From: Deltaproteobacteria bacterium
GTDB taxonomy: Bacteria > Desulfobacterota > Desulfobacteria > Desulfobacterales > JAFDMD01
Reading direction: 5' to 3'
DNA: 64,000 bases
NCBI GenBank assembly: GCA_019306065.1
Contig: JAFDMF010000006.1
Coordinates: 1-64,000 of the forward strand
Shown here: positions 1 through 64,000 of the stretch, piece after piece
How the letters are laid out: each line of letters begins with the position of its first letter
Position numbering within the stretch: the first letter of the stretch is position 1
Translations under genes and position numbers: made by a program
Notes under the pieces: model-generated
The model's database searches: none
What the model was told of the DNA's origin: nothing
Seen by the model: only the letters and a program-made list of their open reading frames with translations

Positions 1-60
1 ACAGAAAAACTTGAACACAATAGACACAACCTGCTTTTTGGCATAAGAGTTGGTTTTTAA
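1..60 (+). CDS. C-terminal end of a CDS running in from the left; reads TEKLEHNRHNLLFGIRVGF*, outer-membrane beta-barrel-like tail ending in F
   Basis: Open frame from base 1 to taa at 58-60; terminal Phe and alternating pattern typical of OMP C-termini. Confidence 0.55.
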   Translation, partial: TEKLEHNRHNLLFGIRVGF

Positions 61-86
61 TAATATATAAAAAGATTAAAAACAAA

Positions 87-114
87 AAGGGCGACGGATA
101 TTTTCCGCGCCCTT
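87..114. terminator. Bidirectional Rho-independent terminator
   Basis: AAGGGCG ... CGCCCTT stem with A-rich and T-rich flanks, between the barrel CDS and convergent pgpA. Confidence 0.65.
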
Positions 115-171
115 ATTTTATTTATAAAGCGCGCCTTATTTTACCCTTTTACAGGTAACAAATAAAAACCG

Positions 172-660
172 CTATTTTAAATAAAATAAAAACCTAATTA
201 ACAAATTCGCCATAATTCCGGCTATAACGTCGTCTGCTACTATGCCTACGCCTCCGGGTAGTTTTTTCTCCGCAACATAAACCGGAAACGGCTTTAATAT
301 ATCGAAAAATCTGAAAAGAATAAAGCCGGTTAAAATATTTATAAAATTAAATTTAATTCCTATCATAGTTATAAGCATACCGGCTATTTCGTCTATTACT
401 ACAATAGACGGATCTTTTACGCCGTTTATTTTTTCCGCTTTGTCCGATATTAAAACCGAAAAAATTATAAATGCCGATATAAATAATACGGAAAAAATAA
501 ACGGCATTTTATAAAGAAAAAAATATAGCCAAATACCGTGAAGAGTCCCGAAAGTTCCCGGCGCAAAAGGAATATATCCTACAAAACCGCCGGTGGCAAA
601 AAACAGAATTGTTTTGTCTTTTATTTTCATATTAATCAAGTTACCATGGCAACTTCTCAA
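172..660 (-). CDS. pgpA: Phosphatidylglycerophosphatase A
   Basis: GYIPFAPGTFGTLHG, VIDEIAGM, RFFDILKPFPV, GGVGIVADDVIAG motifs; true start probably inside the ORF (MKIKDKTILFFATGG). Confidence 0.9.
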   Translation of the reverse strand: MRSCHGNLINMKIKDKTILFFATGGFVGYIPFAPGTFGTLHGIWLYFFLYKMPFIFSVLFISAFIIFSVLISDKAEKINGVKDPSIVVIDEIAGMLITMIGIKFNFINILTGFILFRFFDILKPFPVYVAEKKLPGGVGIVADDVIAGIMANLLIRFLFYLK

Positions 661-698
661 AAGCTTCTCGATAATTCTTTATAGAAATTACCGAAAAA

Positions 699-806
699 TT
701 AACTCTTACTCTTTTTCTTCTTCGCTTTTTTCTCGCTGCGTTTTTCTTTTAAGGTTTTTGCCGATTTTTTCTTCTCCGTTTTTTGAGCATTTCTTTCTTT
801 AGACAT
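699..806 (-). CDS. Very small Lys-rich protein (35 aa, MSKERNAQKTEKKKSAKTLKEKRSEKKAKKKKSKS)
   Basis: Complete ATG-to-TAA frame on the minus strand, opposite the ORF-track call 593..802; almost half Lys. Confidence 0.5.
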   Translation of the reverse strand: MSKERNAQKTEKKKSAKTLKEKRSEKKAKKKKSKS

Positions 807-1200
807 AAATTTTTCCTTTACAACGCCTTTGCATAATCAAAAAAAAGCCGCAAAAAAATTACGTTATGTAAATTGCGGCTCAAGTTATTTGTTTGTTTTT
901 TTACCGGAACAAGCAAAATAAAAACAGCTTTTTAACTTCAGGTTTTATAATTGCTTTGCTTTGTTCTTGACGTCTGCTTTTTTATTAAACCGATAATAAC
1001 AAGTCAAGGATTTATTTGGTTTTTCAAAATAATTATTGACATAAATACAAATTTTTCAATATACAACTACTGCAAATATTTTACGGTTGCGAAACATCTG
1101 AAACCGGAGCCTAAAATTCAAAACAAATACTAATTTCCGATAATATACGCATAAGCTTTTCAATCTGAGCCGAATCTCTTAATTTTGCACTCAAACTACA

Positions 1201-1608
1201 ACGGAATTACAAAAATATATTTTTTTACACAAAATTTTAATTTTTAGCGTTACAATCGAAAAAATAACGCTGCAATTAATTTTTTGCGCAAAAAGTAGGA
1301 TTGACTCCGCAGGCAGAAAAAAATCCGCCGAACTTCCCGGACAAGCCCGCGATCTTACCATAGTAAAACAGGAAATAGGAAAAGTAATATTTAAATGGAG
1401 ACATCCCGTATCTGGCGGAAAAACAGAAGCATATTTAATACAGCGCAAAGAAACAGGAACCCCGCCGGAAGATTGGGCAAATTTATGGACTGCAATGGTC
1501 AAAGAAGCGGAAATAAAAGATCAGCCGGAAAACCAATCTTTCGACTACAGAGTCAGGGCTCTTAATCACGCAGGAATAGGCGCGCCAAGCAATACGGTTA
1601 AGTTTTAA
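1201..1608 (+). pseudogene. Fibronectin type III domain fragment
   Basis: Frame reads ...AELPGQARDLTIVKQEIGKVIFKWRHPVSGGKTEAYLIQRKETGTPPEDWANLWTAMVKEAEIKDQPENQSFDYRVRALNHAGIGAPSNTVKF*; stops upstream, no start codon. Confidence 0.65.
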
Positions 1609-1628
1609 TTTTAATTTTTTGTAAATAA

Positions 1629-2423
1629 AAAGGCGGAGTTGGAAAAACAGCTCTTGCAACAAATATTTCCCATTGTTTAAATAAACGATATAATAAAAAA
1701 GTTTTGTTGATTGATATTGACCCTCAGTTTAACGCTACGCAATGTCTATTTAGCGATAAGGAATATATTAAGTATGTTGAAGACAACAAAGATACTATTA
1801 TTACTGTTTTTGAAGATACAATAAGCAAAGCTAATACTGTTAAGGGATTGAGGCAGAAATCAAGCAAATCTTTAAAGGCTATTCGCCCTTACAAATTTAG
1901 TAAAGATTTCCATATTCTTCCCGGAAATCTTAATTTATATCGTATGGAAATGGCGCCTGGCTCGGGTAAAGAAAATCGTTTGAAAAAATATATAAAGGAG
2001 ATTCAACAAATAGAGAAGTATGATTATATAATAATTGATACGCCCCCGACGCCGTCTATTTGGATGACAAGCGCCTTAATTGCAAGCGATTACTATTTAA
2101 TTCCGGTAAAACCAGATCCGATTTCATACATAGGAATTGACCTGCTTAAAAACATTATAGAAGACAAGCGAGAAAATTTAGATTTAACTATCAAATGTAT
2201 CGGATTGGTTTTTACTATGGTTGAAAGAGAAGATTCAATCATTTATAACAACGCCGTATCAAAAATAAAATCCGGCGAATGGAATAAGTTGAAGTATAAA
2301 AAATATATTCCGAAAAGAACTGATATTGCAAAATGGCAGTTAAATAAATCATTTATTCTTGATGTGGGCGATGAGAGAATAAAATCATCATTAATTAATA
2401 TTATTGACGAAAAACTTTGTTGA
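1629..2423 (+). CDS. ParA/Soj-like P-loop ATPase, probably lacking its native N-terminus
   Basis: Walker A KGGVGKTALATNISH lies upstream of the ORF-track start at 1704; LLIDIDPQFNATQCLF; DYIIIDTPPTPS; stop codon at 1626-1628 directly before the P-loop. Confidence 0.75.
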   Translation, partial: KGGVGKTALATNISHCLNKRYNKKVLLIDIDPQFNATQCLFSDKEYIKYVEDNKDTIITVFEDTISKANTVKGLRQKSSKSLKAIRPYKFSKDFHILPGNLNLYRMEMAPGSGKENRLKKYIKEIQQIEKYDYIIIDTPPTPSIWMTSALIASDYYLIPVKPDPISYIGIDLLKNIIEDKRENLDLTIKCIGLVFTMVEREDSIIYNNAVSKIKSGEWNKLKYKKYIPKRTDIAKWQLNKSFILDVGDERIKSSLINIIDEKLC

Positions 2424-2871
2424 AGAGTTATCTTGGCTTTTAGAAAATAAAAAAAATATATCATTAAAAGAAACGGTTTTATTGATTAAAGATTTGTTAA
2501 AAGATGATTCTTCCGAGCAGTTTAATATGTTTAAAATAAAATCAAACCGTTTGAATAAAAATGTTTTGGTAGGGATTCTTCCTCAATTATTTCAAGATAA
2601 TGAACTTTTTAAAAGTAACGCCGATATATTGGATTTCGCGGACGAGGTTTTAAATATAAAAATAAACAGCGCATCAAACCGCTCTCGAAAAGAGTATATC
2701 GGTTGTATAGTTTGTGAAGTGCCGAAACTAGATGACCGTAAATTAAATGATCTTGGCATATCTTTAGAAAATATTCTAGGAAATGACAGCAAGATAAAAA
2801 AAATGAAAAAAGCAAAAAAGCAGCCGAACTTTTCTTGGAATGACGCTATTGTAAAGTTAAGTAAGTTATAA
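2404..2871 (+). CDS. Uncharacterised 155-aa protein in the ParA operon
   Basis: Overlaps the ParA stop by 20 nt and is followed by a taatg overlap with the next ORF. Confidence 0.7.
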   Translation: MTKNFVEELSWLLENKKNISLKETVLLIKDLLKDDSSEQFNMFKIKSNRLNKNVLVGILPQLFQDNELFKSNADILDFADEVLNIKINSASNRSRKEYIGCIVCEVPKLDDRKLNDLGISLENILGNDSKIKKMKKAKKQPNFSWNDAIVKLSKL

Positions 2872-3584
2872 TGCCTAGAGAAATTAAACAAGATTTATTG
2901 GAATTAAGGTCTTTTTTAAATGATTACAGCTTATCTGATTTGTTAAAAAATGATTCGTTTAATTCTTTTATTAGCAAACAGCATAAGAAATATTTTTCTT
3001 ACTTAACTTTTATCGCCGAATTACAAAATATTGTTGCCGATAGTTCCTTTGATAACATTTTATTAAAATCTCAATTTTATTTTATTAAAGAATCTTGCTC
3101 GGACGTTGGCATAGCTTTTTTTTTAACTTTTCATGGCAGTTACAAATCTTCAAAACTTTTACTTCGCAGTTCAATAGAAACCTTTCTAAAAGGCTTTTGT
3201 TTAGATGATTTGCCAGATATAGATAAAGAAACAAGCATATCTGGGTTATTCAAAAAAATTAAAAAGTTGATTTTTTTTAATAAGAAACCTTCAAAAGAGA
3301 TTATTGAGACAATTCATCAAAATTACAAATCGCTTTGCGAAGACGCCCATACGGCAACAGATTTAAACATGGCAAATATTTCTGCTTTAAATTATTTTCC
3401 AAGATTTGAAGAGGCGGAGGCTCAAAAAGTTTCAAATTTCAGTTTAAAATTAATTCCCAATTATCTTGCGTTGCTTAGTTTGAAATACAATAAGCAATTC
3501 CATCGTTTTCATTATGAAAACCGTTCGATTATAATTAATTCAATATCTAAAAAATATAGACAGATAATTAACAATATAAAATAA
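2871..3584 (+). CDS. Uncharacterised 237-aa all-helical protein, possibly HEPN/DUF5677-like
   Basis: taATG overlap with the upstream ORF; SYKSSKLLLRSSIETFLKGFC and NYKSLCEDAHTATD resemble helical HEPN-like cores; family assignment tentative. Confidence 0.6.
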   Translation: MPREIKQDLLELRSFLNDYSLSDLLKNDSFNSFISKQHKKYFSYLTFIAELQNIVADSSFDNILLKSQFYFIKESCSDVGIAFFLTFHGSYKSSKLLLRSSIETFLKGFCLDDLPDIDKETSISGLFKKIKKLIFFNKKPSKEIIETIHQNYKSLCEDAHTATDLNMANISALNYFPRFEEAEAQKVSNFSLKLIPNYLALLSLKYNKQFHRFHYENRSIIINSISKKYRQIINNIK

Positions 3585-3652
3585 TAAAATCCGACGAGTT
3601 TGCGCTTTGAAAGCCCGCTTTATCTTTAAAATACGCTTATAAGGAGGCAATC

Positions 3653-3782
3653 ATGTCAAAAGATAAATGGGAATTTTATAAAGAATGGCGTTAACGGCGA
3701 AATTGTAGGAGCGTCTTGCGAAGGTTATAAAAATAAATCGGATTGCGAAAAAAATGCCGAACGCAACTGTTGGAACGGGTAA
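3653..3782 (+). pseudogene. DUF1508/YegP-like protein, frameshifted
   Basis: MSKDKWEFYKEWR* then in another frame NGVNGEIVGASCEGYKNKSDCEKNAERNCWNG*; SD aaggagg upstream. Confidence 0.65.
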
Positions 3783-3851
3783 AACCCGCTTTTAATATTA
3801 AATCTTATCAAATCGGCGCGCATTTATGGGCGCCGTCATTAATTATAACAA

Positions 3852-4493
3852 TTGCAGGAATATAAAGTTATGATTGACTTTACAGACAAAAACAAACAGG
3901 TTGAGCTTAATGAAGCAAGACTTAAAGAGGAATATAAAAGGCGCGTCGAGATAAGATCAAGAATAGGAATATTATCTGTTTGTTATTCTATATTTGCGGT
4001 TTATACAGCGCCGCTGATAAAATTTGCCTATACAACCGCTTTGCCGCAATCGGATTGGTTTTATATTTTAACGCTTATTATATTCTTATTTTTTTTCGTA
4101 TCATCCATATCTTATGCAATCGGATTATTGATGCCCGAAAAGACTGCATTTATGGAAACGCCTTATACTTTTTATAATAAAACTTATAATGATTATCAAC
4201 GACGCGATATTAAGAAAGAACTTATTAAATATTATATTCGCGATACATACTTAAAACAGATTGAAAAGGCGGTAGAACAAAATTATAGGTTAAATAATAA
4301 AAAACGTAGATTCTACTATTATGCCTTTATACTTACTTTTTGCGCCATTATTCCATATTTTACCTGCGTAGGAATTAAAATTACAAAAGAGCCTGACGAG
4401 GTTCAAAAGGTTGAGTTGATAAATTCGTATTTTTATTCAAGCGGCGACGCCATTAAAAAACAAAAAACAATAGGAGATTATTATGCCAGATAA
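3852..4493 (+). CDS. Membrane protein with about three hydrophobic segments, unknown function
   Basis: ORF with hydrophobic stretches; start more likely ATG at 3870. Confidence 0.55.
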   Translation: MQEYKVMIDFTDKNKQVELNEARLKEEYKRRVEIRSRIGILSVCYSIFAVYTAPLIKFAYTTALPQSDWFYILTLIIFLFFFVSSISYAIGLLMPEKTAFMETPYTFYNKTYNDYQRRDIKKELIKYYIRDTYLKQIEKAVEQNYRLNNKKRRFYYYAFILTFCAIIPYFTCVGIKITKEPDEVQKVELINSYFYSSGDAIKKQKTIGDYYAR

Positions 4494-4640
4494 TGAAGAA
4501 ACAAATCAACAGACGCAAGAAAGCGGTTCAAATGAAGAACCTGTTATTAACCCCGATTGGTTATTTGTCGCGAGCCTGAAATGATTAAGGACAATAAAGA
4601 ATACCCCGAACCGAAAAATACTAAAAATATAAGCCGATAA
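4483..4640 (+). pseudogene. Small acidic protein, apparently frameshifted
   Basis: MPDNEETNQQTQESGSNEEPVINPDWLFVASLK* then in another frame EPEMIKDNKEYPEPKNTKNISR*. Confidence 0.35.
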
Positions 4641-4735
4641 GTCTTGCAGGTTGGGTTGAGATTCGCTCAACCCAACAAAAAAAAACGATTATTAGAAATT
4701 AAATCTTATCAAATTGCTCTCGCATGGTTTTATAT

Positions 4736-5923
4736 TTAATTTGCCGCCGCTCTTTGAATTTCTTGATATATAAGCTTTATCGGAACATTAAGCTTTAAAG
4801 CTTTTTTTCTGCATTCTTCATATTCGGGGGTTATATAAAAGGTTCCGTTCGTGTTTGTAATTTTTTTTGCTTTTATTTTACCGAATTTGGTTTTAACAAA
4901 ACGCTCTTCCCGCTTAAGCGTTTTCCGTTTAACATTATAGTATCGGACGCCTAAAGATAATTGTTCTTGGAATATAATATTTATAAGGCTTTGAATTTTT
5001 TCTTTTGAAGATAGAATTTTAATGATTGTTGCGGGTCTGTTTTTTTTTGTAAAAATAGGAATAAAAGATACGTCTAATGCGCCGGCGGCAAGTAATTTTT
5101 CCATAATAAATCCTAAAAACTCCGGATTTGCATCGTCTATGTTAGCCTCTATAACGGTTATTGTTTCCTGTTTTATATTATTCGCTTTGTTATCGCTATT
5201 TCCCAATGTAACGGAAAGAATATTTGCCCTTTTGCCCAATTTTTTTTTCCCTGCCCCGTATCCTGTTTTTTCTATAATCATTTGAGGAAATTTTCCGAAA
5301 TTTTCGGATAAAACAGCTACAATTGCCGCTCCTGTAGGGGTGGTGATTTCGGTATCTATATCTAATCCGTATATGGGAATATTTTTTAACATATGAAGGG
5401 TTGCGGGCGCAGGAGCCGGTATTATACCGTGAGATGTTTTAACGGCTCCGCTTCCTACGGGAATTTTTGAAGAATAGATTTTTTTAATGCCCAAATATTC
5501 TATAGATAAAGCTGTTCCTATAATATCTATAATGGAATCAAGCGCGCCTATTTCATGGAAATGAATTTTTTCAATAGGAATGTTATGTATTTCTGCTTCG
5601 GCTTGAGCTATTTTATTAAATATCGCAATGCTTTTTTCTTTTACAAAGGAAGACAGCCTGCTTTTTTCTATCATAGATTTAATCAGGTCATAATCTCTGT
5701 TATAAGTTTGATTATAATTTTTCGCCTGTACCTGTATATCTATGGCGCTGATTCCGTTTATCAGCCTTTTTTTTTCTATGATTTCAAAATCGCCCTTTTT
5801 TAATCCGTAAATATTTAAAAGGTTTTGATAAAGCCATAAAACGGGAACTCCCAAATCTACAAAAGCGCCGAGAGTCATATCTCCGCTAATTCCGGAAAAG
5901 CAGTTAAAATAAGCTGTTTTCAT
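4736..5923 (-). CDS. larC: Nickel pincer cofactor biosynthesis protein LarC
   Basis: MKTAYFNCFSGISGDMTLGAFVDLG; HFHEIGALDSIIDIIG; ETTTPTGAA-type and EANIDDANPE motifs. Confidence 0.92.
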   Translation of the reverse strand: MKTAYFNCFSGISGDMTLGAFVDLGVPVLWLYQNLLNIYGLKKGDFEIIEKKRLINGISAIDIQVQAKNYNQTYNRDYDLIKSMIEKSRLSSFVKEKSIAIFNKIAQAEAEIHNIPIEKIHFHEIGALDSIIDIIGTALSIEYLGIKKIYSSKIPVGSGAVKTSHGIIPAPAPATLHMLKNIPIYGLDIDTEITTPTGAAIVAVLSENFGKFPQMIIEKTGYGAGKKKLGKRANILSVTLGNSDNKANNIKQETITVIEANIDDANPEFLGFIMEKLLAAGALDVSFIPIFTKKNRPATIIKILSSKEKIQSLINIIFQEQLSLGVRYYNVKRKTLKREERFVKTKFGKIKAKKITNTNGTFYITPEYEECRKKALKLNVPIKLIYQEIQRAAAN

Positions 5924-5955
5924 AGTTTATAAAGTTGCTCTGTTTTTTATCTGTT

Positions 5956-7326
5956 TTATATTATTTCAAAACCTGCCGCAATAATGGATTTTTTTACTTC
6001 GGTTATTCTGTTTTTATTTTTAATGTTAAATTGAACGAATTTTTCCTTTAAATCAACATCTATATCCAAAGTTTCGCCGATTGCCTCAACCGCTTTTTTT
6101 ACCGAAGATGCGCAGTGCATACAAGACATTCCGTTTACGTTCAATCGTATTTTATCCGTAGCCATTTCATTTTTCCTTATATTATCAAGATAAAATTTTT
6201 TAAAATAATGCAAAAGAAACATTCCGGTTAATGTTATGGTTCCTATGTATTTAACATATAAAGGAAGCATATAATGACCGCTTGCGCTTATTATTTTTGA
6301 AAAACCGTATTTTAAGGTTATTATATTTAAAAAATATCCCAAGGCTATGCTTATAACCGCTATTGAAACAATATAAACAACCGCTATTTTTTTACCCATG
6401 CTTTTTACAACGGTAGAAATGGTTATTGCGTTTGTAGCGGGTCCGGTTAATAAAAATACAAGCGCCGCTCCAGGAGAGATTCCTTTCATAATTAAAGCGG
6501 CGGCTATAGGCGTGGAAGCCGAAGCGCATACATAAAGCGGAATTCCTACTCCAAGCATAATAATCATAGATAAAAACGGGTAATTAAGATAGCGGATAAA
6601 AAAACTATCGGGAACAAACGCCGAAATTGCGCCCGCAATAATTATGCCGATAATAAGAGTATTTGCAATCGCGCCGAAAACTTCAAATTGAATATAACCG
6701 AAAAGACTTTTCGCTCTTTTAAAAAAAGGCTCGCGTAGAAGATTAATGCAGGGTTTATCCGATACTTTCAACTCTTCTTTACGAGAATAGATATTTACCG
6801 TAATTCCGGCGACTATTGCGGTTATAATTGAGGCTATGATTCTAAAAAAAGCAAAAACGGGTCCGAGGAGAGAATAGGTTATAAAAAAACTGTCCGCTCC
6901 TACCTGAGGGGTTGAAATTAAAAAAGATATACTCGCTCCTTTTGAAGCTCCGGCGTTTCTTAAAGATGCGGCAACAGGTATTACTCCGCAAGAACAAAGA
7001 GGCAGCGGAATTCCGAAAACCGTAGATTTTATAACGGAACCGAAGGTATTTTTTCCGAGATGTTTTTTTATAACGGAGTCCGGAAAAATAATATGTAAAA
7101 CTCCTGCTATAAAAAAACCAAAAAGTATAAATATCGCAACTTCGTTAAATAAAAAGAAGATTTCTTTTACCGGATTAATAATCATAATTTTTGCCTTTAT
7201 TTTAATTTCCGTAGCAAAGCCTTTTTGTCGGGCTTTAAGCGTTGAATAAAATTTTTTATCCGCCGTAAGTTTACGCAAAATAAAATCTGTCTTTACGGAA
7301 ACCAGTTTATATTTTAAAATTTGCAA
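5956..7326 (-). CDS. Permease of the SO_0444/DUF318 Cu/Zn efflux type with C-terminal heavy-metal-associated (HMA) domain
   Basis: GIPLPLCSCGVIPVAASLRNAGASKGA; STPQVGADS; C-terminal GMSCMHCASSVKKAVEAIG. Confidence 0.85.
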   Translation of the reverse strand: MQILKYKLVSVKTDFILRKLTADKKFYSTLKARQKGFATEIKIKAKIMIINPVKEIFFLFNEVAIFILFGFFIAGVLHIIFPDSVIKKHLGKNTFGSVIKSTVFGIPLPLCSCGVIPVAASLRNAGASKGASISFLISTPQVGADSFFITYSLLGPVFAFFRIIASIITAIVAGITVNIYSRKEELKVSDKPCINLLREPFFKRAKSLFGYIQFEVFGAIANTLIIGIIIAGAISAFVPDSFFIRYLNYPFLSMIIMLGVGIPLYVCASASTPIAAALIMKGISPGAALVFLLTGPATNAITISTVVKSMGKKIAVVYIVSIAVISIALGYFLNIITLKYGFSKIISASGHYMLPLYVKYIGTITLTGMFLLHYFKKFYLDNIRKNEMATDKIRLNVNGMSCMHCASSVKKAVEAIGETLDIDVDLKEKFVQFNIKNKNRITEVKKSIIAAGFEII

Positions 7327-7535
7327 CGAATTAACTTTTAAAATAAATTAAACGGGTTTGACAAGTCAAGATTTATAAACGGGCTATAAAAAAGGCAAAA
7401 CAATATCTTTATAATCCGATAAAAATTTTTACGGCTCAAAACTTCTATGAAAAATAAGCAAAATTTAACTTGCAAAAAAAAAGTATAAAAGATATTTACT
7501 TAACTGTTTGACGAAATTTTTTTAACAAATTATTA

Positions 7536-8153
7536 ATGATAGTTGGGCTAGTTTTTATTCTAATTGATATTGATATGGAGGTAGTTTTGATGAAAAGAAT
7601 TTTTACTTTTATTTTTCTTATCCTGTTTTTAACCGCGCCTTATGCTATGAGCGCCACTGTAGAAAATGTTACTTTGCCGGATAAATATAAAGTTGACGAT
7701 TATTCTCTGCTGTTAAACGGAACCGCTTTGCGTAAAAAATTTATAGTAAAGGTATATGCCGGCGGTTTTTACACGCCTTTTAAAATTTCGGAAGTTGATA
7801 AAGCTATTAACCCCGAAATTCCCAAAGCAATTCGTATGCACTTTATTCATAAATCTGTTTCAGGAGACAAAATTCAAAAAGGATATACGGACGTTTATGA
7901 AAAGGATGGATTCGATTATAAAAAATCTGAAGCGGCTCAAAATTTTTTAAAGCTTTTCTCTTTTGAAATTAAAAAGGATGATACGCTTGATCTAATTTTC
8001 ACGGATAATGGGGATATGAGGGTTGTTTATAACTCGAAACTTATCGGCACCGTAAACTCAAAAACTCTATGCAGCGCTACTTTAAAGGCTTATTTCGGCG
8101 CAAATTCCATTCCGGGGCTTAAAGACGGGCTTTTGGGATTAGAACAAAATTAA
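7536..8153 (+). CDS. Secreted chalcone isomerase-like family protein
   Basis: Signal peptide MKRIFTFIFLILFLTAPYAMSA; VTLPDKYKVDDYSLLLNGTALRKKFIVKVYAGGFYTP. True start probably 7590 (ATG after ggaggtagttttg). Confidence 0.75.
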   Translation: MIVGLVFILIDIDMEVVLMKRIFTFIFLILFLTAPYAMSATVENVTLPDKYKVDDYSLLLNGTALRKKFIVKVYAGGFYTPFKISEVDKAINPEIPKAIRMHFIHKSVSGDKIQKGYTDVYEKDGFDYKKSEAAQNFLKLFSFEIKKDDTLDLIFTDNGDMRVVYNSKLIGTVNSKTLCSATLKAYFGANSIPGLKDGLLGLEQN

Positions 8154-8190
8154 AAGATATTTTTTTATTTATAATTAACAAAGTTGCAAA

Positions 8191-8218
8191 GTAGAGACGT
8201 TGCATGCAACGTCTCTAC
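8191..8218. repeat. Perfect 28-nt palindrome GTAGAGACGTTGCATGCAACGTCTCTAC
   Basis: Self-complementary; related copies near 38722, 43562, 48677, 55400 and 57430. Confidence 0.9.
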
Positions 8219-8507
8219 GGTTTTACTCGCTCGAACTCCCTTTATTACTTCGGATAATCATTCTTTTTTGTGTTTAAAATATTTTTAATAATGTGGCTTA
8301 TAATTTAATTGCGATATTTCTCCTCGCTACGCTTGTCGAGATGACAAGTAAAAAAAATATCCGTCGAAATAACATAGCAAAAATAAGAAGCCTGTCTTAT
8401 CAAATTATAAACATAAATAAATTTCGCCGGATGCCGAAATTGGGCAAAAATAGAAATTTAAAGTTTGTCGTATAACAAAGTACAAAGTCAGACGGCAAAC
8501 TTTTTTA

Positions 8508-9164
8508 CTAATCTATATAAAAAACCGCCGGCTCCGTTTCAAATTCCGGATGAAGTGGCTTGGCACTGTTATTTTTTATAAGCGCCGCTATTGCGCTGTT
8601 ATTATCCGAAATATCGCCGAATACTCTTGCTCCTACAGGACAAGCGTTAACGCAGGCAGGACTCGCATCTTCGTCAATACCCGGCTTTAAGCCTTTTTGT
8701 AATCCGTCTGATATTCTTTCTTCACAAAAATTACATTTTACTACTGTGCCTACCTGAAAAGGATATATTTCTTCTCCGAGTTTTTCAAACTCGGTTTTTC
8801 CCTGACCTGGAAAATACTCTTTTGCTTTGGTATCTTTATCATAGTAGCTTCTTTGCTGATAAGGACAGCTTATCAAACAAGCTCTGCAGCCGACGCATTT
8901 ATCATAATCAATCATTACTATGCCGTCCTCTTTTTGATATGTAGCCCCTGTAGGACAGGCTTCCACACACGCAGCCTCGGTGCAATGATTGCATAATACA
9001 GGATAAACAAGTTTTCTTGCGGTTGGGAATTTTCCTTTTTCTCCGATTAACAATCTGTTCCAAAATAAATTCGGAGGCAAAAAGTGTTCCTCTTTGCAAG
9101 AGATAGTGCAGCTCCAGCAAGCTATACATCTTTTAACGTCAATGACCATTCCCCATCTTGCCAT
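8508..9164 (-). CDS. Four-cluster 4Fe-4S ferredoxin-type electron-transfer subunit (DmsB/NrfC-like)
   Basis: CIACWSCTISCKEEH, CNHCTEAACVEACPTGA, CVGCRACLISCPY, CNFCEER...CVNACPVGARVFGD. Confidence 0.88.
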   Translation of the reverse strand: MARWGMVIDVKRCIACWSCTISCKEEHFLPPNLFWNRLLIGEKGKFPTARKLVYPVLCNHCTEAACVEACPTGATYQKEDGIVMIDYDKCVGCRACLISCPYQQRSYYDKDTKAKEYFPGQGKTEFEKLGEEIYPFQVGTVVKCNFCEERISDGLQKGLKPGIDEDASPACVNACPVGARVFGDISDNNSAIAALIKNNSAKPLHPEFETEPAVFYID

Positions 9165-9175
9165 ATTATTTCTCC

Positions 9176-9760
9176 TTAAAAATTATGGATTTTAACCTCG
9201 TTATATCCCCTTTCGGCGCATTTTATATTTGCCCGAAGTCTTTCTTTATCAAAATAATCGGATAAAGATTCCGTAATCAATTCAATATCTATTAATCCGG
9301 TAACCGCAGCAAAGGCTCCTACTATACAGGTATTAGGTATGGGTATGCCTATTTCTTCAAGCGCAATGCCAGCGGCGTCAATTATTCCGGCAGTTTTAAT
9401 ATTAGAATGATTATGTTCAAACTCTTCGTTTGTATTAAGCAGTATGATTCCATCCGGCTTTAATCCGCTCCATATGTTATCGGAATTTTTCTGAGAAGAA
9501 TCAAGAATAACCAAACAATCAGGTTTGTATATCTGGGTTTTTAATCTTATGGGAGTATCTCCAAATCTTCCGAAGGCAGATACCGGAGCCCCTCTGCGCT
9601 CGAAACCGAACATAGGAAAAGCCGCGCCGTATTTGCCTGCCCTTACAAAAGCGTTTGCTATTATTTTGGATGCGGTAACCGCTCCTTGTCCTCCTCGTCC
9701 GTGAAATCGAACTTCGATAATCACTTTTTCCTCCGATTTTTTATAATTAATAAGCGTCAA
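9176..9760 (-). CDS. 2-oxoacid:acceptor oxidoreductase gamma subunit
   Basis: VRFHGRGGQGAVTASKIIANAFVRAGKYGAAFPMFGFERRGAPVSAFGR. Confidence 0.9.
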   Translation of the reverse strand: MTLINYKKSEEKVIIEVRFHGRGGQGAVTASKIIANAFVRAGKYGAAFPMFGFERRGAPVSAFGRFGDTPIRLKTQIYKPDCLVILDSSQKNSDNIWSGLKPDGIILLNTNEEFEHNHSNIKTAGIIDAAGIALEEIGIPIPNTCIVGAFAAVTGLIDIELITESLSDYFDKERLRANIKCAERGYNEVKIHNF

Positions 9761-9791
9761 ATATAAATTTTTATGCCGAAAAACTATAACA

Positions 9792-10775
9792 TTACTCTGC
9801 CTCTATTTTTGTAAGAAGCCTGTAATTATAATCTACGCTTTCTTGTAATACTTGGATTTCATCTTCCGTAAGATGTTTGAATTTTTTCATAAGCTTTATA
9901 TATTCGAATATAGGTTTCGGTTTTTTTACTTTATGGGTAAAAGTAAATTTTCCGTTTTCCGCTTCCCATAAAGGATAATAATTTGTTTTTACAGCCATAC
10001 GGCATAGCTCTATAGATTTGTCTGTGCCTACTCCCCACCCTGTAGGGCATGGGCAAAATATGTGTAAAAAAACAAAGCCTTCATTCTTTTTTTCTTTTGC
10101 TTTTAATAATTTTTCGGCAAGATCGCCAAGATTGCTCATTGTAGCCGTTGCCGTATAAGCAATTCTGTGCATAGCCATAAGAAGCGGAAGGTTTTTGCCT
10201 CTTCTGTTTTTATTGCCTCTGCTTTTTTTACCTACCGGAGTGGTGCTTGTATGCGCTCCAAATGGGGTTGTGCCGCTTTTTTGAATACCTGTATTCATAT
10301 AACCTTCGTTATCATAACATATATATATGAAGGGTTCGTTTCTTTCCGCTGCGCCAGAAAGGTTCGCAAATCCTATATCTGCCGCCGTGCCGTCTCCGTT
10401 AAAGCATACTACGGTATTATCAATACCAGCTCTGTTATAATATCTTGCCAGTCCTGTAGCATTTGCAGCCGCTCCTGTCATAAGCGTGCCGTAATAAGCA
10501 AGCTTATGCCAAGTTCCGGTATTTTGACCTAATAATACAGGCGCCGAACATGAAGGGGTTCCTGTTATTACAATATCGTTTCCCAAAGTCTTGGGCACTA
10601 ATCTGATAAGAAGTTCAAGAGGGCATCCGGCGCAAAATGACAAGCCGGATTCAAAAGGATCAGGATGCTTTAAATATTTAAATATTTCTGATTTTTTTTT
10701 TTTCATTATATTATGCCTCCTGCTCAAAGGGTATCCAATTAACCGTTTTATATGGTTTACCGCTTGAAGCGTCAA
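9792..10775 (-). CDS. 2-oxoacid:ferredoxin oxidoreductase beta (TPP-binding) subunit
   Basis: GLSFCAGCPLELLIR; VCFNGDGTAADIGFANLSGA; YDNEGYMNTGIQKSGTTPFGA; likely start near 10706 (MKKKKSEIF). Confidence 0.9.
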   Translation of the reverse strand: MTLQAVNHIKRLIGYPLSRRHNIMKKKKSEIFKYLKHPDPFESGLSFCAGCPLELLIRLVPKTLGNDIVITGTPSCSAPVLLGQNTGTWHKLAYYGTLMTGAAANATGLARYYNRAGIDNTVVCFNGDGTAADIGFANLSGAAERNEPFIYICYDNEGYMNTGIQKSGTTPFGAHTSTTPVGKKSRGNKNRRGKNLPLLMAMHRIAYTATATMSNLGDLAEKLLKAKEKKNEGFVFLHIFCPCPTGWGVGTDKSIELCRMAVKTNYYPLWEAENGKFTFTHKVKKPKPIFEYIKLMKKFKHLTEDEIQVLQESVDYNYRLLTKIEAE

Positions 10776-11946
10776 TAAGATCGGCTATTATTTTTTCTAT
10801 ATTTAAAACCGTAATATCTATATTTGCCAAGCCTGCAATAAAACTGATTAATGCGGAAGTGTTTATATCTTGAGCAAGGGTTTTAACTTCTATATAGATT
10901 GGACCTCCGGAAAAACCGAAAGCTACGCTTCTATCTATTACGCCTATGCTTTTTTTGCCGCTTAACGCTCTGATAAGCTCTTCTTCGGGAAAGGGTCGAA
11001 ACATTCTTATTCTAACAAGCCCTATTTTTATTCCCTCTTCTCTTTTTTCATCTATTACGGTTTTAATTGTTCCGCACATGCTTCCCGATGCTACTATTAC
11101 TATATCGGCATCTGCAGTTTTGTATTCTTCTATTTGTCCGCCGGAGTTTCGCGAAAACTGTTTTTGAAACTCTTTTGTAATTTGTTGGAATTTATTTTTT
11201 GCTCGTTGAAGAGCGTTGCAATGTTTATATCTGAGCTCAAGATAACCGCCCAGTATGCCGTGGCTTCCGCATCCGAGACTTTTTCCGGGTAAAAGTCTCG
11301 GTCTTTGAGGCTGTTTTTTTAAAACCGATAAAAAATTATCAACCTCTTCGACAGCGGGAATTTCAACTTTTTCGGATAGATAGGATAGATAAAATCCGTC
11401 GTAATTAACCATAACCGGCAGTTGTATTTCATCATCTTCTGCAAGCCTGTATGCCATGATCAGCATATCTAATATTTCCTGACAATCTTCGGCAATTAAA
11501 TTTATCCAGCCGGAATCTCTTATGCTTATCATATCCTGCTGTCCGCAGGATACGGCTATAATACCGGGGGTTTCTCTGTTGACATTTGCCATAACTACAG
11601 GGGCTCTTGCTCCCGAAGCGGCGAGTATTGCATCATACATAAAAACCAGCCCCCAAGATGATGTGGCGGTAAAAACTCTTCCGCCGGCTAATGATGCCGC
11701 AGTAATGGAATTCATCGCTGAATTTTCCCCTTCTACATTTATTAATTCGGCATCAAGCAACCCGTTTGCATGGTATTCGGAAAGTTTTTCTATAACTTCG
11801 GTTTGGGGAGTAATAGGATAAGCGGCAATTACGTCCGGCCGACAAAGAGACGCTGCTATTGCCGCAGCTTCGTTGCCGGTTACAACCTTTATTTTAGAGT
11901 TTTTTTTCATTTTATAACATATCCTCTGTCGTTTCCTCTGTTTCAA
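10711..11946 (-). CDS. 2-oxoacid:ferredoxin oxidoreductase alpha subunit
   Basis: GNEAAAIAASLCRPDVIAAYPITPQTEVIEKLSE; VEGENSAMNSITAASLAGGRVFTATSSWGL. Confidence 0.92.
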   Translation of the reverse strand: MKQRKRQRICYKMKKNSKIKVVTGNEAAAIAASLCRPDVIAAYPITPQTEVIEKLSEYHANGLLDAELINVEGENSAMNSITAASLAGGRVFTATSSWGLVFMYDAILAASGARAPVVMANVNRETPGIIAVSCGQQDMISIRDSGWINLIAEDCQEILDMLIMAYRLAEDDEIQLPVMVNYDGFYLSYLSEKVEIPAVEEVDNFLSVLKKQPQRPRLLPGKSLGCGSHGILGGYLELRYKHCNALQRAKNKFQQITKEFQKQFSRNSGGQIEEYKTADADIVIVASGSMCGTIKTVIDEKREEGIKIGLVRIRMFRPFPEEELIRALSGKKSIGVIDRSVAFGFSGGPIYIEVKTLAQDINTSALISFIAGLANIDITVLNIEKIIADLIDASSGKPYKTVNWIPFEQEA

Positions 11947-12150
11947 GCCCGCTATATAACTTCGTCTTTTGCCCGTTTTCTGCGTTATGCTCAGATTTTA
12001 ATCCTCACAATACTTTAGTATTCCTGAAGCCAAAATTTTCGCAAGCCTTGAAAACGAACAAAATATTTTGTCGGACAATGGGCTTTACGGAGATGGACAT
12101 CCCATATAATTATTACTTTTTTGTTTCTATAATATACTCATAAAGGTTTC

Positions 12151-12435
12151 TTAATTTAAAAAATCAGCTTCGGGTTTCATTTCTATGGCTTTGCGAGGGC
12201 ATTCGTTTGCGCATATCCCGCAGCCTTTACAAAAATTAAGATCCGCAGTAAAATATTCTTTTGCGTCTGTCATACATTGAACCGGACAATATAAAGAGCA
12301 AAAACCACAATCAATACAGAGTTCGGGATTGATTACAGGGCGTTTTGTGCGCCAGCTTCCGGTATTCATACAAAGGAGTTCTTTTTGAGCGTCCGACCAT
12401 GGACCTTCGTAGTTAAAATAACCTTTTATCAGCAT
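12151..12435 (-). CDS. 2-oxoacid:ferredoxin oxidoreductase delta (2x4Fe-4S) subunit
   Basis: TGSWRTKRPVINPELCIDCGFCSLYCPVQCM ... CKGCGICANECPRKAIEM. Confidence 0.9.
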   Translation of the reverse strand: MLIKGYFNYEGPWSDAQKELLCMNTGSWRTKRPVINPELCIDCGFCSLYCPVQCMTDAKEYFTADLNFCKGCGICANECPRKAIEMKPEADFLN

Positions 12436-12657
12436 ATTAAAAACCTCGTTATGACTTTTTCTATTTCTTGTAGAAAATCTTATCTGCCGCAGGAATCAAG
12501 CAAAAGAAGGTTTTTTTCTACAGGAACTATATAAACTATGATACAAGCTTTTAAATAAAAATTATTTCCAATGATTATATAAAAATATTTATCGGTTATA
12601 TAAGATATTTATAATAAATTGTCATAACAAATAATAAAAGTCAATTTTTTTAATTTA

Positions 12658-14403
12658 TTATATAGTTTCAATAAAATGTTTCAACTTTTTACTTCTGGTT
12701 GGATGTCTTAGCTTTCTTAATGCTTTTGCCTCTATCTGTCTTATTCTTTCGCGGGTTACCTTGAAATCCTGCCCCACCTCTTCTAATGTATGATCAGATT
12801 TTTCTCCTATTCCAAATCTCATTCTTAATACTTTTTCTTCTCTCGGGGTAAGGGTGGCAAGCACTTTTCTTGTTTGTTCGGCAAGGTTAAGATTTATTGC
12901 CGCATCTGCCGGAAGCGTAATTTTGGTATCTTCTATAAAATCGCCGAGATGGCTGTCTTCCTCGTCTCCTATGGGGGTTTCAAGCGAGATCGGCTCTCTT
13001 GCTATTTTAAAAACTTTTCTTACCTTTTCTACAGGATACTCCATTTTTTCGGCAATTTCTTCAGGCGTAGGCTCGCGTCCGTATTCCTGAACAAGATATC
13101 TTGCGGTTCTTACCAGTTTGTTTATGGTTTCTATCATATGAACCGGTATTCGTATTGTCCTTGCCTGATCCGCTATAGCTCTTGTAATTGCCTGTCTTAT
13201 CCACCATGTAGCATAGGTGCTGAATTTATATCCTCTTCTATATTCAAATTTATCTACGGCTCGCATAAGCCCTACGTTTCCTTCTTGTATAAGATCAAGG
13301 AATTGAAGCCCTCTGTTTGTATATTTTTTTGCTATGCTTACAACAAGCCTTAAATTTGCTTTTATCAATTCGCTCTTTGCCTTCTTTGCCTCTTTTCTTC
13401 CTACTTCTACATCTTCTAATATTTTTTTGCATGTTCTCATGTCGGACTTAATGTATATTTCCCGCTCTCTTATGCTTTCTATAAGCCTTTTGCTTTTTTC
13501 GTATAATTTTTTTATCTGATCCTCGTCAATATCGGAGCAGGAAGCGCCGGCCCATTTGCAAAATTTTTTTTCGTCGGAGGTATTATCCATAAACTCGTTT
13601 ATAGGTTTTTTTGTTATATTAATACACTCCTTAAACCTTTTATCCATTGTTTCAAACCATTCATAATGCTCTTTTAAGGCGCTTTCTATCTCCTCTATTA
13701 TTTTGCTTTCAAATCTCCAATCTTTAATTTTATCAAATATTTTTTTATTTCTTCTACCTATACATTTTAAGATGTTGCTTCTTTGGGCAGTATCCAATGT
13801 GTCGAAAAAAAGTTTTTGCCTGAACTCTTCATTCTCTTGATATATTGCTTTTATGTCGGTTATTGCGGTTATATATTTTTCTATTTGAAACGCCTCGTCA
13901 ACATAGGTATCAACTTCATCAACGTCTCGTAAAACATGTTTGGGTCTCAACTGCCCGCTCATTATTTGTTCTCCGTATTCTATGATGTATTCTACCCCTA
14001 AAGATGAGCGTAAAAGCGCATCTAAAACGTCGAGCTCTCCAAGCTCTATTGTTTTCGCTATTTCGGTCTCATCTTCTCGGCTGAGCAGTTCCATAACTCC
14101 CATCTCTCTTAAATACATTTTAACAGGGTCGGTTACGGTGTAAAAACCGCTGGAGCTCTCCCCCTTTTTTTTATCTTTAGTTTTCTCCTTTTTTTTAAGA
14201 TTTGTATTTGATTCGGCTTTTATTTCGATTCCGGCTTTTTCAAAAACAGACAGTACTGCCTCGAATTCTTTCGTAGTTTTTATTTTATCGGAAACGGCTT
14301 CGATTATCTGTTTATAAGTAATGGGACCGTTTTTTTTTAATTTTTCTATCGGTTCGCTTAATATTTTTTTATTATACTTTTTTTCTGTGGGCTGATTTGC
14401 CAT
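12658..14403 (-). CDS. rpoD: RNA polymerase primary sigma factor
   Basis: [104 protein letters not shown]. Confidence 0.97.
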
Positions 14404-14422
14404 AATTACGCCTCCTAATAGA

Positions 14423-16219
14423 TTAACATCCGGGGGTAAAACCTACTTCTCGTCTTAACGCCTCTAACAATTTATCTATATTGTTTTGATATTCCAACTT
14501 TTTAAAGCGATTCTTTTTTTCTAATAACAGATTGATATTATTCTGATGTCTGGCATTTTTTATTAATTCGTTATATCGCTTTTTTAATTTATTTATTGTT
14601 TGAATTTGAAACTGTTTTATTAAACTGATACAGCTTTTTATATCCCAAACCTCCTCTTTTATTGCCAAAGAAGATATGATTTTGTTTTGCTCTTTATCTT
14701 CTATTGATATAAGATCCGATATATTATCGGTTTTCTCTTTTTTTTTCAAAATATTATATCCGATATTTTTCAATTTTTCGTTTTCAAAATATGATAATAT
14801 ATTCTTATTTTGTATCTCATCTGTTATTTCTGGAAACTGAAGCATCATAGTGATAATTTTTTCCTCCATTTTAAACATTGTTCCGCTTATATCAGGCTTG
14901 GTTATACTTTTTTGAACATATTTTTTTTCTATATTCTTAAAGCCTTTTTTTAATTTTTCTATTATATGTTCCTCTTGAACTCCTAATATTTCGGACACTT
15001 TTTTTATGTATAAGGCTCTTGCTACACTATCGTCAACAGAAGCTATAGGCTCTATCATTTCTTCTATTATTTTAAGCTTTCCTTCTATTGAAAGTCCGTA
15101 TTTTTTTACGGCAAGGTCAATTAAAAAATCCATAAAAGGCATTGCTTTTTCCGAAAGTTTATAAAAGGCTTCGCTTCCGAATTTTAATAAAAACAGATCC
15201 GGATCGTATCCTTTCGGCAATATCGTAACATAAGCGGTTACTCCTTCTTTTATAAAAAGCCCCGCGCTTCTTGCCGCAGCCTTTTCCCCTGCTTCATCCG
15301 CATCATAAACAAGTATCATTTTATCGGCATAACCTTTTAATATTCTTATATGATTCGAAGTAAGAGCCGTACCAAGAGTTGCTATGGCATTCTTTATGCC
15401 GTAAGAAAAAAGGGTAAGCAGATCAAAATAACCTTCCGCAATATAAGCAGTTTTTTTTTTTCTTATATGCTCTTTTGCCGAAAAAAAACCATATAACGAT
15501 TTACTTTTATTATATATTGAAGTCTCCGGCGAATTAAGATATTTCGGCATTAAATCATCTATTGATCTTCCTCCGAAACCTATAACTTTTTTGCCGGAAT
15601 CGATTATAGGAAAGATTATTCTGTTTCTGAAACGATCATAATATCCGTTTTTTTTAGGAATTATAAGTCCTGCTTTTTCCAATATAAGCGGAGTAAATTT
15701 TTTGGTTAAACCATTATATAAGCCGTCCCATCTGTTTAAAGCGTATCCGAGATAAAATTTTTTAATGATTTTATCCGTTATTTTTCTCTTTTTAAGATAG
15801 CTAATCGCTGCTTTACCTTCGCCTGTGTTTAATAAAAAATAATGAAAATATCTTGCAGCTTCTTTGTTAGCGTTAACTATTTGCTCTTTTTCGGCTATTT
15901 TTTTTTTCTGAGCCGCAGTCATATCCGGAAGAGGAAGCGGTATTCCTGTTTTTTCTGCGAGCAGTTTAACCGCCTGAGGAAAAGACAAACTATTATGCTT
16001 CATTAAAAAGTTGAACACATTTCCGCCTTCATTGCAGCCAAAACAATGAAATATTTGTTTTTCCAGGTTTACGGTAAATGAAGGAGCCTTTTCGGAATGG
16101 AACGGACAAAGACCTAAAAAATTTCTACCGGCTTTTTTTAAATTAACATATTCGGATATTACATCCACAATATCTGCGGAGTTTTTAATCTCCGATATTT
16201 TTTCTTCGGAAAAATACAT
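14423..16219 (-). CDS. dnaG: DNA primase
   Basis: Zinc finger [32 protein letters not shown]; Toprim [27 protein letters not shown]. Confidence 0.96.
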
Positions 16220-16232
16220 GTTTTTTAAGCCG

Positions 16233-16958
16233 TTATGACGAAGCTGTTTTAATGGCTTCCTTTAAATTAAGAGCTCTCTCGTAAAGGGCTCTCCCTGTTA
16301 TAATACCTGTTACGCCGCTTTTTTCCAATAAAAGAAGTTTTTTTATATCGTCTATATCCGATACGCCTCCGGAAGCAATAATAGGAGTTGAGACGGATTC
16401 GGCAAGTATGCGGGTAGTTTCAATATTAGGGCCTGTCTGCATTCCGTCTCTGCTTATATCAGTAAAAATTATAGCCGCTATTTCAAAATTTTCAAATCGC
16501 TTTGCAAGTTCTACTGCGGTTATATCCGTGCTTTTACGCCAGCCTTCGATAGCCGCAATACCGTCTTTGGCGTCTATTCCGATTATTATTTTTCCCGGAT
16601 ATTTTTTGCATGCCTGTTTTACAAATTCAGGATTCTTTATAGCTTCCGTGCCTATTATAATTCTGCTTACTCCGATATTAAATATTTCGTCTGCGGTATT
16701 AATATTTCTAATGCCTCCGCCAAGCTGAACAGGAACTCCTGCTTTATCGGCTATTTTTGCTATAATATTCAAATTTACCGGTTTTTTTGCTATGGCTCCG
16801 TCTAAATCTACCACATGCAGCAACAAGGCGCCTTCTTCAACCCATTTCTTTGCTACTTCGCAAGGGTCTTCGCTATAAACGGTCTGTTTATCCATTCTTC
16901 CTTGTAAAAGCCGAACGCATTTTCCGTTTTTAATATCTATAGCAGGTATAATAATCAT
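16233..16958 (-). CDS. hisA: Phosphoribosylformimino-5-aminoimidazole carboxamide ribotide isomerase
   Basis: IIPAIDIKNGKCVRLLQGRMDKQTVYSEDP; VQLGGGIRN; IIASGGVSDIDDI. Confidence 0.95.
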   Translation of the reverse strand: MIIIPAIDIKNGKCVRLLQGRMDKQTVYSEDPCEVAKKWVEEGALLLHVVDLDGAIAKKPVNLNIIAKIADKAGVPVQLGGGIRNINTADEIFNIGVSRIIIGTEAIKNPEFVKQACKKYPGKIIIGIDAKDGIAAIEGWRKSTDITAVELAKRFENFEIAAIIFTDISRDGMQTGPNIETTRILAESVSTPIIASGGVSDIDDIKKLLLLEKSGVTGIITGRALYERALNLKEAIKTASS

Positions 16959-17611
16959 TTTAACTCTTTTAAAATATTATTTAATCCGTCATAAGCCATA
17001 TCTTTTGCGGTAACCCATTTGCCGGCTCTTTTAAAAAATTTGCTTATACTAAACAAATTATCGCTTAAAGGCTTTTGAGTTTCGCTAAAACTTCTGCCCT
17101 TTAAAATTTTTTCTGCCTTTACGTCTATAATATAGATATGAAAGGTTACCGAAGCAGGAGAATCTACAGCGTAGTCCGCTCCGACTCTATCTTCAAATCT
17201 ATAAATATATCCCGCCAAAACAATATCGGCTCTGGCGGTTTTGCCTCGTCTGAGAAGAGAAGCAAGCTCGCTGCCGGAAACATCCGTATAACCGATAAAA
17301 TCGCTTTCTATTATGCCGAACTTTTCACTCTCTTTGGTAAGCGTAATAAGGCTTTCGGTCATAAAATCGGAAGAATCCGAATTAACCTTTCCTGTTTTAA
17401 AATAATTTCCGTTTAAAAGAGATTTAACAATTGCCTGCTCGCCGTAAACTTTTGCCATATCTCCAAAAGGAACTATAAGGGTTTTGTTTATCTTTGGCAG
17501 CGGCTCTTCAACAAATTCCGGCTGTTTTAAATTGTCGGTATCTGTTTTAAAACAAGAGATTGTTAAAAAAAAAAATAACAAAAACAAAGCAATTAAAATT
17601 AATTTTTTCAT
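16955..17611 (-). CDS. Predicted lipoprotein of unknown function
   Basis: Lipobox LTISC after a hydrophobic N-terminus; overlaps hisA by 4 nt. Confidence 0.6.
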   Translation of the reverse strand: MKKLILIALFLLFFFLTISCFKTDTDNLKQPEFVEEPLPKINKTLIVPFGDMAKVYGEQAIVKSLLNGNYFKTGKVNSDSSDFMTESLITLTKESEKFGIIESDFIGYTDVSGSELASLLRRGKTARADIVLAGYIYRFEDRVGADYAVDSPASVTFHIYIIDVKAEKILKGRSFSETQKPLSDNLFSISKFFKRAGKWVTAKDMAYDGLNNILKELK

Positions 17612-17643
17612 CTATATTAACTATCCTTATCTTAAAAAAAAAT

Positions 17644-18234
17644 TTAAAAAACGCCTTTTGTAGATTTAACGCCTTTTATTCTTTTATCAAATGAAACGGC
17701 TTCGGATAAGGCTCTGCCTAATCCCTTAAAAACCGCCTCTATTACGTGATGTTTATTCTCTCCGTAAGGGACATTGACATGTAGATTTAAACCTCCTTTT
17801 GAAACAAAGGCTTTTAAAAACTCTTTTGTTAAAAAAATATCAAAATCTCCGTAATTATCGCAAATATCGCAGATATTATAAACAAGATACGGTCTTTTGG
17901 ATAAATCTACCGATATATAAGACAAAGCTTCATCCATAGGAGTAGCGGCATATCCGTACCTTTTTATACCTTCGCGAGCGCCCAAAGCTTTATCAAAAGC
18001 CTCGCCTAATACTAACCCGGCATCTTCTACGGTATGATGAAAATCAACCTCAATATCCCCTTTTGCTTTAATAAACAGATTGAAAAAACTATGCGCCGAA
18101 AAAAGATTGAGCATATGATTAAAAAAGGGTATTTGAGTATCAACCTCGTAAATGCCAGTTCCGTCAAGCATAAGTTTAAGCGATATTGAGGTTTCGGTTG
18201 TTTCTCTTGTTATTTCTGCTATACGATTGTTCAT
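17644..18234 (-). CDS. hisB: Imidazoleglycerol-phosphate dehydratase
   Basis: RETTETSISLKLMLDGTG; PFFNHMLNLFSAH; DFHHTVEDAGLVLGEAF; GENKHHVIEAVFKGLGRAL. Confidence 0.96.
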   Translation of the reverse strand: MNNRIAEITRETTETSISLKLMLDGTGIYEVDTQIPFFNHMLNLFSAHSFFNLFIKAKGDIEVDFHHTVEDAGLVLGEAFDKALGAREGIKRYGYAATPMDEALSYISVDLSKRPYLVYNICDICDNYGDFDIFLTKEFLKAFVSKGGLNLHVNVPYGENKHHVIEAVFKGLGRALSEAVSFDKRIKGVKSTKGVF

Positions 18235-18609
18235 AGACTTTCTTGATATTTTTATGATACATTATAAAATTAAACTTTTTTGATATATTAATTTTTAAAT
18301 ATAATCAAGATATAAAATTAAATCATAGTTATTTTTTAAAATTTCTTTAGATGAGATGCAAAGAATGCGCTATTTATAAAAACTAATTTTAAAAATCTAC
18401 TTTAAAAGATTAGTTTGTGAGTAAATTTAACATTTCTATCAAAACGCAGTCAAAAATCCGAAGCAATACCCTTGCATAACAAAAAATTTTGTTCATTTTC
18501 AAGGTTTACAAAAATTTTAAACGCTGGCTTATTATATAAAGTAATTCGAGTATTAAAATTTGAGCAAAAGGAAAAGTTAAGTAAAGGTCTTATATAAGGA
18601 AGCAACAAA

Positions 18610-18885
18610 ATGATACAACGCTTAAAATTATTGGCAGCCGGCAGGGTGCAGGGGGTATATTTTAGAGTATATACAAAAAGGGAGGCAAACCGTTTGGGAT
18701 TAACAGGAACCGTTAAAAATTTTGACGACGGCAGCGTTGAAATAATTGCGGAAGGCAAAAAGGATCAACTTTGCAAATTAATAGAATGGACAAAAAAAGG
18801 CTCTCCGAATGCAAAAGTCGAAAATGTATCGGTAAAATTTAGCGGCGCTACAAACGAATGGAAAAATTTCGAAATAATAACTTAA
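18610..18885 (+). CDS. Acylphosphatase
   Basis: AAGRVQGVYFRVYTKREANRLGLTGTVKNFDDGSVEIIAEG. Confidence 0.94.
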   Translation: MIQRLKLLAAGRVQGVYFRVYTKREANRLGLTGTVKNFDDGSVEIIAEGKKDQLCKLIEWTKKGSPNAKVENVSVKFSGATNEWKNFEIIT

Positions 18886-19143
18886 AATGGTCTGTTTTTG
18901 AATTATTATTGCAAACAAATAAAATTTATCTTGAAATAAAGATAATATTATTATAAAATTAAAGATTATAATAATATATTTTTGCTTGTCTAAGTTCACG
19001 GGAGATAAAAATTTTAATCGCAGAAATACTTACCGTATACCTGTTTTTATCCAACGCAAAAAACAAGCAAAAGAGGGCTTTTTTAATTAACAAGGTTGCT
19101 TTCATTTATTATTTTTATTGAATCTGTAATTCGCTACTTTTCA

Positions 19144-19580
19144 TCGCTAAAATAAACAAGCGAAGACGCTGATGCTTATATTAATACTTCTACCGGTTTT
19201 ATTAATATTACTAACGCTCCGGCAGATACAATTTATATGGGAAACGCATCCGATACCTTTGAAAACAACGAAAATATCGACATAAACGCCACAAGATACG
19301 GCATAATGTTAGGAAACGATACAAACGTAACATCCGGCGCAGGCTATTCCGATAACGATACATTAGTCAACTCAGTAACCATTAACATAACATCTATTGA
19401 TAACGGCATAGACCTTGACGACGGAAACAATACCTTCAAGGCGCGAATAGTTACGCTTTAGAACTTGGAATTTCCGCATCTAAAGAAAAAACAAGCTCCT
19501 TATTTTTAAATTACGATTTGGGAATGAAAAAAGATTTTATAGCTCATTCCGTAACTGCCGGAGTTAAATTTTATTTTTAA
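19144..19580 (+). pseudogene. Collapsed autotransporter: passenger fragment joined out of frame to the last beta-barrel strands
   Basis: Passenger-like NITNAPADTIYMGNASDTFENNENIDINATRYGIMLGN...; overlapping second frame GANSYALELGISASKEKTSSLFLNYDLGMKKDFIAHSVTAGVKFYF* (autotransporter-type C-terminus). Confidence 0.6.
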
Positions 19581-19693
19581 AAAAAATTGGCGCTGAAATC
19601 AATTAATTGTTCCTGTAGAAAAATGTTTTATTTTACTTGAATCCGACAAAACAGCTTTTTGTTCTACGGAAAAGCTCATAAATACAAAGAAAT

Positions 19694-20473
19694 ATGAAAA
19701 AAATAATTCTTTTTTTAACAATCGCTTTACTTATCTCTTTTTCAGGGTACTCGTCCGCCCAAGAGAATAAAAACCCCAAAGAAGAACCGGTTTATTCGGT
19801 TTTAGGCTCCTTGTACAATTGGAAAACCGCATGGGAAGGGAAAAATATTAATAAATATGTCTCATTTTATCATCCTGATAAAAACTTCGCGGGACTGCCG
19901 ATTGATAAATTCAAAGAAAGAAAAAAATATATATTTCAAAAAGCCGGCAAAATTGCCTTATCCATATCAAACCTTTGCGTTGAAGAGAAAAAGGACGAAA
20001 TAATTACTAAATTTACGCAGTATTATCAGGTTAAAGATCATTTGGATATAGGAGAAAAAAGCTTAACATGGGCAAAAAAAGGAAAAGATTGGAAAATTAT
20101 TTCCGAACAATTTACAACGATTAAAAGTAAAGAAAATATAAAATTAAGCCCTCTTGGGGTAAAAACTCTGGAAAAAAATAAAAAGGAGATGCTTGTTTTA
20201 AAAATAACCGAATCCGATTTTAAAAAGCTTAAAGTCCATCAATCCATAGCGACTACATTTAAATTTATAATTGATTTTCCGCAAAATTACAAATTCGATC
20301 CTCAAGAGCCTTCTATAATACATCTTAAAAGTTCTCTTATAGAAGGCGCCGTAATGTATCAATATAACAACTGCTCTTTAAGACGAGGCGTTATTTTTCT
20401 TGCTCCGTATAAAGATTATACAATAGTCGCCTCATACAATAAGGGGCTTGTGGTATTTTTAATTCAAAATTAG
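19694..20473 (+). CDS. Secreted protein with SnoaL/NTF2-like domain
   Basis: Signal peptide; LYNWKTAWEGKNINKYVSFYHPDKNFAG...FKERKKYIFQKAGKI...WKIISEQFT. Confidence 0.6.
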   Translation: MKKIILFLTIALLISFSGYSSAQENKNPKEEPVYSVLGSLYNWKTAWEGKNINKYVSFYHPDKNFAGLPIDKFKERKKYIFQKAGKIALSISNLCVEEKKDEIITKFTQYYQVKDHLDIGEKSLTWAKKGKDWKIISEQFTTIKSKENIKLSPLGVKTLEKNKKEMLVLKITESDFKKLKVHQSIATTFKFIIDFPQNYKFDPQEPSIIHLKSSLIEGAVMYQYNNCSLRRGVIFLAPYKDYTIVASYNKGLVVFLIQN

Positions 20474-20602
20474 TATAACTTAAAGGGATAATTGCAAAAA
20501 ATGCCTTTTTGTTCGTTTTCAAGGCATGCAAAAATTTTAACCGCATCAATACTTAACGCTTTAAAACGGGCAAAATAGGAAGTTGCGCAAGGGTTTCTAT
20601 AA

Positions 20603-21376
20603 TCAATTGAGTATCTGACTCAAAAAAAGTTTTGTTCTTTGATGTTTCGGATTTTCAAAAAAATCTATGGGATTATTCTCTTCAATTATCATTCCTTCAT
20701 CCATAAATATTACCCTTCGGGCAACCTCTTTTGCAAAACCCATTTCATGAGTTACCACTATCATTGTCATTCCTTCTTCCGCCAGCTGCACCATTACATC
20801 CAACACCTCTTTAACCATTTCAGGATCAAGCGCCGAAGTCGGTTCGTCAAACAGCATAGCATTAGGTTTCATACAAAGACTTCTTGCAATAGCAACCCTT
20901 TGCTGCTGCCCTCCGGAAAGCTGCCCCGGATATTTTTTCGCCTGCTCGGCAATCTTTACCTTTTCAAGATAAAACATAGCGTTCTCTTCCGCCTCTTTTT
21001 TTGAAATTTTTCTTACCCAGACAGGCCCTAAAGTTAAATTATCAAGTATGGTAAGATGAGGAAAAAGATTAAAATGTTGAAAAACCATTCCGACTTCGGC
21101 TCTTATTTTTTCTATATTTTTTATATTATCCGTCAAATCCGAGCCATCTACGGTTATTTTTCCTTTTTGATGCTCTTCCAATCTGTTTATACATCTTATT
21201 AAAGTAGATTTTCCGGATCCCGAAGGTCCGCAAATTACTATTATTTCACCCTGTAAAACCGAAAGATTTATATCTTTCAATACATGAAAATCTCCATACC
21301 ATTTGTTTAACGCCTTTATTTCTATAAACGGGAAAGTATCTTTTTTATTTTTCATTAAATCGTTTCTCCGTATCAA
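20603..21376 (-). CDS. aapP: Amino-acid ABC transporter ATP-binding protein
   Basis: [74 protein letters not shown]. Confidence 0.9.
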
Positions 21377-22388
21377 GCTCTTTTTCTAATTTCCGGCTGA
21401 AATTAGACATAGAAAAACAACCGGTAAAATAAAGAACAGCTATAAAAATGTAAACTTCCGAGCTAAAACCCATCCATTTCGGATTGGAAAGAACCGTTTG
21501 AGAGGTTTTTAAAATATCGTAAAGAGCTATTATTACCACAAGCGAGGTGTCTTTAAATGCCGAAATCAGAATAGATACCGTAGGCGGAATTACAATCTTT
21601 AAAGCCTGAGGCAAAATTATAAGTCTCATACTCATATAATAGTTCAATCCCAAAGAAGCCGCGGCTTCGTACTGCCCTTTGTCCATCCCTTGCAGTCCGC
21701 CTCTTACAACTTCGGCAACATAGGCTGCGGTAAAAAGAATAATTGCAACTTGAGCTCTTATTATCTTACTTATAGTAACCCCTTCCGGCAAAAAAAGAGG
21801 AAATATTATTGAAGACATAAATAACAGGCTTATTAAGGGAACCCCTCTTATAAGTTCTATATAAACTATACATAAAGCCTTTATTGCGGGCATTTTAGAT
21901 ATTCTTCCCAAAGCAAGAATAACTCCCAAAGGATAAGCTGCTGCAAGCCCAAATACCGCAAGCAGAAGGGTAAGAGGAAGTCCGCCCCAGTTGGCGCTGT
22001 TAACAGGAGTAAGTCCGAATATCCCGCCTTTCATAAGAATCCCCATTATAGGAAGCCCTGCAATCCAGAATCCGAGAAGCCTCTTTGATCTGTATTTTTT
22101 ATTCTTTGTGAAATAAAGAAGAATAAAAAGAATTATCATCGAGGTAAAAGGTCTCCAATGCTCCTCATAAGGATAAAAACCGAAAATTATAAATCTCAAA
22201 TTATAAGTTATTACAGACCAGCATGCACCGGAACCGCTTTTACATACCTCGCTTTCGGCAAACCAACTACTTTCGATAAAAGCCCATTTTATAAAAGGAG
22301 GAGCCGTTTTCAATAATATAAAAAGAGTAATCACCGTTAATATGGAATTAAAAGGAGTAGAAAAAAGATTTTTTTTAATCCATCCCAT
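21345..22388 (-). CDS. aapM: Amino-acid ABC transporter permease
   Basis: His/Glu/Gln/Arg/Opine family permease; [44 protein letters not shown]. Confidence 0.88.
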
Positions 22389-22389
22389 G

Positions 22390-23595
22390 TTATCGTTCCT
22401 TTAAAGCCATCTTTTTATTATACAGATTCATAAAATAGGAGGTGATAAGACTAAAAGTAAGATAAAATGCCATAATTAAAGCGACTCCTTCAATCGATTG
22501 CCCTGTCTGATTTATCGTAGTATTTGCTACGGATACAAAATCCGGAAATCCTATGGCTATTGCAAGAGAAGAGTTTTTTACAAGATTTAGCATCTGGCTT
22601 GTAAGCGGCGGAATTATTACTCTTAACGCCTGCGGAAGTATCACAAGCCCCATAGTTTGACTCTTTTTAAGGCCCAAAGAAGCCGCCGCCTCTTTTTGCC
22701 CATTACCTACGGATTGAATTCCTGCGCGCACTATTTCGGCTATAAACGCGGCGGTATATAAAATCAACCCCGACACAAGAGCGGCAAACTCCGGAGAAAA
22801 CACAATTCCGCCCTTAAAATTAAACCCGGATAATACCGGCATATCAACCTTAAAATATGCGCCCGTCAAAACCCACGTAACAATCGGCAAACCGATTATA
22901 AGGGCTATTGAAAGATAAAATACCCGGAAAATTTTTCCGGTTCTTCTTTCTCTTTTATCCGCTATTTTCTTAATTATATAAAAAATGACCACTCCTGCGG
23001 CAAAAGCAGTAAAAACAAGCTTGTATGAAGGGTGAAATAAAGGAGCAGCTACAGCCAATCCTCTGTTTGATATAAATAACCAAGACAAAGGATGTAAAGC
23101 GTTTGCAGGAGACGGGAATAAATCATAAAATAAAGTATAAAAGAAAAACAACTGCAAAAGAATCGGAATATTTTGCATAACCTCTATATATGTAAAAGCA
23201 AGCTTTGAAACTAACCAATTTGAAGACAGTCTTGCTATTCCTATAAAAGCTCCCAAAATAATCGAAAAAAAAACTCCTATAACCGCTACCTTTAAAGTGT
23301 TTATTGCCCCGATTATAAGAGCCTTTCTGTAAGTATCCGCCGCGGAGTAGGAAATAACAGATTCGCCGATCTCAAAAGACGCCTCTTTTTGTAAAAAACC
23401 GAAACCTGTAGCTATAGACTGTCTTTCCAGATTTTCGGTGGCATTTGAAACAAGATACCAACCTATAATTCCTACAAAAAGGCAGGCTGCTATCTGACAA
23501 ATTACAGACCTTTTTTTTTGATCAAGCCAAAAAGGCGTCTTTTTTTCCAATACTTCCGGTTCCATAAGCTTATATTTCGAGCAGGAGATGTTCAA
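22390..23595 (-). CDS. aapQ: Amino-acid ABC transporter permease
   Basis: [50 protein letters not shown]; adjacent to aapM. Confidence 0.88.
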   Translation of the reverse strand: MNISCSKYKLMEPEVLEKKTPFWLDQKKRSVICQIAACLFVGIIGWYLVSNATENLERQSIATGFGFLQKEASFEIGESVISYSAADTYRKALIIGAINTLKVAVIGVFFSIILGAFIGIARLSSNWLVSKLAFTYIEVMQNIPILLQLFFFYTLFYDLFPSPANALHPLSWLFISNRGLAVAAPLFHPSYKLVFTAFAAGVVIFYIIKKIADKRERRTGKIFRVFYLSIALIIGLPIVTWVLTGAYFKVDMPVLSGFNFKGGIVFSPEFAALVSGLILYTAAFIAEIVRAGIQSVGNGQKEAAASLGLKKSQTMGLVILPQALRVIIPPLTSQMLNLVKNSSLAIAIGFPDFVSVANTTINQTGQSIEGVALIMAFYLTFSLITSYFMNLYNKKMALKER

Positions 23596-23928
23596 AGTTT
23601 ATTTACGTAGCGGCTCTTATCGCTGAGGAAACAATTTTTAATAAGTTTTGCGTTAAAGCAACCCGAACTGTTTGAAAGAACGAAGCTTGAGTTTTCATAT
23701 TCTAACCAAAACGCAGTCAAAAATCCGAAGCGATAAGCAAAAAGCGGAGCAAACAAACTTGAACATCTACTTTTTTAATAATTTACTACAGGCAACTATT
23801 TTATTTTGCTTGAGTTTACGGCGGATAAAAATTTTAACCGCAGGAATAATAAAAGTATTTCGAGGAATAAAATTTCATCTGCCTCCGAAATCAAGTAAAA
23901 AGAAGACCTATTTCTACAGGAATAAATT

Positions 23929-24942
23929 TTATCTGAAAGGAGGAGCATACATAAGCCCGCCTTCCGTCCATAAAGCGTTAAACCCGCGCTTTATGCCCAG
24001 CGAAGTATTTTCGCCTACATTCCGCTCAAAAATCTCTCCGTAATTTCCAACCTGTTTTACTATATTGTATGCCCACTTATCACTTAATCCCAAAGCTTCT
24101 CCCATTCCGGGAATAACCCCTAAAAAGCGCTTTATTTCCGGATTCTCGCTATTAAGCTTTTTATCTGCATTTGCAGAGGTTATCCCGAATTCTTCGGCGT
24201 TGATCAATGCCATTACCGCAAAATTGACAATATCAAACCATTGATCATCTCCATGTCTTACTGCCGGAGCAAGAGGTTCTTTCGATATTATTTCGGGCAG
24301 AATTTCATAATCATTCGGATTAGGAGCTACGGCGCGTTGCCCCGCCAGCTGGGAAGCGTCTGATGTAAGGCAGTCGCATCTTCCGGAAAAAAAAGCTTTG
24401 TTTAACTCGGCGCTCTGCTCAATTACAACAGGCTTCCAATCCATTTTGTTAGTACGGAAAAAGTCCGCCACATTCATTTCGGTAGTAGTGCCGGGCAAAA
24501 CGCATATTGTTGCTCCGCTCAACTCTTTCGCGCTTTTTATTCCAAGCTTTTTAGGAACCAAAAAACCCTGTCCGTCATAATAATTAACATGAACAAAATT
24601 TATTCCGTTGGTTGTCTCTCTCGTTAGCGTCCGGGTAGTGTTTCGGCATAATACGTCTATCTCTTTGGACTGAAGAGCCGTAAGACGTTGGACAGCAGTT
24701 AAAGGAATAAATTCCACTTTCGAAGTGTCTCCGAATATTGCGGCTGCAATCGCTTTTGCCGTATCAACGTCAAGTCCCTTCCAAACCCCCTTGTCGTTCG
24801 GCATGCCAAATCCAAAAACAGAACCGTTAACTCCCGCCTTAATATAACCTCTTTTTTTAACCTCGTCTAATGTTCCAGCCGCGCATACTACGGCAAACGC
24901 TACCAATACAACCGATAACAAAATAGCTTTTAAATAACGCAT
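23929..24942 (-). CDS. aapJ: General L-amino-acid ABC transporter substrate-binding protein
   Basis: GTLDEVKKRGYIKAGVNGSVFGFGMPNDKGVWKGLDVDTAKAIAAAIFGD; RNTTRTLTRETTNGINF. Confidence 0.92.
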   Translation of the reverse strand: MRYLKAILLSVVLVAFAVVCAAGTLDEVKKRGYIKAGVNGSVFGFGMPNDKGVWKGLDVDTAKAIAAAIFGDTSKVEFIPLTAVQRLTALQSKEIDVLCRNTTRTLTRETTNGINFVHVNYYDGQGFLVPKKLGIKSAKELSGATICVLPGTTTEMNVADFFRTNKMDWKPVVIEQSAELNKAFFSGRCDCLTSDASQLAGQRAVAPNPNDYEILPEIISKEPLAPAVRHGDDQWFDIVNFAVMALINAEEFGITSANADKKLNSENPEIKRFLGVIPGMGEALGLSDKWAYNIVKQVGNYGEIFERNVGENTSLGIKRGFNALWTEGGLMYAPPFR

Positions 24943-25389
24943 ACCCTCTCCTTTCTTTTCATTTTAAATTGTTAAATACTATTCGCTAAATTGCATTTAT
25001 TTAATCAAATCAACCCCATTAACCAAATACAACTTAAATTTTTCATAGTCAAATGGAAATTGGCAATATTTTATATGTACTACGGCATGTCAAATTATCA
25101 ATTTTTACAAAAAAAAACCTATATAACTATGTTATGGAAACAAAAAAGAATAATTACGAAACGAAGACAGTAGAACGCAGAGCAGAGACAGGTTAAAAGG
25201 AAATAATAAAGGGATTTCTCACTTCGCTCAAAATGACAAGCTTCTTGTTTCAACAGACGTTTAATGTCAATAAACGATTTTTTGCCATGTCATTTCTAAT
25301 ATCACAGCGAGGAAAAATCTGATAATAAAATTATATTTCGGAAAATTAAAAAAATTGATGGGAAAAAAAGACAGAATTTATATAAAAAT

Positions 25390-25424
25390 ATAAAAGGGAT
25401 TCGAATTTATCGTATCCCTTTTAT
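25390..25424. terminator. Rho-independent-like hairpin downstream of the comEA-like gene
   Basis: ATAAAAGGGAT ... ATCCCTTTTAT 11-bp stem. Confidence 0.6.
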
Positions 25425-25441
25425 ATTAATTTTTTTATTGA

Positions 25442-25780
25442 TTATTCCGCTTTTTCATCTTCCGATTTATCTTTTTTGCCTTCTTTTGCAACAGCAGCGT
25501 CAACAGTAATCATATCTTTATTATCTTCAAAAATCTGATCGCCTATTCCGGATACTTTCTTAATATCTTCAGTAGTTGCAAAAGGTCCGTTTTGTTCGCG
25601 ATATTCGATAACTTTTTCTGCAATAGCAGGTCCAATTCCTTTCAAAGTTGCCAGCTCTTCGGCGGTTGCGGTATTAACATTTACTTTTACCGCATCGGAA
25701 GAAAAAGCGGGCGCTGCAAAAATCATAAACGCAATTAAAACAGCACAAAATACTTTTCCTAATTTATACATTCGTTTCAC
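25442..25780 (-). CDS. Secreted ComEA-like helix-hairpin-helix protein
   Basis: Signal peptide; VNVNTATAEELATLKGIGPAIAEKVIEYREQNGPFATTEDIKKVSGIG. Confidence 0.88.
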   Translation of the reverse strand: MKRMYKLGKVFCAVLIAFMIFAAPAFSSDAVKVNVNTATAEELATLKGIGPAIAEKVIEYREQNGPFATTEDIKKVSGIGDQIFEDNKDMITVDAAVAKEGKKDKSEDEKAE

Positions 25781-25868
25781 CCCCTTTCAAACTTAGCCGA
25801 TTTTATATATAATTATAATTTTGTCAACAAAATTGTAATTATATAAAAATATACAACTCTCTATTTTT

Positions 25869-25991
25869 TTAATAAATCTCTTGCGCATCTGCATAAGCTT
25901 TCAACAAAGCGTTAATACAAGTCTGATAACCTTTACCCTGCTTTTTAAACCAATTTAAAACATCCGTATCTATTCTTAAAGTTACTTGCGT
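25869..25991 (-). pseudogene. BrnA/DUF4415-like antitoxin remnant
   Basis: Minus frame TQVTLRIDTDVLNWFKKQGKGYQTCINALLKAYADAQEIY*, preceded immediately by a stop; no toxin alongside. Confidence 0.55.
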
Positions 25992-26142
25992 TTATTTTCC
26001 CGAAAAATCGGCTTAAAATTTTTTATGTTTATCTTTATTAACTTCAGATCGCCAAACCCCAAAAAATTATTATTGACAACCTATTAATTTTACATAATAA
26101 AATTCTCTTAATAACCTCTATCCATTAAGGAGAAAAAATATA

Positions 26143-28242
26143 ATGGCTAAAGAAAAAAATCGATTTAACGTAGATACAAAACGGGTTACTTTAGATGATC
26201 TGTATCTTGATCCGAATAACTACCGTTTAATCCACGAAACAGCTTATGAAAAGGTTTGCGAAAAAAATATAAATAATAACTTAGTCCAGAGTAGGACATT
26301 TAAATTAATAACAAAAGAAAAAAATCAAAATATTTCAGATCTGATTGATAGTTTTAAATCCAACGGTTATTTGCCGGTAGATCAAATACAAGTTCGTCTT
26401 TTAGACGGCGGAGGCTATGTGGTGGTAGAGGGCAACCGCCGTATAGCCGCTTTAAAACATCTTAAAAACAACCATGAAGAAAATAAAATTGATCTGAATA
26501 AACTTGATTCTAATATTTTCAATAACGTTCCCGTAGTATTATATGAAGACGGCGACGAGATGCATTATTTAACATTAATGGGACTTAAGCATATCAGCGG
26601 AAATAAAAAATGGGGGGAATGGAATCAGGCAAAACTTCTTGAAAAACTATCTGTTAATCATCAACTCTCCGAAGATGATATCTGTAAACAAGTTGCAATT
26701 TCAAAAACGGAACTAAGGCGTTCTTTACGAGCTCTTTCTTTTATTAAACAATATATTATTTCCGATTACGGCGATCAATTTGATGAAAGCAAGTTTTCGT
26801 TATTTCGAGAAATCGTAAGAAACTCCAAATTAAAAGCATGGTTAAAATGGAACGAAGAGAAAAAAAAAGCATTACATACCGAAAATACAGAACTCTTTTT
26901 TTCTTGGATATCCAAAGAGCCGAATGAAGAGGAGGATGAAGAAGAAGATATATCTTACGCAGATAAATATAAAGAACCGGCGTTAACAAAACGAGACGAT
27001 ATAAGAACTTTGAGTAAGATTATAAATGATCCTAAAGCCATTGAACGTCTTAAAGAAACCAGAAATATAACCGAAACGTACAGTTTAAGCGACATAGTAT
27101 TCAGAGAGCGTCAAAAAAAAACAATCGAACATCTAACAAGAGAAATTGACACTTTGGAACAGATGACAATTGAACAGAAAAGGCTGCCGGAAATTGAATC
27201 CGCTTTGGGACGTCTTAAAAGCATAATAGATAAATCAAAAGTATCCGATCCTTTTGGCGGGGTGGAAGCAAAAACCGTATTTTTTGACAGGCTTGACAAT
27301 CATTTTTCGGAACTTGTTATACCAGACTATAAACGGTTACAAAATATAAAAATTTCAAGGTTATCCCGTATAAATCTTTTTACCGGTATAAACAACTCCG
27401 GCAAAACCACTCTGCTTGAAGCCGTTTATCTGCTTTGCCGACAGAATGATTTTTCAGGTCTGTTTGAAACGATTCGACGCAGAGGGAAAATATCCAAAGA
27501 ACGTCTTAATACTAAATGGTTTGTAGAACAACTACCGAAAAAGCTTGAAATACAAGGCAACTTTGATAATAAAATCTCAAAGCTAATTATACAACGCCGC
27601 GAAGAACAAAATGCAAAAATTGACAGAGCGCGTTATCTTGAAAGCGTTGAGATAAACGCGGAGTATATGGGCAAAAAACAAAAATCTCTAACTCGAATAT
27701 TTAAAGAAAGTAGGGAAACCAAAGCAAAAAGTATAAAAATTTTATGCCCGTCCGTTTTTAGCAGCCCGTTTTTTTTAAACGAACCGCATCGGTATGCATC
27801 ATTTTATCATAAAAGCGTCCAATCCAAAGCCCTGCCTAAAATATTAGAATTCATTAAAACAAATATATTAACAACCCTTGAAGATATTAGGCTGGTTGAC
27901 GAATGGCAGCGCTTTTTGGTTTCGGATCAACAATATCCCGGCGCCATAGATATTACAAGATACGGCGAAGGAATACTTAGAATATTTTTTATATCCCTAC
28001 TGTTTGCTTCCGCGCAAAACGGCGTTATTCTTATTGACGAGTTTGAAAATGCAATACATACCGAACTGATAAGCTCTTTTACCAAATTTATTTGCGAACT
28101 CTCCGAAATCTTTAATACTCAAGTATTTTTAACTACTCATAGTAAAGAGTGCATTGACGCTTTTGTAAAAAATGAATTCGGCGGAAAAGAATTTAAAAAA
28201 CTTATCGAAGCCGGCAATGTTGATCTGAGAAAGGCGAGATAA
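26143..28242 (+). CDS. ParB-like N-terminal domain fused to an OLD/AAA_15-type ATPase
   Basis: GYLPVDQIQV...GGYVVVEGNRRIAALKHL (ParB N); ATPase GINNSGKTTLLEAVYLL, DITRYGEGILRIFF, NGVILIDEFENAIH, VFLTTHSKECIDAF; SD aaggag. Confidence 0.85.
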   Translation: MAKEKNRFNVDTKRVTLDDLYLDPNNYRLIHETAYEKVCEKNINNNLVQSRTFKLITKEKNQNISDLIDSFKSNGYLPVDQIQVRLLDGGGYVVVEGNRRIAALKHLKNNHEENKIDLNKLDSNIFNNVPVVLYEDGDEMHYLTLMGLKHISGNKKWGEWNQAKLLEKLSVNHQLSEDDICKQVAISKTELRRSLRALSFIKQYIISDYGDQFDESKFSLFREIVRNSKLKAWLKWNEEKKKALHTENTELFFSWISKEPNEEEDEEEDISYADKYKEPALTKRDDIRTLSKIINDPKAIERLKETRNITETYSLSDIVFRERQKKTIEHLTREIDTLEQMTIEQKRLPEIESALGRLKSIIDKSKVSDPFGGVEAKTVFFDRLDNHFSELVIPDYKRLQNIKISRLSRINLFTGINNSGKTTLLEAVYLLCRQNDFSGLFETIRRRGKISKERLNTKWFVEQLPKKLEIQGNFDNKISKLIIQRREEQNAKIDRARYLESVEINAEYMGKKQKSLTRIFKESRETKAKSIKILCPSVFSSPFFLNEPHRYASFYHKSVQSKALPKILEFIKTNILTTLEDIRLVDEWQRFLVSDQQYPGAIDITRYGEGILRIFFISLLFASAQNGVILIDEFENAIHTELISSFTKFICELSEIFNTQVFLTTHSKECIDAFVKNEFGGKEFKKLIEAGNVDLRKAR

Positions 28243-28605
28243 TGGAAAAAATCAACGCTCTTATCATATTTTGCGAAGGCGCGCATGACGTTGCATTCTG
28301 CCGTTTGGCATTTAAATACCATTTTAATATTAATAAAATAAACTGGAAATTTTCCGAATACCCGGCTCCTTTAAATCAATTGTTTAAAACAAACATTAAA
28401 AAACATGCCGCTAAAGATATGAGTTTGGATATGGCGCATAAATTCTTTCTGCCGGATAAAACCCTATATAGCAAAGAGAAAAAAACCGGGTTCTTCAATG
28501 AACGTTATTATTGATCAGGCAAAATTAATCCCAAAAACAACATTTATAAATAATGAGGATGTTAAAAAATTCGTATCATTTATAAAAAATTTTGCAAAAA
28601 TTTAA
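28242..28605 (+). pseudogene. Toprim-like partner gene, internally deleted
   Basis: Starts at the taATGg overlap with the ATPase: MEKINALIIFCEGAHDVAFCRLAFKYHF... (EGxxD-type Toprim start); ends early at 28514, while another frame carries NVIIDQAKLIPKTTFINNEDVKKFVSFIKNFAKI*. Confidence 0.55.
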
Positions 28606-28635
28606 TAATCAAACTTATCATAAAAAGGAAAACCT

Positions 28636-29469
28636 ATGACCGCCCCGTCTCGACAGAAAACCTTATACGCAATTTTCGGTAATCCGATAAACCATAGCAT
28701 AAGTCCCGTTATACATAACGCCGCCCTAAAAAATGCAAAAATAAACGGAATATATGCGGCTTTTAAAACTGAAACCGCTCAAGATGCCGTAAAAATGATA
28801 AAAGAATTAGACATTGCCGGAGCAAGCATAACAATTCCGCATAAAACCGATATAATAAAATATATTGATAAAATAGGAGAGACCGCTAAAGAAATAGGCG
28901 CCGTCAATACCGTTATAAACGAAAACGGGCTTCTTTTCGGCACAAATACGGACGCCGGAGGCGCCATAAAAGCGCTTTTACAACATACCGAAATAGAAAA
29001 TAAAAATATAGCCATACTCGGAGCCGGAGGCGCGGCAAGAGCGGTTATTTACGGCGTAAACTTCAAAAAAGGAAAAGTTACTCTATTAAACAGAACCGTA
29101 GACAAAGGGGAAAAACTTGCAAAAGAGTTTAACGTAAATTTTATGCCTCTTTCCGAAATAAACTCCGAAATAAAAAAACATAAGTTTGAAATCATCATAA
29201 ATACCACAAGTCTTGGAATGAAAGGATGCGAAGATCAATCTCCGATTAAAAAAGAGAGCCTTAACAAAGATATAATAGTTATGGATATAATATATAATCC
29301 CTTAAAAACAAAACTATTAAAATATGCGGAAGAAAAAGGTTGTAAAACAATAAACGGGGTTAGCATGCTTGTATATCAGGCGGCGTTACAATTCGAGCTT
29401 TTTGTAGGAATTCAAGCGCCCATAGACATAATGAAAAAAGCGGCTGAAGCAGCCTTGCCTGCGTCATAG
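28636..29469 (+). CDS. aroE: Shikimate dehydrogenase
   Basis: YAIFGNPINHSISPVIHNAALKNAKINGIYAAF; SITIPHKTDI; AVNTV; NTDAGG; GAGGAARAV. Confidence 0.96.
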   Translation: MTAPSRQKTLYAIFGNPINHSISPVIHNAALKNAKINGIYAAFKTETAQDAVKMIKELDIAGASITIPHKTDIIKYIDKIGETAKEIGAVNTVINENGLLFGTNTDAGGAIKALLQHTEIENKNIAILGAGGAARAVIYGVNFKKGKVTLLNRTVDKGEKLAKEFNVNFMPLSEINSEIKKHKFEIIINTTSLGMKGCEDQSPIKKESLNKDIIVMDIIYNPLKTKLLKYAEEKGCKTINGVSMLVYQAALQFELFVGIQAPIDIMKKAAEAALPAS

Positions 29470-29516
29470 CCGTAACGCCTTAAAAACACGCTTAAAGATT
29501 TCAAAGATTATATGTA

Positions 29517-30773
29517 ATGCTAAAAATAACTCCGAAAAAAATAAAAACAAACCTTGTAACCATACCCGGCTCAAAAAGCTATACCCACAGATTCCTTATA
29601 ATCTCCGCATTATCAAACGGAGTATGCGTCATAGCAAATCCGCTTAAAAGCGAAGACACCTTTTTAACCCTATCCGCATTAAAAAACTTAGGGATAAACA
29701 TTGCCGAAGATAATAACAAAATCATCATAAACGGAACATCCGGCAAAATATACGCCCCCTCTTCTCCCATCTATTTAAAAGGATCAGGAACCTCCATCAG
29801 ACTTTTAACCGCAGTATGTTGTTTGGGAAAAGGAAAATTTACGCTTGCCGGAAACAAAGCCCTTAGCTCGCGTCCTATAAACGATTTAATCTCGGCTCTT
29901 ACGCAAATAGAAGTTTTGATAAACTGCCCCGATAAACAAGGATTTCCTCCGTTGGAAATCATAGGAAATAAAAATATAGCCGGCGGAAAAGTAAATATAA
30001 AAGCGGGCAAAAGCAGTCAATACCTTTCGGCTCTACTTATGATCGCCCCTTATACAAAAAAAGGACTTGATATTACAGTTACGGACGAACCAGTATCAAA
30101 ACCATACATAGATATAACCATAGAGGCTATGAAACAGGCGGGCGTTAAAATAGAACGAGACGGTTATAAAAAATTTGTTATAAAAGGGGAGCAAACCTAT
30201 AAAAACGGAACATATAATATCGAGCCGGACGCCTCCGCCGCCGGATACTTCTGGGCTGCCGCAGCTATAACAAAATCCTCCGTAACCGTAAAAAACCTTA
30301 ATAAAGAATCAAAACAAGGAGATATAAACTTTCCTAAAATATTGGAACAAATGGGCTGTAAAATAAAATATACAAACAACGGAATAACCGTTACAGGCGC
30401 AAACCTTACAGGCATTCAAGCGGATATGTCCGATATGCCGGATATGGTTCCCACCCTTGCCATTGTAGCCGCTTTTGCCAAAGGGGAAACAATAATAAAA
30501 AATGTGGGACATCTTAAAATAAAAGAAAGCGACAGATTAACCGCTATGGAGACGGAACTTAATAAAATAGGAATAAAGGCAAAAGCCTTTGAGGATAAAC
30601 TTATAATAAAAGGCGGAAAGCCAAAAGGCGCCGCAATAACAACCTACGACGATCATAGAATAGCTATGAGCTTTGCCATAGCCGGACTTAAAACAGACGG
30701 CATAATAATAACCGACGAAAAATGCGTTGATAAGTCCTTCCCCGATTTTTGGAAAACATTTGAACGCCTTTAA
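29517..30773 (+). CDS. aroA: 3-phosphoshikimate 1-carboxyvinyltransferase
   Basis: GSKSYTHRFLIISALSNG; GSGTSIRLLTAVCCLGKG; KESDRLTAMETELNKIG; DDHRIAMSFAIAGL. Confidence 0.96.
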   Translation: MLKITPKKIKTNLVTIPGSKSYTHRFLIISALSNGVCVIANPLKSEDTFLTLSALKNLGINIAEDNNKIIINGTSGKIYAPSSPIYLKGSGTSIRLLTAVCCLGKGKFTLAGNKALSSRPINDLISALTQIEVLINCPDKQGFPPLEIIGNKNIAGGKVNIKAGKSSQYLSALLMIAPYTKKGLDITVTDEPVSKPYIDITIEAMKQAGVKIERDGYKKFVIKGEQTYKNGTYNIEPDASAAGYFWAAAAITKSSVTVKNLNKESKQGDINFPKILEQMGCKIKYTNNGITVTGANLTGIQADMSDMPDMVPTLAIVAAFAKGETIIKNVGHLKIKESDRLTAMETELNKIGIKAKAFEDKLIIKGGKPKGAAITTYDDHRIAMSFAIAGLKTDGIIITDEKCVDKSFPDFWKTFERL

Positions 30774-30849
30774 TAAACTTTATCCAATTAAACGAATACC
30801 ATTACTAATAAAAAACCTATAAAAACAATTTGCAGATAAGGATTAAAAT

Positions 30850-31476
30850 TTGAGCAAAACTCAAAAAATAAACAAAATAAAAAGTTGCGCGCAAATATAC
30901 CTAATAGGATATCGAACCTCTGGCAAAACTACCGTAGGAAAAACTTTGGCAAAAGCGCTATCCCGCAAATTTATAGACTCCGACAAACAAATCATAAAAC
31001 AAAACAACATGGACATAGCGGACATAGTAAAAAAATACGGCTGGGATTTTTTCAGACAACAGGAGAAAACCTTTATCAACTCCATAAATCCTTCGGATAA
31101 ACTTATAATAGCTTTGGGAGGCGGAGCTATTATAGATTCCGACAACATAAAAACCGTAAAAAAAAACGGAACCATTATATTCCTTAAAACCTCGCCTGAT
31201 ATTATAAAAAAAAGACTTAAAAACGATAAAAAAACTTCACAAAACCGCCCTCCCCTTTCAAACGCAAATTCAAGCTGTTTGCATAACGCAGAAAACGGAC
31301 AAAAGGAGAAGCTATGCAAACGGGTTACTATTAATGAAGTTGATAAAATACTTACAGAAAGAACGCCCATATACAACAAAGCGTCCGATCTTATAATAAA
31401 TACCGACAACAAAACAATCAAACAAATATGCCAAGAAATAAACAAATGTTTATACCTACCACAAAACAAGAATTAA
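30850..31476 (+). CDS. aroK: Shikimate kinase with an unusual insertion after RPPLSN
   Basis: IGYRTSGKTTVGKTLAKALSRKFIDSDKQI; ALGGGAIID; NRPPLSN; ERTPIYNKASDL. Confidence 0.92.
   Translation: MSKTQKINKIKSCAQIYLIGYRTSGKTTVGKTLAKALSRKFIDSDKQIIKQNNMDIADIVKKYGWDFFRQQEKTFINSINPSDKLIIALGGGAIIDSDNIKTVKKNGTIIFLKTSPDIIKKRLKNDKKTSQNRPPLSNANSSCLHNAENGQKEKLCKRVTINEVDKILTERTPIYNKASDLIINTDNKTIKQICQEINKCLYLPQNKN
31273..31325 (+). repeat. In-frame fragment of the dispersed palindromic repeat family inside aroK
   Basis: gtttgcataacgcagaaaacggacaaaaggagaagctatgcaaacggg resembles the reverse complement of the arm at 53640-53684 (gcataacatagaaaacgagcaaaataagaagttatgcaagggt). Confidence 0.7.
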
Positions 31477-33146
31477 AAACTCTCGGATGGAACAAACTTG
31501 ATATAATAATAGTTACCGGAGATAGCTATATAGACAACCCATTTATAGGGGCTGCGGTTATAGGAAAACTACTTATAAGCAAAGGCTTTAAAACCGGCAT
31601 TATAGGGCAGCCGGATATCAATTCAAACAAAGATATAACAAGACTCGGCAAACCGACTCTATTTTGGGGAATTACCGGCGGATGCATAGATTCTATGGTT
31701 GCAAACTATACCGCTTCCGGCAAAAAAAGAAAAAAAGACGACTATACCGCCGGAGGCTTAAATAACAAAAGACCGGATCGCGCCGTTATAGTTTACGCAA
31801 ACCTTATAAGACAACATTTTAAAAATACAAAACCGCTTGTTCTCGGCGGAATAGAGGCAAGTTTAAGAAGAATACCCCATTACGATTACGCCTCAAACAA
31901 ACTCCGCAGATCAATACTATTCGACGCAAAAGCGGACTACATAATATACGGCATGGGGGAAAAAGCCGTAATTGAACTTGCCGAAAAATTACAAAAAAAA
32001 GAAAATACAAACAATATTGCCGGAACCTGTTACATATCCGCAAAACATAAAAAAGATTATATACAACTTCCGCCTTACGAAGACATTCTAAAAGATAAAA
32101 AAACCTTTATACAAATGTTTAACGCCTTCTACGCAAACAACGATCATAAAACCGCAAAAGGACTTTGTCAAAAAATCGGAGACCGTTATCTTATACATAA
32201 TCCGCCGGCAGACAATCTTACGAGCGAACAATTAGATAAAATCTACGATTTACATTATGAAAACGACCTTCATCCCTTCCATAAACAGAAAGGAGACGCG
32301 CCCGCCCTTAATACCATAAAATTTTCCGTAAAAACCCACAGAGGCTGTTACGGAGAGTGCGCCTTTTGCGCTATAGCTATTCATGAAGGAAAAACCGTAA
32401 TATCAAGAAGCGAAGAATCTATAATAAAACAGGTGAAAAAACTAACCCTACATCCCGATTTTAAAGGATACATATTAGACTCCGGAGGTCCTACCGCAAA
32501 TATGTACGGCTTTGAGTGCAAAAAAAAAATTACAAACGGAGCATGTAAAGATAAAAAATGTTTATATCCTAAAATATGCTCCTCTTTAAATCCGAGTCAT
32601 CAAAAACAGATAAACCTTCTTAAAAAACTTGAAAAAATCAAAGGAATAAAAAAAATATTTATAGCGTCCGGCATAAGACACGATCTTATACTCTCCGATA
32701 AAAAATACGGGGAAAAATATCTTAAACAGATCATAAAAAATCATATATCCGGTCAAATGAAAATAGCGCCCGAACATATCGAAGATAAAATCCTCGCTCT
32801 AATCGGCAAGCCGGATAAACAATGCCTGATAGACTTTGTAAACCTATTTTATAAATATACAAAACAGGCGCAAAAAAAATTATATCTAACCTACTACTTT
32901 ATGGCGGCTCTTCCCTCCTCTACGGAAAACGACATGAAAAAACTTAAAACCTTTATATCATCCAAACTTAAAACCAACCCGGAACAAATCCAAATATTTA
33001 CCCCTACCCCCTCAACCTATGCGACGCTATCCTATTATACCGAAGTCAATCCCTTTACAAAAAATAAAATTTATGTTGAAAAAAATATTAAAAAAAAGGA
33101 AAAACAGAAAAGCGTCATAATATCAAAACGGAGAATAAAAAAATGA
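31428..33146 (+). CDS. YgiQ/UPF0313-family radical SAM protein
   Basis: VTGDSYIDNPFIGAAVIGKLL; GGIEASLRRIPHYDYASNKLRRSILFDAKADYIIYGMGE; radical SAM motif THRGCYGECAFCAI. Confidence 0.94.
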   Translation: MPRNKQMFIPTTKQELKTLGWNKLDIIIVTGDSYIDNPFIGAAVIGKLLISKGFKTGIIGQPDINSNKDITRLGKPTLFWGITGGCIDSMVANYTASGKKRKKDDYTAGGLNNKRPDRAVIVYANLIRQHFKNTKPLVLGGIEASLRRIPHYDYASNKLRRSILFDAKADYIIYGMGEKAVIELAEKLQKKENTNNIAGTCYISAKHKKDYIQLPPYEDILKDKKTFIQMFNAFYANNDHKTAKGLCQKIGDRYLIHNPPADNLTSEQLDKIYDLHYENDLHPFHKQKGDAPALNTIKFSVKTHRGCYGECAFCAIAIHEGKTVISRSEESIIKQVKKLTLHPDFKGYILDSGGPTANMYGFECKKKITNGACKDKKCLYPKICSSLNPSHQKQINLLKKLEKIKGIKKIFIASGIRHDLILSDKKYGEKYLKQIIKNHISGQMKIAPEHIEDKILALIGKPDKQCLIDFVNLFYKYTKQAQKKLYLTYYFMAALPSSTENDMKKLKTFISSKLKTNPEQIQIFTPTPSTYATLSYYTEVNPFTKNKIYVEKNIKKKEKQKSVIISKRRIKK

Positions 33147-33976
33147 AAAAATATAAACGCCTATTTATTATAATTATACTATTTGCCCTATCCACATCAT
33201 TTACGGCGTCTGCCGCAAATAAAGCCGGAAACGCATCCCTTTTTAAACCCCTTATCGCGGATCCGCGCCAGCCTCATTTTTCGGCTTCTTATCAACGATA
33301 TATAAATGACGACGAGTTAAAAAATATCGGTTCTACAAGTTTCGGAGAAACATTTACTTCCCGTCCGTGGAACGCTTTAAACGGTAAAATGAGCGCTGGC
33401 ATACAAGCGGCTGTTTTTGCATTCTTTAATCTTGACGCCGAATCTATGGATCTAATAAATGCGGATTATTGGGTAGGCATTCCGCTTCAATACAAAAAAG
33501 ATAACTTTTCGGCTATGTTCAGACTGTTTCATCAAAGTTCTCATCTCGGAGACGAATATCTTCTTAATAACCCAATAGGCAGAGTTAATTTAAGCTACGA
33601 AAGCATAGACTTAAAAATATCTTACGAGAATATATATGAAGTTTTAAGAGGCTACATAGGCGCCGGCTATATTTTTCATAAAGAGCCGGAAGATCTAAAG
33701 CCCGTTTCCGCCCAGTTCGGAGCCGAATATAAATGCAATAAAACATTTTTAAACGATCTTATAAGACCAATAGCAGGAATCGATACAAAAATGTGGGAAG
33801 AAAACGACTGGGGATTAGATATATCTCTCAGATTCGGGGTTCAGATGGAAAGCATCGAAAGAAAAGGGAGAAAATTACAGCTTATGTTTGAATATTTTCA
33901 TGGAAACTCGCCTCACGGGCAATTTTATAATAGAAAAATAAAATATACAGGCATAGGAACCCATTTTTACTTTTAA
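33143..33976 (+). CDS. DUF1207 family outer-membrane/secreted protein
   Basis: FKPLIADPRQPHFSASYQRYINDD...GIQAAVFAFFNLDAES...NADYWVGIPLQYKKDNFSAMFRLFHQSSHLGDEYLL. Confidence 0.8.
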   Translation: MKKYKRLFIIIILFALSTSFTASAANKAGNASLFKPLIADPRQPHFSASYQRYINDDELKNIGSTSFGETFTSRPWNALNGKMSAGIQAAVFAFFNLDAESMDLINADYWVGIPLQYKKDNFSAMFRLFHQSSHLGDEYLLNNPIGRVNLSYESIDLKISYENIYEVLRGYIGAGYIFHKEPEDLKPVSAQFGAEYKCNKTFLNDLIRPIAGIDTKMWEENDWGLDISLRFGVQMESIERKGRKLQLMFEYFHGNSPHGQFYNRKIKYTGIGTHFYF

Positions 33977-34240
33977 ACTCTATCTTTAAATAGGCTTCTT
34001 TCTCTTTTTGTTCCGTATGGCTCGAAATAATCGGCGGCAGTTTTGTATAAAAATAAAAAAGTTGACTACTTATATAATATTAATCTCTAATCACGAAGGG
34101 GAAATTGTAGGCGTAGGTTCGCTCTACTGCTGGTGATCCCCATCTTTATTCTATATAAACTATGTTTTTCTGTGCCAGTTATATATAAAAATTTTATCAA
34201 ATTTTCTTAAAAGGACTGAATAAGCGTTTTTGATTATAAT

Positions 34241-34918
34241 CTATTGATCTTTTAAAAAAGTTTCATCTTTAATGCCTGCGGCTATTTTATTCTGAATTTC
34301 ATACATTAAATCTATAACAAGCTTTTTATACTTTTTATAAACCTTATGAGTAACTTTTTCATAAGAAGAAATATCGCCCCCATGAGCGACTGAGTTTCTA
34401 TACCTTAAAAAATCATACATACAATCTTTTAAGTTCGGGTTTGGATGGTTATAATCTTTCCAATGCGTTTTAAATGGTTTCAAACAAAATGCTTTTAATA
34501 TTTTATTCAAAACTTCAAAATTTACATTATTTTTCAAATCGATTTTAGAAGATACGGGATGATATTTATTTGAAAAAAAATCTTTTAATTTTAAGTAAAA
34601 ACTGATTTTTCCGTTGTCTTTTTGAGGATATAATTTTAACTGCTTAAAAGTATTTTCCATATGAAAAATTACAATGCTATCTCCAAATTTTTGAAATTCG
34701 ATCTTTTTTTTGTTCAATTCGTCAAGATATAATCTAAAAGCGTTTTGAATAAAACCCTCCCAAATAGAATATATCATTGCTATTGATTGAATTGAAAAAA
34801 TCTCAAAATGCTTGCGAGATAGATTGTATCGTTTTGTAAATACGACCCGTTCTATTTCGAAAAGAGCGCTTTGCCTCTCCTCAATTATTTTTAAAAGTTC
34901 ATTTTCAAAATCAGACAT
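34241..34918 (-). CDS. HEPN-domain protein (MAE_28990/MAE_18760-like), putative RNase
   Basis: YRNSVAHGGDIS contains the HEPN R-X4-H motif; IYSIWEGFIQNAFRLYLDELN N-terminal helix. Confidence 0.75.
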   Translation of the reverse strand: MSDFENELLKIIEERQSALFEIERVVFTKRYNLSRKHFEIFSIQSIAMIYSIWEGFIQNAFRLYLDELNKKKIEFQKFGDSIVIFHMENTFKQLKLYPQKDNGKISFYLKLKDFFSNKYHPVSSKIDLKNNVNFEVLNKILKAFCLKPFKTHWKDYNHPNPNLKDCMYDFLRYRNSVAHGGDISSYEKVTHKVYKKYKKLVIDLMYEIQNKIAAGIKDETFLKDQ

Positions 34919-34924
34919 AACTAT

Positions 34925-36055
34925 CTATTGCTCGCCAAATATTTTGTTAGCCCTTCTTAACCTAGCCCGTATTCTGGTTTTACTATTAGAAGCCACGCCG
35001 GAAACCCTTTTAAATTCTTCGTCATTTTTTAATTTATTTATTTTTGTTTTTAATAATTCAATTTGATCATCATAGCGTTCTATATTTTGCGCTAACCCTA
35101 TTATGATTCCTTCAAAGTAAGCAGGCACAAACTGATTTTTATGGTTTCTAAAAACCTTTGCGTCGTCTATGCGTTCAATCATCTTCAAAACTTTATTAAA
35201 CATTTCTCTATAATATTTGGGGTCAAATTTACTCTTTTCTACGGCGTTTTTCTGCATAAAATCATTTAAAAATGCCTCCGTATTTTTATTAATTTTTTCT
35301 ACATTACCTAAATAAGCAATAAATCTTAATACTAATTCTTGGTCATAAAGTTCCTGTTTTTTTTGTTTACTCAAATTAGTAAGCTTTTGAAATGCGTCAT
35401 TGTTACTTATTTCTATAATCAACTCATTTATAGTAGAATTTATCCCCCTATAAACAGCGTTTCGTATCTCTTGAGCGGTCGCTTTTGAGCCGCCGGAATT
35501 TAATCTTTTAAAAAGCTCATATTTCATTACATGACTACTTTCTCCCCGCAATATTTCCACCCTGCAAACAGCTCTTTTTAAATTCATTTTATATTTACTG
35601 GGAAGGGTCTCAATATCAAAGCCTTCTAAACCGGGAATTAAACCGCCTTCTTCCAAAGTCCATTTATTATTTATACTAATCTCTTCTCCATTATCCATCT
35701 CTTCTTCATTATCTCTTTGGAAAACCGACTGTGAAACATTAGTATCTAACTCCCCAAAAAAGCTTATAAAGGTTGAAACTCTTTGCAAGCCGTCAACCAA
35801 TTCCCAAATTCCATCTTCATCCTCTGCCACAAAAATCGGAGGAATGGGAATTGATAGCAATATTGATTCTATAAGCGCCGTTTTTTGTTGTTGATTCCAT
35901 CTAAAAAAGCGTTGATATTCCGGTCTAATAATTAATTCCTTATTTTTATACAGACTAATCAATTCGCCAAAGGAAAGATCCATTCTATCTGCGGAAAGCC
36001 TGCCTCTTCCGTTTGAAATTTGCTCTTCTAATTCTTTTATTTTTTTTTCGTCCAT
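34925..36055 (-). CDS. DUF262 (ParB/Srx-superfamily, GmrSD-N-like) protein
   Basis: IIRPEYQRFFRWNQQQKTALIESILLSIPIPPIFVAEDEDGIWELVDGLQRVSTFISFFGEL; KRLNSGGSKATAQEIRNAVYRG. Confidence 0.88.
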   Translation of the reverse strand: MDEKKIKELEEQISNGRGRLSADRMDLSFGELISLYKNKELIIRPEYQRFFRWNQQQKTALIESILLSIPIPPIFVAEDEDGIWELVDGLQRVSTFISFFGELDTNVSQSVFQRDNEEEMDNGEEISINNKWTLEEGGLIPGLEGFDIETLPSKYKMNLKRAVCRVEILRGESSHVMKYELFKRLNSGGSKATAQEIRNAVYRGINSTINELIIEISNNDAFQKLTNLSKQKKQELYDQELVLRFIAYLGNVEKINKNTEAFLNDFMQKNAVEKSKFDPKYYREMFNKVLKMIERIDDAKVFRNHKNQFVPAYFEGIIIGLAQNIERYDDQIELLKTKINKLKNDEEFKRVSGVASNSKTRIRARLRRANKIFGEQ

Positions 36056-36479
36056 TTTAACCGCTCCTTTTAACCTGCTAATATTCTATAAAAAATTTTT
36101 GTTCTTTTTAGTCTGTATTAGCAATATATTATTGTCTATTCTCTTACACATAACAAGTCATTTAATTTCTCGCAATAGTGATTTATTATAATCTATGAAG
36201 CATATTTTATTTTTCAAAATTTACTTGCCAATGAAATAAAAAAACTGCCGTCAAATATCTACCCGCATTATTAAACTTCATTCGCCTATTTCACGAAATA
36301 ATACCTTTGTGTCTTTATACCTTTTATCCCTTAACTTTAATATTGAAAAAATAACCGCAACCGATTATTAAATTGATAACTACATTATAAAAAGGATTAT
36401 AAGCAAAAAAAACCAACTAAAGTTTAGCGGATAACAATTTCTATTTGCTTTGCGGATAACATAACGATTAATTATAATT

Positions 36480-36623
36480 AATTTCGGCGGATAACAAAGT
36501 AATTTGTTTGTTGGCAAGGCGGATAATAATTTTTAACCGGAGGAATACTTATAGTATTTCGAGGATTAAAAATTGTTATCCAACGCAGTCAACGAGCAAA
36601 TTACTTTGTTATCCGCCGAAATT
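36480..36623. repeat. Long palindromic repeat copy with a perfect 27-bp outer stem
   Basis: AATTTCGGCGGATAACAAAGTAATTTG (36480-36506) and CAAATTACTTTGTTATCCGCCGAAATT (36597-36623); inner GGATAATAATTTTTAA/TTAAAAATTGTTATCC. Confidence 0.9.
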
Positions 36624-36635
36624 TAAAGGAAAATA

Positions 36636-37130
36636 ATGAAACCTACCGATATACTACCAATAGAAAAATGGATTGAACTTGAAAAAGATATATATAATCG
36701 CTCAAAGCTTTCGGCTTCGGTTTTTAACACAGAAGGCATAAGAATTACCGATTATTTTAAATGGCCTAATAAGATATGCCCGGCTATAAAGGCTACGGAT
36801 AAAGGAAAAAGTTTTATATGCGCGACGGCTCATATGAATCTTGCAAATATAGCAAAAAATACAAAAAAATTTGTAATCGAAGAATGCGATGCTGGGCTTG
36901 TAAAACTTATAGTTCCGATATTTGTTCAAAATAAGTTTATAGGTTCCGTAGGAGCATGCGGGCTTATTTTGGAAGACGGAGAGGTAGATACTTTTGCGAT
37001 TAATATGATAACCGAAATAGAGGAAAAAAAAGCCGAAGAGCTTTCTGCCGGAATAGCTTCGATTTCAAAAAAAAACTTGGAAGAGCTTGCTCAATATATA
37101 AAAGCAAGGCTTAAAGCTATTATTAAATAG
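36636..37130 (+). CDS. Stand-alone PocR sensory domain protein
   Basis: SASVFNTEGIRITDYFKWPNKICPAIKATDKGKSFICATAHMNL...EECDAGLVKLIVPIFVQNKFIGSVGACGL. Confidence 0.8.
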   Translation: MKPTDILPIEKWIELEKDIYNRSKLSASVFNTEGIRITDYFKWPNKICPAIKATDKGKSFICATAHMNLANIAKNTKKFVIEECDAGLVKLIVPIFVQNKFIGSVGACGLILEDGEVDTFAINMITEIEEKKAEELSAGIASISKKNLEELAQYIKARLKAIIK

Positions 37131-37360
37131 TTTCGTAAAAAAACCGAGACAGGTTCAAAAAAAATAATAAAGGAATTTATCGCTTCGCTCGAAATGACAG
37201 AAAGGAAGTTTTTTTGTTCCGTCATTTTGACGGATGTTATTTTTACTTGTTATTTCGACGAACGAAGTGATGAGAAATCCCTTAATTAAATTATAAACAG
37301 AGGAAATCCCCATCACTAAAATTAGATACAAAAAGGAATGATTAACAAAGGAGAACTATT

Positions 37361-37753
37361 ATGAAAAAAATTATTTCAACTATAATCTTTGCAGCTTCAA
37401 TATTTATAAGCGCCTCCGTATATGCCGGCGAACCGAACGTATATCATGTTGTTTTGGTAGATTTAAAAGACGGAGTTACAGCACAACAGATTGAAGAGAT
37501 GACAACCGTAGGCAAAGCGCTTCTTGCAAACATACCCGGAGTTTTGGATATATCAATCAATAAAAAAGCCCGCGAAGATAGAAAAGTTCATATAAAAGAT
37601 TATGACCTCGGCGTATTGGTAAAGTGGGAAAACAACAAAACAGGCGATATATACGCGCCTCATGTTTTGCATCAAACATTTTTAAAACTTTACAAAGATA
37701 TGTTTAAAAGCATAAGAGTCATAGATTTTTACGGAAACGAAAACCCCAAATAA
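37361..37753 (+). CDS. Secreted Dabb (stress-responsive alpha/beta barrel) family protein
   Basis: Signal peptide; VYHVVLVDLKDGVTAQQIEEMTTVGKALLANIPGVLDI...DLGVLVKWENNKTGDIYAPHVLHQTF. Confidence 0.75.
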   Translation: MKKIISTIIFAASIFISASVYAGEPNVYHVVLVDLKDGVTAQQIEEMTTVGKALLANIPGVLDISINKKAREDRKVHIKDYDLGVLVKWENNKTGDIYAPHVLHQTFLKLYKDMFKSIRVIDFYGNENPK

Positions 37754-37760
37754 TATAATT

Positions 37761-37793
37761 TTAACAAAGCCCGTTTTTTCAGCGGGCTTTGTT
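37761..37793. terminator. Bidirectional terminator between convergent genes
   Basis: TAACAAAGCCCG-ttttttcag-CGGGCTTTGTTA, 12-bp perfect stem. Confidence 0.8.
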
Positions 37794-38538
37794 AAAATTT
37801 TTCCGCGGCTTTTTCCAACAACTTTCTAACTTGTTTATTAAACCAACAGTCAAGAAATATCTCGCTTTTTAGCTTATAATTTTTTTCATACTTATAACAA
37901 ATCTCTTCAATACGATTCTCTTTTATCGCCAAAAATGCGGGCTTATACAATTTTGCAATCTTTGCAATCTTTTCTATGACCGCATCTTCCAATTCTTGAA
38001 GAGGATAAATTTCATCTATAAGTCCTATCTTTTTCGCTTCGCCAAAAGATATAAATTCTCCCGTATAAATCATTTCTTTAGCCTCTCTATCTCCTACGAC
38101 CTGCCTTAAAATCATATCCGGCAAATAAGGAACCGGCAGTCCGAGTTTCACCTCGTTTAATCCTATCTTTTTATCGTCAAAAGAGGCAAACCTATAATCG
38201 CATGCAAGAGCTAATATATTTCCTCCTGCTACTGCATGGCCGGATAAAACACAGGCGGTAGGCATTAAAATTTTAAAAATATCAAAAGTAACATTATTAA
38301 ATTTATACAAAAAATCTCTCATTTCAACTCTCGAAAGCTCTAACAGACTCGGCAGATCAAGACCTATGCAGAAAAACTTTTCTCCGCCTGCAAGCAAAAG
38401 CCCGTCGGCTTCATCTTTGACGGCATTCACGGCTTTTGCAAGATCATCTGCAAGCTCGCATGAAATTCCGTTAACAACCCCGTTATTTAATCTTAAAATT
38501 GCAATATTTCCGCTCCATTCGGTTATAACTTTCGGCAT
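37792..38538 (-). CDS. Enoyl-CoA hydratase/isomerase family protein
   Basis: ADGLLLAGGEKFFCIGLDLPSL; CVLSGHAVAGGNILALACDYRFA. Confidence 0.88.
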   Translation of the reverse strand: MPKVITEWSGNIAILRLNNGVVNGISCELADDLAKAVNAVKDEADGLLLAGGEKFFCIGLDLPSLLELSRVEMRDFLYKFNNVTFDIFKILMPTACVLSGHAVAGGNILALACDYRFASFDDKKIGLNEVKLGLPVPYLPDMILRQVVGDREAKEMIYTGEFISFGEAKKIGLIDEIYPLQELEDAVIEKIAKIAKLYKPAFLAIKENRIEEICYKYEKNYKLKSEIFLDCWFNKQVRKLLEKAAEKF

Positions 38539-38785
38539 ACGTCCCTCTTTTCAAAGTTAAATTAAAAAGATATTAAAAAAATTTATTTGCTCTTACTTAT
38601 GCTTAAAATTTTCAAAAGCGGCGGCTTTTTGACTGCAACCGCACGGATAATAATATAACTGTCTTTTTCAAAAACCGTAGGCATTATTAGGCATTATAAT
38701 GCTCCTCATAACATAAAAACGGTAGAGCCATTGCATGCAACCTCTCCACTTTGCAACTTTGTATATTAATAATTTATTCTTCTTA

Positions 38786-39616
38786 TTAAGATAATTCTTC
38801 TATAATAATATTTGCCGTATTAATCAAAGAATTTGCCGTTAAATTTAAAAAAGGATAAATATCCCCTTTATCCGCTTTATTTAAAGCCGTAAGATATTGT
38901 CTACGATTTTCGGTTTTAATAATTGCCATAGGATATTTTTGTTTCATTAAAATCAGATTCGTCAAAATCCGCGCTCCTCTACCGTTGCCGTCGTCAAACG
39001 GATGTATTCTTACCATATTATAATGAGCTGCGGAACTTAAAATTATGGGATGTATTTTGTCAATATTGTCGTTAATAAACCTGCATAAGATTTCCATTTC
39101 ATCCGCCACATAAATAGGATCCGTATAAAAATGAATTGTTCCGTCCATTTGTAAAACATGATTCGGCAAAGTTTTATATTTTCCCGGGGATGCCGGTTTT
39201 TGAATTCTTTTACCATGTTCGTCCATTGCGGACGTCCGTTTTACTCCGAATAAAAGCAAAGCGTTTATCTCTTTTATCAGGCTTTGAGTTACAAGGCGCT
39301 TATCTGTTATTACGTCGTAAAGCAGATTTATTGCTTCGGAATGATTTTTGGCGTCTATAAAATCTTTAAAAGGCTTGCCTTCTACGGTTAATCCTTCTTT
39401 TAAAAAAAATAAGGTTTCGCCCATTGTAAGAGAACTTCCCTCTATTGCATTGGAATTATATGTCCAATCAATGCGCAGCTTTTCTTGAAGCGCCGCCATG
39501 CGCTCTTTTTGCAAGGACTTTTTATTATCGATTTGGATTTTCAAACTGTCCGCAGTCTCTAATAGTTTTTTTATACCCGCCGAAATTTTTTTTAAATCGT
39601 AATAGTTATATTGCAT
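38786..39616 (-). CDS. Fic family protein
   Basis: Catalytic HPFDDGNGRGARI; N-terminal inhibitory-helix-like SNAIEGSSLT. Confidence 0.93.
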   Translation of the reverse strand: MQYNYYDLKKISAGIKKLLETADSLKIQIDNKKSLQKERMAALQEKLRIDWTYNSNAIEGSSLTMGETLFFLKEGLTVEGKPFKDFIDAKNHSEAINLLYDVITDKRLVTQSLIKEINALLLFGVKRTSAMDEHGKRIQKPASPGKYKTLPNHVLQMDGTIHFYTDPIYVADEMEILCRFINDNIDKIHPIILSSAAHYNMVRIHPFDDGNGRGARILTNLILMKQKYPMAIIKTENRRQYLTALNKADKGDIYPFLNLTANSLINTANIIIEELS

Positions 39617-39619
39617 AAT

Positions 39620-40843
39620 TTACAAATCCGCTTTTGTTTTTTGGGTAGCGGGCATAACTTTAAACAAAATAATCATACCCGGAATTGCGGCAACGGCGCA
39701 TAATATAAAAAAGGTTTCCCAGCCGAGAAGCTCGGCGAAAATTCCGGTAGGAGCGGATAAAACGACTCTTGGTATTCCCATAAGGCTCGTTAATAAAGCA
39801 TATTGAGTAGCGGTAAATTTTCTATTTGTAATGCTTGCCATAAAAGCCGCATAAGCCGCGGTTCCCATCCCGCCCGTAAGATTTTCAAAGGCTATTACCG
39901 CGGCAAGTAAAAAAGGTAAATTGCCTACCGCGGCAAGAAGCGCAAAACCGGCGGTTGATAAAGCCTGTAAAAATCCGAATATCCATAACGCCCTTCTTAT
40001 GCTAACCTTAAGCATTATAACGCCGCCTATTAACCCGCCCGCTATGGTAGCCCATGTTCCGAACATTTTAACTATTGTTCCTATCTGGCTTTTTGTAAAA
40101 CCTATATCAAGATAAAAATATGTGGTTATGCCGGAAGCCATAGTATCTCCGATCTTATAAAGAAGTATAAACGCCAGTATAGGCAGCGCCAAATCGCGGG
40201 AAAAATAATCTTTTAACGGCTCTATTACTGATTCTTTAAGGGTTTTGGGCATTCCTTGCGCGACTTTAGGTTCCGGACTTAACAGAGTGGTTATTATACC
40301 CGGAAGCATACATAATCCCATTATAAAATAAACCTTTTGAAACGTAAAATGATCCGACATTATCAAACCGCCTCCGGATGCAAGCAACATTCCAAGTCTG
40401 TATCCGTTTACATATAAAGAGGAGCCTAACCCAAGCTCCTTATCCGATAAATCTTCTCTTCTGTAAGCGTCTGTTACTATATCTTGAGAAGCGCTGAAAA
40501 ATGCGGTTATAAAAGCGGCGCAAGCGGTAAGCAAAGGAGAAGTTCCCGGATTTGTAAATCCGAGAAATATAATAGACGCCGCAAGAAATATCTGAAACAA
40601 AAGAAGCCAGCCTCTTCTTCTGCCGAAAAATTTAATTGCGTATCTATCCGAAAAAGGAGCCCATAAAAATTTCAAAGTATATGGCAGCCCTATTAAACTT
40701 ACCATACCTACCATCTTAATATCCACATTTTCCTGCTGCATCCAAGCCTGAAGCAAAGAAAGGGTCAACAATAAAGGAAGCCCGCAAGAAAAGCCCATTA
40801 CAAAGGCTCTTAACATCTTTTTGGAAAGTATCTGTTTTATCAT
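39620..40843 (-). CDS. ampG: AmpG-like MFS permease
   Basis: MGFSCGLPLLLTLSLLQAWMQQENVDIKMVGMVSLIGLPYTLKFLWAPFSDRY; ASQDIVTDAYRRE. Confidence 0.85.
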   Translation of the reverse strand: MIKQILSKKMLRAFVMGFSCGLPLLLTLSLLQAWMQQENVDIKMVGMVSLIGLPYTLKFLWAPFSDRYAIKFFGRRRGWLLLFQIFLAASIIFLGFTNPGTSPLLTACAAFITAFFSASQDIVTDAYRREDLSDKELGLGSSLYVNGYRLGMLLASGGGLIMSDHFTFQKVYFIMGLCMLPGIITTLLSPEPKVAQGMPKTLKESVIEPLKDYFSRDLALPILAFILLYKIGDTMASGITTYFYLDIGFTKSQIGTIVKMFGTWATIAGGLIGGVIMLKVSIRRALWIFGFLQALSTAGFALLAAVGNLPFLLAAVIAFENLTGGMGTAAYAAFMASITNRKFTATQYALLTSLMGIPRVVLSAPTGIFAELLGWETFFILCAVAAIPGMIILFKVMPATQKTKADL

Positions 40844-40860
40844 TTAATTAACTGCCGATG

Positions 40861-42432
40861 TTACCTCGTCACTCTTTTATTTTGTTTAAGTTCAAGGCGA
40901 ATAAAAATTCGGTATATTATGCAAACAAAGGAGATAAACGCGCATAAAAGCGCAAATACATCGCCATATTTTGTATAAAAGGTTTTTTGGACCAATATAG
41001 GAATATTATACTCCTTTAAGGCTTCGGTAAATAGCGGAGTCGTTCCTGTTATACTGCCGTCCGGATATATTGCTCCGCTTATTCCGGTATTTGCACATCT
41101 AACTATTGCCCTTTTATTTTCTATAGCTCGAAATACCGCCATATTAAAATGCTGAAAAGGCGCCGGCGTATCTCCGAACCATGTATCGTTTGTAATATTT
41201 ATTATAAAATCCGCATCCTGTTTTACAATCTTTCTTGCAAGATTCGGAAATATTATCTCAAAGCATATTTGAGCTCCTATTTTATGGTTATTCCAATCCA
41301 ATGTTTTCCCTTTTTTACCCCGGGCAAAATCCTCTCCTGTTCCGGCTATCTTTCTTATAAACGGAAACCATTTTCCAAAAGGAACATATTCTCCGAAAGG
41401 AACCAGCTTTGCTTTATCGTATCTGCCGGCGCTTCTACCGTTTTTTTCAATAAGATATGCGCTGTTATATAAGGCGCCGTCCTCGTCCGAGGAATAAGGC
41501 GCTCCTATTAAAAAATCGGTTTGCATATAAATTATAAATCTTTTAATTCTGTTTAAAAAATGCTCTTTACTGTTTAAAAAATACGGAAGAGCTGCCTCCG
41601 GCCAAACTATTAATTCATTCTTTTTATCTTTTAGCTCGGCAGACATATCAATATATTTTTGGGTGGTAGCGTTAAAAAACTCTTTGTTCCATTTTATTCT
41701 CTGATCGATATTTCCCTGAACTATTGCAATTTTAACCTTTCCGGCGTCCGTAATCTTATTTTGAGTTTTATCAATAACCGATACCCCGTATAGCAGCGTA
41801 AATATTAAAAGAAAAGCGGTTAACGCGCAAGATGAGAACAGACTTTTTTTTAAAGTAGAATCTTTATCGGCAGTATAATAATATATAAGATAAATAAAAT
41901 AGTTTGCAGATATTATTATAAAAGATATTCCATATACCCCGAATATATCGGAAATCTGGATTAAAGGCAGAAATTTAGCCTGTGAATATCCTATAATTCC
42001 CCAAGAAAAACCAAAACCTCGAACATATTCAAGACTTGTCCATAAAGCCGGTATAAATAAAAACGAAAACCGATTTTTTAAAGAAAACAAAGATGCAAAA
42101 CCTGCAAATAAAGCCGGATATAACGCCAAATATGCGGAAAGTAAAAAGAGAATTCCTACGGATTGATACAAAGGAACGCCTCCGTAATAATCCATAGTAT
42201 ATATTAACCAGTATAAGCAGGATAAAAAATGTATTATGCCTGTTATAAAGCCGAGTTTAAAACTTTGAAAAAAATCGGAATCTTTTATTGCAAACAAAAG
42301 CGGCGCAACTGCAAACCATGCAAATAAGGAGGCATTTTCGCCAAGCAAAGCAATGGTTAAAAAAATACCGGAAGTTAAAGCCGCAAATATGCTAATAGTA
42401 GGAAGCAAAATTATATTTCTCCGCCGCTCCAA
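40861..42432 (-). CDS. lnt: Apolipoprotein N-acyltransferase
   Basis: YSQAKFLPLIQISDIFGVYGISF; VQGNIDQRIKW; VWPEAALPYF; GAQICFEIIFPNLAR; NITNDTWFGDTPAPFQHF. Confidence 0.93.
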   Translation of the reverse strand: MERRRNIILLPTISIFAALTSGIFLTIALLGENASLFAWFAVAPLLFAIKDSDFFQSFKLGFITGIIHFLSCLYWLIYTMDYYGGVPLYQSVGILFLLSAYLALYPALFAGFASLFSLKNRFSFLFIPALWTSLEYVRGFGFSWGIIGYSQAKFLPLIQISDIFGVYGISFIIISANYFIYLIYYYTADKDSTLKKSLFSSCALTAFLLIFTLLYGVSVIDKTQNKITDAGKVKIAIVQGNIDQRIKWNKEFFNATTQKYIDMSAELKDKKNELIVWPEAALPYFLNSKEHFLNRIKRFIIYMQTDFLIGAPYSSDEDGALYNSAYLIEKNGRSAGRYDKAKLVPFGEYVPFGKWFPFIRKIAGTGEDFARGKKGKTLDWNNHKIGAQICFEIIFPNLARKIVKQDADFIINITNDTWFGDTPAPFQHFNMAVFRAIENKRAIVRCANTGISGAIYPDGSITGTTPLFTEALKEYNIPILVQKTFYTKYGDVFALLCAFISFVCIIYRIFIRLELKQNKRVTR

Positions 42433-43244
42433 TTCAGTTTTGTTTTTAAAACGTCATAATAATTTAGCCCCGGCAAAGTTATCATGTTTACAAAAGTTTT
42501 ACTTTTGGATATCGAAACAATATCTGCGTCCAAAAGCTTAAAACCCTCTTGCCCGTCAAATGTAAGCATAATATCGGAAACCCCTTTTTCAAGCCTAATT
42601 TTTATAGCCGATTTATCCGGTATTATTAAAGGTCTGTTTGTAAGAGTAAACGGGCATATAGGAGTTATTATTATTACCGGAGCCTCGGGATGTATAACCG
42701 GACCTCCCGCGGCAAGCGAATAAGCGGTGGAGCCTGTGGGAGTGGCTATTATAAGTCCGTCTCCTCTGTATATTGTAAGAAAACTATCGTCTATCCAAGT
42801 ATGAATGTTAGATAATCTTGCAAGCGCCCCTTTATTTATAACAGCATCGTTTAAAACCATTCTCGAAGCTATTACTTCGGTATTTCTTATAATCTCTACC
42901 GATAAAGCGGCTCTTTGCTCAATCTTAAATCTGTTTTCAACTACCGCTTCAACTGCGGCAAATAAATCAGCCTCGTTAGTTTCCGCAAGAAAGCCCAGTC
43001 TGCCGAATTTTATTCCCAATATAGGTATGCCAGAATATTTTGCCCATCTAACTGCTCGTAAAAAAGTGCCGTCTCCGCCAAGCGCAAATATTGCAAAAAG
43101 CTCCCCTGCCGCAAGAGGTTGTTCCTCGTTTTGCCTGGCATAACTAACTTCTATACCTTTCTTATTAAGCCAATTACAAAGTTCATCAGCTTTTGCAAGC
43201 GCTTTTGCGTCGGTTTTTACCGCGAGTCCGACTTTTAATTTCAC
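42411..43244 (-). CDS. nadK: NAD kinase
   Basis: ALGGDGTFLRAVRWA; GRLGFLAET; DGLIIATPTGSTAYSLAAGGPVIHP. Confidence 0.95.
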   Translation of the reverse strand: MKLKVGLAVKTDAKALAKADELCNWLNKKGIEVSYARQNEEQPLAAGELFAIFALGGDGTFLRAVRWAKYSGIPILGIKFGRLGFLAETNEADLFAAVEAVVENRFKIEQRAALSVEIIRNTEVIASRMVLNDAVINKGALARLSNIHTWIDDSFLTIYRGDGLIIATPTGSTAYSLAAGGPVIHPEAPVIIITPICPFTLTNRPLIIPDKSAIKIRLEKGVSDIMLTFDGQEGFKLLDADIVSISKSKTFVNMITLPGLNYYDVLKTKLNWSGGEI

Positions 43245-43321
43245 TTGTAATTTATCCTTCTTTTAATGCCATACCCTTTTGTTTCCCCCCTGCGATGCTC
43301 TGCAAGGGCTTCGGAGACGAG

Positions 43322-43480
43322 TTAAGATAATAGGTTGCCGGAGTTTGTAAATAGTTTATTCCAACATTTTTCGGATTCCATTTCCGCAAGCATCCACCCG
43401 CCAATCAAATCCTGATCAGTCATAGAAAGCCGCAAGGCTTTATCAAAAGCTTCTTGAAGCAGCGTAGCCATAATAACCAT
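43322..43480 (-). CDS. Small antitoxin-like protein (52 aa), no toxin adjacent
   Basis: MVIMATLLQEAFDKALRLSMTDQDLIGGWMLAEMESEKCWNKLFTNSGNLLS*; resembles small antitoxins of RelE/ParE-type pairs. Confidence 0.45.
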   Translation of the reverse strand: MVIMATLLQEAFDKALRLSMTDQDLIGGWMLAEMESEKCWNKLFTNSGNLLS

Positions 43481-43701
43481 TCCTTTTTATAATAAAATGT
43501 CGGCTATTATATGATACGCCCTTTAAAAATCAACCTTTAATTGAGGAGAAATACAAAGTAAAGACATTGCATATAACGTCTCTATCGCCTTTCATATCTT
43601 ACGATTAAAAAATCCCTCCCCCTTTCCTCCTCTCTTCTTGCAAAAAAACCGTAAAAGAAGTATCTCCGAACAAAACTGCTATATAAAAAAAGGAGATTGT
43701 T

Positions 43702-44544
43702 TTGATCATAGACTTTCATACTCACATCTTCCCTAATGCCATAAGAGAAAATAAAGAAAAATATTTTAAAAAGGAACCTGCTTTTAAACTTTTATATCAA
43801 AGCCCCAATGCAAAAATGGCTGGAGCCGACGAGCTTATAACCGATATGAACAAGGCAAAAGTCAATATATCAGTTATTTTCGGTTTTCCTTGGAAAGATA
43901 TGGAACTAACAAAAATGCACAACGACTATATTATAGAATCGGTTAAAAAATATAAAAACAGACTTTGCGGGTTTGCATGTTTTGATATGTATAATTCAAA
44001 CGGCTGCAAAGAGGCTCAAAGATGCGTAGAAGCCGGTTTGTCCGGAGTAGGAGAGCTTGCCTGTTACGAATCCGAATTAGACAATAACGTCATAAATAAA
44101 CTTAAACCTACCGCTCGGTTTTGCAAAGATAAAGATATTGCGATGATGATTCATACAAACGAACCGATAGGGCATCAATATCCGGGTAAAATAAAGATGA
44201 CATTAAGCCAGATATACAATTTGGCAAAAAATTTTTCCGAAAATAAAATTATTCTTGCCCATTGGGGAGGAGGAATCTTTTTTTATAATCTTTGCAAAAA
44301 AGAGACAAAAGATATATTAAAAAATATCTATTTCGATACCGCTGCCTCTCCTTTTCTTTACGACGACAAAATATATAAAAGCGCTGTTGATATAATAGGA
44401 TCCGAAAAAATCTTATTTGGCACCGATTATCCGTTATTAAAGGCTCAAAGATACTTTAAAGAGATAAACAGCGCGGAATTATCCGAAAAAGATATTAAAA
44501 ATATATTAGGAGATAATGCGGCGGCGCTAATAAAAGGGATATAA
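43702..44544 (+). CDS. Amidohydrolase family (amidohydrolase 2 / TatD-like) metal hydrolase
   Basis: MIIDFHTHIFPNAIRE; IHTNEPIGHQYPGK; AHWGGGIFF; LFGTDYPLLKAQRYF. Confidence 0.85.
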   Translation: MIIDFHTHIFPNAIRENKEKYFKKEPAFKLLYQSPNAKMAGADELITDMNKAKVNISVIFGFPWKDMELTKMHNDYIIESVKKYKNRLCGFACFDMYNSNGCKEAQRCVEAGLSGVGELACYESELDNNVINKLKPTARFCKDKDIAMMIHTNEPIGHQYPGKIKMTLSQIYNLAKNFSENKIILAHWGGGIFFYNLCKKETKDILKNIYFDTAASPFLYDDKIYKSAVDIIGSEKILFGTDYPLLKAQRYFKEINSAELSEKDIKNILGDNAAALIKGI

Positions 44545-44991
44545 AAAGGTTATTTGTTTAATGAATTTATCAATTTTCGCCTGAAATCCGGCATTGCAAA
44601 TCAACAATTGATAATTGGAAGTCTGCTTTACTGATTTTGAGTCTGAAATTGATAATTACAAAGCTGCAACAGGTAATTGCCGCGTTGAAATATATAATTG
44701 CAATTTTGCAGTTAAAAATTATCGGAATTTATCAATCGTTTCAAACATTAACGACGGCTTTTTATAAAATAAAACGTTTCAACGCTTCTTACATGTCTTT
44801 TTTATTTAATACGAAAAATTAAAAAATAACATTGGAAACAATAAAAATTTTCGGTATAAAATTATTACCGGTTATATCTAAATGTAGTTGAAAGATACAG
44901 AGTAACAAAGTTGGGAAGAACTTTATAGGAATTTTTATGATAGCCTATCGGTTAATCACAGTGCAGACAATTAAAACGGATTGGCATAAAC

Positions 44992-47208
44992 ATGATAAAT
45001 AAGCATAGATTTAAAAATGCGGTATCTTTTTTATCCGCACAAGAGATACAAAGACGAAAAAAAGAATTTATTATTATAGCTTCTATTATAGCGATAGTTG
45101 CGATTTCCACCTTTATTCAATTAAAGGTTATACGGCTTGGCACAGACATTCCCATATCAAACGCCATATTAATGTTTATATTAATAGATATAAACGTAAT
45201 GTTATTAATTTTGCTTCTGTTTCTGGTATTTAGAAACTTAGTAAAACTTTTATATGATAGAAGCAGAAAAGTTATGGGATCAAAGCTTAGAACAAAGCTT
45301 GCGGTATCTTTTATAACAATGACCCTTTTGCCTACTACGATTCTTTTTTTTCTTTCTATAAGTTTAATGACAACCAGCATAAAATTTTGGTTCGGCGCGG
45401 GCGTAGAGAAGGCTTTGAACAACTCTTTATCCGCTGTGGAATCGATTTATGATTATATAGATATAAACAACCGTTTTTATCTTGAAAAAATATCTTATGA
45501 AGTTCAAAACAAAAATATTTTGAAAAATAATAAAAAAGAGTCGTTAAAAAATTATCTTAAAGATACCTCAAAAAGATTCAATTTAAACGGAGTTGAAATA
45601 TACGATAAAAACTTTAAGAGAATCTCTTTTTATGCAAAAGAAAATTTATATCCTATCGGCGCGAAAGATTTCATAAATAAAAAAAATAGTAAGGAGATAA
45701 AAACAGTATCTCAAAAAACCGAAAAAGGCGAGATAATAAGAATCATATCAACCATACCTTTCGGAGTGGAAAATGATCAGGCAAAAGGTTTTGCCGTAGC
45801 TTCCACTGTTTTATCCAAAGAACTTTCTAATAAAATAAACTCAATATCAAAAGGTTATAAAGAATATCGTCAAATAAAAAAGTTTAAAAAACCTATTAGA
45901 AGCGCATATTATATAACCTTTTCAACCGCCGCGTTTTTGATATTGTTTTCATCTTTATGGCTGGGTTTTCGTCTTGCAAGAACAATAAGCGTTCCTATAC
46001 ATGAGCTTGCAGAAGGCTTAAAAAAGGTAGCGGGAGGCAATCTTGATATAAAAGTAGAAACGGTTGCAGACGAAGAAATAGGAAGTCTTGTAAATTCTTT
46101 TAATAAAATGACAAAAGATTTAAAATACGGAAGACAACAGCTTGAAGCGGCAACAAAAAAATTAAAAGAAAGAAACGCGGAAATAGAAGAAAGGCGCCGT
46201 TATATGGAAGTAGTTCTTAAAAATATTTCCGCAGGCATAATATCAATCAACGCGGAAGGAAACGTAGCCACAATAAACAAATCTGCCGAAAAAATGCTTA
46301 ATCTTTCTGCAAAACAGATAATATCTAAAAATTATAAAAAACTGTTAAAGTCCGAACATATCAATCTTGTTAAAGATATCAAAAAAAAAATAAAAACCGA
46401 AAATTCTTATATTCTTCCTATACGCCTTACCATAGAAGGCAAAACAAAAAGCTTTATGACCCATATAACCGCATTAAAAGACGAAGCAAAAAATTTAATA
46501 GGCACAGTTATAGTATTTGACGACCTAACCGAATTGGAAAAAGCCGAAAGAATGGCGGCATGGAGAGAGGTTGCCAGAAGAATAGCTCATGAAGTAAAAA
46601 ACCCTCTGACCCCCATAACCCTTGCGGCTCAGAGATTACAAAGAAAATATTACGAAAAAGTAAAAGAGGTAATATTTTCTGAATGCACTACAACCATAAT
46701 AGAGCATGTCGAGTTAATAAGAAACCTTGTAAACGAATTTTCGGAGTTTGCCCGATTTCCTACGGCAAATCCGAAACCCGAAGATGTTTTACATATAATA
46801 GAAGACACCTTAATACCTTATAAAAATAATCATTTAAACATACGGTTTACTTCTAAAGCAATAAATGAAATCCCCAAAATAAATATAGATAAAAACCAGA
46901 TAAAACAAGCGTTGATGAACCTCTTGACAAATGCAGTTGCCTCAATAGATAAAGCAGGCGAAATAACTGTTTTTATATCTTACGATCCGATATTAAAAAA
47001 GATAAAAATAGAGATGGCAGATAACGGAAAAGGAATACTGGATAACGAAAAAATAAGATTATTCGAGCCGTATTTTTCTACCAAAAAAAAGGGAATGGGA
47101 CTTGGGCTTGCCATAGTTAATACAATAATATCGGATCATAACGGAACCATAGGAGTTTATGACAACATTCCGAAAGGAGCGAAGTTTGTTATAGAACTTC
47201 CGGTATAA
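44992..47208 (+). CDS. NtrY-like membrane sensor histidine kinase
   Basis: NtrY N-terminal membrane region; HAMP; PAS; H-box EVARRIAHEVKNPLTPITLAAQRLQRKY; N/G boxes NLLTNAVASID, DNGKGI, GMGLGLAIV. Confidence 0.92.
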   Translation: MINKHRFKNAVSFLSAQEIQRRKKEFIIIASIIAIVAISTFIQLKVIRLGTDIPISNAILMFILIDINVMLLILLLFLVFRNLVKLLYDRSRKVMGSKLRTKLAVSFITMTLLPTTILFFLSISLMTTSIKFWFGAGVEKALNNSLSAVESIYDYIDINNRFYLEKISYEVQNKNILKNNKKESLKNYLKDTSKRFNLNGVEIYDKNFKRISFYAKENLYPIGAKDFINKKNSKEIKTVSQKTEKGEIIRIISTIPFGVENDQAKGFAVASTVLSKELSNKINSISKGYKEYRQIKKFKKPIRSAYYITFSTAAFLILFSSLWLGFRLARTISVPIHELAEGLKKVAGGNLDIKVETVADEEIGSLVNSFNKMTKDLKYGRQQLEAATKKLKERNAEIEERRRYMEVVLKNISAGIISINAEGNVATINKSAEKMLNLSAKQIISKNYKKLLKSEHINLVKDIKKKIKTENSYILPIRLTIEGKTKSFMTHITALKDEAKNLIGTVIVFDDLTELEKAERMAAWREVARRIAHEVKNPLTPITLAAQRLQRKYYEKVKEVIFSECTTTIIEHVELIRNLVNEFSEFARFPTANPKPEDVLHIIEDTLIPYKNNHLNIRFTSKAINEIPKINIDKNQIKQALMNLLTNAVASIDKAGEITVFISYDPILKKIKIEMADNGKGILDNEKIRLFEPYFSTKKKGMGLGLAIVNTIISDHNGTIGVYDNIPKGAKFVIELPV

Positions 47209-47474
47209 AAGTTTTACATAACTTCCTATTTTACCCGTTTTTTGCGTTATGCTCAAATTTTAATCCTCGAAATACTTTAAGTATTCCTGCGGTTAAAATT
47301 TGAGCAAGCCTTGAAAATGAAACAAAACTTTGTTACTCTGTTGCTTTGCCACTTTGTTACTCTTTTTAATATTTAATGTTGTTATTTTTAATCTTTTTGA
47401 TATTTGTATTAACGGCAAAAAAGTTGTATGCAGCGTCCATCTGTAACTCTATATCTTAATAAAAAATAAAAATT

Positions 47475-48566
47475 ATGATTTCCGTTATTATTCCTATCTA
47501 TAAAGAAGCTGAAAACATATCCGCAATATCTACTGAGGTAAACAGCGTTTTATCTAATGCCGGTTTTAAGCATGAAATCATACCGGTTGACGATAACTCT
47601 CAAGACGGAACCAAAAAAATATGCGCGTCTCTTATAAAATCTCTGCCTTTAAGATTGATTGTTCGTAAAAAAAAAAAGGGGCTTTCTTATTCGGTAATAG
47701 AAGGAATAGAAAATGCTGTTTATGATATAATAATTGTAATGGACGCCGATTTTTCTCATCCTCCTTCCGCTCTTCCGAAAATGATTGACGCTATTTTAAA
47801 AAACAAAGCAGATTTTATAATAGGTTCAAGATATGTAAAAGGCGGAGTTATAGATGAAAACTGGGGGGTTTTTCGGCGTATCAATTCGAAAATAGCAACC
47901 CTTATCACAAAACCTTTAACAAAAGTAAAAGATCCTATGTCTGGGTTTTTCTGTTTTTACAAAAAAAATATGCCTGATAAAAAAATCTTATCTCCCATAG
48001 GATATAAGATTTGTCTTGAAATTATGGTAAAAGGCAATTTTTTGCGTATAAAAGAAATTCCTATCCGTTTTACAAACCGAACAAAAGGAACAAGCAAACT
48101 CGGATTAAAAGAACAGATTAACTTTATTTTGCATTTAATAAAACTATATCTTTTTTCATATCCAAAATATGCTCAATTCATACTATTTGCCGCAGTAGGC
48201 GCTACAGGGTTTGTATTAGACTTTTTAATTTATATGGGATTGCAAAAACTGTTTGGTATAAATCATATTGTTGCAAGAGGATTATCCTTTTGGGCGGCAG
48301 CCTCTTCAAACTGGGCGCTTAACCGAAACATTACTTTTAGCGCAAGACAAAAATCTTTAAAACTAAAACAATGGATTTTTTTTTTAATAACATCTTCGTT
48401 CGGTTTTTCCGTGAATTTCGGAACATATTACTTTTTAACCAAATATATTTATTTTTTTAAAAAATATCTTCTTACCGCTTTTATAATCGGAATCTTTGCG
48501 GGACTGTTTATAAACTTTATATTATCCGCCTCTTTTGTATTTAAAAAAATTGACGCAAATAAATAA
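47475..48566 (+). CDS. Dolichol-phosphate-mannose-synthase-like glycosyltransferase fused to a GtrA domain
   Basis: ISVIIPIYKEAENISAI; VDDNSQDGT; VMDADFSHPP; IIGSRYVKGG; C-terminal GtrA FILFAAVGATGFVLDFLIYMGL. Confidence 0.9.
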   Translation: MISVIIPIYKEAENISAISTEVNSVLSNAGFKHEIIPVDDNSQDGTKKICASLIKSLPLRLIVRKKKKGLSYSVIEGIENAVYDIIIVMDADFSHPPSALPKMIDAILKNKADFIIGSRYVKGGVIDENWGVFRRINSKIATLITKPLTKVKDPMSGFFCFYKKNMPDKKILSPIGYKICLEIMVKGNFLRIKEIPIRFTNRTKGTSKLGLKEQINFILHLIKLYLFSYPKYAQFILFAAVGATGFVLDFLIYMGLQKLFGINHIVARGLSFWAAASSNWALNRNITFSARQKSLKLKQWIFFLITSSFGFSVNFGTYYFLTKYIYFFKKYLLTAFIIGIFAGLFINFILSASFVFKKIDANK

Positions 48567-48740
48567 TTCCTATAAAAACTATTTTATTTTGCTCAAAATT
48601 ACGGCTTTGTCATTTCGACGAGCAAAGCAAGAAAAAATACCTTAATTGACTGTGATAAAAAATATATAATCGCAAAAGACGTTGCATGCAACGTCTCTAA
48701 TTTGCTACTTTGCGTCTTTTTAACTTAATAATATAAAACT

Positions 48741-49469
48741 ATGAAACACATACTAATAACGGCAGCCGTAATCCAAGAAGCCGAATACATTATAAACAAG
48801 CTTGAAAACCGCTTTAAAACAAAAACGGGAAACAAAACCGTAATATCCAGCGCCATTAATAACAAACTCGTAAAAATTGCAATAACCGGACCCGGCATAA
48901 TAAATACAGCCCATACCGTTACCGCAGTTATCGAACAAAAACGCCCCGAATTAATAATACAAACAGGATGCGCGGGAGGCTTTAAACAAATCGGTTTAAA
49001 AATAGGAGATATATGTATAGCCGACGAAGAGATAGACATCCAGCTGGGAATAGAATCTAAAAACAAAACATATCCGCTGCAAGAACTTCCCTTTCCTTTA
49101 TATAAAGATAATAAAAAAGAGATAAAATCCGTATATCCGGCAGATGCCCAATTATCAAAAAAAGCTGAAGCTATTTTAAAAAAAAAGTTTTGCGATAACA
49201 CATTAATAATGCGCGGAAAATTTGTTACCGTTTCAACCGTAACCGCAACCGATACAACAACGCAAAAATACTTTGAAGCTTTTAATTGCTGCGCCGAAAA
49301 CATGGAAGGAGCAGCTACCGCTTATATTGCCTTTATCTACGGCATACCCTTTATAGAAATAAGAGCCGTAAGCAATATATGCGGCAACAGAGAGATTGAT
49401 AAATGGGATCTGAAAACCGCTTTTAAAAAAAGCGGGAAAGCGGTTTATGAAATAGTAAAAGAATTGTAA
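48741..49469 (+). CDS. mqnB: Futalosine hydrolase
   Basis: GPGIINTAHTVTAVIEQKRPELIIQTGCAGGF; DICIADEEIDIQLG; ENMEGAATAYIAFIYGIPFIEIRAVSNICGNR. Confidence 0.85.
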   Translation: MKHILITAAVIQEAEYIINKLENRFKTKTGNKTVISSAINNKLVKIAITGPGIINTAHTVTAVIEQKRPELIIQTGCAGGFKQIGLKIGDICIADEEIDIQLGIESKNKTYPLQELPFPLYKDNKKEIKSVYPADAQLSKKAEAILKKKFCDNTLIMRGKFVTVSTVTATDTTTQKYFEAFNCCAENMEGAATAYIAFIYGIPFIEIRAVSNICGNREIDKWDLKTAFKKSGKAVYEIVKEL

Positions 49470-49478
49470 AAAACAGGC

Positions 49479-49559
49479 TGTTTTATATTCCAAAAACTTT
49501 TTATCAATATTTTTAAGGTCGTTTTTAACCGATTTCTTGAACGTAACTTTATAATTCAA
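49479..49559 (-). pseudogene. RelE/ParE-type toxin N-terminal stub
   Basis: MNYKVTFKKSVKNDLKNIDKK...; frame then runs antisense into mqnB; overlaps the antitoxin stop. Confidence 0.6.
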
Positions 49560-49767
49560 GTTCTGTCCTCATATCGCTTAAAGAAATTATCGGATCATTA
49601 GAATCGTTCAATCTGTTTGCCGCAATCTGCATATCCGCCATCTCTTCCAAATATATCTCCAATGCTTTTTTTATATGAAAAGATTTCGGCATTTCCGTTT
49701 TTCGGGCTATTAAAGCAATTGAAGAGGCTAATGAATCCGGAATTCTTATAGAAACTATTTTGCTCAT
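49549..49767 (-). CDS. Ribbon-helix-helix antitoxin (RelB/CopG-like)
   Basis: MSKIVSIRIPDSLASSIALIARKTEMPKSFHIKKALEIYLEEMAD. Confidence 0.8.
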   Translation of the reverse strand: MSKIVSIRIPDSLASSIALIARKTEMPKSFHIKKALEIYLEEMADMQIAANRLNDSNDPIISLSDMRTELEL

Positions 49768-50044
49768 TTTACGCCTTTATTATAATATTTGTAAGCGGTT
49801 ATTTTTCTTCCGCCTCCTATTACAATTTTCTCCCTTTCAAAAAGCGAGGCGGAAGATTTTATAATTCTTTTTAAAAATTTTATGAAAAAGTTACGTTGTT
49901 GTCAACACGGGATATTGATTATATTGATCTTTCGATTCCGCTTAAAAAACTTTTGAAAAAAGCTAAAAAGCGATTTATGAAATAATAAAAAAAATGTAGA
50001 GTCGGAGAGGCGCAAAAATAGAAAAGAAAAAAAGGGAAAAAATT

Positions 50045-50434
50045 ATGAAAGAAACAATTATAAGGCAAAACATTGACGCCGAGTTTTATATTTCCGAAAA
50101 TTGTTATATTATCGAATTATATAATACGCCGGAAGATCCGAATATATCCATTGCCAGAGCAAGGGTAAAACCCGGAAATACAACCCGCCTGCATAGACTT
50201 ATAGGAACATCCGAGCGTTATTATATTATAAGCGGCAAAGGACGTTTGGAGATCGGAACCCTGCAGCCTCGGGAAGTAAATCCGGGAGATATTGCCGTTA
50301 TCCCGGCTATGTGCAGCCAGCGTATAAGCAATATAGGTTCCGAGGATCTTATATTTCTTTGTATCTGCGCCCCTCGTTTTACAAAAGATATTTATGAAGA
50401 TATTGAAAACACAGACCCCAAAAAGAATAAATAA
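50045..50434 (+). CDS. Cupin domain protein
   Basis: ISIARARVKPGNTTRLHRLIGTSERYYIISGKGRLEIG...VNPGDIAVIPAMCSQRISNIGSEDLIFLCICAPRF. Confidence 0.88.
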   Translation: MKETIIRQNIDAEFYISENCYIIELYNTPEDPNISIARARVKPGNTTRLHRLIGTSERYYIISGKGRLEIGTLQPREVNPGDIAVIPAMCSQRISNIGSEDLIFLCICAPRFTKDIYEDIENTDPKKNK

Positions 50435-50435
50435 A

Positions 50436-50533
50436 TTCGGCTTGTTAAAATTTTACCATGCCAACGGTTAATGAAGTAAAAATTAATGCCAACACGCTTT
50501 AAAAAGTTAATTTTTAAAATAGACGCTTTTATT
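50436..50533. repeat. Internally deleted copy of the NYN cassette (3' end joined to upstream region)
   Basis: 50436-50475 matches 51701-51737; 50473-50533 matches 52578-52632; both share GAA at the junction. Confidence 0.7.
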
Positions 50534-51667
50534 ATCAATATGACAATGGATAGAACAAATTCTAAAAATAGTAAGGCGATAGATAAAAAAATGAAAAAAA
50601 GAATAGCGGGAATTAACGTGGCAAGAGCGCTTGCGGTTATCGGAATGATAATAGTTAATTTTAAAATCGTATTAGGAAAAACAGGAAACAACTGCTTAAA
50701 AGCTTTTATTCAAATATTTGACGGAAAAGCCGCGGCTACCTTTGTAGTTTTGGCAGGCGTAGGACTGGCGTTAATGACAAACTCGGTTATAAAAAGTCAA
50801 AACCGTCAAAAATTAAAAACAGCCCAAAAACGAATAATAAAACGAGCGCTCTTTCTATTTATAGTCGGGCTTTCATACATAAAAATATGGCCTGCGGACA
50901 TACTTCATTTTTACGGAATATACATGATGGCAACCCTTCCGTTTATTAACAAAAAACCAAAACAAGCCTTAATAGGAGCCCTTGCATTAATCTTTATCTA
51001 CCCCTTGTTACTTCTGTTTTGGAATTATGAAACAGGCTGGAACTTCATTATTTTGGAATACAAAGACTTTTGGACATTAGAAGGATTTTTAAGAAACCTG
51101 TTTTACAACGGATTTCATCCAGTTATCCCTTGGACTGCATTTATGCTTGTAGGCTTATGGTTTGGAAAACAGAATATGACCAATAAAAAATTTATAAAAA
51201 AAACCCTTATAATAAGCGCTTCCGCCTTAATCATAGTTCAATTTATTTCATACCTCTCAATTCGTATAATCTCGAAAATAAGCGGCGAAACAATAGAAAG
51301 CTTAACCGAAATTTTAGGAACAAGCCCAATGCCTCCAATGCCAATATATATGCTAAACGGCATATTTGCCGCATTAACAATAATATCCGCTTCTATTCTT
51401 ATTTCCGAACAATTTCAAAACAGTAAAATCATAAACGCCTTAAATAAAACCGGACAACTCGCTTTAACATTTTATGTCGCCCACGTAATAATAGGAATCG
51501 GAATTGTCGAAGCGATTAATCCCGCCAAACTAGGCAAATACTCGATAGAATTTTCTGCATCTTACGCTATAATATTTAGCCTGCTTTGCGTTCTGTTTGC
51601 CATTGTTTGGCTCCGCTACAAAAAAACCGGACCATTGGAACTTATAATGCGAAAAATAACCGATTAA
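50486..51667 (+). CDS. DUF418/DUF1624-like acyltransferase-type membrane protein
   Basis: RIAGINVARALAVIGMIIVNFKIVLG...FDGKAAATFVVLAGVGLAL; start probably ATG near 50591. Confidence 0.75.
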   Translation: MPTRFKKLIFKIDAFIINMTMDRTNSKNSKAIDKKMKKRIAGINVARALAVIGMIIVNFKIVLGKTGNNCLKAFIQIFDGKAAATFVVLAGVGLALMTNSVIKSQNRQKLKTAQKRIIKRALFLFIVGLSYIKIWPADILHFYGIYMMATLPFINKKPKQALIGALALIFIYPLLLLFWNYETGWNFIILEYKDFWTLEGFLRNLFYNGFHPVIPWTAFMLVGLWFGKQNMTNKKFIKKTLIISASALIIVQFISYLSIRIISKISGETIESLTEILGTSPMPPMPIYMLNGIFAALTIISASILISEQFQNSKIINALNKTGQLALTFYVAHVIIGIGIVEAINPAKLGKYSIEFSASYAIIFSLLCVLFAIVWLRYKKTGPLELIMRKITD

Positions 51668-51715
51668 TCTGGCGAGATATATACGTTATGCAAATACATC
51701 CGGCTTTTTAAAATT

Positions 51716-52354
51716 TTACCATATCAACGGTTTATGAATTGTAGTATTAGGAATAGTATCGGGCAACTGAGACGCTGCAAGCGCGCCCTTTCTTATTCGC
51801 TTATTAAAATCGGAGTATTTCATAAGTTCTCTCGAAGGATGAGTTTTGCCGGGAGTAATAAGACCTATAACTTTTTTACGCTGGTTTTTTACCAAATTAA
51901 GAGATTCGGCTAAATCGCTGTCGTTTGATACTACTACTGCGCAATCATATAAATCAAGCCAAGCGTCATTTAATAAATGCAACGCAAGATTTACATCGGA
52001 CCCTTTTTCTTCCGTTTTTATTACGTTTGCCCGCCCGATAGTATTGCCGAAACAATTTTTATCAATAGGGTATGCTAAAGGCTTACAAACATTATGACTG
52101 AGAAACTTGCCGTAATAAATAAAAATTTCGGGAATATATTTTTTTAATGCTCTAATAAAAGTTTTTTGACGCGCCGACTTATTACGATCATTGTTTGTGT
52201 CCGATACATTTGCGGTAAAATATTTTATTGATATTATTTGATGATTGGGAAGAAGAAATTGAAATAATTTTTTAAAATCAAGCCATTTATACGGAGTGTT
52301 TTTAACTGCGCTATAATAAAAATTAAAGCCGTCAATATATATATAAGTTTTCAT
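51716..52354 (-). CDS. NYN (PIN-like) domain ribonuclease
   Basis: MKTYIYIDGFNFYYSAVKNTPYKWLDFKKL; EEKGSDVNLALHLLNDAWLDLYDCAVVVSNDSDL (PIN-like Asp motifs). Confidence 0.9.
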   Translation of the reverse strand: MKTYIYIDGFNFYYSAVKNTPYKWLDFKKLFQFLLPNHQIISIKYFTANVSDTNNDRNKSARQKTFIRALKKYIPEIFIYYGKFLSHNVCKPLAYPIDKNCFGNTIGRANVIKTEEKGSDVNLALHLLNDAWLDLYDCAVVVSNDSDLAESLNLVKNQRKKVIGLITPGKTHPSRELMKYSDFNKRIRKGALAASQLPDTIPNTTIHKPLIW

Positions 52355-52370
52355 AACCTCTAAAAAAGCA

Positions 52371-52415
52371 GAGGCTGCCGAAGCAGCCTCGCGCCCATCG
52401 GTCGAAACCGATGGG
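52371..52415 (-). ncRNA. Candidate structured RNA leader: two tandem UUCG-tetraloop hairpins upstream of the NYN gene
   Basis: Minus strand CCCATCGGT-TTCG-ACCGATGGG (9 bp) then CGC then GAGGCTGC-TTCG-GCAGCCTC (8 bp), followed by TGCTTTTTTAGAGGTT-ATG. Confidence 0.7.
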
Positions 52416-52798
52416 GTAATTAGTAATTTAATGTTTAAGTTGGATATTCGATAAAATAATATTTGTCAAGCGTTTTTTTATAATTAGTCAATGCTAAAAA
52501 ACCTACATTTTAAGCGTCAGCGATTTTGTCAATATTTTTTTTAATTTTAAGTTTTAAATTCTTGTAAATAGCTTACGGAAGTAAAAACCAATACCTTTTA
52601 AAAATTAATTTTTAAAATAGACGCTTCTATTATAATATGATATGATAAACATATTTTTAAAAAACAAATTCGATTGTAAAACCGAATTGACGCATAACAA
52701 ACTATTTTATTCTAGTTCAAAGCGAAAAAAATTTCTCGACAAAAAAATCAAACAAAATAGAAAGTTAGGCGGCAACTTTTACAAAGGAGTTTATTATT

Positions 52799-53638
52799 AT
52801 GAATATAAACGAACCGAAAATTACCCCCAATCAAATCTTAAAACTTAACGACCAAAATTTTAACCCGCAAAATATATGTATAGTAAGCGGCGCTGGAACC
52901 GGCATCGGCAGAGCCGTTGCAATAGCCGCCGCTTTTAACGGCATTCTTACCGTAGGGCTTGATATTAACGAAGCGGAAGGCGAAAAAACAAAAAAGCTTG
53001 CGGAAGATATAGGCGGTAAATTGGTTTTTATAAAAACCGATCTTGCCAACGACAAAGGTATTGAAACTGCGGTTGAAGAAGCCTCAAAACTCGGAAAAAT
53101 AAAATTTTTGGCAAACATTGCAGGAATACAGCATATTGATCCTATAGAAAACTTTCCTATGGAAAAATATGATCTAATGCAAAAAATAATGCTTCGCGCT
53201 CCTTTTTTTTTATCGAAACTTGTAATCCCGTATATGAAAAATCAAAACGAACCTTTTGGAGTTATTGCAAACATGGCGTCCGTTCATGCCCATGTATGCA
53301 CTATTAATAAATCTGTTTATAATATTACAAAATTCGGCTTACGCGCGCTTAGCCAATCAATATCTGCGGAAGGAAACGGAAAAATCCGCTCCTTTACCAT
53401 AAGCTCAGGATTTGTAAAAACTCCCCTTGCCCTAAACCAAATACCTTCCCAAGCAAAACAGCGCGGAATAACCGCAGAACAGGTTGTAACAGACGTTATG
53501 ATGGGAAAATCCAGAGTTAAAGAGATGATGTCTCCCATAGAAGTTGCGAATCTTTTTATCTTCGGATTTTCAAAACATTCAAAATATCTTATAGGAGGAG
53601 ACCTCTTATTTGACGGAGGCATGACATTAACATATTAA
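52799..53638 (+). CDS. SDR-family oxidoreductase
   Basis: ICIVSGAGTGIGRAVAIAAAFNG; ANIAGIQHID; YNITKFGLRALSQSISAEG. Confidence 0.92.
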   Translation: MNINEPKITPNQILKLNDQNFNPQNICIVSGAGTGIGRAVAIAAAFNGILTVGLDINEAEGEKTKKLAEDIGGKLVFIKTDLANDKGIETAVEEASKLGKIKFLANIAGIQHIDPIENFPMEKYDLMQKIMLRAPFFLSKLVIPYMKNQNEPFGVIANMASVHAHVCTINKSVYNITKFGLRALSQSISAEGNGKIRSFTISSGFVKTPLALNQIPSQAKQRGITAEQVVTDVMMGKSRVKEMMSPIEVANLFIFGFSKHSKYLIGGDLLFDGGMTLTY

Positions 53639-53639
53639 A

Positions 53640-53775
53640 ACCCTTGCATAACTTCTTATTTTGCTCGTTTTCTATGTTATGCTCAAATTTTAATACTCGA
53701 AATACTGTGAGTATTACTGCGTTTAAAATTTAAGCATGCCTTGAAAACAAACAAAATCCTTTGTTATGCAAGGGT
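53640..53775. repeat. Long palindromic repeat copy
   Basis: ACCCTTGCATAAC (53640-53652) / GTTATGCAAGGGT (53763-53775); inner AATACTGTGAGTATT-type centre. Confidence 0.85.
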
Positions 53776-54114
53776 CTTATATTAAAACTCTTTGACTGAA
53801 TTTTAGACGCAAAAAAGACGTCCAAAGTTTTTTTGCGTAGAGGCTCTTATCGCTGAGGAAATATCCATCATTAAAAAAATTTAATTACAAAAAAGGATGA
53901 TTATAAAAATAATTAAAAGATTTCTCCCTTCGGTCTAAATGACAAGCTTCTTCTTTTTGCAGCGTTATTTCGACCGAAGTAATTTTTTTTTGTCATTTCG
54001 ACAAACGCGGCGAGAAAAAATCTCTTAATTAACTACGATAAAAAAATATAATCGCAAGAAGCGTTACTTTGTATCTATTAACCCATTAACAATTAACTAA
54101 AGGAGAAAACTGTA

Positions 54115-55197
54115 ATGAACAAAAAAAGACTAATCAACGCCATAACCTTTGCAATAACCCTTCTTTTTCTTTTAACAACCGCTTATGCGGCGGAAAAAGA
54201 GAAAAAAATAAAGCTAAACGTTCCTATATGCTTTTCTACCGAACTTCCCGGGTTAGGGACAACAATTTCTTGGATTGCAAAAAGAATCGAAACCGCAAGC
54301 GCAGGCTCTCTTAAAATGAAAATATATGAGCCTAATAAACTTGTAGCCCCTTTTGAAATATTAGATTCCGTTTCAACCGGCAAAGTTAATGCAGGGTATT
54401 CCGTTTCAGGATACTGGGCGGGGAAAATATCCGCAGCGCCCATCTTTTCCGCAATTCCGTTCGGACCGGAAGCAGGAGAAATGCTGGCATGGTTATATTA
54501 TGGAAACGGCTTAAAACTTTATCAGGAAATGTATAACGCCAATAAATACAATGTGAAAGTTTTGGTATGCGGAATAATTGCGCCGGAAAGTTCCGGATGG
54601 TTTTCCAAACCTATTAATACCCCCGAAGATATTAAAGGACTTAGAATAAGATTTTACGGACTTGGCGGACAGGTTATGGAAAAACTCGGAGCTTCCGTAA
54701 GCCTTTTGCCCGGCGGCGAAATATTTCCGGCTCTTGAGAAAAAAGCGCTTGACGCAACCGAATTTTCAACGCCCGCAATAGACGAAAGACTTGGTTTTTA
54801 TAAAGTTGCAAAATACAATTACTTTCCGGGCTGGCATCAGCAAGCAACAGTATTTGAACTACTTATAAATAAAGACGTATGGAACCAAATGAGCAAACAT
54901 CAGCAGACAGTTATAGAGATTCTTTGCAAAGCCGCAACTATGGACTCGTTTGCATATACCGAAGCAATACAATCCAAAGCAATGAAAGAAAACGTTGAAA
55001 AACGGGGCGTCCGAAACATGTATTGGTCAAAAGAAATGCTTAACGCTTACAAAAAAGCATGGGACGAAGTTGTTGCCGAGCAATCCGCCAAAGACCCATT
55101 CTTTAAAAAAGTTTGGGACGACGTTAGCGCATTTAGGGCAGATTATAAAATGTGGCAGACTTACGGATTTTTGCCTCGTCCCGAACCGCCGAAATAA
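54115..55197 (+). CDS. dctP: TRAP transporter substrate-binding protein
   Basis: Signal peptide; STELPGLGTTISWIAKRIETASAGSLKMKIYEPNKLVAPFEILDSVSTGKVNAGYSVSGYWAGK; WFSKPINTPEDIKGLRIRFYG. Confidence 0.92.
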   Translation: MNKKRLINAITFAITLLFLLTTAYAAEKEKKIKLNVPICFSTELPGLGTTISWIAKRIETASAGSLKMKIYEPNKLVAPFEILDSVSTGKVNAGYSVSGYWAGKISAAPIFSAIPFGPEAGEMLAWLYYGNGLKLYQEMYNANKYNVKVLVCGIIAPESSGWFSKPINTPEDIKGLRIRFYGLGGQVMEKLGASVSLLPGGEIFPALEKKALDATEFSTPAIDERLGFYKVAKYNYFPGWHQQATVFELLINKDVWNQMSKHQQTVIEILCKAATMDSFAYTEAIQSKAMKENVEKRGVRNMYWSKEMLNAYKKAWDEVVAEQSAKDPFFKKVWDDVSAFRADYKMWQTYGFLPRPEPPK

Positions 55198-55399
55198 CTA
55201 TTAATAATGAGAAAAAACGCCCATTATTAAAAAGTATTTAATCACAAAAAAGAATGATTATCCAAAATAATTAAGGGATTTCTCGCTTCGCTCGACAGGA
55301 CAGGCTTCTATTTTTGCTATATTATTGCGATGAATGTTATTTTTGCTTGTAATATCAACGAACGAAGTGAAGAGAAATCTCATAATTATCTGAACTATA

Positions 55400-55425
55400 T
55401 AGAGACGTTGCATGCAACGTCTCTA
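55400..55425. repeat. Perfect palindrome TAGAGACGTTGCATGCAACGTCTCTA
   Basis: Same family as 8191-8218. Confidence 0.9.
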
Positions 55426-55463
55426 CTCTCAAACTTTGTATCTTTCTAACTTAATTAAAAAAT

Positions 55464-56009
55464 ATGAATAACAACAATAAACCCCAGGTTAATAACAGCG
55501 TTAAAATAAGCGACGCCATAGATAAAATCATCTTATCTATCGGGCATATTATAATGTGGGCAAACGGCGTCCTGATACTTGTAATAATATGTCAGGTTAT
55601 TCTCAGATACGGCTTCGGAAAAGGGCTTGTGGTATTGGAAGAATTACAATGGCATCTGTATGCGCTCGGAATAATGTTCGGAGCCTCTTATGCCCTTACT
55701 TTAAATTCTCATATACGGGTAGATATTATACATAGCAGACTTTCTGCAACTATAAAAAGTATCTTGGAGCTTTTCGGCATATTTTTTCTTTTATTCCCGT
55801 TTGTTATAATAATATTTCATCAAAGCTTAGACTTTGTTTATGAATCTTGGCGCGTAAATGAAAGTTCAATAGCGCCAATGGGGCTGCCTTTTCGATGGCT
55901 TATTAAAGCGGTAATTCCGATAACATTTGCAATGATAGGGCTTGCCGGCATATCTCGCGTAATAAGAATAATCAATAGTTTAAAAAAAGGGACTATAAAT
56001 GGAATTTAA
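55464..56009 (+). CDS. dctQ: TRAP transporter small permease
   Basis: Four TM segments; RYGFGKGLVVLEELQWHLYALGIMFGASYALTLNSHIRVDI. Confidence 0.9.
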   Translation: MNNNNKPQVNNSVKISDAIDKIILSIGHIIMWANGVLILVIICQVILRYGFGKGLVVLEELQWHLYALGIMFGASYALTLNSHIRVDIIHSRLSATIKSILELFGIFFLLFPFVIIIFHQSLDFVYESWRVNESSIAPMGLPFRWLIKAVIPITFAMIGLAGISRVIRIINSLKKGTINGI

Positions 56010-57384
56010 CGACTATCTTGTTATAGCAATGTTTTTAACATTTATATTCCTGCTTTTTACAGGTTTTCCCGTTGTATGGGTTCTTGGCGGAGTATCCGTT
56101 TTATTTACGCTTGTAGGATATTTATCCGATATTTATTTCAATACCTTTACGGGACTAAATTATTTAACATTCGGGATGTCTGTAAACAGAATATATAAAT
56201 TTATGGACAACTGGGTTCTTGTCGCTCTTCCTATGTTTATATTTATGGGACTTATGCTGGATCGCTCCGGCATTGCCGAAAAACTTATGAAATCCATGCA
56301 AAACCTTTTTGGCAAAGTTCGGGGAGGTTTGGCGGTTACGACTGCGGCTATAGGCATAATTCTTGCGGCTTCAACCGGAATTATAGGCGCTTCCGTAGTT
56401 TTACTAGGGCTTTTATCCCTTCCCGTAATGCTAAAACAAGGATATTCCAAATCTCTTGCTCTCGGCGTAATAGCCGGGTCCGGAACGCTTGGCATTCTTA
56501 TCCCGCCCAGCATTATGCTTGTAATTATGGCGGATCAACTCGGCTTATCCGTAGGCGATCTGTTTATGGGAGCCGTTTTTCCCGGCATTATTCTCGGCAT
56601 TCTTTATATTACATACATACTTTTATTTTCTTATTTCAAACCCAATGTGGCGCCCCTTGATTCGGAAAGAAAACCGTTAAATATAAAAATTCTAACAGAC
56701 ATTTTAAAAAGCGTTCTGCCTCCCGTTCTATTAATTGTCGCTGTTCTCGGCTCAATATTCGCCGGCATAGCAACCCCTACCGAAGCAAGCGGAGTAGGCG
56801 CGTTAGGAGCTGCGCTTCTTGCTTTTTTTAATAAAAAATTAAATCTCAAAGTAATAATAGAAGTTATGAAATCATGCTTTAATACAACCGCTTACATATT
56901 TGCAATATTTCTCGGGGCAACATGCTTTGCGCTGGTTTTAAGAAGCTTAGGCGGAGACGAGCTGGTCGAAAGAGCTTTAACAGGCTTGCCTTTCGGACCT
57001 TACGGAATAATGGCGGTTATTCTGGGGGCAGTATTTTTAATGGGCTTTTTTTTGGATTGGATAGAAATAACCTTAATAGTTTTGCCGCTAATTGCGCCGG
57101 TTGTATCCTCTTTGGGCTTTAATATAGACGGACGCGGCGTTGTTGATAATCCCGAATTAATATGGTTTGTAATACTTGTTGCCGTAACCCTTCAAACATC
57201 CTTTTTAACTCCGCCCGTAGGGTTTGCATTATTCTATTTAAAAGGAGTATGTCCGCCAAATATCAACCTGTTAGACATTTACAAAAGCGTAATACCATTT
57301 ATTATACTTCAGTTAATAGGGCTTATAATAATCATACTTTTACCGCAGATTGTTATCTGGCTGCCGGCGGCTGCGTATAAATAG
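55999..57384 (+). CDS. dctM: TRAP transporter large permease
   Basis: GGLAVTTAAIGIILAASTGIIGASVVLLGLLSLPVML; GTLGILIPPSIMLV; GIATPTEASGVGALGA. Confidence 0.94.
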   Translation: MEFNDYLVIAMFLTFIFLLFTGFPVVWVLGGVSVLFTLVGYLSDIYFNTFTGLNYLTFGMSVNRIYKFMDNWVLVALPMFIFMGLMLDRSGIAEKLMKSMQNLFGKVRGGLAVTTAAIGIILAASTGIIGASVVLLGLLSLPVMLKQGYSKSLALGVIAGSGTLGILIPPSIMLVIMADQLGLSVGDLFMGAVFPGIILGILYITYILLFSYFKPNVAPLDSERKPLNIKILTDILKSVLPPVLLIVAVLGSIFAGIATPTEASGVGALGAALLAFFNKKLNLKVIIEVMKSCFNTTAYIFAIFLGATCFALVLRSLGGDELVERALTGLPFGPYGIMAVILGAVFLMGFFLDWIEITLIVLPLIAPVVSSLGFNIDGRGVVDNPELIWFVILVAVTLQTSFLTPPVGFALFYLKGVCPPNINLLDIYKSVIPFIILQLIGLIIIILLPQIVIWLPAAAYK

Positions 57385-57575
57385 AAACCTAACGGTATAA
57401 CGTAAAGCAGTTTTATATCTTTTAATGGTAAAGACGTTGCATGCAACATCTCTACATAATAGCAATTCGTTAATACGATAAAAATCAGATCAACAAATGA
57501 ACATCAACTTTGTCACTTAATTATAAACAGAGAAAACGCCCATTATTTAAAAAATTTAATTGCAAAAAAATAATG

Positions 57576-57725
57576 TTTAAATTTCGATTTATAACAAAGT
57601 AGTTTGTTCAAGTGCAAGGCGGATAAAAATTTTAACCGCAGGAATACTTAAAGTATTTCGAGGATTAAAATTTTTATCCAACGCCGAAATTGGGCAAACT
57701 ACGAAGCTATAAATCGAAATTTAAA
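57576..57725. repeat. Long palindromic repeat copy
   Basis: TTTAAATTTCGATTTATAACAAAGTAGTTTG (57576-57606) pairs with CAAACTACGAAGCTATAAATCGAAATTTAAA (57695-57725) except 5 nt; core GGATAAAAATTTTAACCGCAGGAATACTTAAAGTATTTCGAGGATTAAAATTTTTATCC. Confidence 0.9.
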
Positions 57726-58520
57726 CAAAGGAGAAAAAAAATGGAATACAACCAAATACTATTTTCCATACAAGATTCAATCGGAACATTAACCTTAAAC
57801 AGCCCCAAAACAATAAACGCTTTGTCTAAAACAATGATAAGCGAAATGATAGACGCTTTAACAAAAGTATCGGCAGACGAAACCGTTAAAGTTGTAATAA
57901 TAAAAGCCGCGGGAAAACATTTTTGCGCGGGGCATAATCTATCCGAAATGATAGACAACAACGCAAAAGAATATAAATTTATATTCGATCAATGCGTTTT
58001 ATTAATGCGGTTAATCCACGAAATACCCCAGCCTGTTATTGCCCGAGTTCAAGGAATTGCAACTGCGGCGGGATGTCAGCTTGCGGCGCAGTGCGATTTG
58101 GTTATTGCGAGCCAAGACGCCAGATTTTCTACGCCCGGAGTTAAAATAGGATTATTTTGTTCTACTCCTATGGTTGCAATATCACGCGCAATAGGCAGAA
58201 AAGCGGCTATGGAGATGCTTCTTACAGGGCGCGATTTTTACGCGCAGGAGGCTAAAGAGCTCGGTTTGGTAAATAAAGTTGTTTCTTTGGAAAAACTTAA
58301 CCGAGAAACCGAAGAACTTGCAAAAAATATTGCAAAAGCAAGCCGCTTTGCTTTAAGCATAGGAAAGCAAGGATTTTATGCTCAAATCGATCAAACCGAC
58401 GACAAAGCTTTTCATTATGCAAAACATACAATAGTTATGAATAACCTGTCTGAAGACGCGCAGGACGGAATCAAAAGTTTTTTGGAAAAAAAGCCGGTAA
58501 CCCAATGGAAAGACAGATAA
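57690..58520 (+). CDS. Enoyl-CoA hydratase/isomerase family protein
   Basis: KAAGKHFCAGHNLSEMID; RVQGIATAAGCQLAAQCDLVIASQDARFSTPGVKIGLFCSTPMVAISRAIG; true start ATG 57741 after aaaggag. Confidence 0.92.
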   Translation: MGKLRSYKSKFKQRRKKMEYNQILFSIQDSIGTLTLNSPKTINALSKTMISEMIDALTKVSADETVKVVIIKAAGKHFCAGHNLSEMIDNNAKEYKFIFDQCVLLMRLIHEIPQPVIARVQGIATAAGCQLAAQCDLVIASQDARFSTPGVKIGLFCSTPMVAISRAIGRKAAMEMLLTGRDFYAQEAKELGLVNKVVSLEKLNRETEELAKNIAKASRFALSIGKQGFYAQIDQTDDKAFHYAKHTIVMNNLSEDAQDGIKSFLEKKPVTQWKDR

Positions 58521-58678
58521 AAAAAGATATATAAAATAAAAAAGAATAAGAGGCAAAGGATACATATTTTTATAACTCTTATATTGACAACAGCAAATAA
58601 TACAATTATAAAAAGGATGTTTTTATTGGTATTGACGATATAATTATTAACAATAAAATTATAGGAGAAACATTAATT

Positions 58679-59080
58679 ATGAAAAAAATCGCTTTTATTT
58701 TTATGTTGGCGTCTTTATTTGCTTGCGCTTTTATAACAACTTCAGGCAGCGTATTTGCATCGGACGAATCTGCAAAATCGGATAAAACTACAATCCGCTC
58801 CACGGAAGGCGATGTCGAAGCCTTTTGGAACAGCTTTGAGAAATGGGCTGATCTTAATTCCGCAGAACAAGCCGCTTGGCAAACTTTGGGATGGAATGAA
58901 AAAAGCTGGAACGAAAATGTTGACATTTCCGCATCCGAAAATAAAAAATGGGCTGAATTAACACCCGAAGAACAAACCGCAGGAACAAGCTTAGGTTATG
59001 ACGAAGTATCTTGGAATACTCCTGCTCCTGCCGCCGCTACAGAAGAAGCCCCTGCAAAAGAAGAAGCAAAAAAAGAATAA
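58679..59080 (+). CDS. Secreted protein with two tandem W-L-E-LG-W motifs
   Basis: Signal peptide; WADLNSAEQAAWQTLGWNEKSWNE and WAELTPEEQTAGTSLGYDEVSWNT. Confidence 0.75.
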   Translation: MKKIAFIFMLASLFACAFITTSGSVFASDESAKSDKTTIRSTEGDVEAFWNSFEKWADLNSAEQAAWQTLGWNEKSWNENVDISASENKKWAELTPEEQTAGTSLGYDEVSWNTPAPAAATEEAPAKEEAKKE

Positions 59081-59092
59081 TTTATTCTTATA

Positions 59093-59134
59093 AAAAAAAG
59101 CTTAATACTTTTAACAGCGTTAAGCTTTTTTTTT
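59093..59134. terminator. Bidirectional terminator
   Basis: AAAAAAAAGCTTAA ... TTAAGCTTTTTTTTT between convergent genes. Confidence 0.7.
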
Positions 59135-60286
59135 AATTCTCGGTATTTTTATAATAAACTGTTCCCCTTCCGTATCATTTATAAACTCTATATCTGGCTG
59201 GTTAGATAGAGCCCTTATTATGCCTGTCCCAAACCCGCTAAAAGATAAAATCTGCAAACTATAAGCAAGTATTCTATTATTTCTAACAACCGGATTGCCA
59301 TATTTAATAGCTTCAACGGTAAGACTGTTAGGCAGTTTTCCAGGGCTTATAATCTCTATTCTGTTATCGAAAATCATTAATCTTATAGGCGCATTTTTAA
59401 AATAATCTCTATGAACAAGAGCGTTTATTAATAATTCTTTCAAAGCTATTTCAGATATTTCAAGAACGCCGCGGGTATTAAAATCTTCCGATTTTTGAAT
59501 ATGTTTTAGGTTTGACATAAAAAAAGTCATTCCTTTTTCAAATATGTCCGGAATAACCCCGCCAATATCTCTCGGCTTATTTCTATATTCTTTGCTTCCG
59601 ATTTCATTTCCGAAAAATGAAACCGCTTTAACGCAAAAAGCCGGTTTGAATTTTTGAGGCTCTTTTCCGAAAAATAACAAACCCGCCAAAGTTAATCTGT
59701 TATTGTGCAATGCTTTTTTAAGTATAAGCGCCTTTTCAAAGGTCAAACCTGCCTCTTCTATTGTTTTATCAACCTCTTTTTTAAAATAGCTTTCAAATCT
59801 ATCCTTATCAATATCGTCAATCGACGTATCATAAACATCCATTTCGTCTGCAGAAAAATTTGTTCCGCTTTGAAAAAGTCTCAACAGTTCGTTATTATCG
59901 GTTACTCTTCTTTTATCCGCTCCCTGTTTAATCCATATGGCATTGTTTTTATCTTTATAAGGTTTATGAATGTCTTCTTTAATATGTATAACCAAAATAT
60001 TTTTTTCTTCTATCTTAACCGATTCCGTCTTAATATATATAGGAGGTATAATATTATTATGAGCTACGTTTGCGGCAAGGTTTTGGGTTTTATCAAATTG
60101 GTCGGCGGATAATCCGATAATTTCGCCTATTTTATCCTTTACCCCGATTATTATAATACCTCCGTCCGAATTGGAAAATGCGGTCATCTCAGCGGCAAAA
60201 GCATCGGGAGAATCTATTTTTTCTTTAAACTGCACGGCGCTTGTTTCGTTTCCGCTTATAATATCTAATAATTCTATCGAATTCAT
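59120..60286 (-). CDS. AlbA_2/Schlafen-type domain protein with C-terminal HATPase-like domain
   Basis: ETSAVQFKEKIDSPDAFAAEMTAFSNSDGGIIIIGVKD; IALKELLINALVHRDYFKNAPIRLMIFDNRIEIISPGKLP. Confidence 0.85.
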   Translation of the reverse strand: MNSIELLDIISGNETSAVQFKEKIDSPDAFAAEMTAFSNSDGGIIIIGVKDKIGEIIGLSADQFDKTQNLAANVAHNNIIPPIYIKTESVKIEEKNILVIHIKEDIHKPYKDKNNAIWIKQGADKRRVTDNNELLRLFQSGTNFSADEMDVYDTSIDDIDKDRFESYFKKEVDKTIEEAGLTFEKALILKKALHNNRLTLAGLLFFGKEPQKFKPAFCVKAVSFFGNEIGSKEYRNKPRDIGGVIPDIFEKGMTFFMSNLKHIQKSEDFNTRGVLEISEIALKELLINALVHRDYFKNAPIRLMIFDNRIEIISPGKLPNSLTVEAIKYGNPVVRNNRILAYSLQILSFSGFGTGIIRALSNQPDIEFINDTEGEQFIIKIPRIKKKA

Positions 60287-62976
60287 CTTTTAACGCTCCA
60301 TTTTTCATAAATATCTTTTCTTCTGTTAAAGGCTTCTTCTCCGCCTTCCATTATTTTTATAATCTTTTTCTGCATTTCAAAGTTGTCTATGCTTCCTTCC
60401 TGTAAATTGATTTTTGATTCCGAATAACCGCAGGAAATTATCTTTTCGCTGTCTCCGAGAACCGGAATGTTAGGATTATGAGTGGCAAATATAAACTGCA
60501 TTTTGCCTTTTAATTCTCTGATTTTTTTTATAACATCCTTATAAATGGTTTGATTGTCCAAATCATCTTCCGGCTGATCGATTATTAAAATATCCGTCTC
60601 TTTTTGAGCAAGCAGAAAAAGTATTAACGCGGTTGCCCGTTGTCCTAACGAATGATCTTTTAACGGTTTGTTATTATAATTAATTGTAAATAAGGTTTCT
60701 ACGTTAAAAGTTATTAACTCAAAAAGTTTATTTTCAAATATTTCATCAAACTTAACAAACTGATTATTACTCAATATAGTTTGCAATCTGCTTTTATCTC
60801 TATATATTTCTATAAAATCTTTATATTCTTCCTTAATTTTTTCATAAGAGTAGCCTGTTATGCCGCTTCCTTTAAAAGTTTGCTTTAATTTATCTAAAAA
60901 CAGATCTCTTCTGCCTTTATATTCCAAAGAGATTGAAATGGGATTTTCATAAGAGTTGATACACTTAACCTCGTTTTCTATATTTCTATATCGTTGAAGC
61001 CAAAGTTCATTTAATTCGGATATTTTATCACTTAACGATGTTATATATCCCTCTCTTTTTGCCTCCGATTTTTCAATCTCTTTAAGTTTTAATTTAAAAT
61101 TCTCTATTCGCGTATTAAGTTTAAGAAAATTATCGGGATTAATATTAGGTATATTTATCTCTCTTTTTGTTGCGGAAAATTCCTCCGTAAGAGTATCTTT
61201 TTTATTTTTTAAACTTTCTTCCACCGTTTTAAATTCGGTTATAAATTGCTCTATATTTTTATTTGCTTCTATTATATTATTAAACTCCGCTTTAATATTA
61301 TTAAATATTTTTTCGGCGGTTTCAAAAACTTCTTTATTATATTCGGAGTTAAAAAAAGCGTCTTGAAAAAACGGTTCATAATTGCCGCATAATTCTTTCA
61401 AACTCTTGTCAAAGTCGGAAAGCCTGTCTAATATTTCATTAATCTTTGTAATATCAGAATTAATGCCGCTTTCTTTTTTAAGCTTATCTTCAATGCCGCT
61501 TTCTTTGAATATTTTAAGTTTTTCTTCCGCATCCTTTATATTCTGTTCTGTTTCTCTTTTTGCTTCGTCAAGCTCCTCAAGTCTTTTTAATTCAATTGTA
61601 ATATCGTATATTTCTACGCGTTTTTCTTTGATTCCAACTTCTATACTTTCCAAACGATTTCCTATAAGTTTTTTTACCAAATCCGCTTCAAAATCAATAT
61701 TTTTATTGGAAAGATCCTTTTGTCCGAAATATACGGGTTTTTTTAAAACAGTTTCAAGCCCGGCTTCAATTCTACTATTATCCTTATCGTAAATATTCTC
61801 TTTTTCACCGTATATTTTTTCAATTCTATACTCTTTGTTATGCCGGTTTCGGATATAAACAACAATCTTGCCGCCGCTTTTTAATGTATGCTCTATAAGA
61901 TTATTTTTATAATCTTTATCTGCGGCAATATCTTCCAACGAAATTCCAAGAATATAACGCAATACCTCAATAACCGAAGATTTACCGCTTCCTCTTATTC
62001 CTATAAAATTATTCAATTCGGAAGAAAAATCAATCTCTTTATCGTCAAGCAGTCCGCCTTCAAAAGAGATTGATTTAATATAAGAATTGGAAACTTCGGG
62101 AGGATTATCTTCTCGGACTCGATTTTTTTTATCTTTTAAAGCATATTTAAGGGCTTCAAAATTAAAATCTCCGATTTTAATATAAGTCTTTTTATCATTA
62201 TCTTTCTGTTTGCCAAATGTTCCTATTTCATCTAAATTTTTACAATCCGAGCCTTCCAAATATGCAGGTATTGTTTCTTTATTTGGAAACCATTTTTCTA
62301 AATTTATTTTTAGATCATAGCTTCTAACTTTTTGAAACCCAAACACATTTTGTTTAAAAAGGTTATCTTTTGCAAAATCTGAAATTCTTCCGCCGTCCAA
62401 TCCTTTTAAAAAACCGTTATTCTTTTCCACATGCGCCATTATAACAAAAGAATCCCGACCCTCTTTTCTATGCTTGTTAAGCTTTTCAAATAAATCCGAA
62501 AGATTATATTTACAGAGCGCATTTGCATTTAAACGATTCGATACCCCTTCAAAAGCGGAAGTTAAAAACTGTCCTATAAAATTTTCATCATTTTTTATCC
62601 ATGTTTCATAATCAAATGCTATTAATGTGTGGATTCCATTGCTTCCGTCCTGTACCGAAAGCTCTACTCCGGGTACAAGCCATATATTTTCTTTACCGCC
62701 TCTTTTTATTAAAGCTTTATATTCCTCTAAATTAAATTTATTATGATTTGCAATCAAACCTATCTTAATATCTTCTTCAACCAATCTGTTTATATATGCT
62801 CCGATAAAATCGTTATCATTTTCTTCATATATAAACTCTTGATCCGCTTTTGTATGAAGATGAAAATCCGCTTTAAACCATTTGGAACCGTTTTTAAAAA
62901 AGTTTTTATCCGAATTCATTTTAATATCCATACTTTTTAATTTTGAAATTATTACCTTTATAATACATAACCGCAA
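60283..62976 (-). CDS. TrlF-like protein: N-terminal PHP phosphoesterase domain plus SMC/Rad50-like ATPase
   Basis: KADFHLHTKAD, GLIANHNKFN, VPGVELSV (PHP); GIRGSGKSSVIEVLRYILG, long coiled coil, ILIIDQPEDDLDNQTIYKDVIKKI. Confidence 0.82.
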   Translation of the reverse strand: MRLCIIKVIISKLKSMDIKMNSDKNFFKNGSKWFKADFHLHTKADQEFIYEENDNDFIGAYINRLVEEDIKIGLIANHNKFNLEEYKALIKRGGKENIWLVPGVELSVQDGSNGIHTLIAFDYETWIKNDENFIGQFLTSAFEGVSNRLNANALCKYNLSDLFEKLNKHRKEGRDSFVIMAHVEKNNGFLKGLDGGRISDFAKDNLFKQNVFGFQKVRSYDLKINLEKWFPNKETIPAYLEGSDCKNLDEIGTFGKQKDNDKKTYIKIGDFNFEALKYALKDKKNRVREDNPPEVSNSYIKSISFEGGLLDDKEIDFSSELNNFIGIRGSGKSSVIEVLRYILGISLEDIAADKDYKNNLIEHTLKSGGKIVVYIRNRHNKEYRIEKIYGEKENIYDKDNSRIEAGLETVLKKPVYFGQKDLSNKNIDFEADLVKKLIGNRLESIEVGIKEKRVEIYDITIELKRLEELDEAKRETEQNIKDAEEKLKIFKESGIEDKLKKESGINSDITKINEILDRLSDFDKSLKELCGNYEPFFQDAFFNSEYNKEVFETAEKIFNNIKAEFNNIIEANKNIEQFITEFKTVEESLKNKKDTLTEEFSATKREINIPNINPDNFLKLNTRIENFKLKLKEIEKSEAKREGYITSLSDKISELNELWLQRYRNIENEVKCINSYENPISISLEYKGRRDLFLDKLKQTFKGSGITGYSYEKIKEEYKDFIEIYRDKSRLQTILSNNQFVKFDEIFENKLFELITFNVETLFTINYNNKPLKDHSLGQRATALILFLLAQKETDILIIDQPEDDLDNQTIYKDVIKKIRELKGKMQFIFATHNPNIPVLGDSEKIISCGYSESKINLQEGSIDNFEMQKKIIKIMEGGEEAFNRRKDIYEKWSVKR

Positions 62977-63164
62977 AAATTAATCCGCTATATTTTATTA
63001 GATAAAATTAAATTTATATAAACTTCAAGTCAACTCTTAATTAAAAAAGAAAAGAACAGCAAGTAAGTTTGATTAAGCGAAGTGAAACCCAACATGATTA
63101 AAAAGACGCCAAAACTGAACAAATTACCATGTATTTCCGCTTTTAAAAAGTTGTGCGGCAAATA

Positions 63165-63992
63165 CTATTCATATCTTAAAGCCTCTATGGGATTAAGCCT
63201 CGAAGCTTTTATTGCAGGAAATAATCCGGCGGATATCCCTACCGCAACAGATACCGCTATGGATAAAAAAACCGAAGAAAAACTTATCATCATGTCTATA
63301 TTAAAAAACCTGCCGAGCAATAATGCTATTGTTACTCCGAGAATCAAGCCTATAAAACTTCCGAACAAAGATATTAAAACGGCTTCAAAAAGAAACTGCT
63401 GCATAATTGTTTTATCCTGCGCGCCAAGCGCTTTGCGCAGCCCGATCTCTTTTGTGCGCTCGGTAACCGAAACAAGCATCATATTCATAATTCCTATACT
63501 TCCCACCAAAAGCGAAATTGCGGCTATTGCGGCTAAAAGTATTGTAAAAAGCCGCGTAGTCTCTTTTACGGTATTTACAAGCTCAGCCATATTTATTAAT
63601 CTGAAATCGTTCTCCTCCTGTTTTCTAATGTTATGACGCTCTCGTAAAAGTTGAGTTATTTTATCCGATACATAATCAAGATACTCTTCTTTAGCTACAT
63701 TTAGTACAATTCGATGAACGCTTTTCGGAAGCGTTGCGCCGGAAAATCTTCTTGAAAAGGTTTTAAACGGTATAAAAATATTATCGTCCGGGTTAATAAA
63801 AGCTACCGAGCCGCTTTCCCGAATTACTCCTATTATCGTAAGAGGTATATTTTTAATTCTTATTACTTTGCCTACCGCATTTTCTTCTCCGAACAGTTCG
63901 TTACAGACATTTTTTCCTATCAACGCGTAAGAAGAGCCGAGTTTTGAATCTTTTTCGGTAAAAAAAGCCCCCTTTTCAATTTTAAAATTCAT
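63165..63992 (-). CDS. MacB/FtsX-type ABC transporter permease (N-terminus lies outside the window)
   Basis: IGIMNMMLVSVTERTKEIGLRKALGAQDKTIMQQFLFEAVLISLFGSFIGLILG; GLFPAIKASRLNPIEALRYE. Confidence 0.9.
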   Translation of the reverse strand: MNFKIEKGAFFTEKDSKLGSSYALIGKNVCNELFGEENAVGKVIRIKNIPLTIIGVIRESGSVAFINPDDNIFIPFKTFSRRFSGATLPKSVHRIVLNVAKEEYLDYVSDKITQLLRERHNIRKQEENDFRLINMAELVNTVKETTRLFTILLAAIAAISLLVGSIGIMNMMLVSVTERTKEIGLRKALGAQDKTIMQQFLFEAVLISLFGSFIGLILGVTIALLLGRFFNIDMMISFSSVFLSIAVSVAVGISAGLFPAIKASRLNPIEALRYE

Positions 63993-64000
63993 TACCTCAA

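Follow-up and report, generated by a model that had tools for sequence, protein, structure and literature searches.

A conserved small RNA of about 60 nucleotides travels with a predicted NYN ribonuclease gene across at least eight bacterial phyla, in a layout like that of a toxin gene and its RNA antidote

Introduction

Why should two perfect hairpins with UUCG loops lie immediately in front of a predicted NYN-domain ribonuclease gene in a deltaproteobacterial genome of the Desulfobacterales (GCA_019306065.1)? The original prediction, made from the sequence of a 64,000-nucleotide stretch (contig JAFDMF010000006.1, positions 1 to 64,000, here called the window), was that these hairpins are a structured RNA that the NYN protein may bind, cleave or be regulated by, either as an autoregulatory leader or in an RNA-antitoxin-like arrangement. 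In this study, we examined whether the hairpins are real and conserved, where they lie relative to NYN genes in other genomes and on mobile elements, and which of these interpretations best fits their distribution.

Results

The two hairpins form part of a compact, structured locus. On the minus strand, hairpin H1 is CCCATCGGU-UUCG-ACCGAUGGG (52394-52415, 9 bp), the spacer is CGC (52391-52393), and hairpin H2 is GAGGCUGC-UUCG-GCAGCCUC (52371-52390, 8 bp), followed by UGCUUUUUU (U-run 52362-52367), a Shine-Dalgarno-like AGAGG (52357-52361, identified by inspection) and the ATG at 52354 of the NYN gene (51716-52354, minus strand, 212 amino acids). The hairpins described originally are therefore confirmed, with two adjustments: the gap from H2 to the ATG is 16 nt, not 17, and only H2 has the canonical C(UUCG)G closure, since H1 closes U(UUCG)A. 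In addition, H2 was found to continue through a G-C and a C-G pair past a bulged U, the GC of the spacer pairing with the GC of UGC (52368-52370). The RNA core, comprising H1, H2 and the U-run, spans 52361-52420.

Each hairpin occurs once in the window at up to 3 mismatches, with none expected by chance, and the 106-bp leader is unique in the genome, which rules out a dispersed repeat or MITE. Folding of the leader gave -35.1 kcal/mol, compared with -19.0 +- 3.1 in shuffled sequences (z -5.2), a stability that exceeded all 200 shuffles. The region is AT-rich (GC 0.27-0.38). A candidate promoter lies upstream on the same strand, with a -35 element TTGACA (52464-52469) and a candidate -10 element TATCCA (52441-52446) at a spacing of 17; the -10 element is a weak match in the window but is stronger in most relatives.

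Conservation of the stems upstream of orthologues, with covariation, had been named in advance as the test of a functional RNA, and the stems passed it. A protein search brought sixteen related loci from Desulfobacterota, Bacillota, Ignavibacteria, Chloroflexi, Pseudomonadota, Acidobacteriota, Spirochaetota and Actinomycetota, and nearly all of those with sequence upstream have the same pair of hairpins next to the start codon, with different sequences. In a MAFFT alignment of 20 sequences, 16 of 19 base pairs showed changes on both sides and 92.5% of cells were paired; the covariation score was 0.528, against 0.195 +- 0.019 in shuffles and at most 0.18 when the partners were slid. In a model-fitted set of 59 sequences (58 distinct), 18 of 19 pairs were changed on both sides, 94.5% of cells were paired, and the score was 0.633 against 0.221 +- 0.011 (0/500 shuffles; slid controls at most 0.18). 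The second alignment leans towards the structure because it was fitted to it; the first does not. Features kept across the family are a C-run before and into H1, a UUCG-type loop in most members, and the GC/UGC extension of H2 with its bulged U, in which the C-G pair is kept in 57 of 58 sequences and the neighboring pair is standard in 53.

The covariance model built from 20 sequences (R1) matched the window RNA with 74.1 bits (E 3e-21), although the window is itself one of the 20. Lower-scoring matches were treated with caution. In the genome itself, the best other R1 match (22.5 bits) contains a tRNA-like stretch by its sequence and the others score 14 bits or less, so that none was followed as a member; low-scoring matches next to GC-rich terminators in the phylum search (loci L094 to L096, L098 and L099; L numbers denote loci in our collection) were set aside as likely chance. 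An Rfam search, also proposed beforehand, returned no family for the window, and none in eight relatives apart from plasmid RNAI. A sigma-70-like promoter usually sits just upstream of the RNA: a site with at least 9 of 12 matches was found in the 70 nt upstream in 71% of cases, compared with 14% of mononucleotide shuffles, mostly ending 6-16 nt before the RNA.

The alternative that would have refuted a functional RNA, a plain terminator of an upstream gene, does not hold. H2 with its U-run is the best terminator-like site in the 10.5-kb stretch scanned, and an intrinsic terminator lies between the RNA and the NYN gene, as in most relatives with the RNA upstream. However, the nearest upstream ORF starts some 450 bp away and points the other way, so there is no obvious upstream gene to terminate, and the covarying H1 is not part of the terminator. 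The conserved GC/UGC extension, the repeat arrays and the convergent copies with their own promoters, described below, also argue against a plain intrinsic terminator or attenuator, which we regard as very unlikely.

The placement of the RNA was informative with respect to an autoregulatory leader, in which the NYN enzyme would bind or cut the hairpins in its own mRNA and so limit its own synthesis. Of 59 scored RNA copies, 49 lie upstream of NYN on the same strand, mostly 4-40 nt from the start codon and with a terminator in between, as such a leader would. The other ten are convergent, directly downstream of NYN on the opposite strand and outside its mRNA leader: one in a Mycobacterium abscessus prophage (L024), one on a Paenarthrobacter plasmid (L026) and eight from the actinobacterial genome search. 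In these loci the RNA must act in trans. They are not palindrome artifacts, since the order H1-H2, the UUCG-type loops and, in part, the U-run sit on the opposite strand; they keep H1, H2 and the GC/UGC extension, several have recognizable promoters of their own, and in most of them the U-run is degenerate.

On a protein tree, a core clade of 48 rows (support 99/94) has 33 upstream, 8 convergent and 7 without a model match, and the two placements are interleaved, so that several switches between them are needed. Of the 7, L022 and L023 have other hairpin arrays, L142 and L028 have other hairpin leaders, and L034, L123 and L125 show no recognized RNA; some distant clades (L057, L060, L131, L146, L149 and L150) show none by eye. 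An RNA that stays adjacent while its transcription polarity changes is a trans-acting partner, not only a leader. RNA copies that persist where NYN is broken or gone, described below, also argue against an autoregulatory leader. A leader role fails as a general explanation and is unlikely as the main one, although it may coexist with an antitoxin role, as in type III systems.

Two further leaders were seen. A proteobacterial NYN clade (L030, L033, L035, L148, L152, L153, L154 and L160) has a conserved ACCC...GGG pairing region, in several an AGCGATTAAGTT segment, and then a GCCGGC-type terminator; it is possibly a second RNA type, and was aligned but not tested for covariation. A second, distant NYN gene in the same genome as the window (L068; contig C12, 44453-44989, minus strand) is also preceded by a hairpin and a U-run but is not matched by the covariance model.

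Tandem arrays were found in plasmid relatives. A 4.6-kb mobilizable E. coli plasmid carries a more distant NYN relative preceded by four tandem hairpin repeats (33-, 33- and 29-nt spacing) and a terminator, and two close relatives of this plasmid have five repeats, through different duplications. Sapientia aquatica and a viral contig (loci L015 and L036) have two tandem two-hairpin units. H1 is proposed to be the repeat or recognition unit that corresponds to the hairpin repeated on plasmids; however, the covariance models do not match the plasmid arrays, and this equivalence is an inference from position and shape. In one of the loci (L157, 843-1697), the public annotation starts the NYN gene inside the hairpin array, which is probably a start-site error. 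NYN relatives occur in 453 plasmid records and three phage records, including the mycobacterial prophage, and patchily in genomes: 21 of 297 in the same phylum, and 23 of 348 and 17 of 349 in two others.

The RNA also persists without the enzyme. RNA-model searches over three phyla, followed by a six-frame NYN profile search of each locus, gave 49 RNA copies, of which 22 lie beside an intact NYN gene, 2 beside an N-terminally partial one, 9 beside a broken one and 16 beside none detected, whereas core-clade NYN genes almost always have an RNA. One broken gene (L082, 1571-1801) is a clean in-frame internal deletion that removes the conserved center of the enzyme beside an intact RNA. Some broken genes may be assembly errors, since most of the genomes are metagenome assembled, and real frameshifts were not told apart from such errors; one of the 16 loci (L183) lies near a contig end, and the weakest (L097, L093, L188 and L181) may be chance. 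This asymmetry is what an antidote and a harmful enzyme would leave. The reverse arrangement, in which the RNA is the harmful partner and NYN the RNase that destroys it, would fit an RNA and RNase gene pairing on mobile elements, but RNA copies without an intact NYN are common in three phyla, the opposite of what a toxic RNA would give, and we consider this reading very unlikely.

The protein encoded at 51716-52354 is NYN (PF01936; E = 1e-12, 49.2 bits against a cutoff of 24.2), with acidic positions D8, D120, D145 and D147 invariant in 19 sequences. No solved structure was found by sequence, but the predicted model (mean pLDDT 91.7) had the VPA0982 and MARF1 NYN structures as its best matches. 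MARF1 (PDB 5yaa, 6fdl) is an endoribonuclease and shares the fold, but it is eukaryotic, is only 10-13% identical and has no paired RNA. The window protein also matches phrog_7929, of unknown function, and the PADLOC candidate defense family HEC-09 (E 2.9e-36), as do three plasmid relatives (E 1e-34 to 1e-47 for the four). PADLOC provides a protein model only, and neither an RNA partner nor a test of function for HEC-09 was found in the literature searched.

Discussion

The interpretation offered originally is partly supported: a structured RNA functionally tied to the NYN RNase is upheld, and of its two suggestions the antitoxin-like arrangement fits best, given the repeat arrays, the terminator, the mobile elements and the RNA copies that outlive the RNase gene, but the reading was too narrow, since the RNA is not a private leader. 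We postulate that the locus is a type III-like toxin-antitoxin, or abortive infection, module whose RNase is an NYN (PIN-like) enzyme rather than ToxN, an explanation in which we have reasonable but not high confidence. In this view, a promoter would drive a structured RNA of about 60 nt, which H2 also terminates, and read-through past the terminator would give the NYN mRNA; the abundant RNA would bind the NYN enzyme and keep it off, and when RNA supply falls, through phage shutoff of transcription or loss of the plasmid, the freed RNase would cut cellular or phage RNA. Our analysis demonstrates the conserved, covarying RNA, its linkage to NYN in both orientations, the tandem arrays in plasmid relatives, the NYN fold, the spread on mobile elements and the persistence of the RNA where NYN is broken or gone. 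In contrast, that the RNA is made as predicted, that NYN is active and toxic, that the RNA inhibits it, and any role in phage defense or plasmid upkeep are inferred, no data on expression, toxicity, binding, cleavage or inhibition having been obtained.

An RNA that activates, guides or is matured by NYN, as in a ribonucleoprotein nuclease, would also fit the conserved structure and the adjacency in either orientation, and HEPN and PIN-like enzymes in other defense systems use RNAs. However, the terminator before NYN, the arrays of four and five copies and the RNA copies without NYN fit an excess inhibitor better, and no variable guide-like segment is seen, since the variable positions are paired and covary; this alternative is therefore unlikely.

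The arrangement resembles that of the type III systems ToxIN, CptIN and TenpIN (PMC5086642) in having an RNA gene followed by a Rho-independent terminator and an endoribonuclease gene, in the tandem repeats of about 30 nt in plasmid relatives, and in its spread on mobile elements. It differs in its enzyme: Pfam finds only NYN, and the structural model matches NYN structures, so the protein does not belong to the ToxN/AbiQ superfamily, and we do not file the locus as a ToxIN, CptIN or TenpIN member; on present evidence, it is inferred to work like one. The convergent placement in Actinomycetota is a further difference. On three other features of type III systems, the observations allow no decision. 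The window has one two-hairpin unit rather than a repeat array, although E. coli plasmid relatives have 4-5 repeats and L015 and L036 have two units; a promoter-like site precedes the RNA, but convergent loci cannot share a single promoter between RNA and toxin; and nested folding and covariation showed two hairpins only, without the pseudoknot typical of ToxI, but pseudoknots were not searched systematically.

Other systems show that the type III-like layout is not limited to ToxN. AbiF/Abi_2 (PMC12373285) is an RNase-type toxin preceded by an RNA with repeated motifs, is found in prophages and is described as type III-like, but its enzyme is HEPN and its RNA is unrelated. In AvcID (PMC10511110), an RNA antitoxin lies beside a toxin that is a deoxycytidylate deaminase. 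We found no earlier description of the pairing reported here: searches of the open-access literature revealed no link between NYN and RNA antitoxins, which does not exclude work in subscription journals or preprints, most of which lay outside these searches.

A broader possibility, which we consider about as likely as not, is that these loci represent a widespread, so far undescribed class of RNA-protein immunity or addiction modules in which NYN RNases are controlled by a trans-acting structured RNA, with several RNA architectures in different NYN clades (the two-hairpin unit, hairpin arrays on small plasmids and the different leader of the proteobacterial clade), showing that RNA control of RNase toxins arose on yet another nuclease fold. 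In the papers examined, known RNA-neutralized toxins rest on few protein folds (ToxN-like, AbiF HEPN and the AvcD deaminase). An NYN enzyme with its own RNA would add a fold common in all domains of life, would add a new RNA family to the catalogues, and would give a function to HEC-09, phrog_7929 and hundreds of plasmid genes now named only by domain or misnamed; NYN relatives among the plasmid hits (H32 to H36 and H50) are annotated as 6-hydroxy-3-succinoylpyridine hydroxylase, probably in error.

The surroundings of individual loci gave two further observations. The NYN relative L160 lies next to cas3 on Photobacterium profundum plasmid pPBPR1. At L170 (1501-1560), an RNA copy without NYN directly follows what reads by eye as a tRNA 3' end and is itself followed by ORFs that look like a nucleotidyltransferase and HEPN pair.
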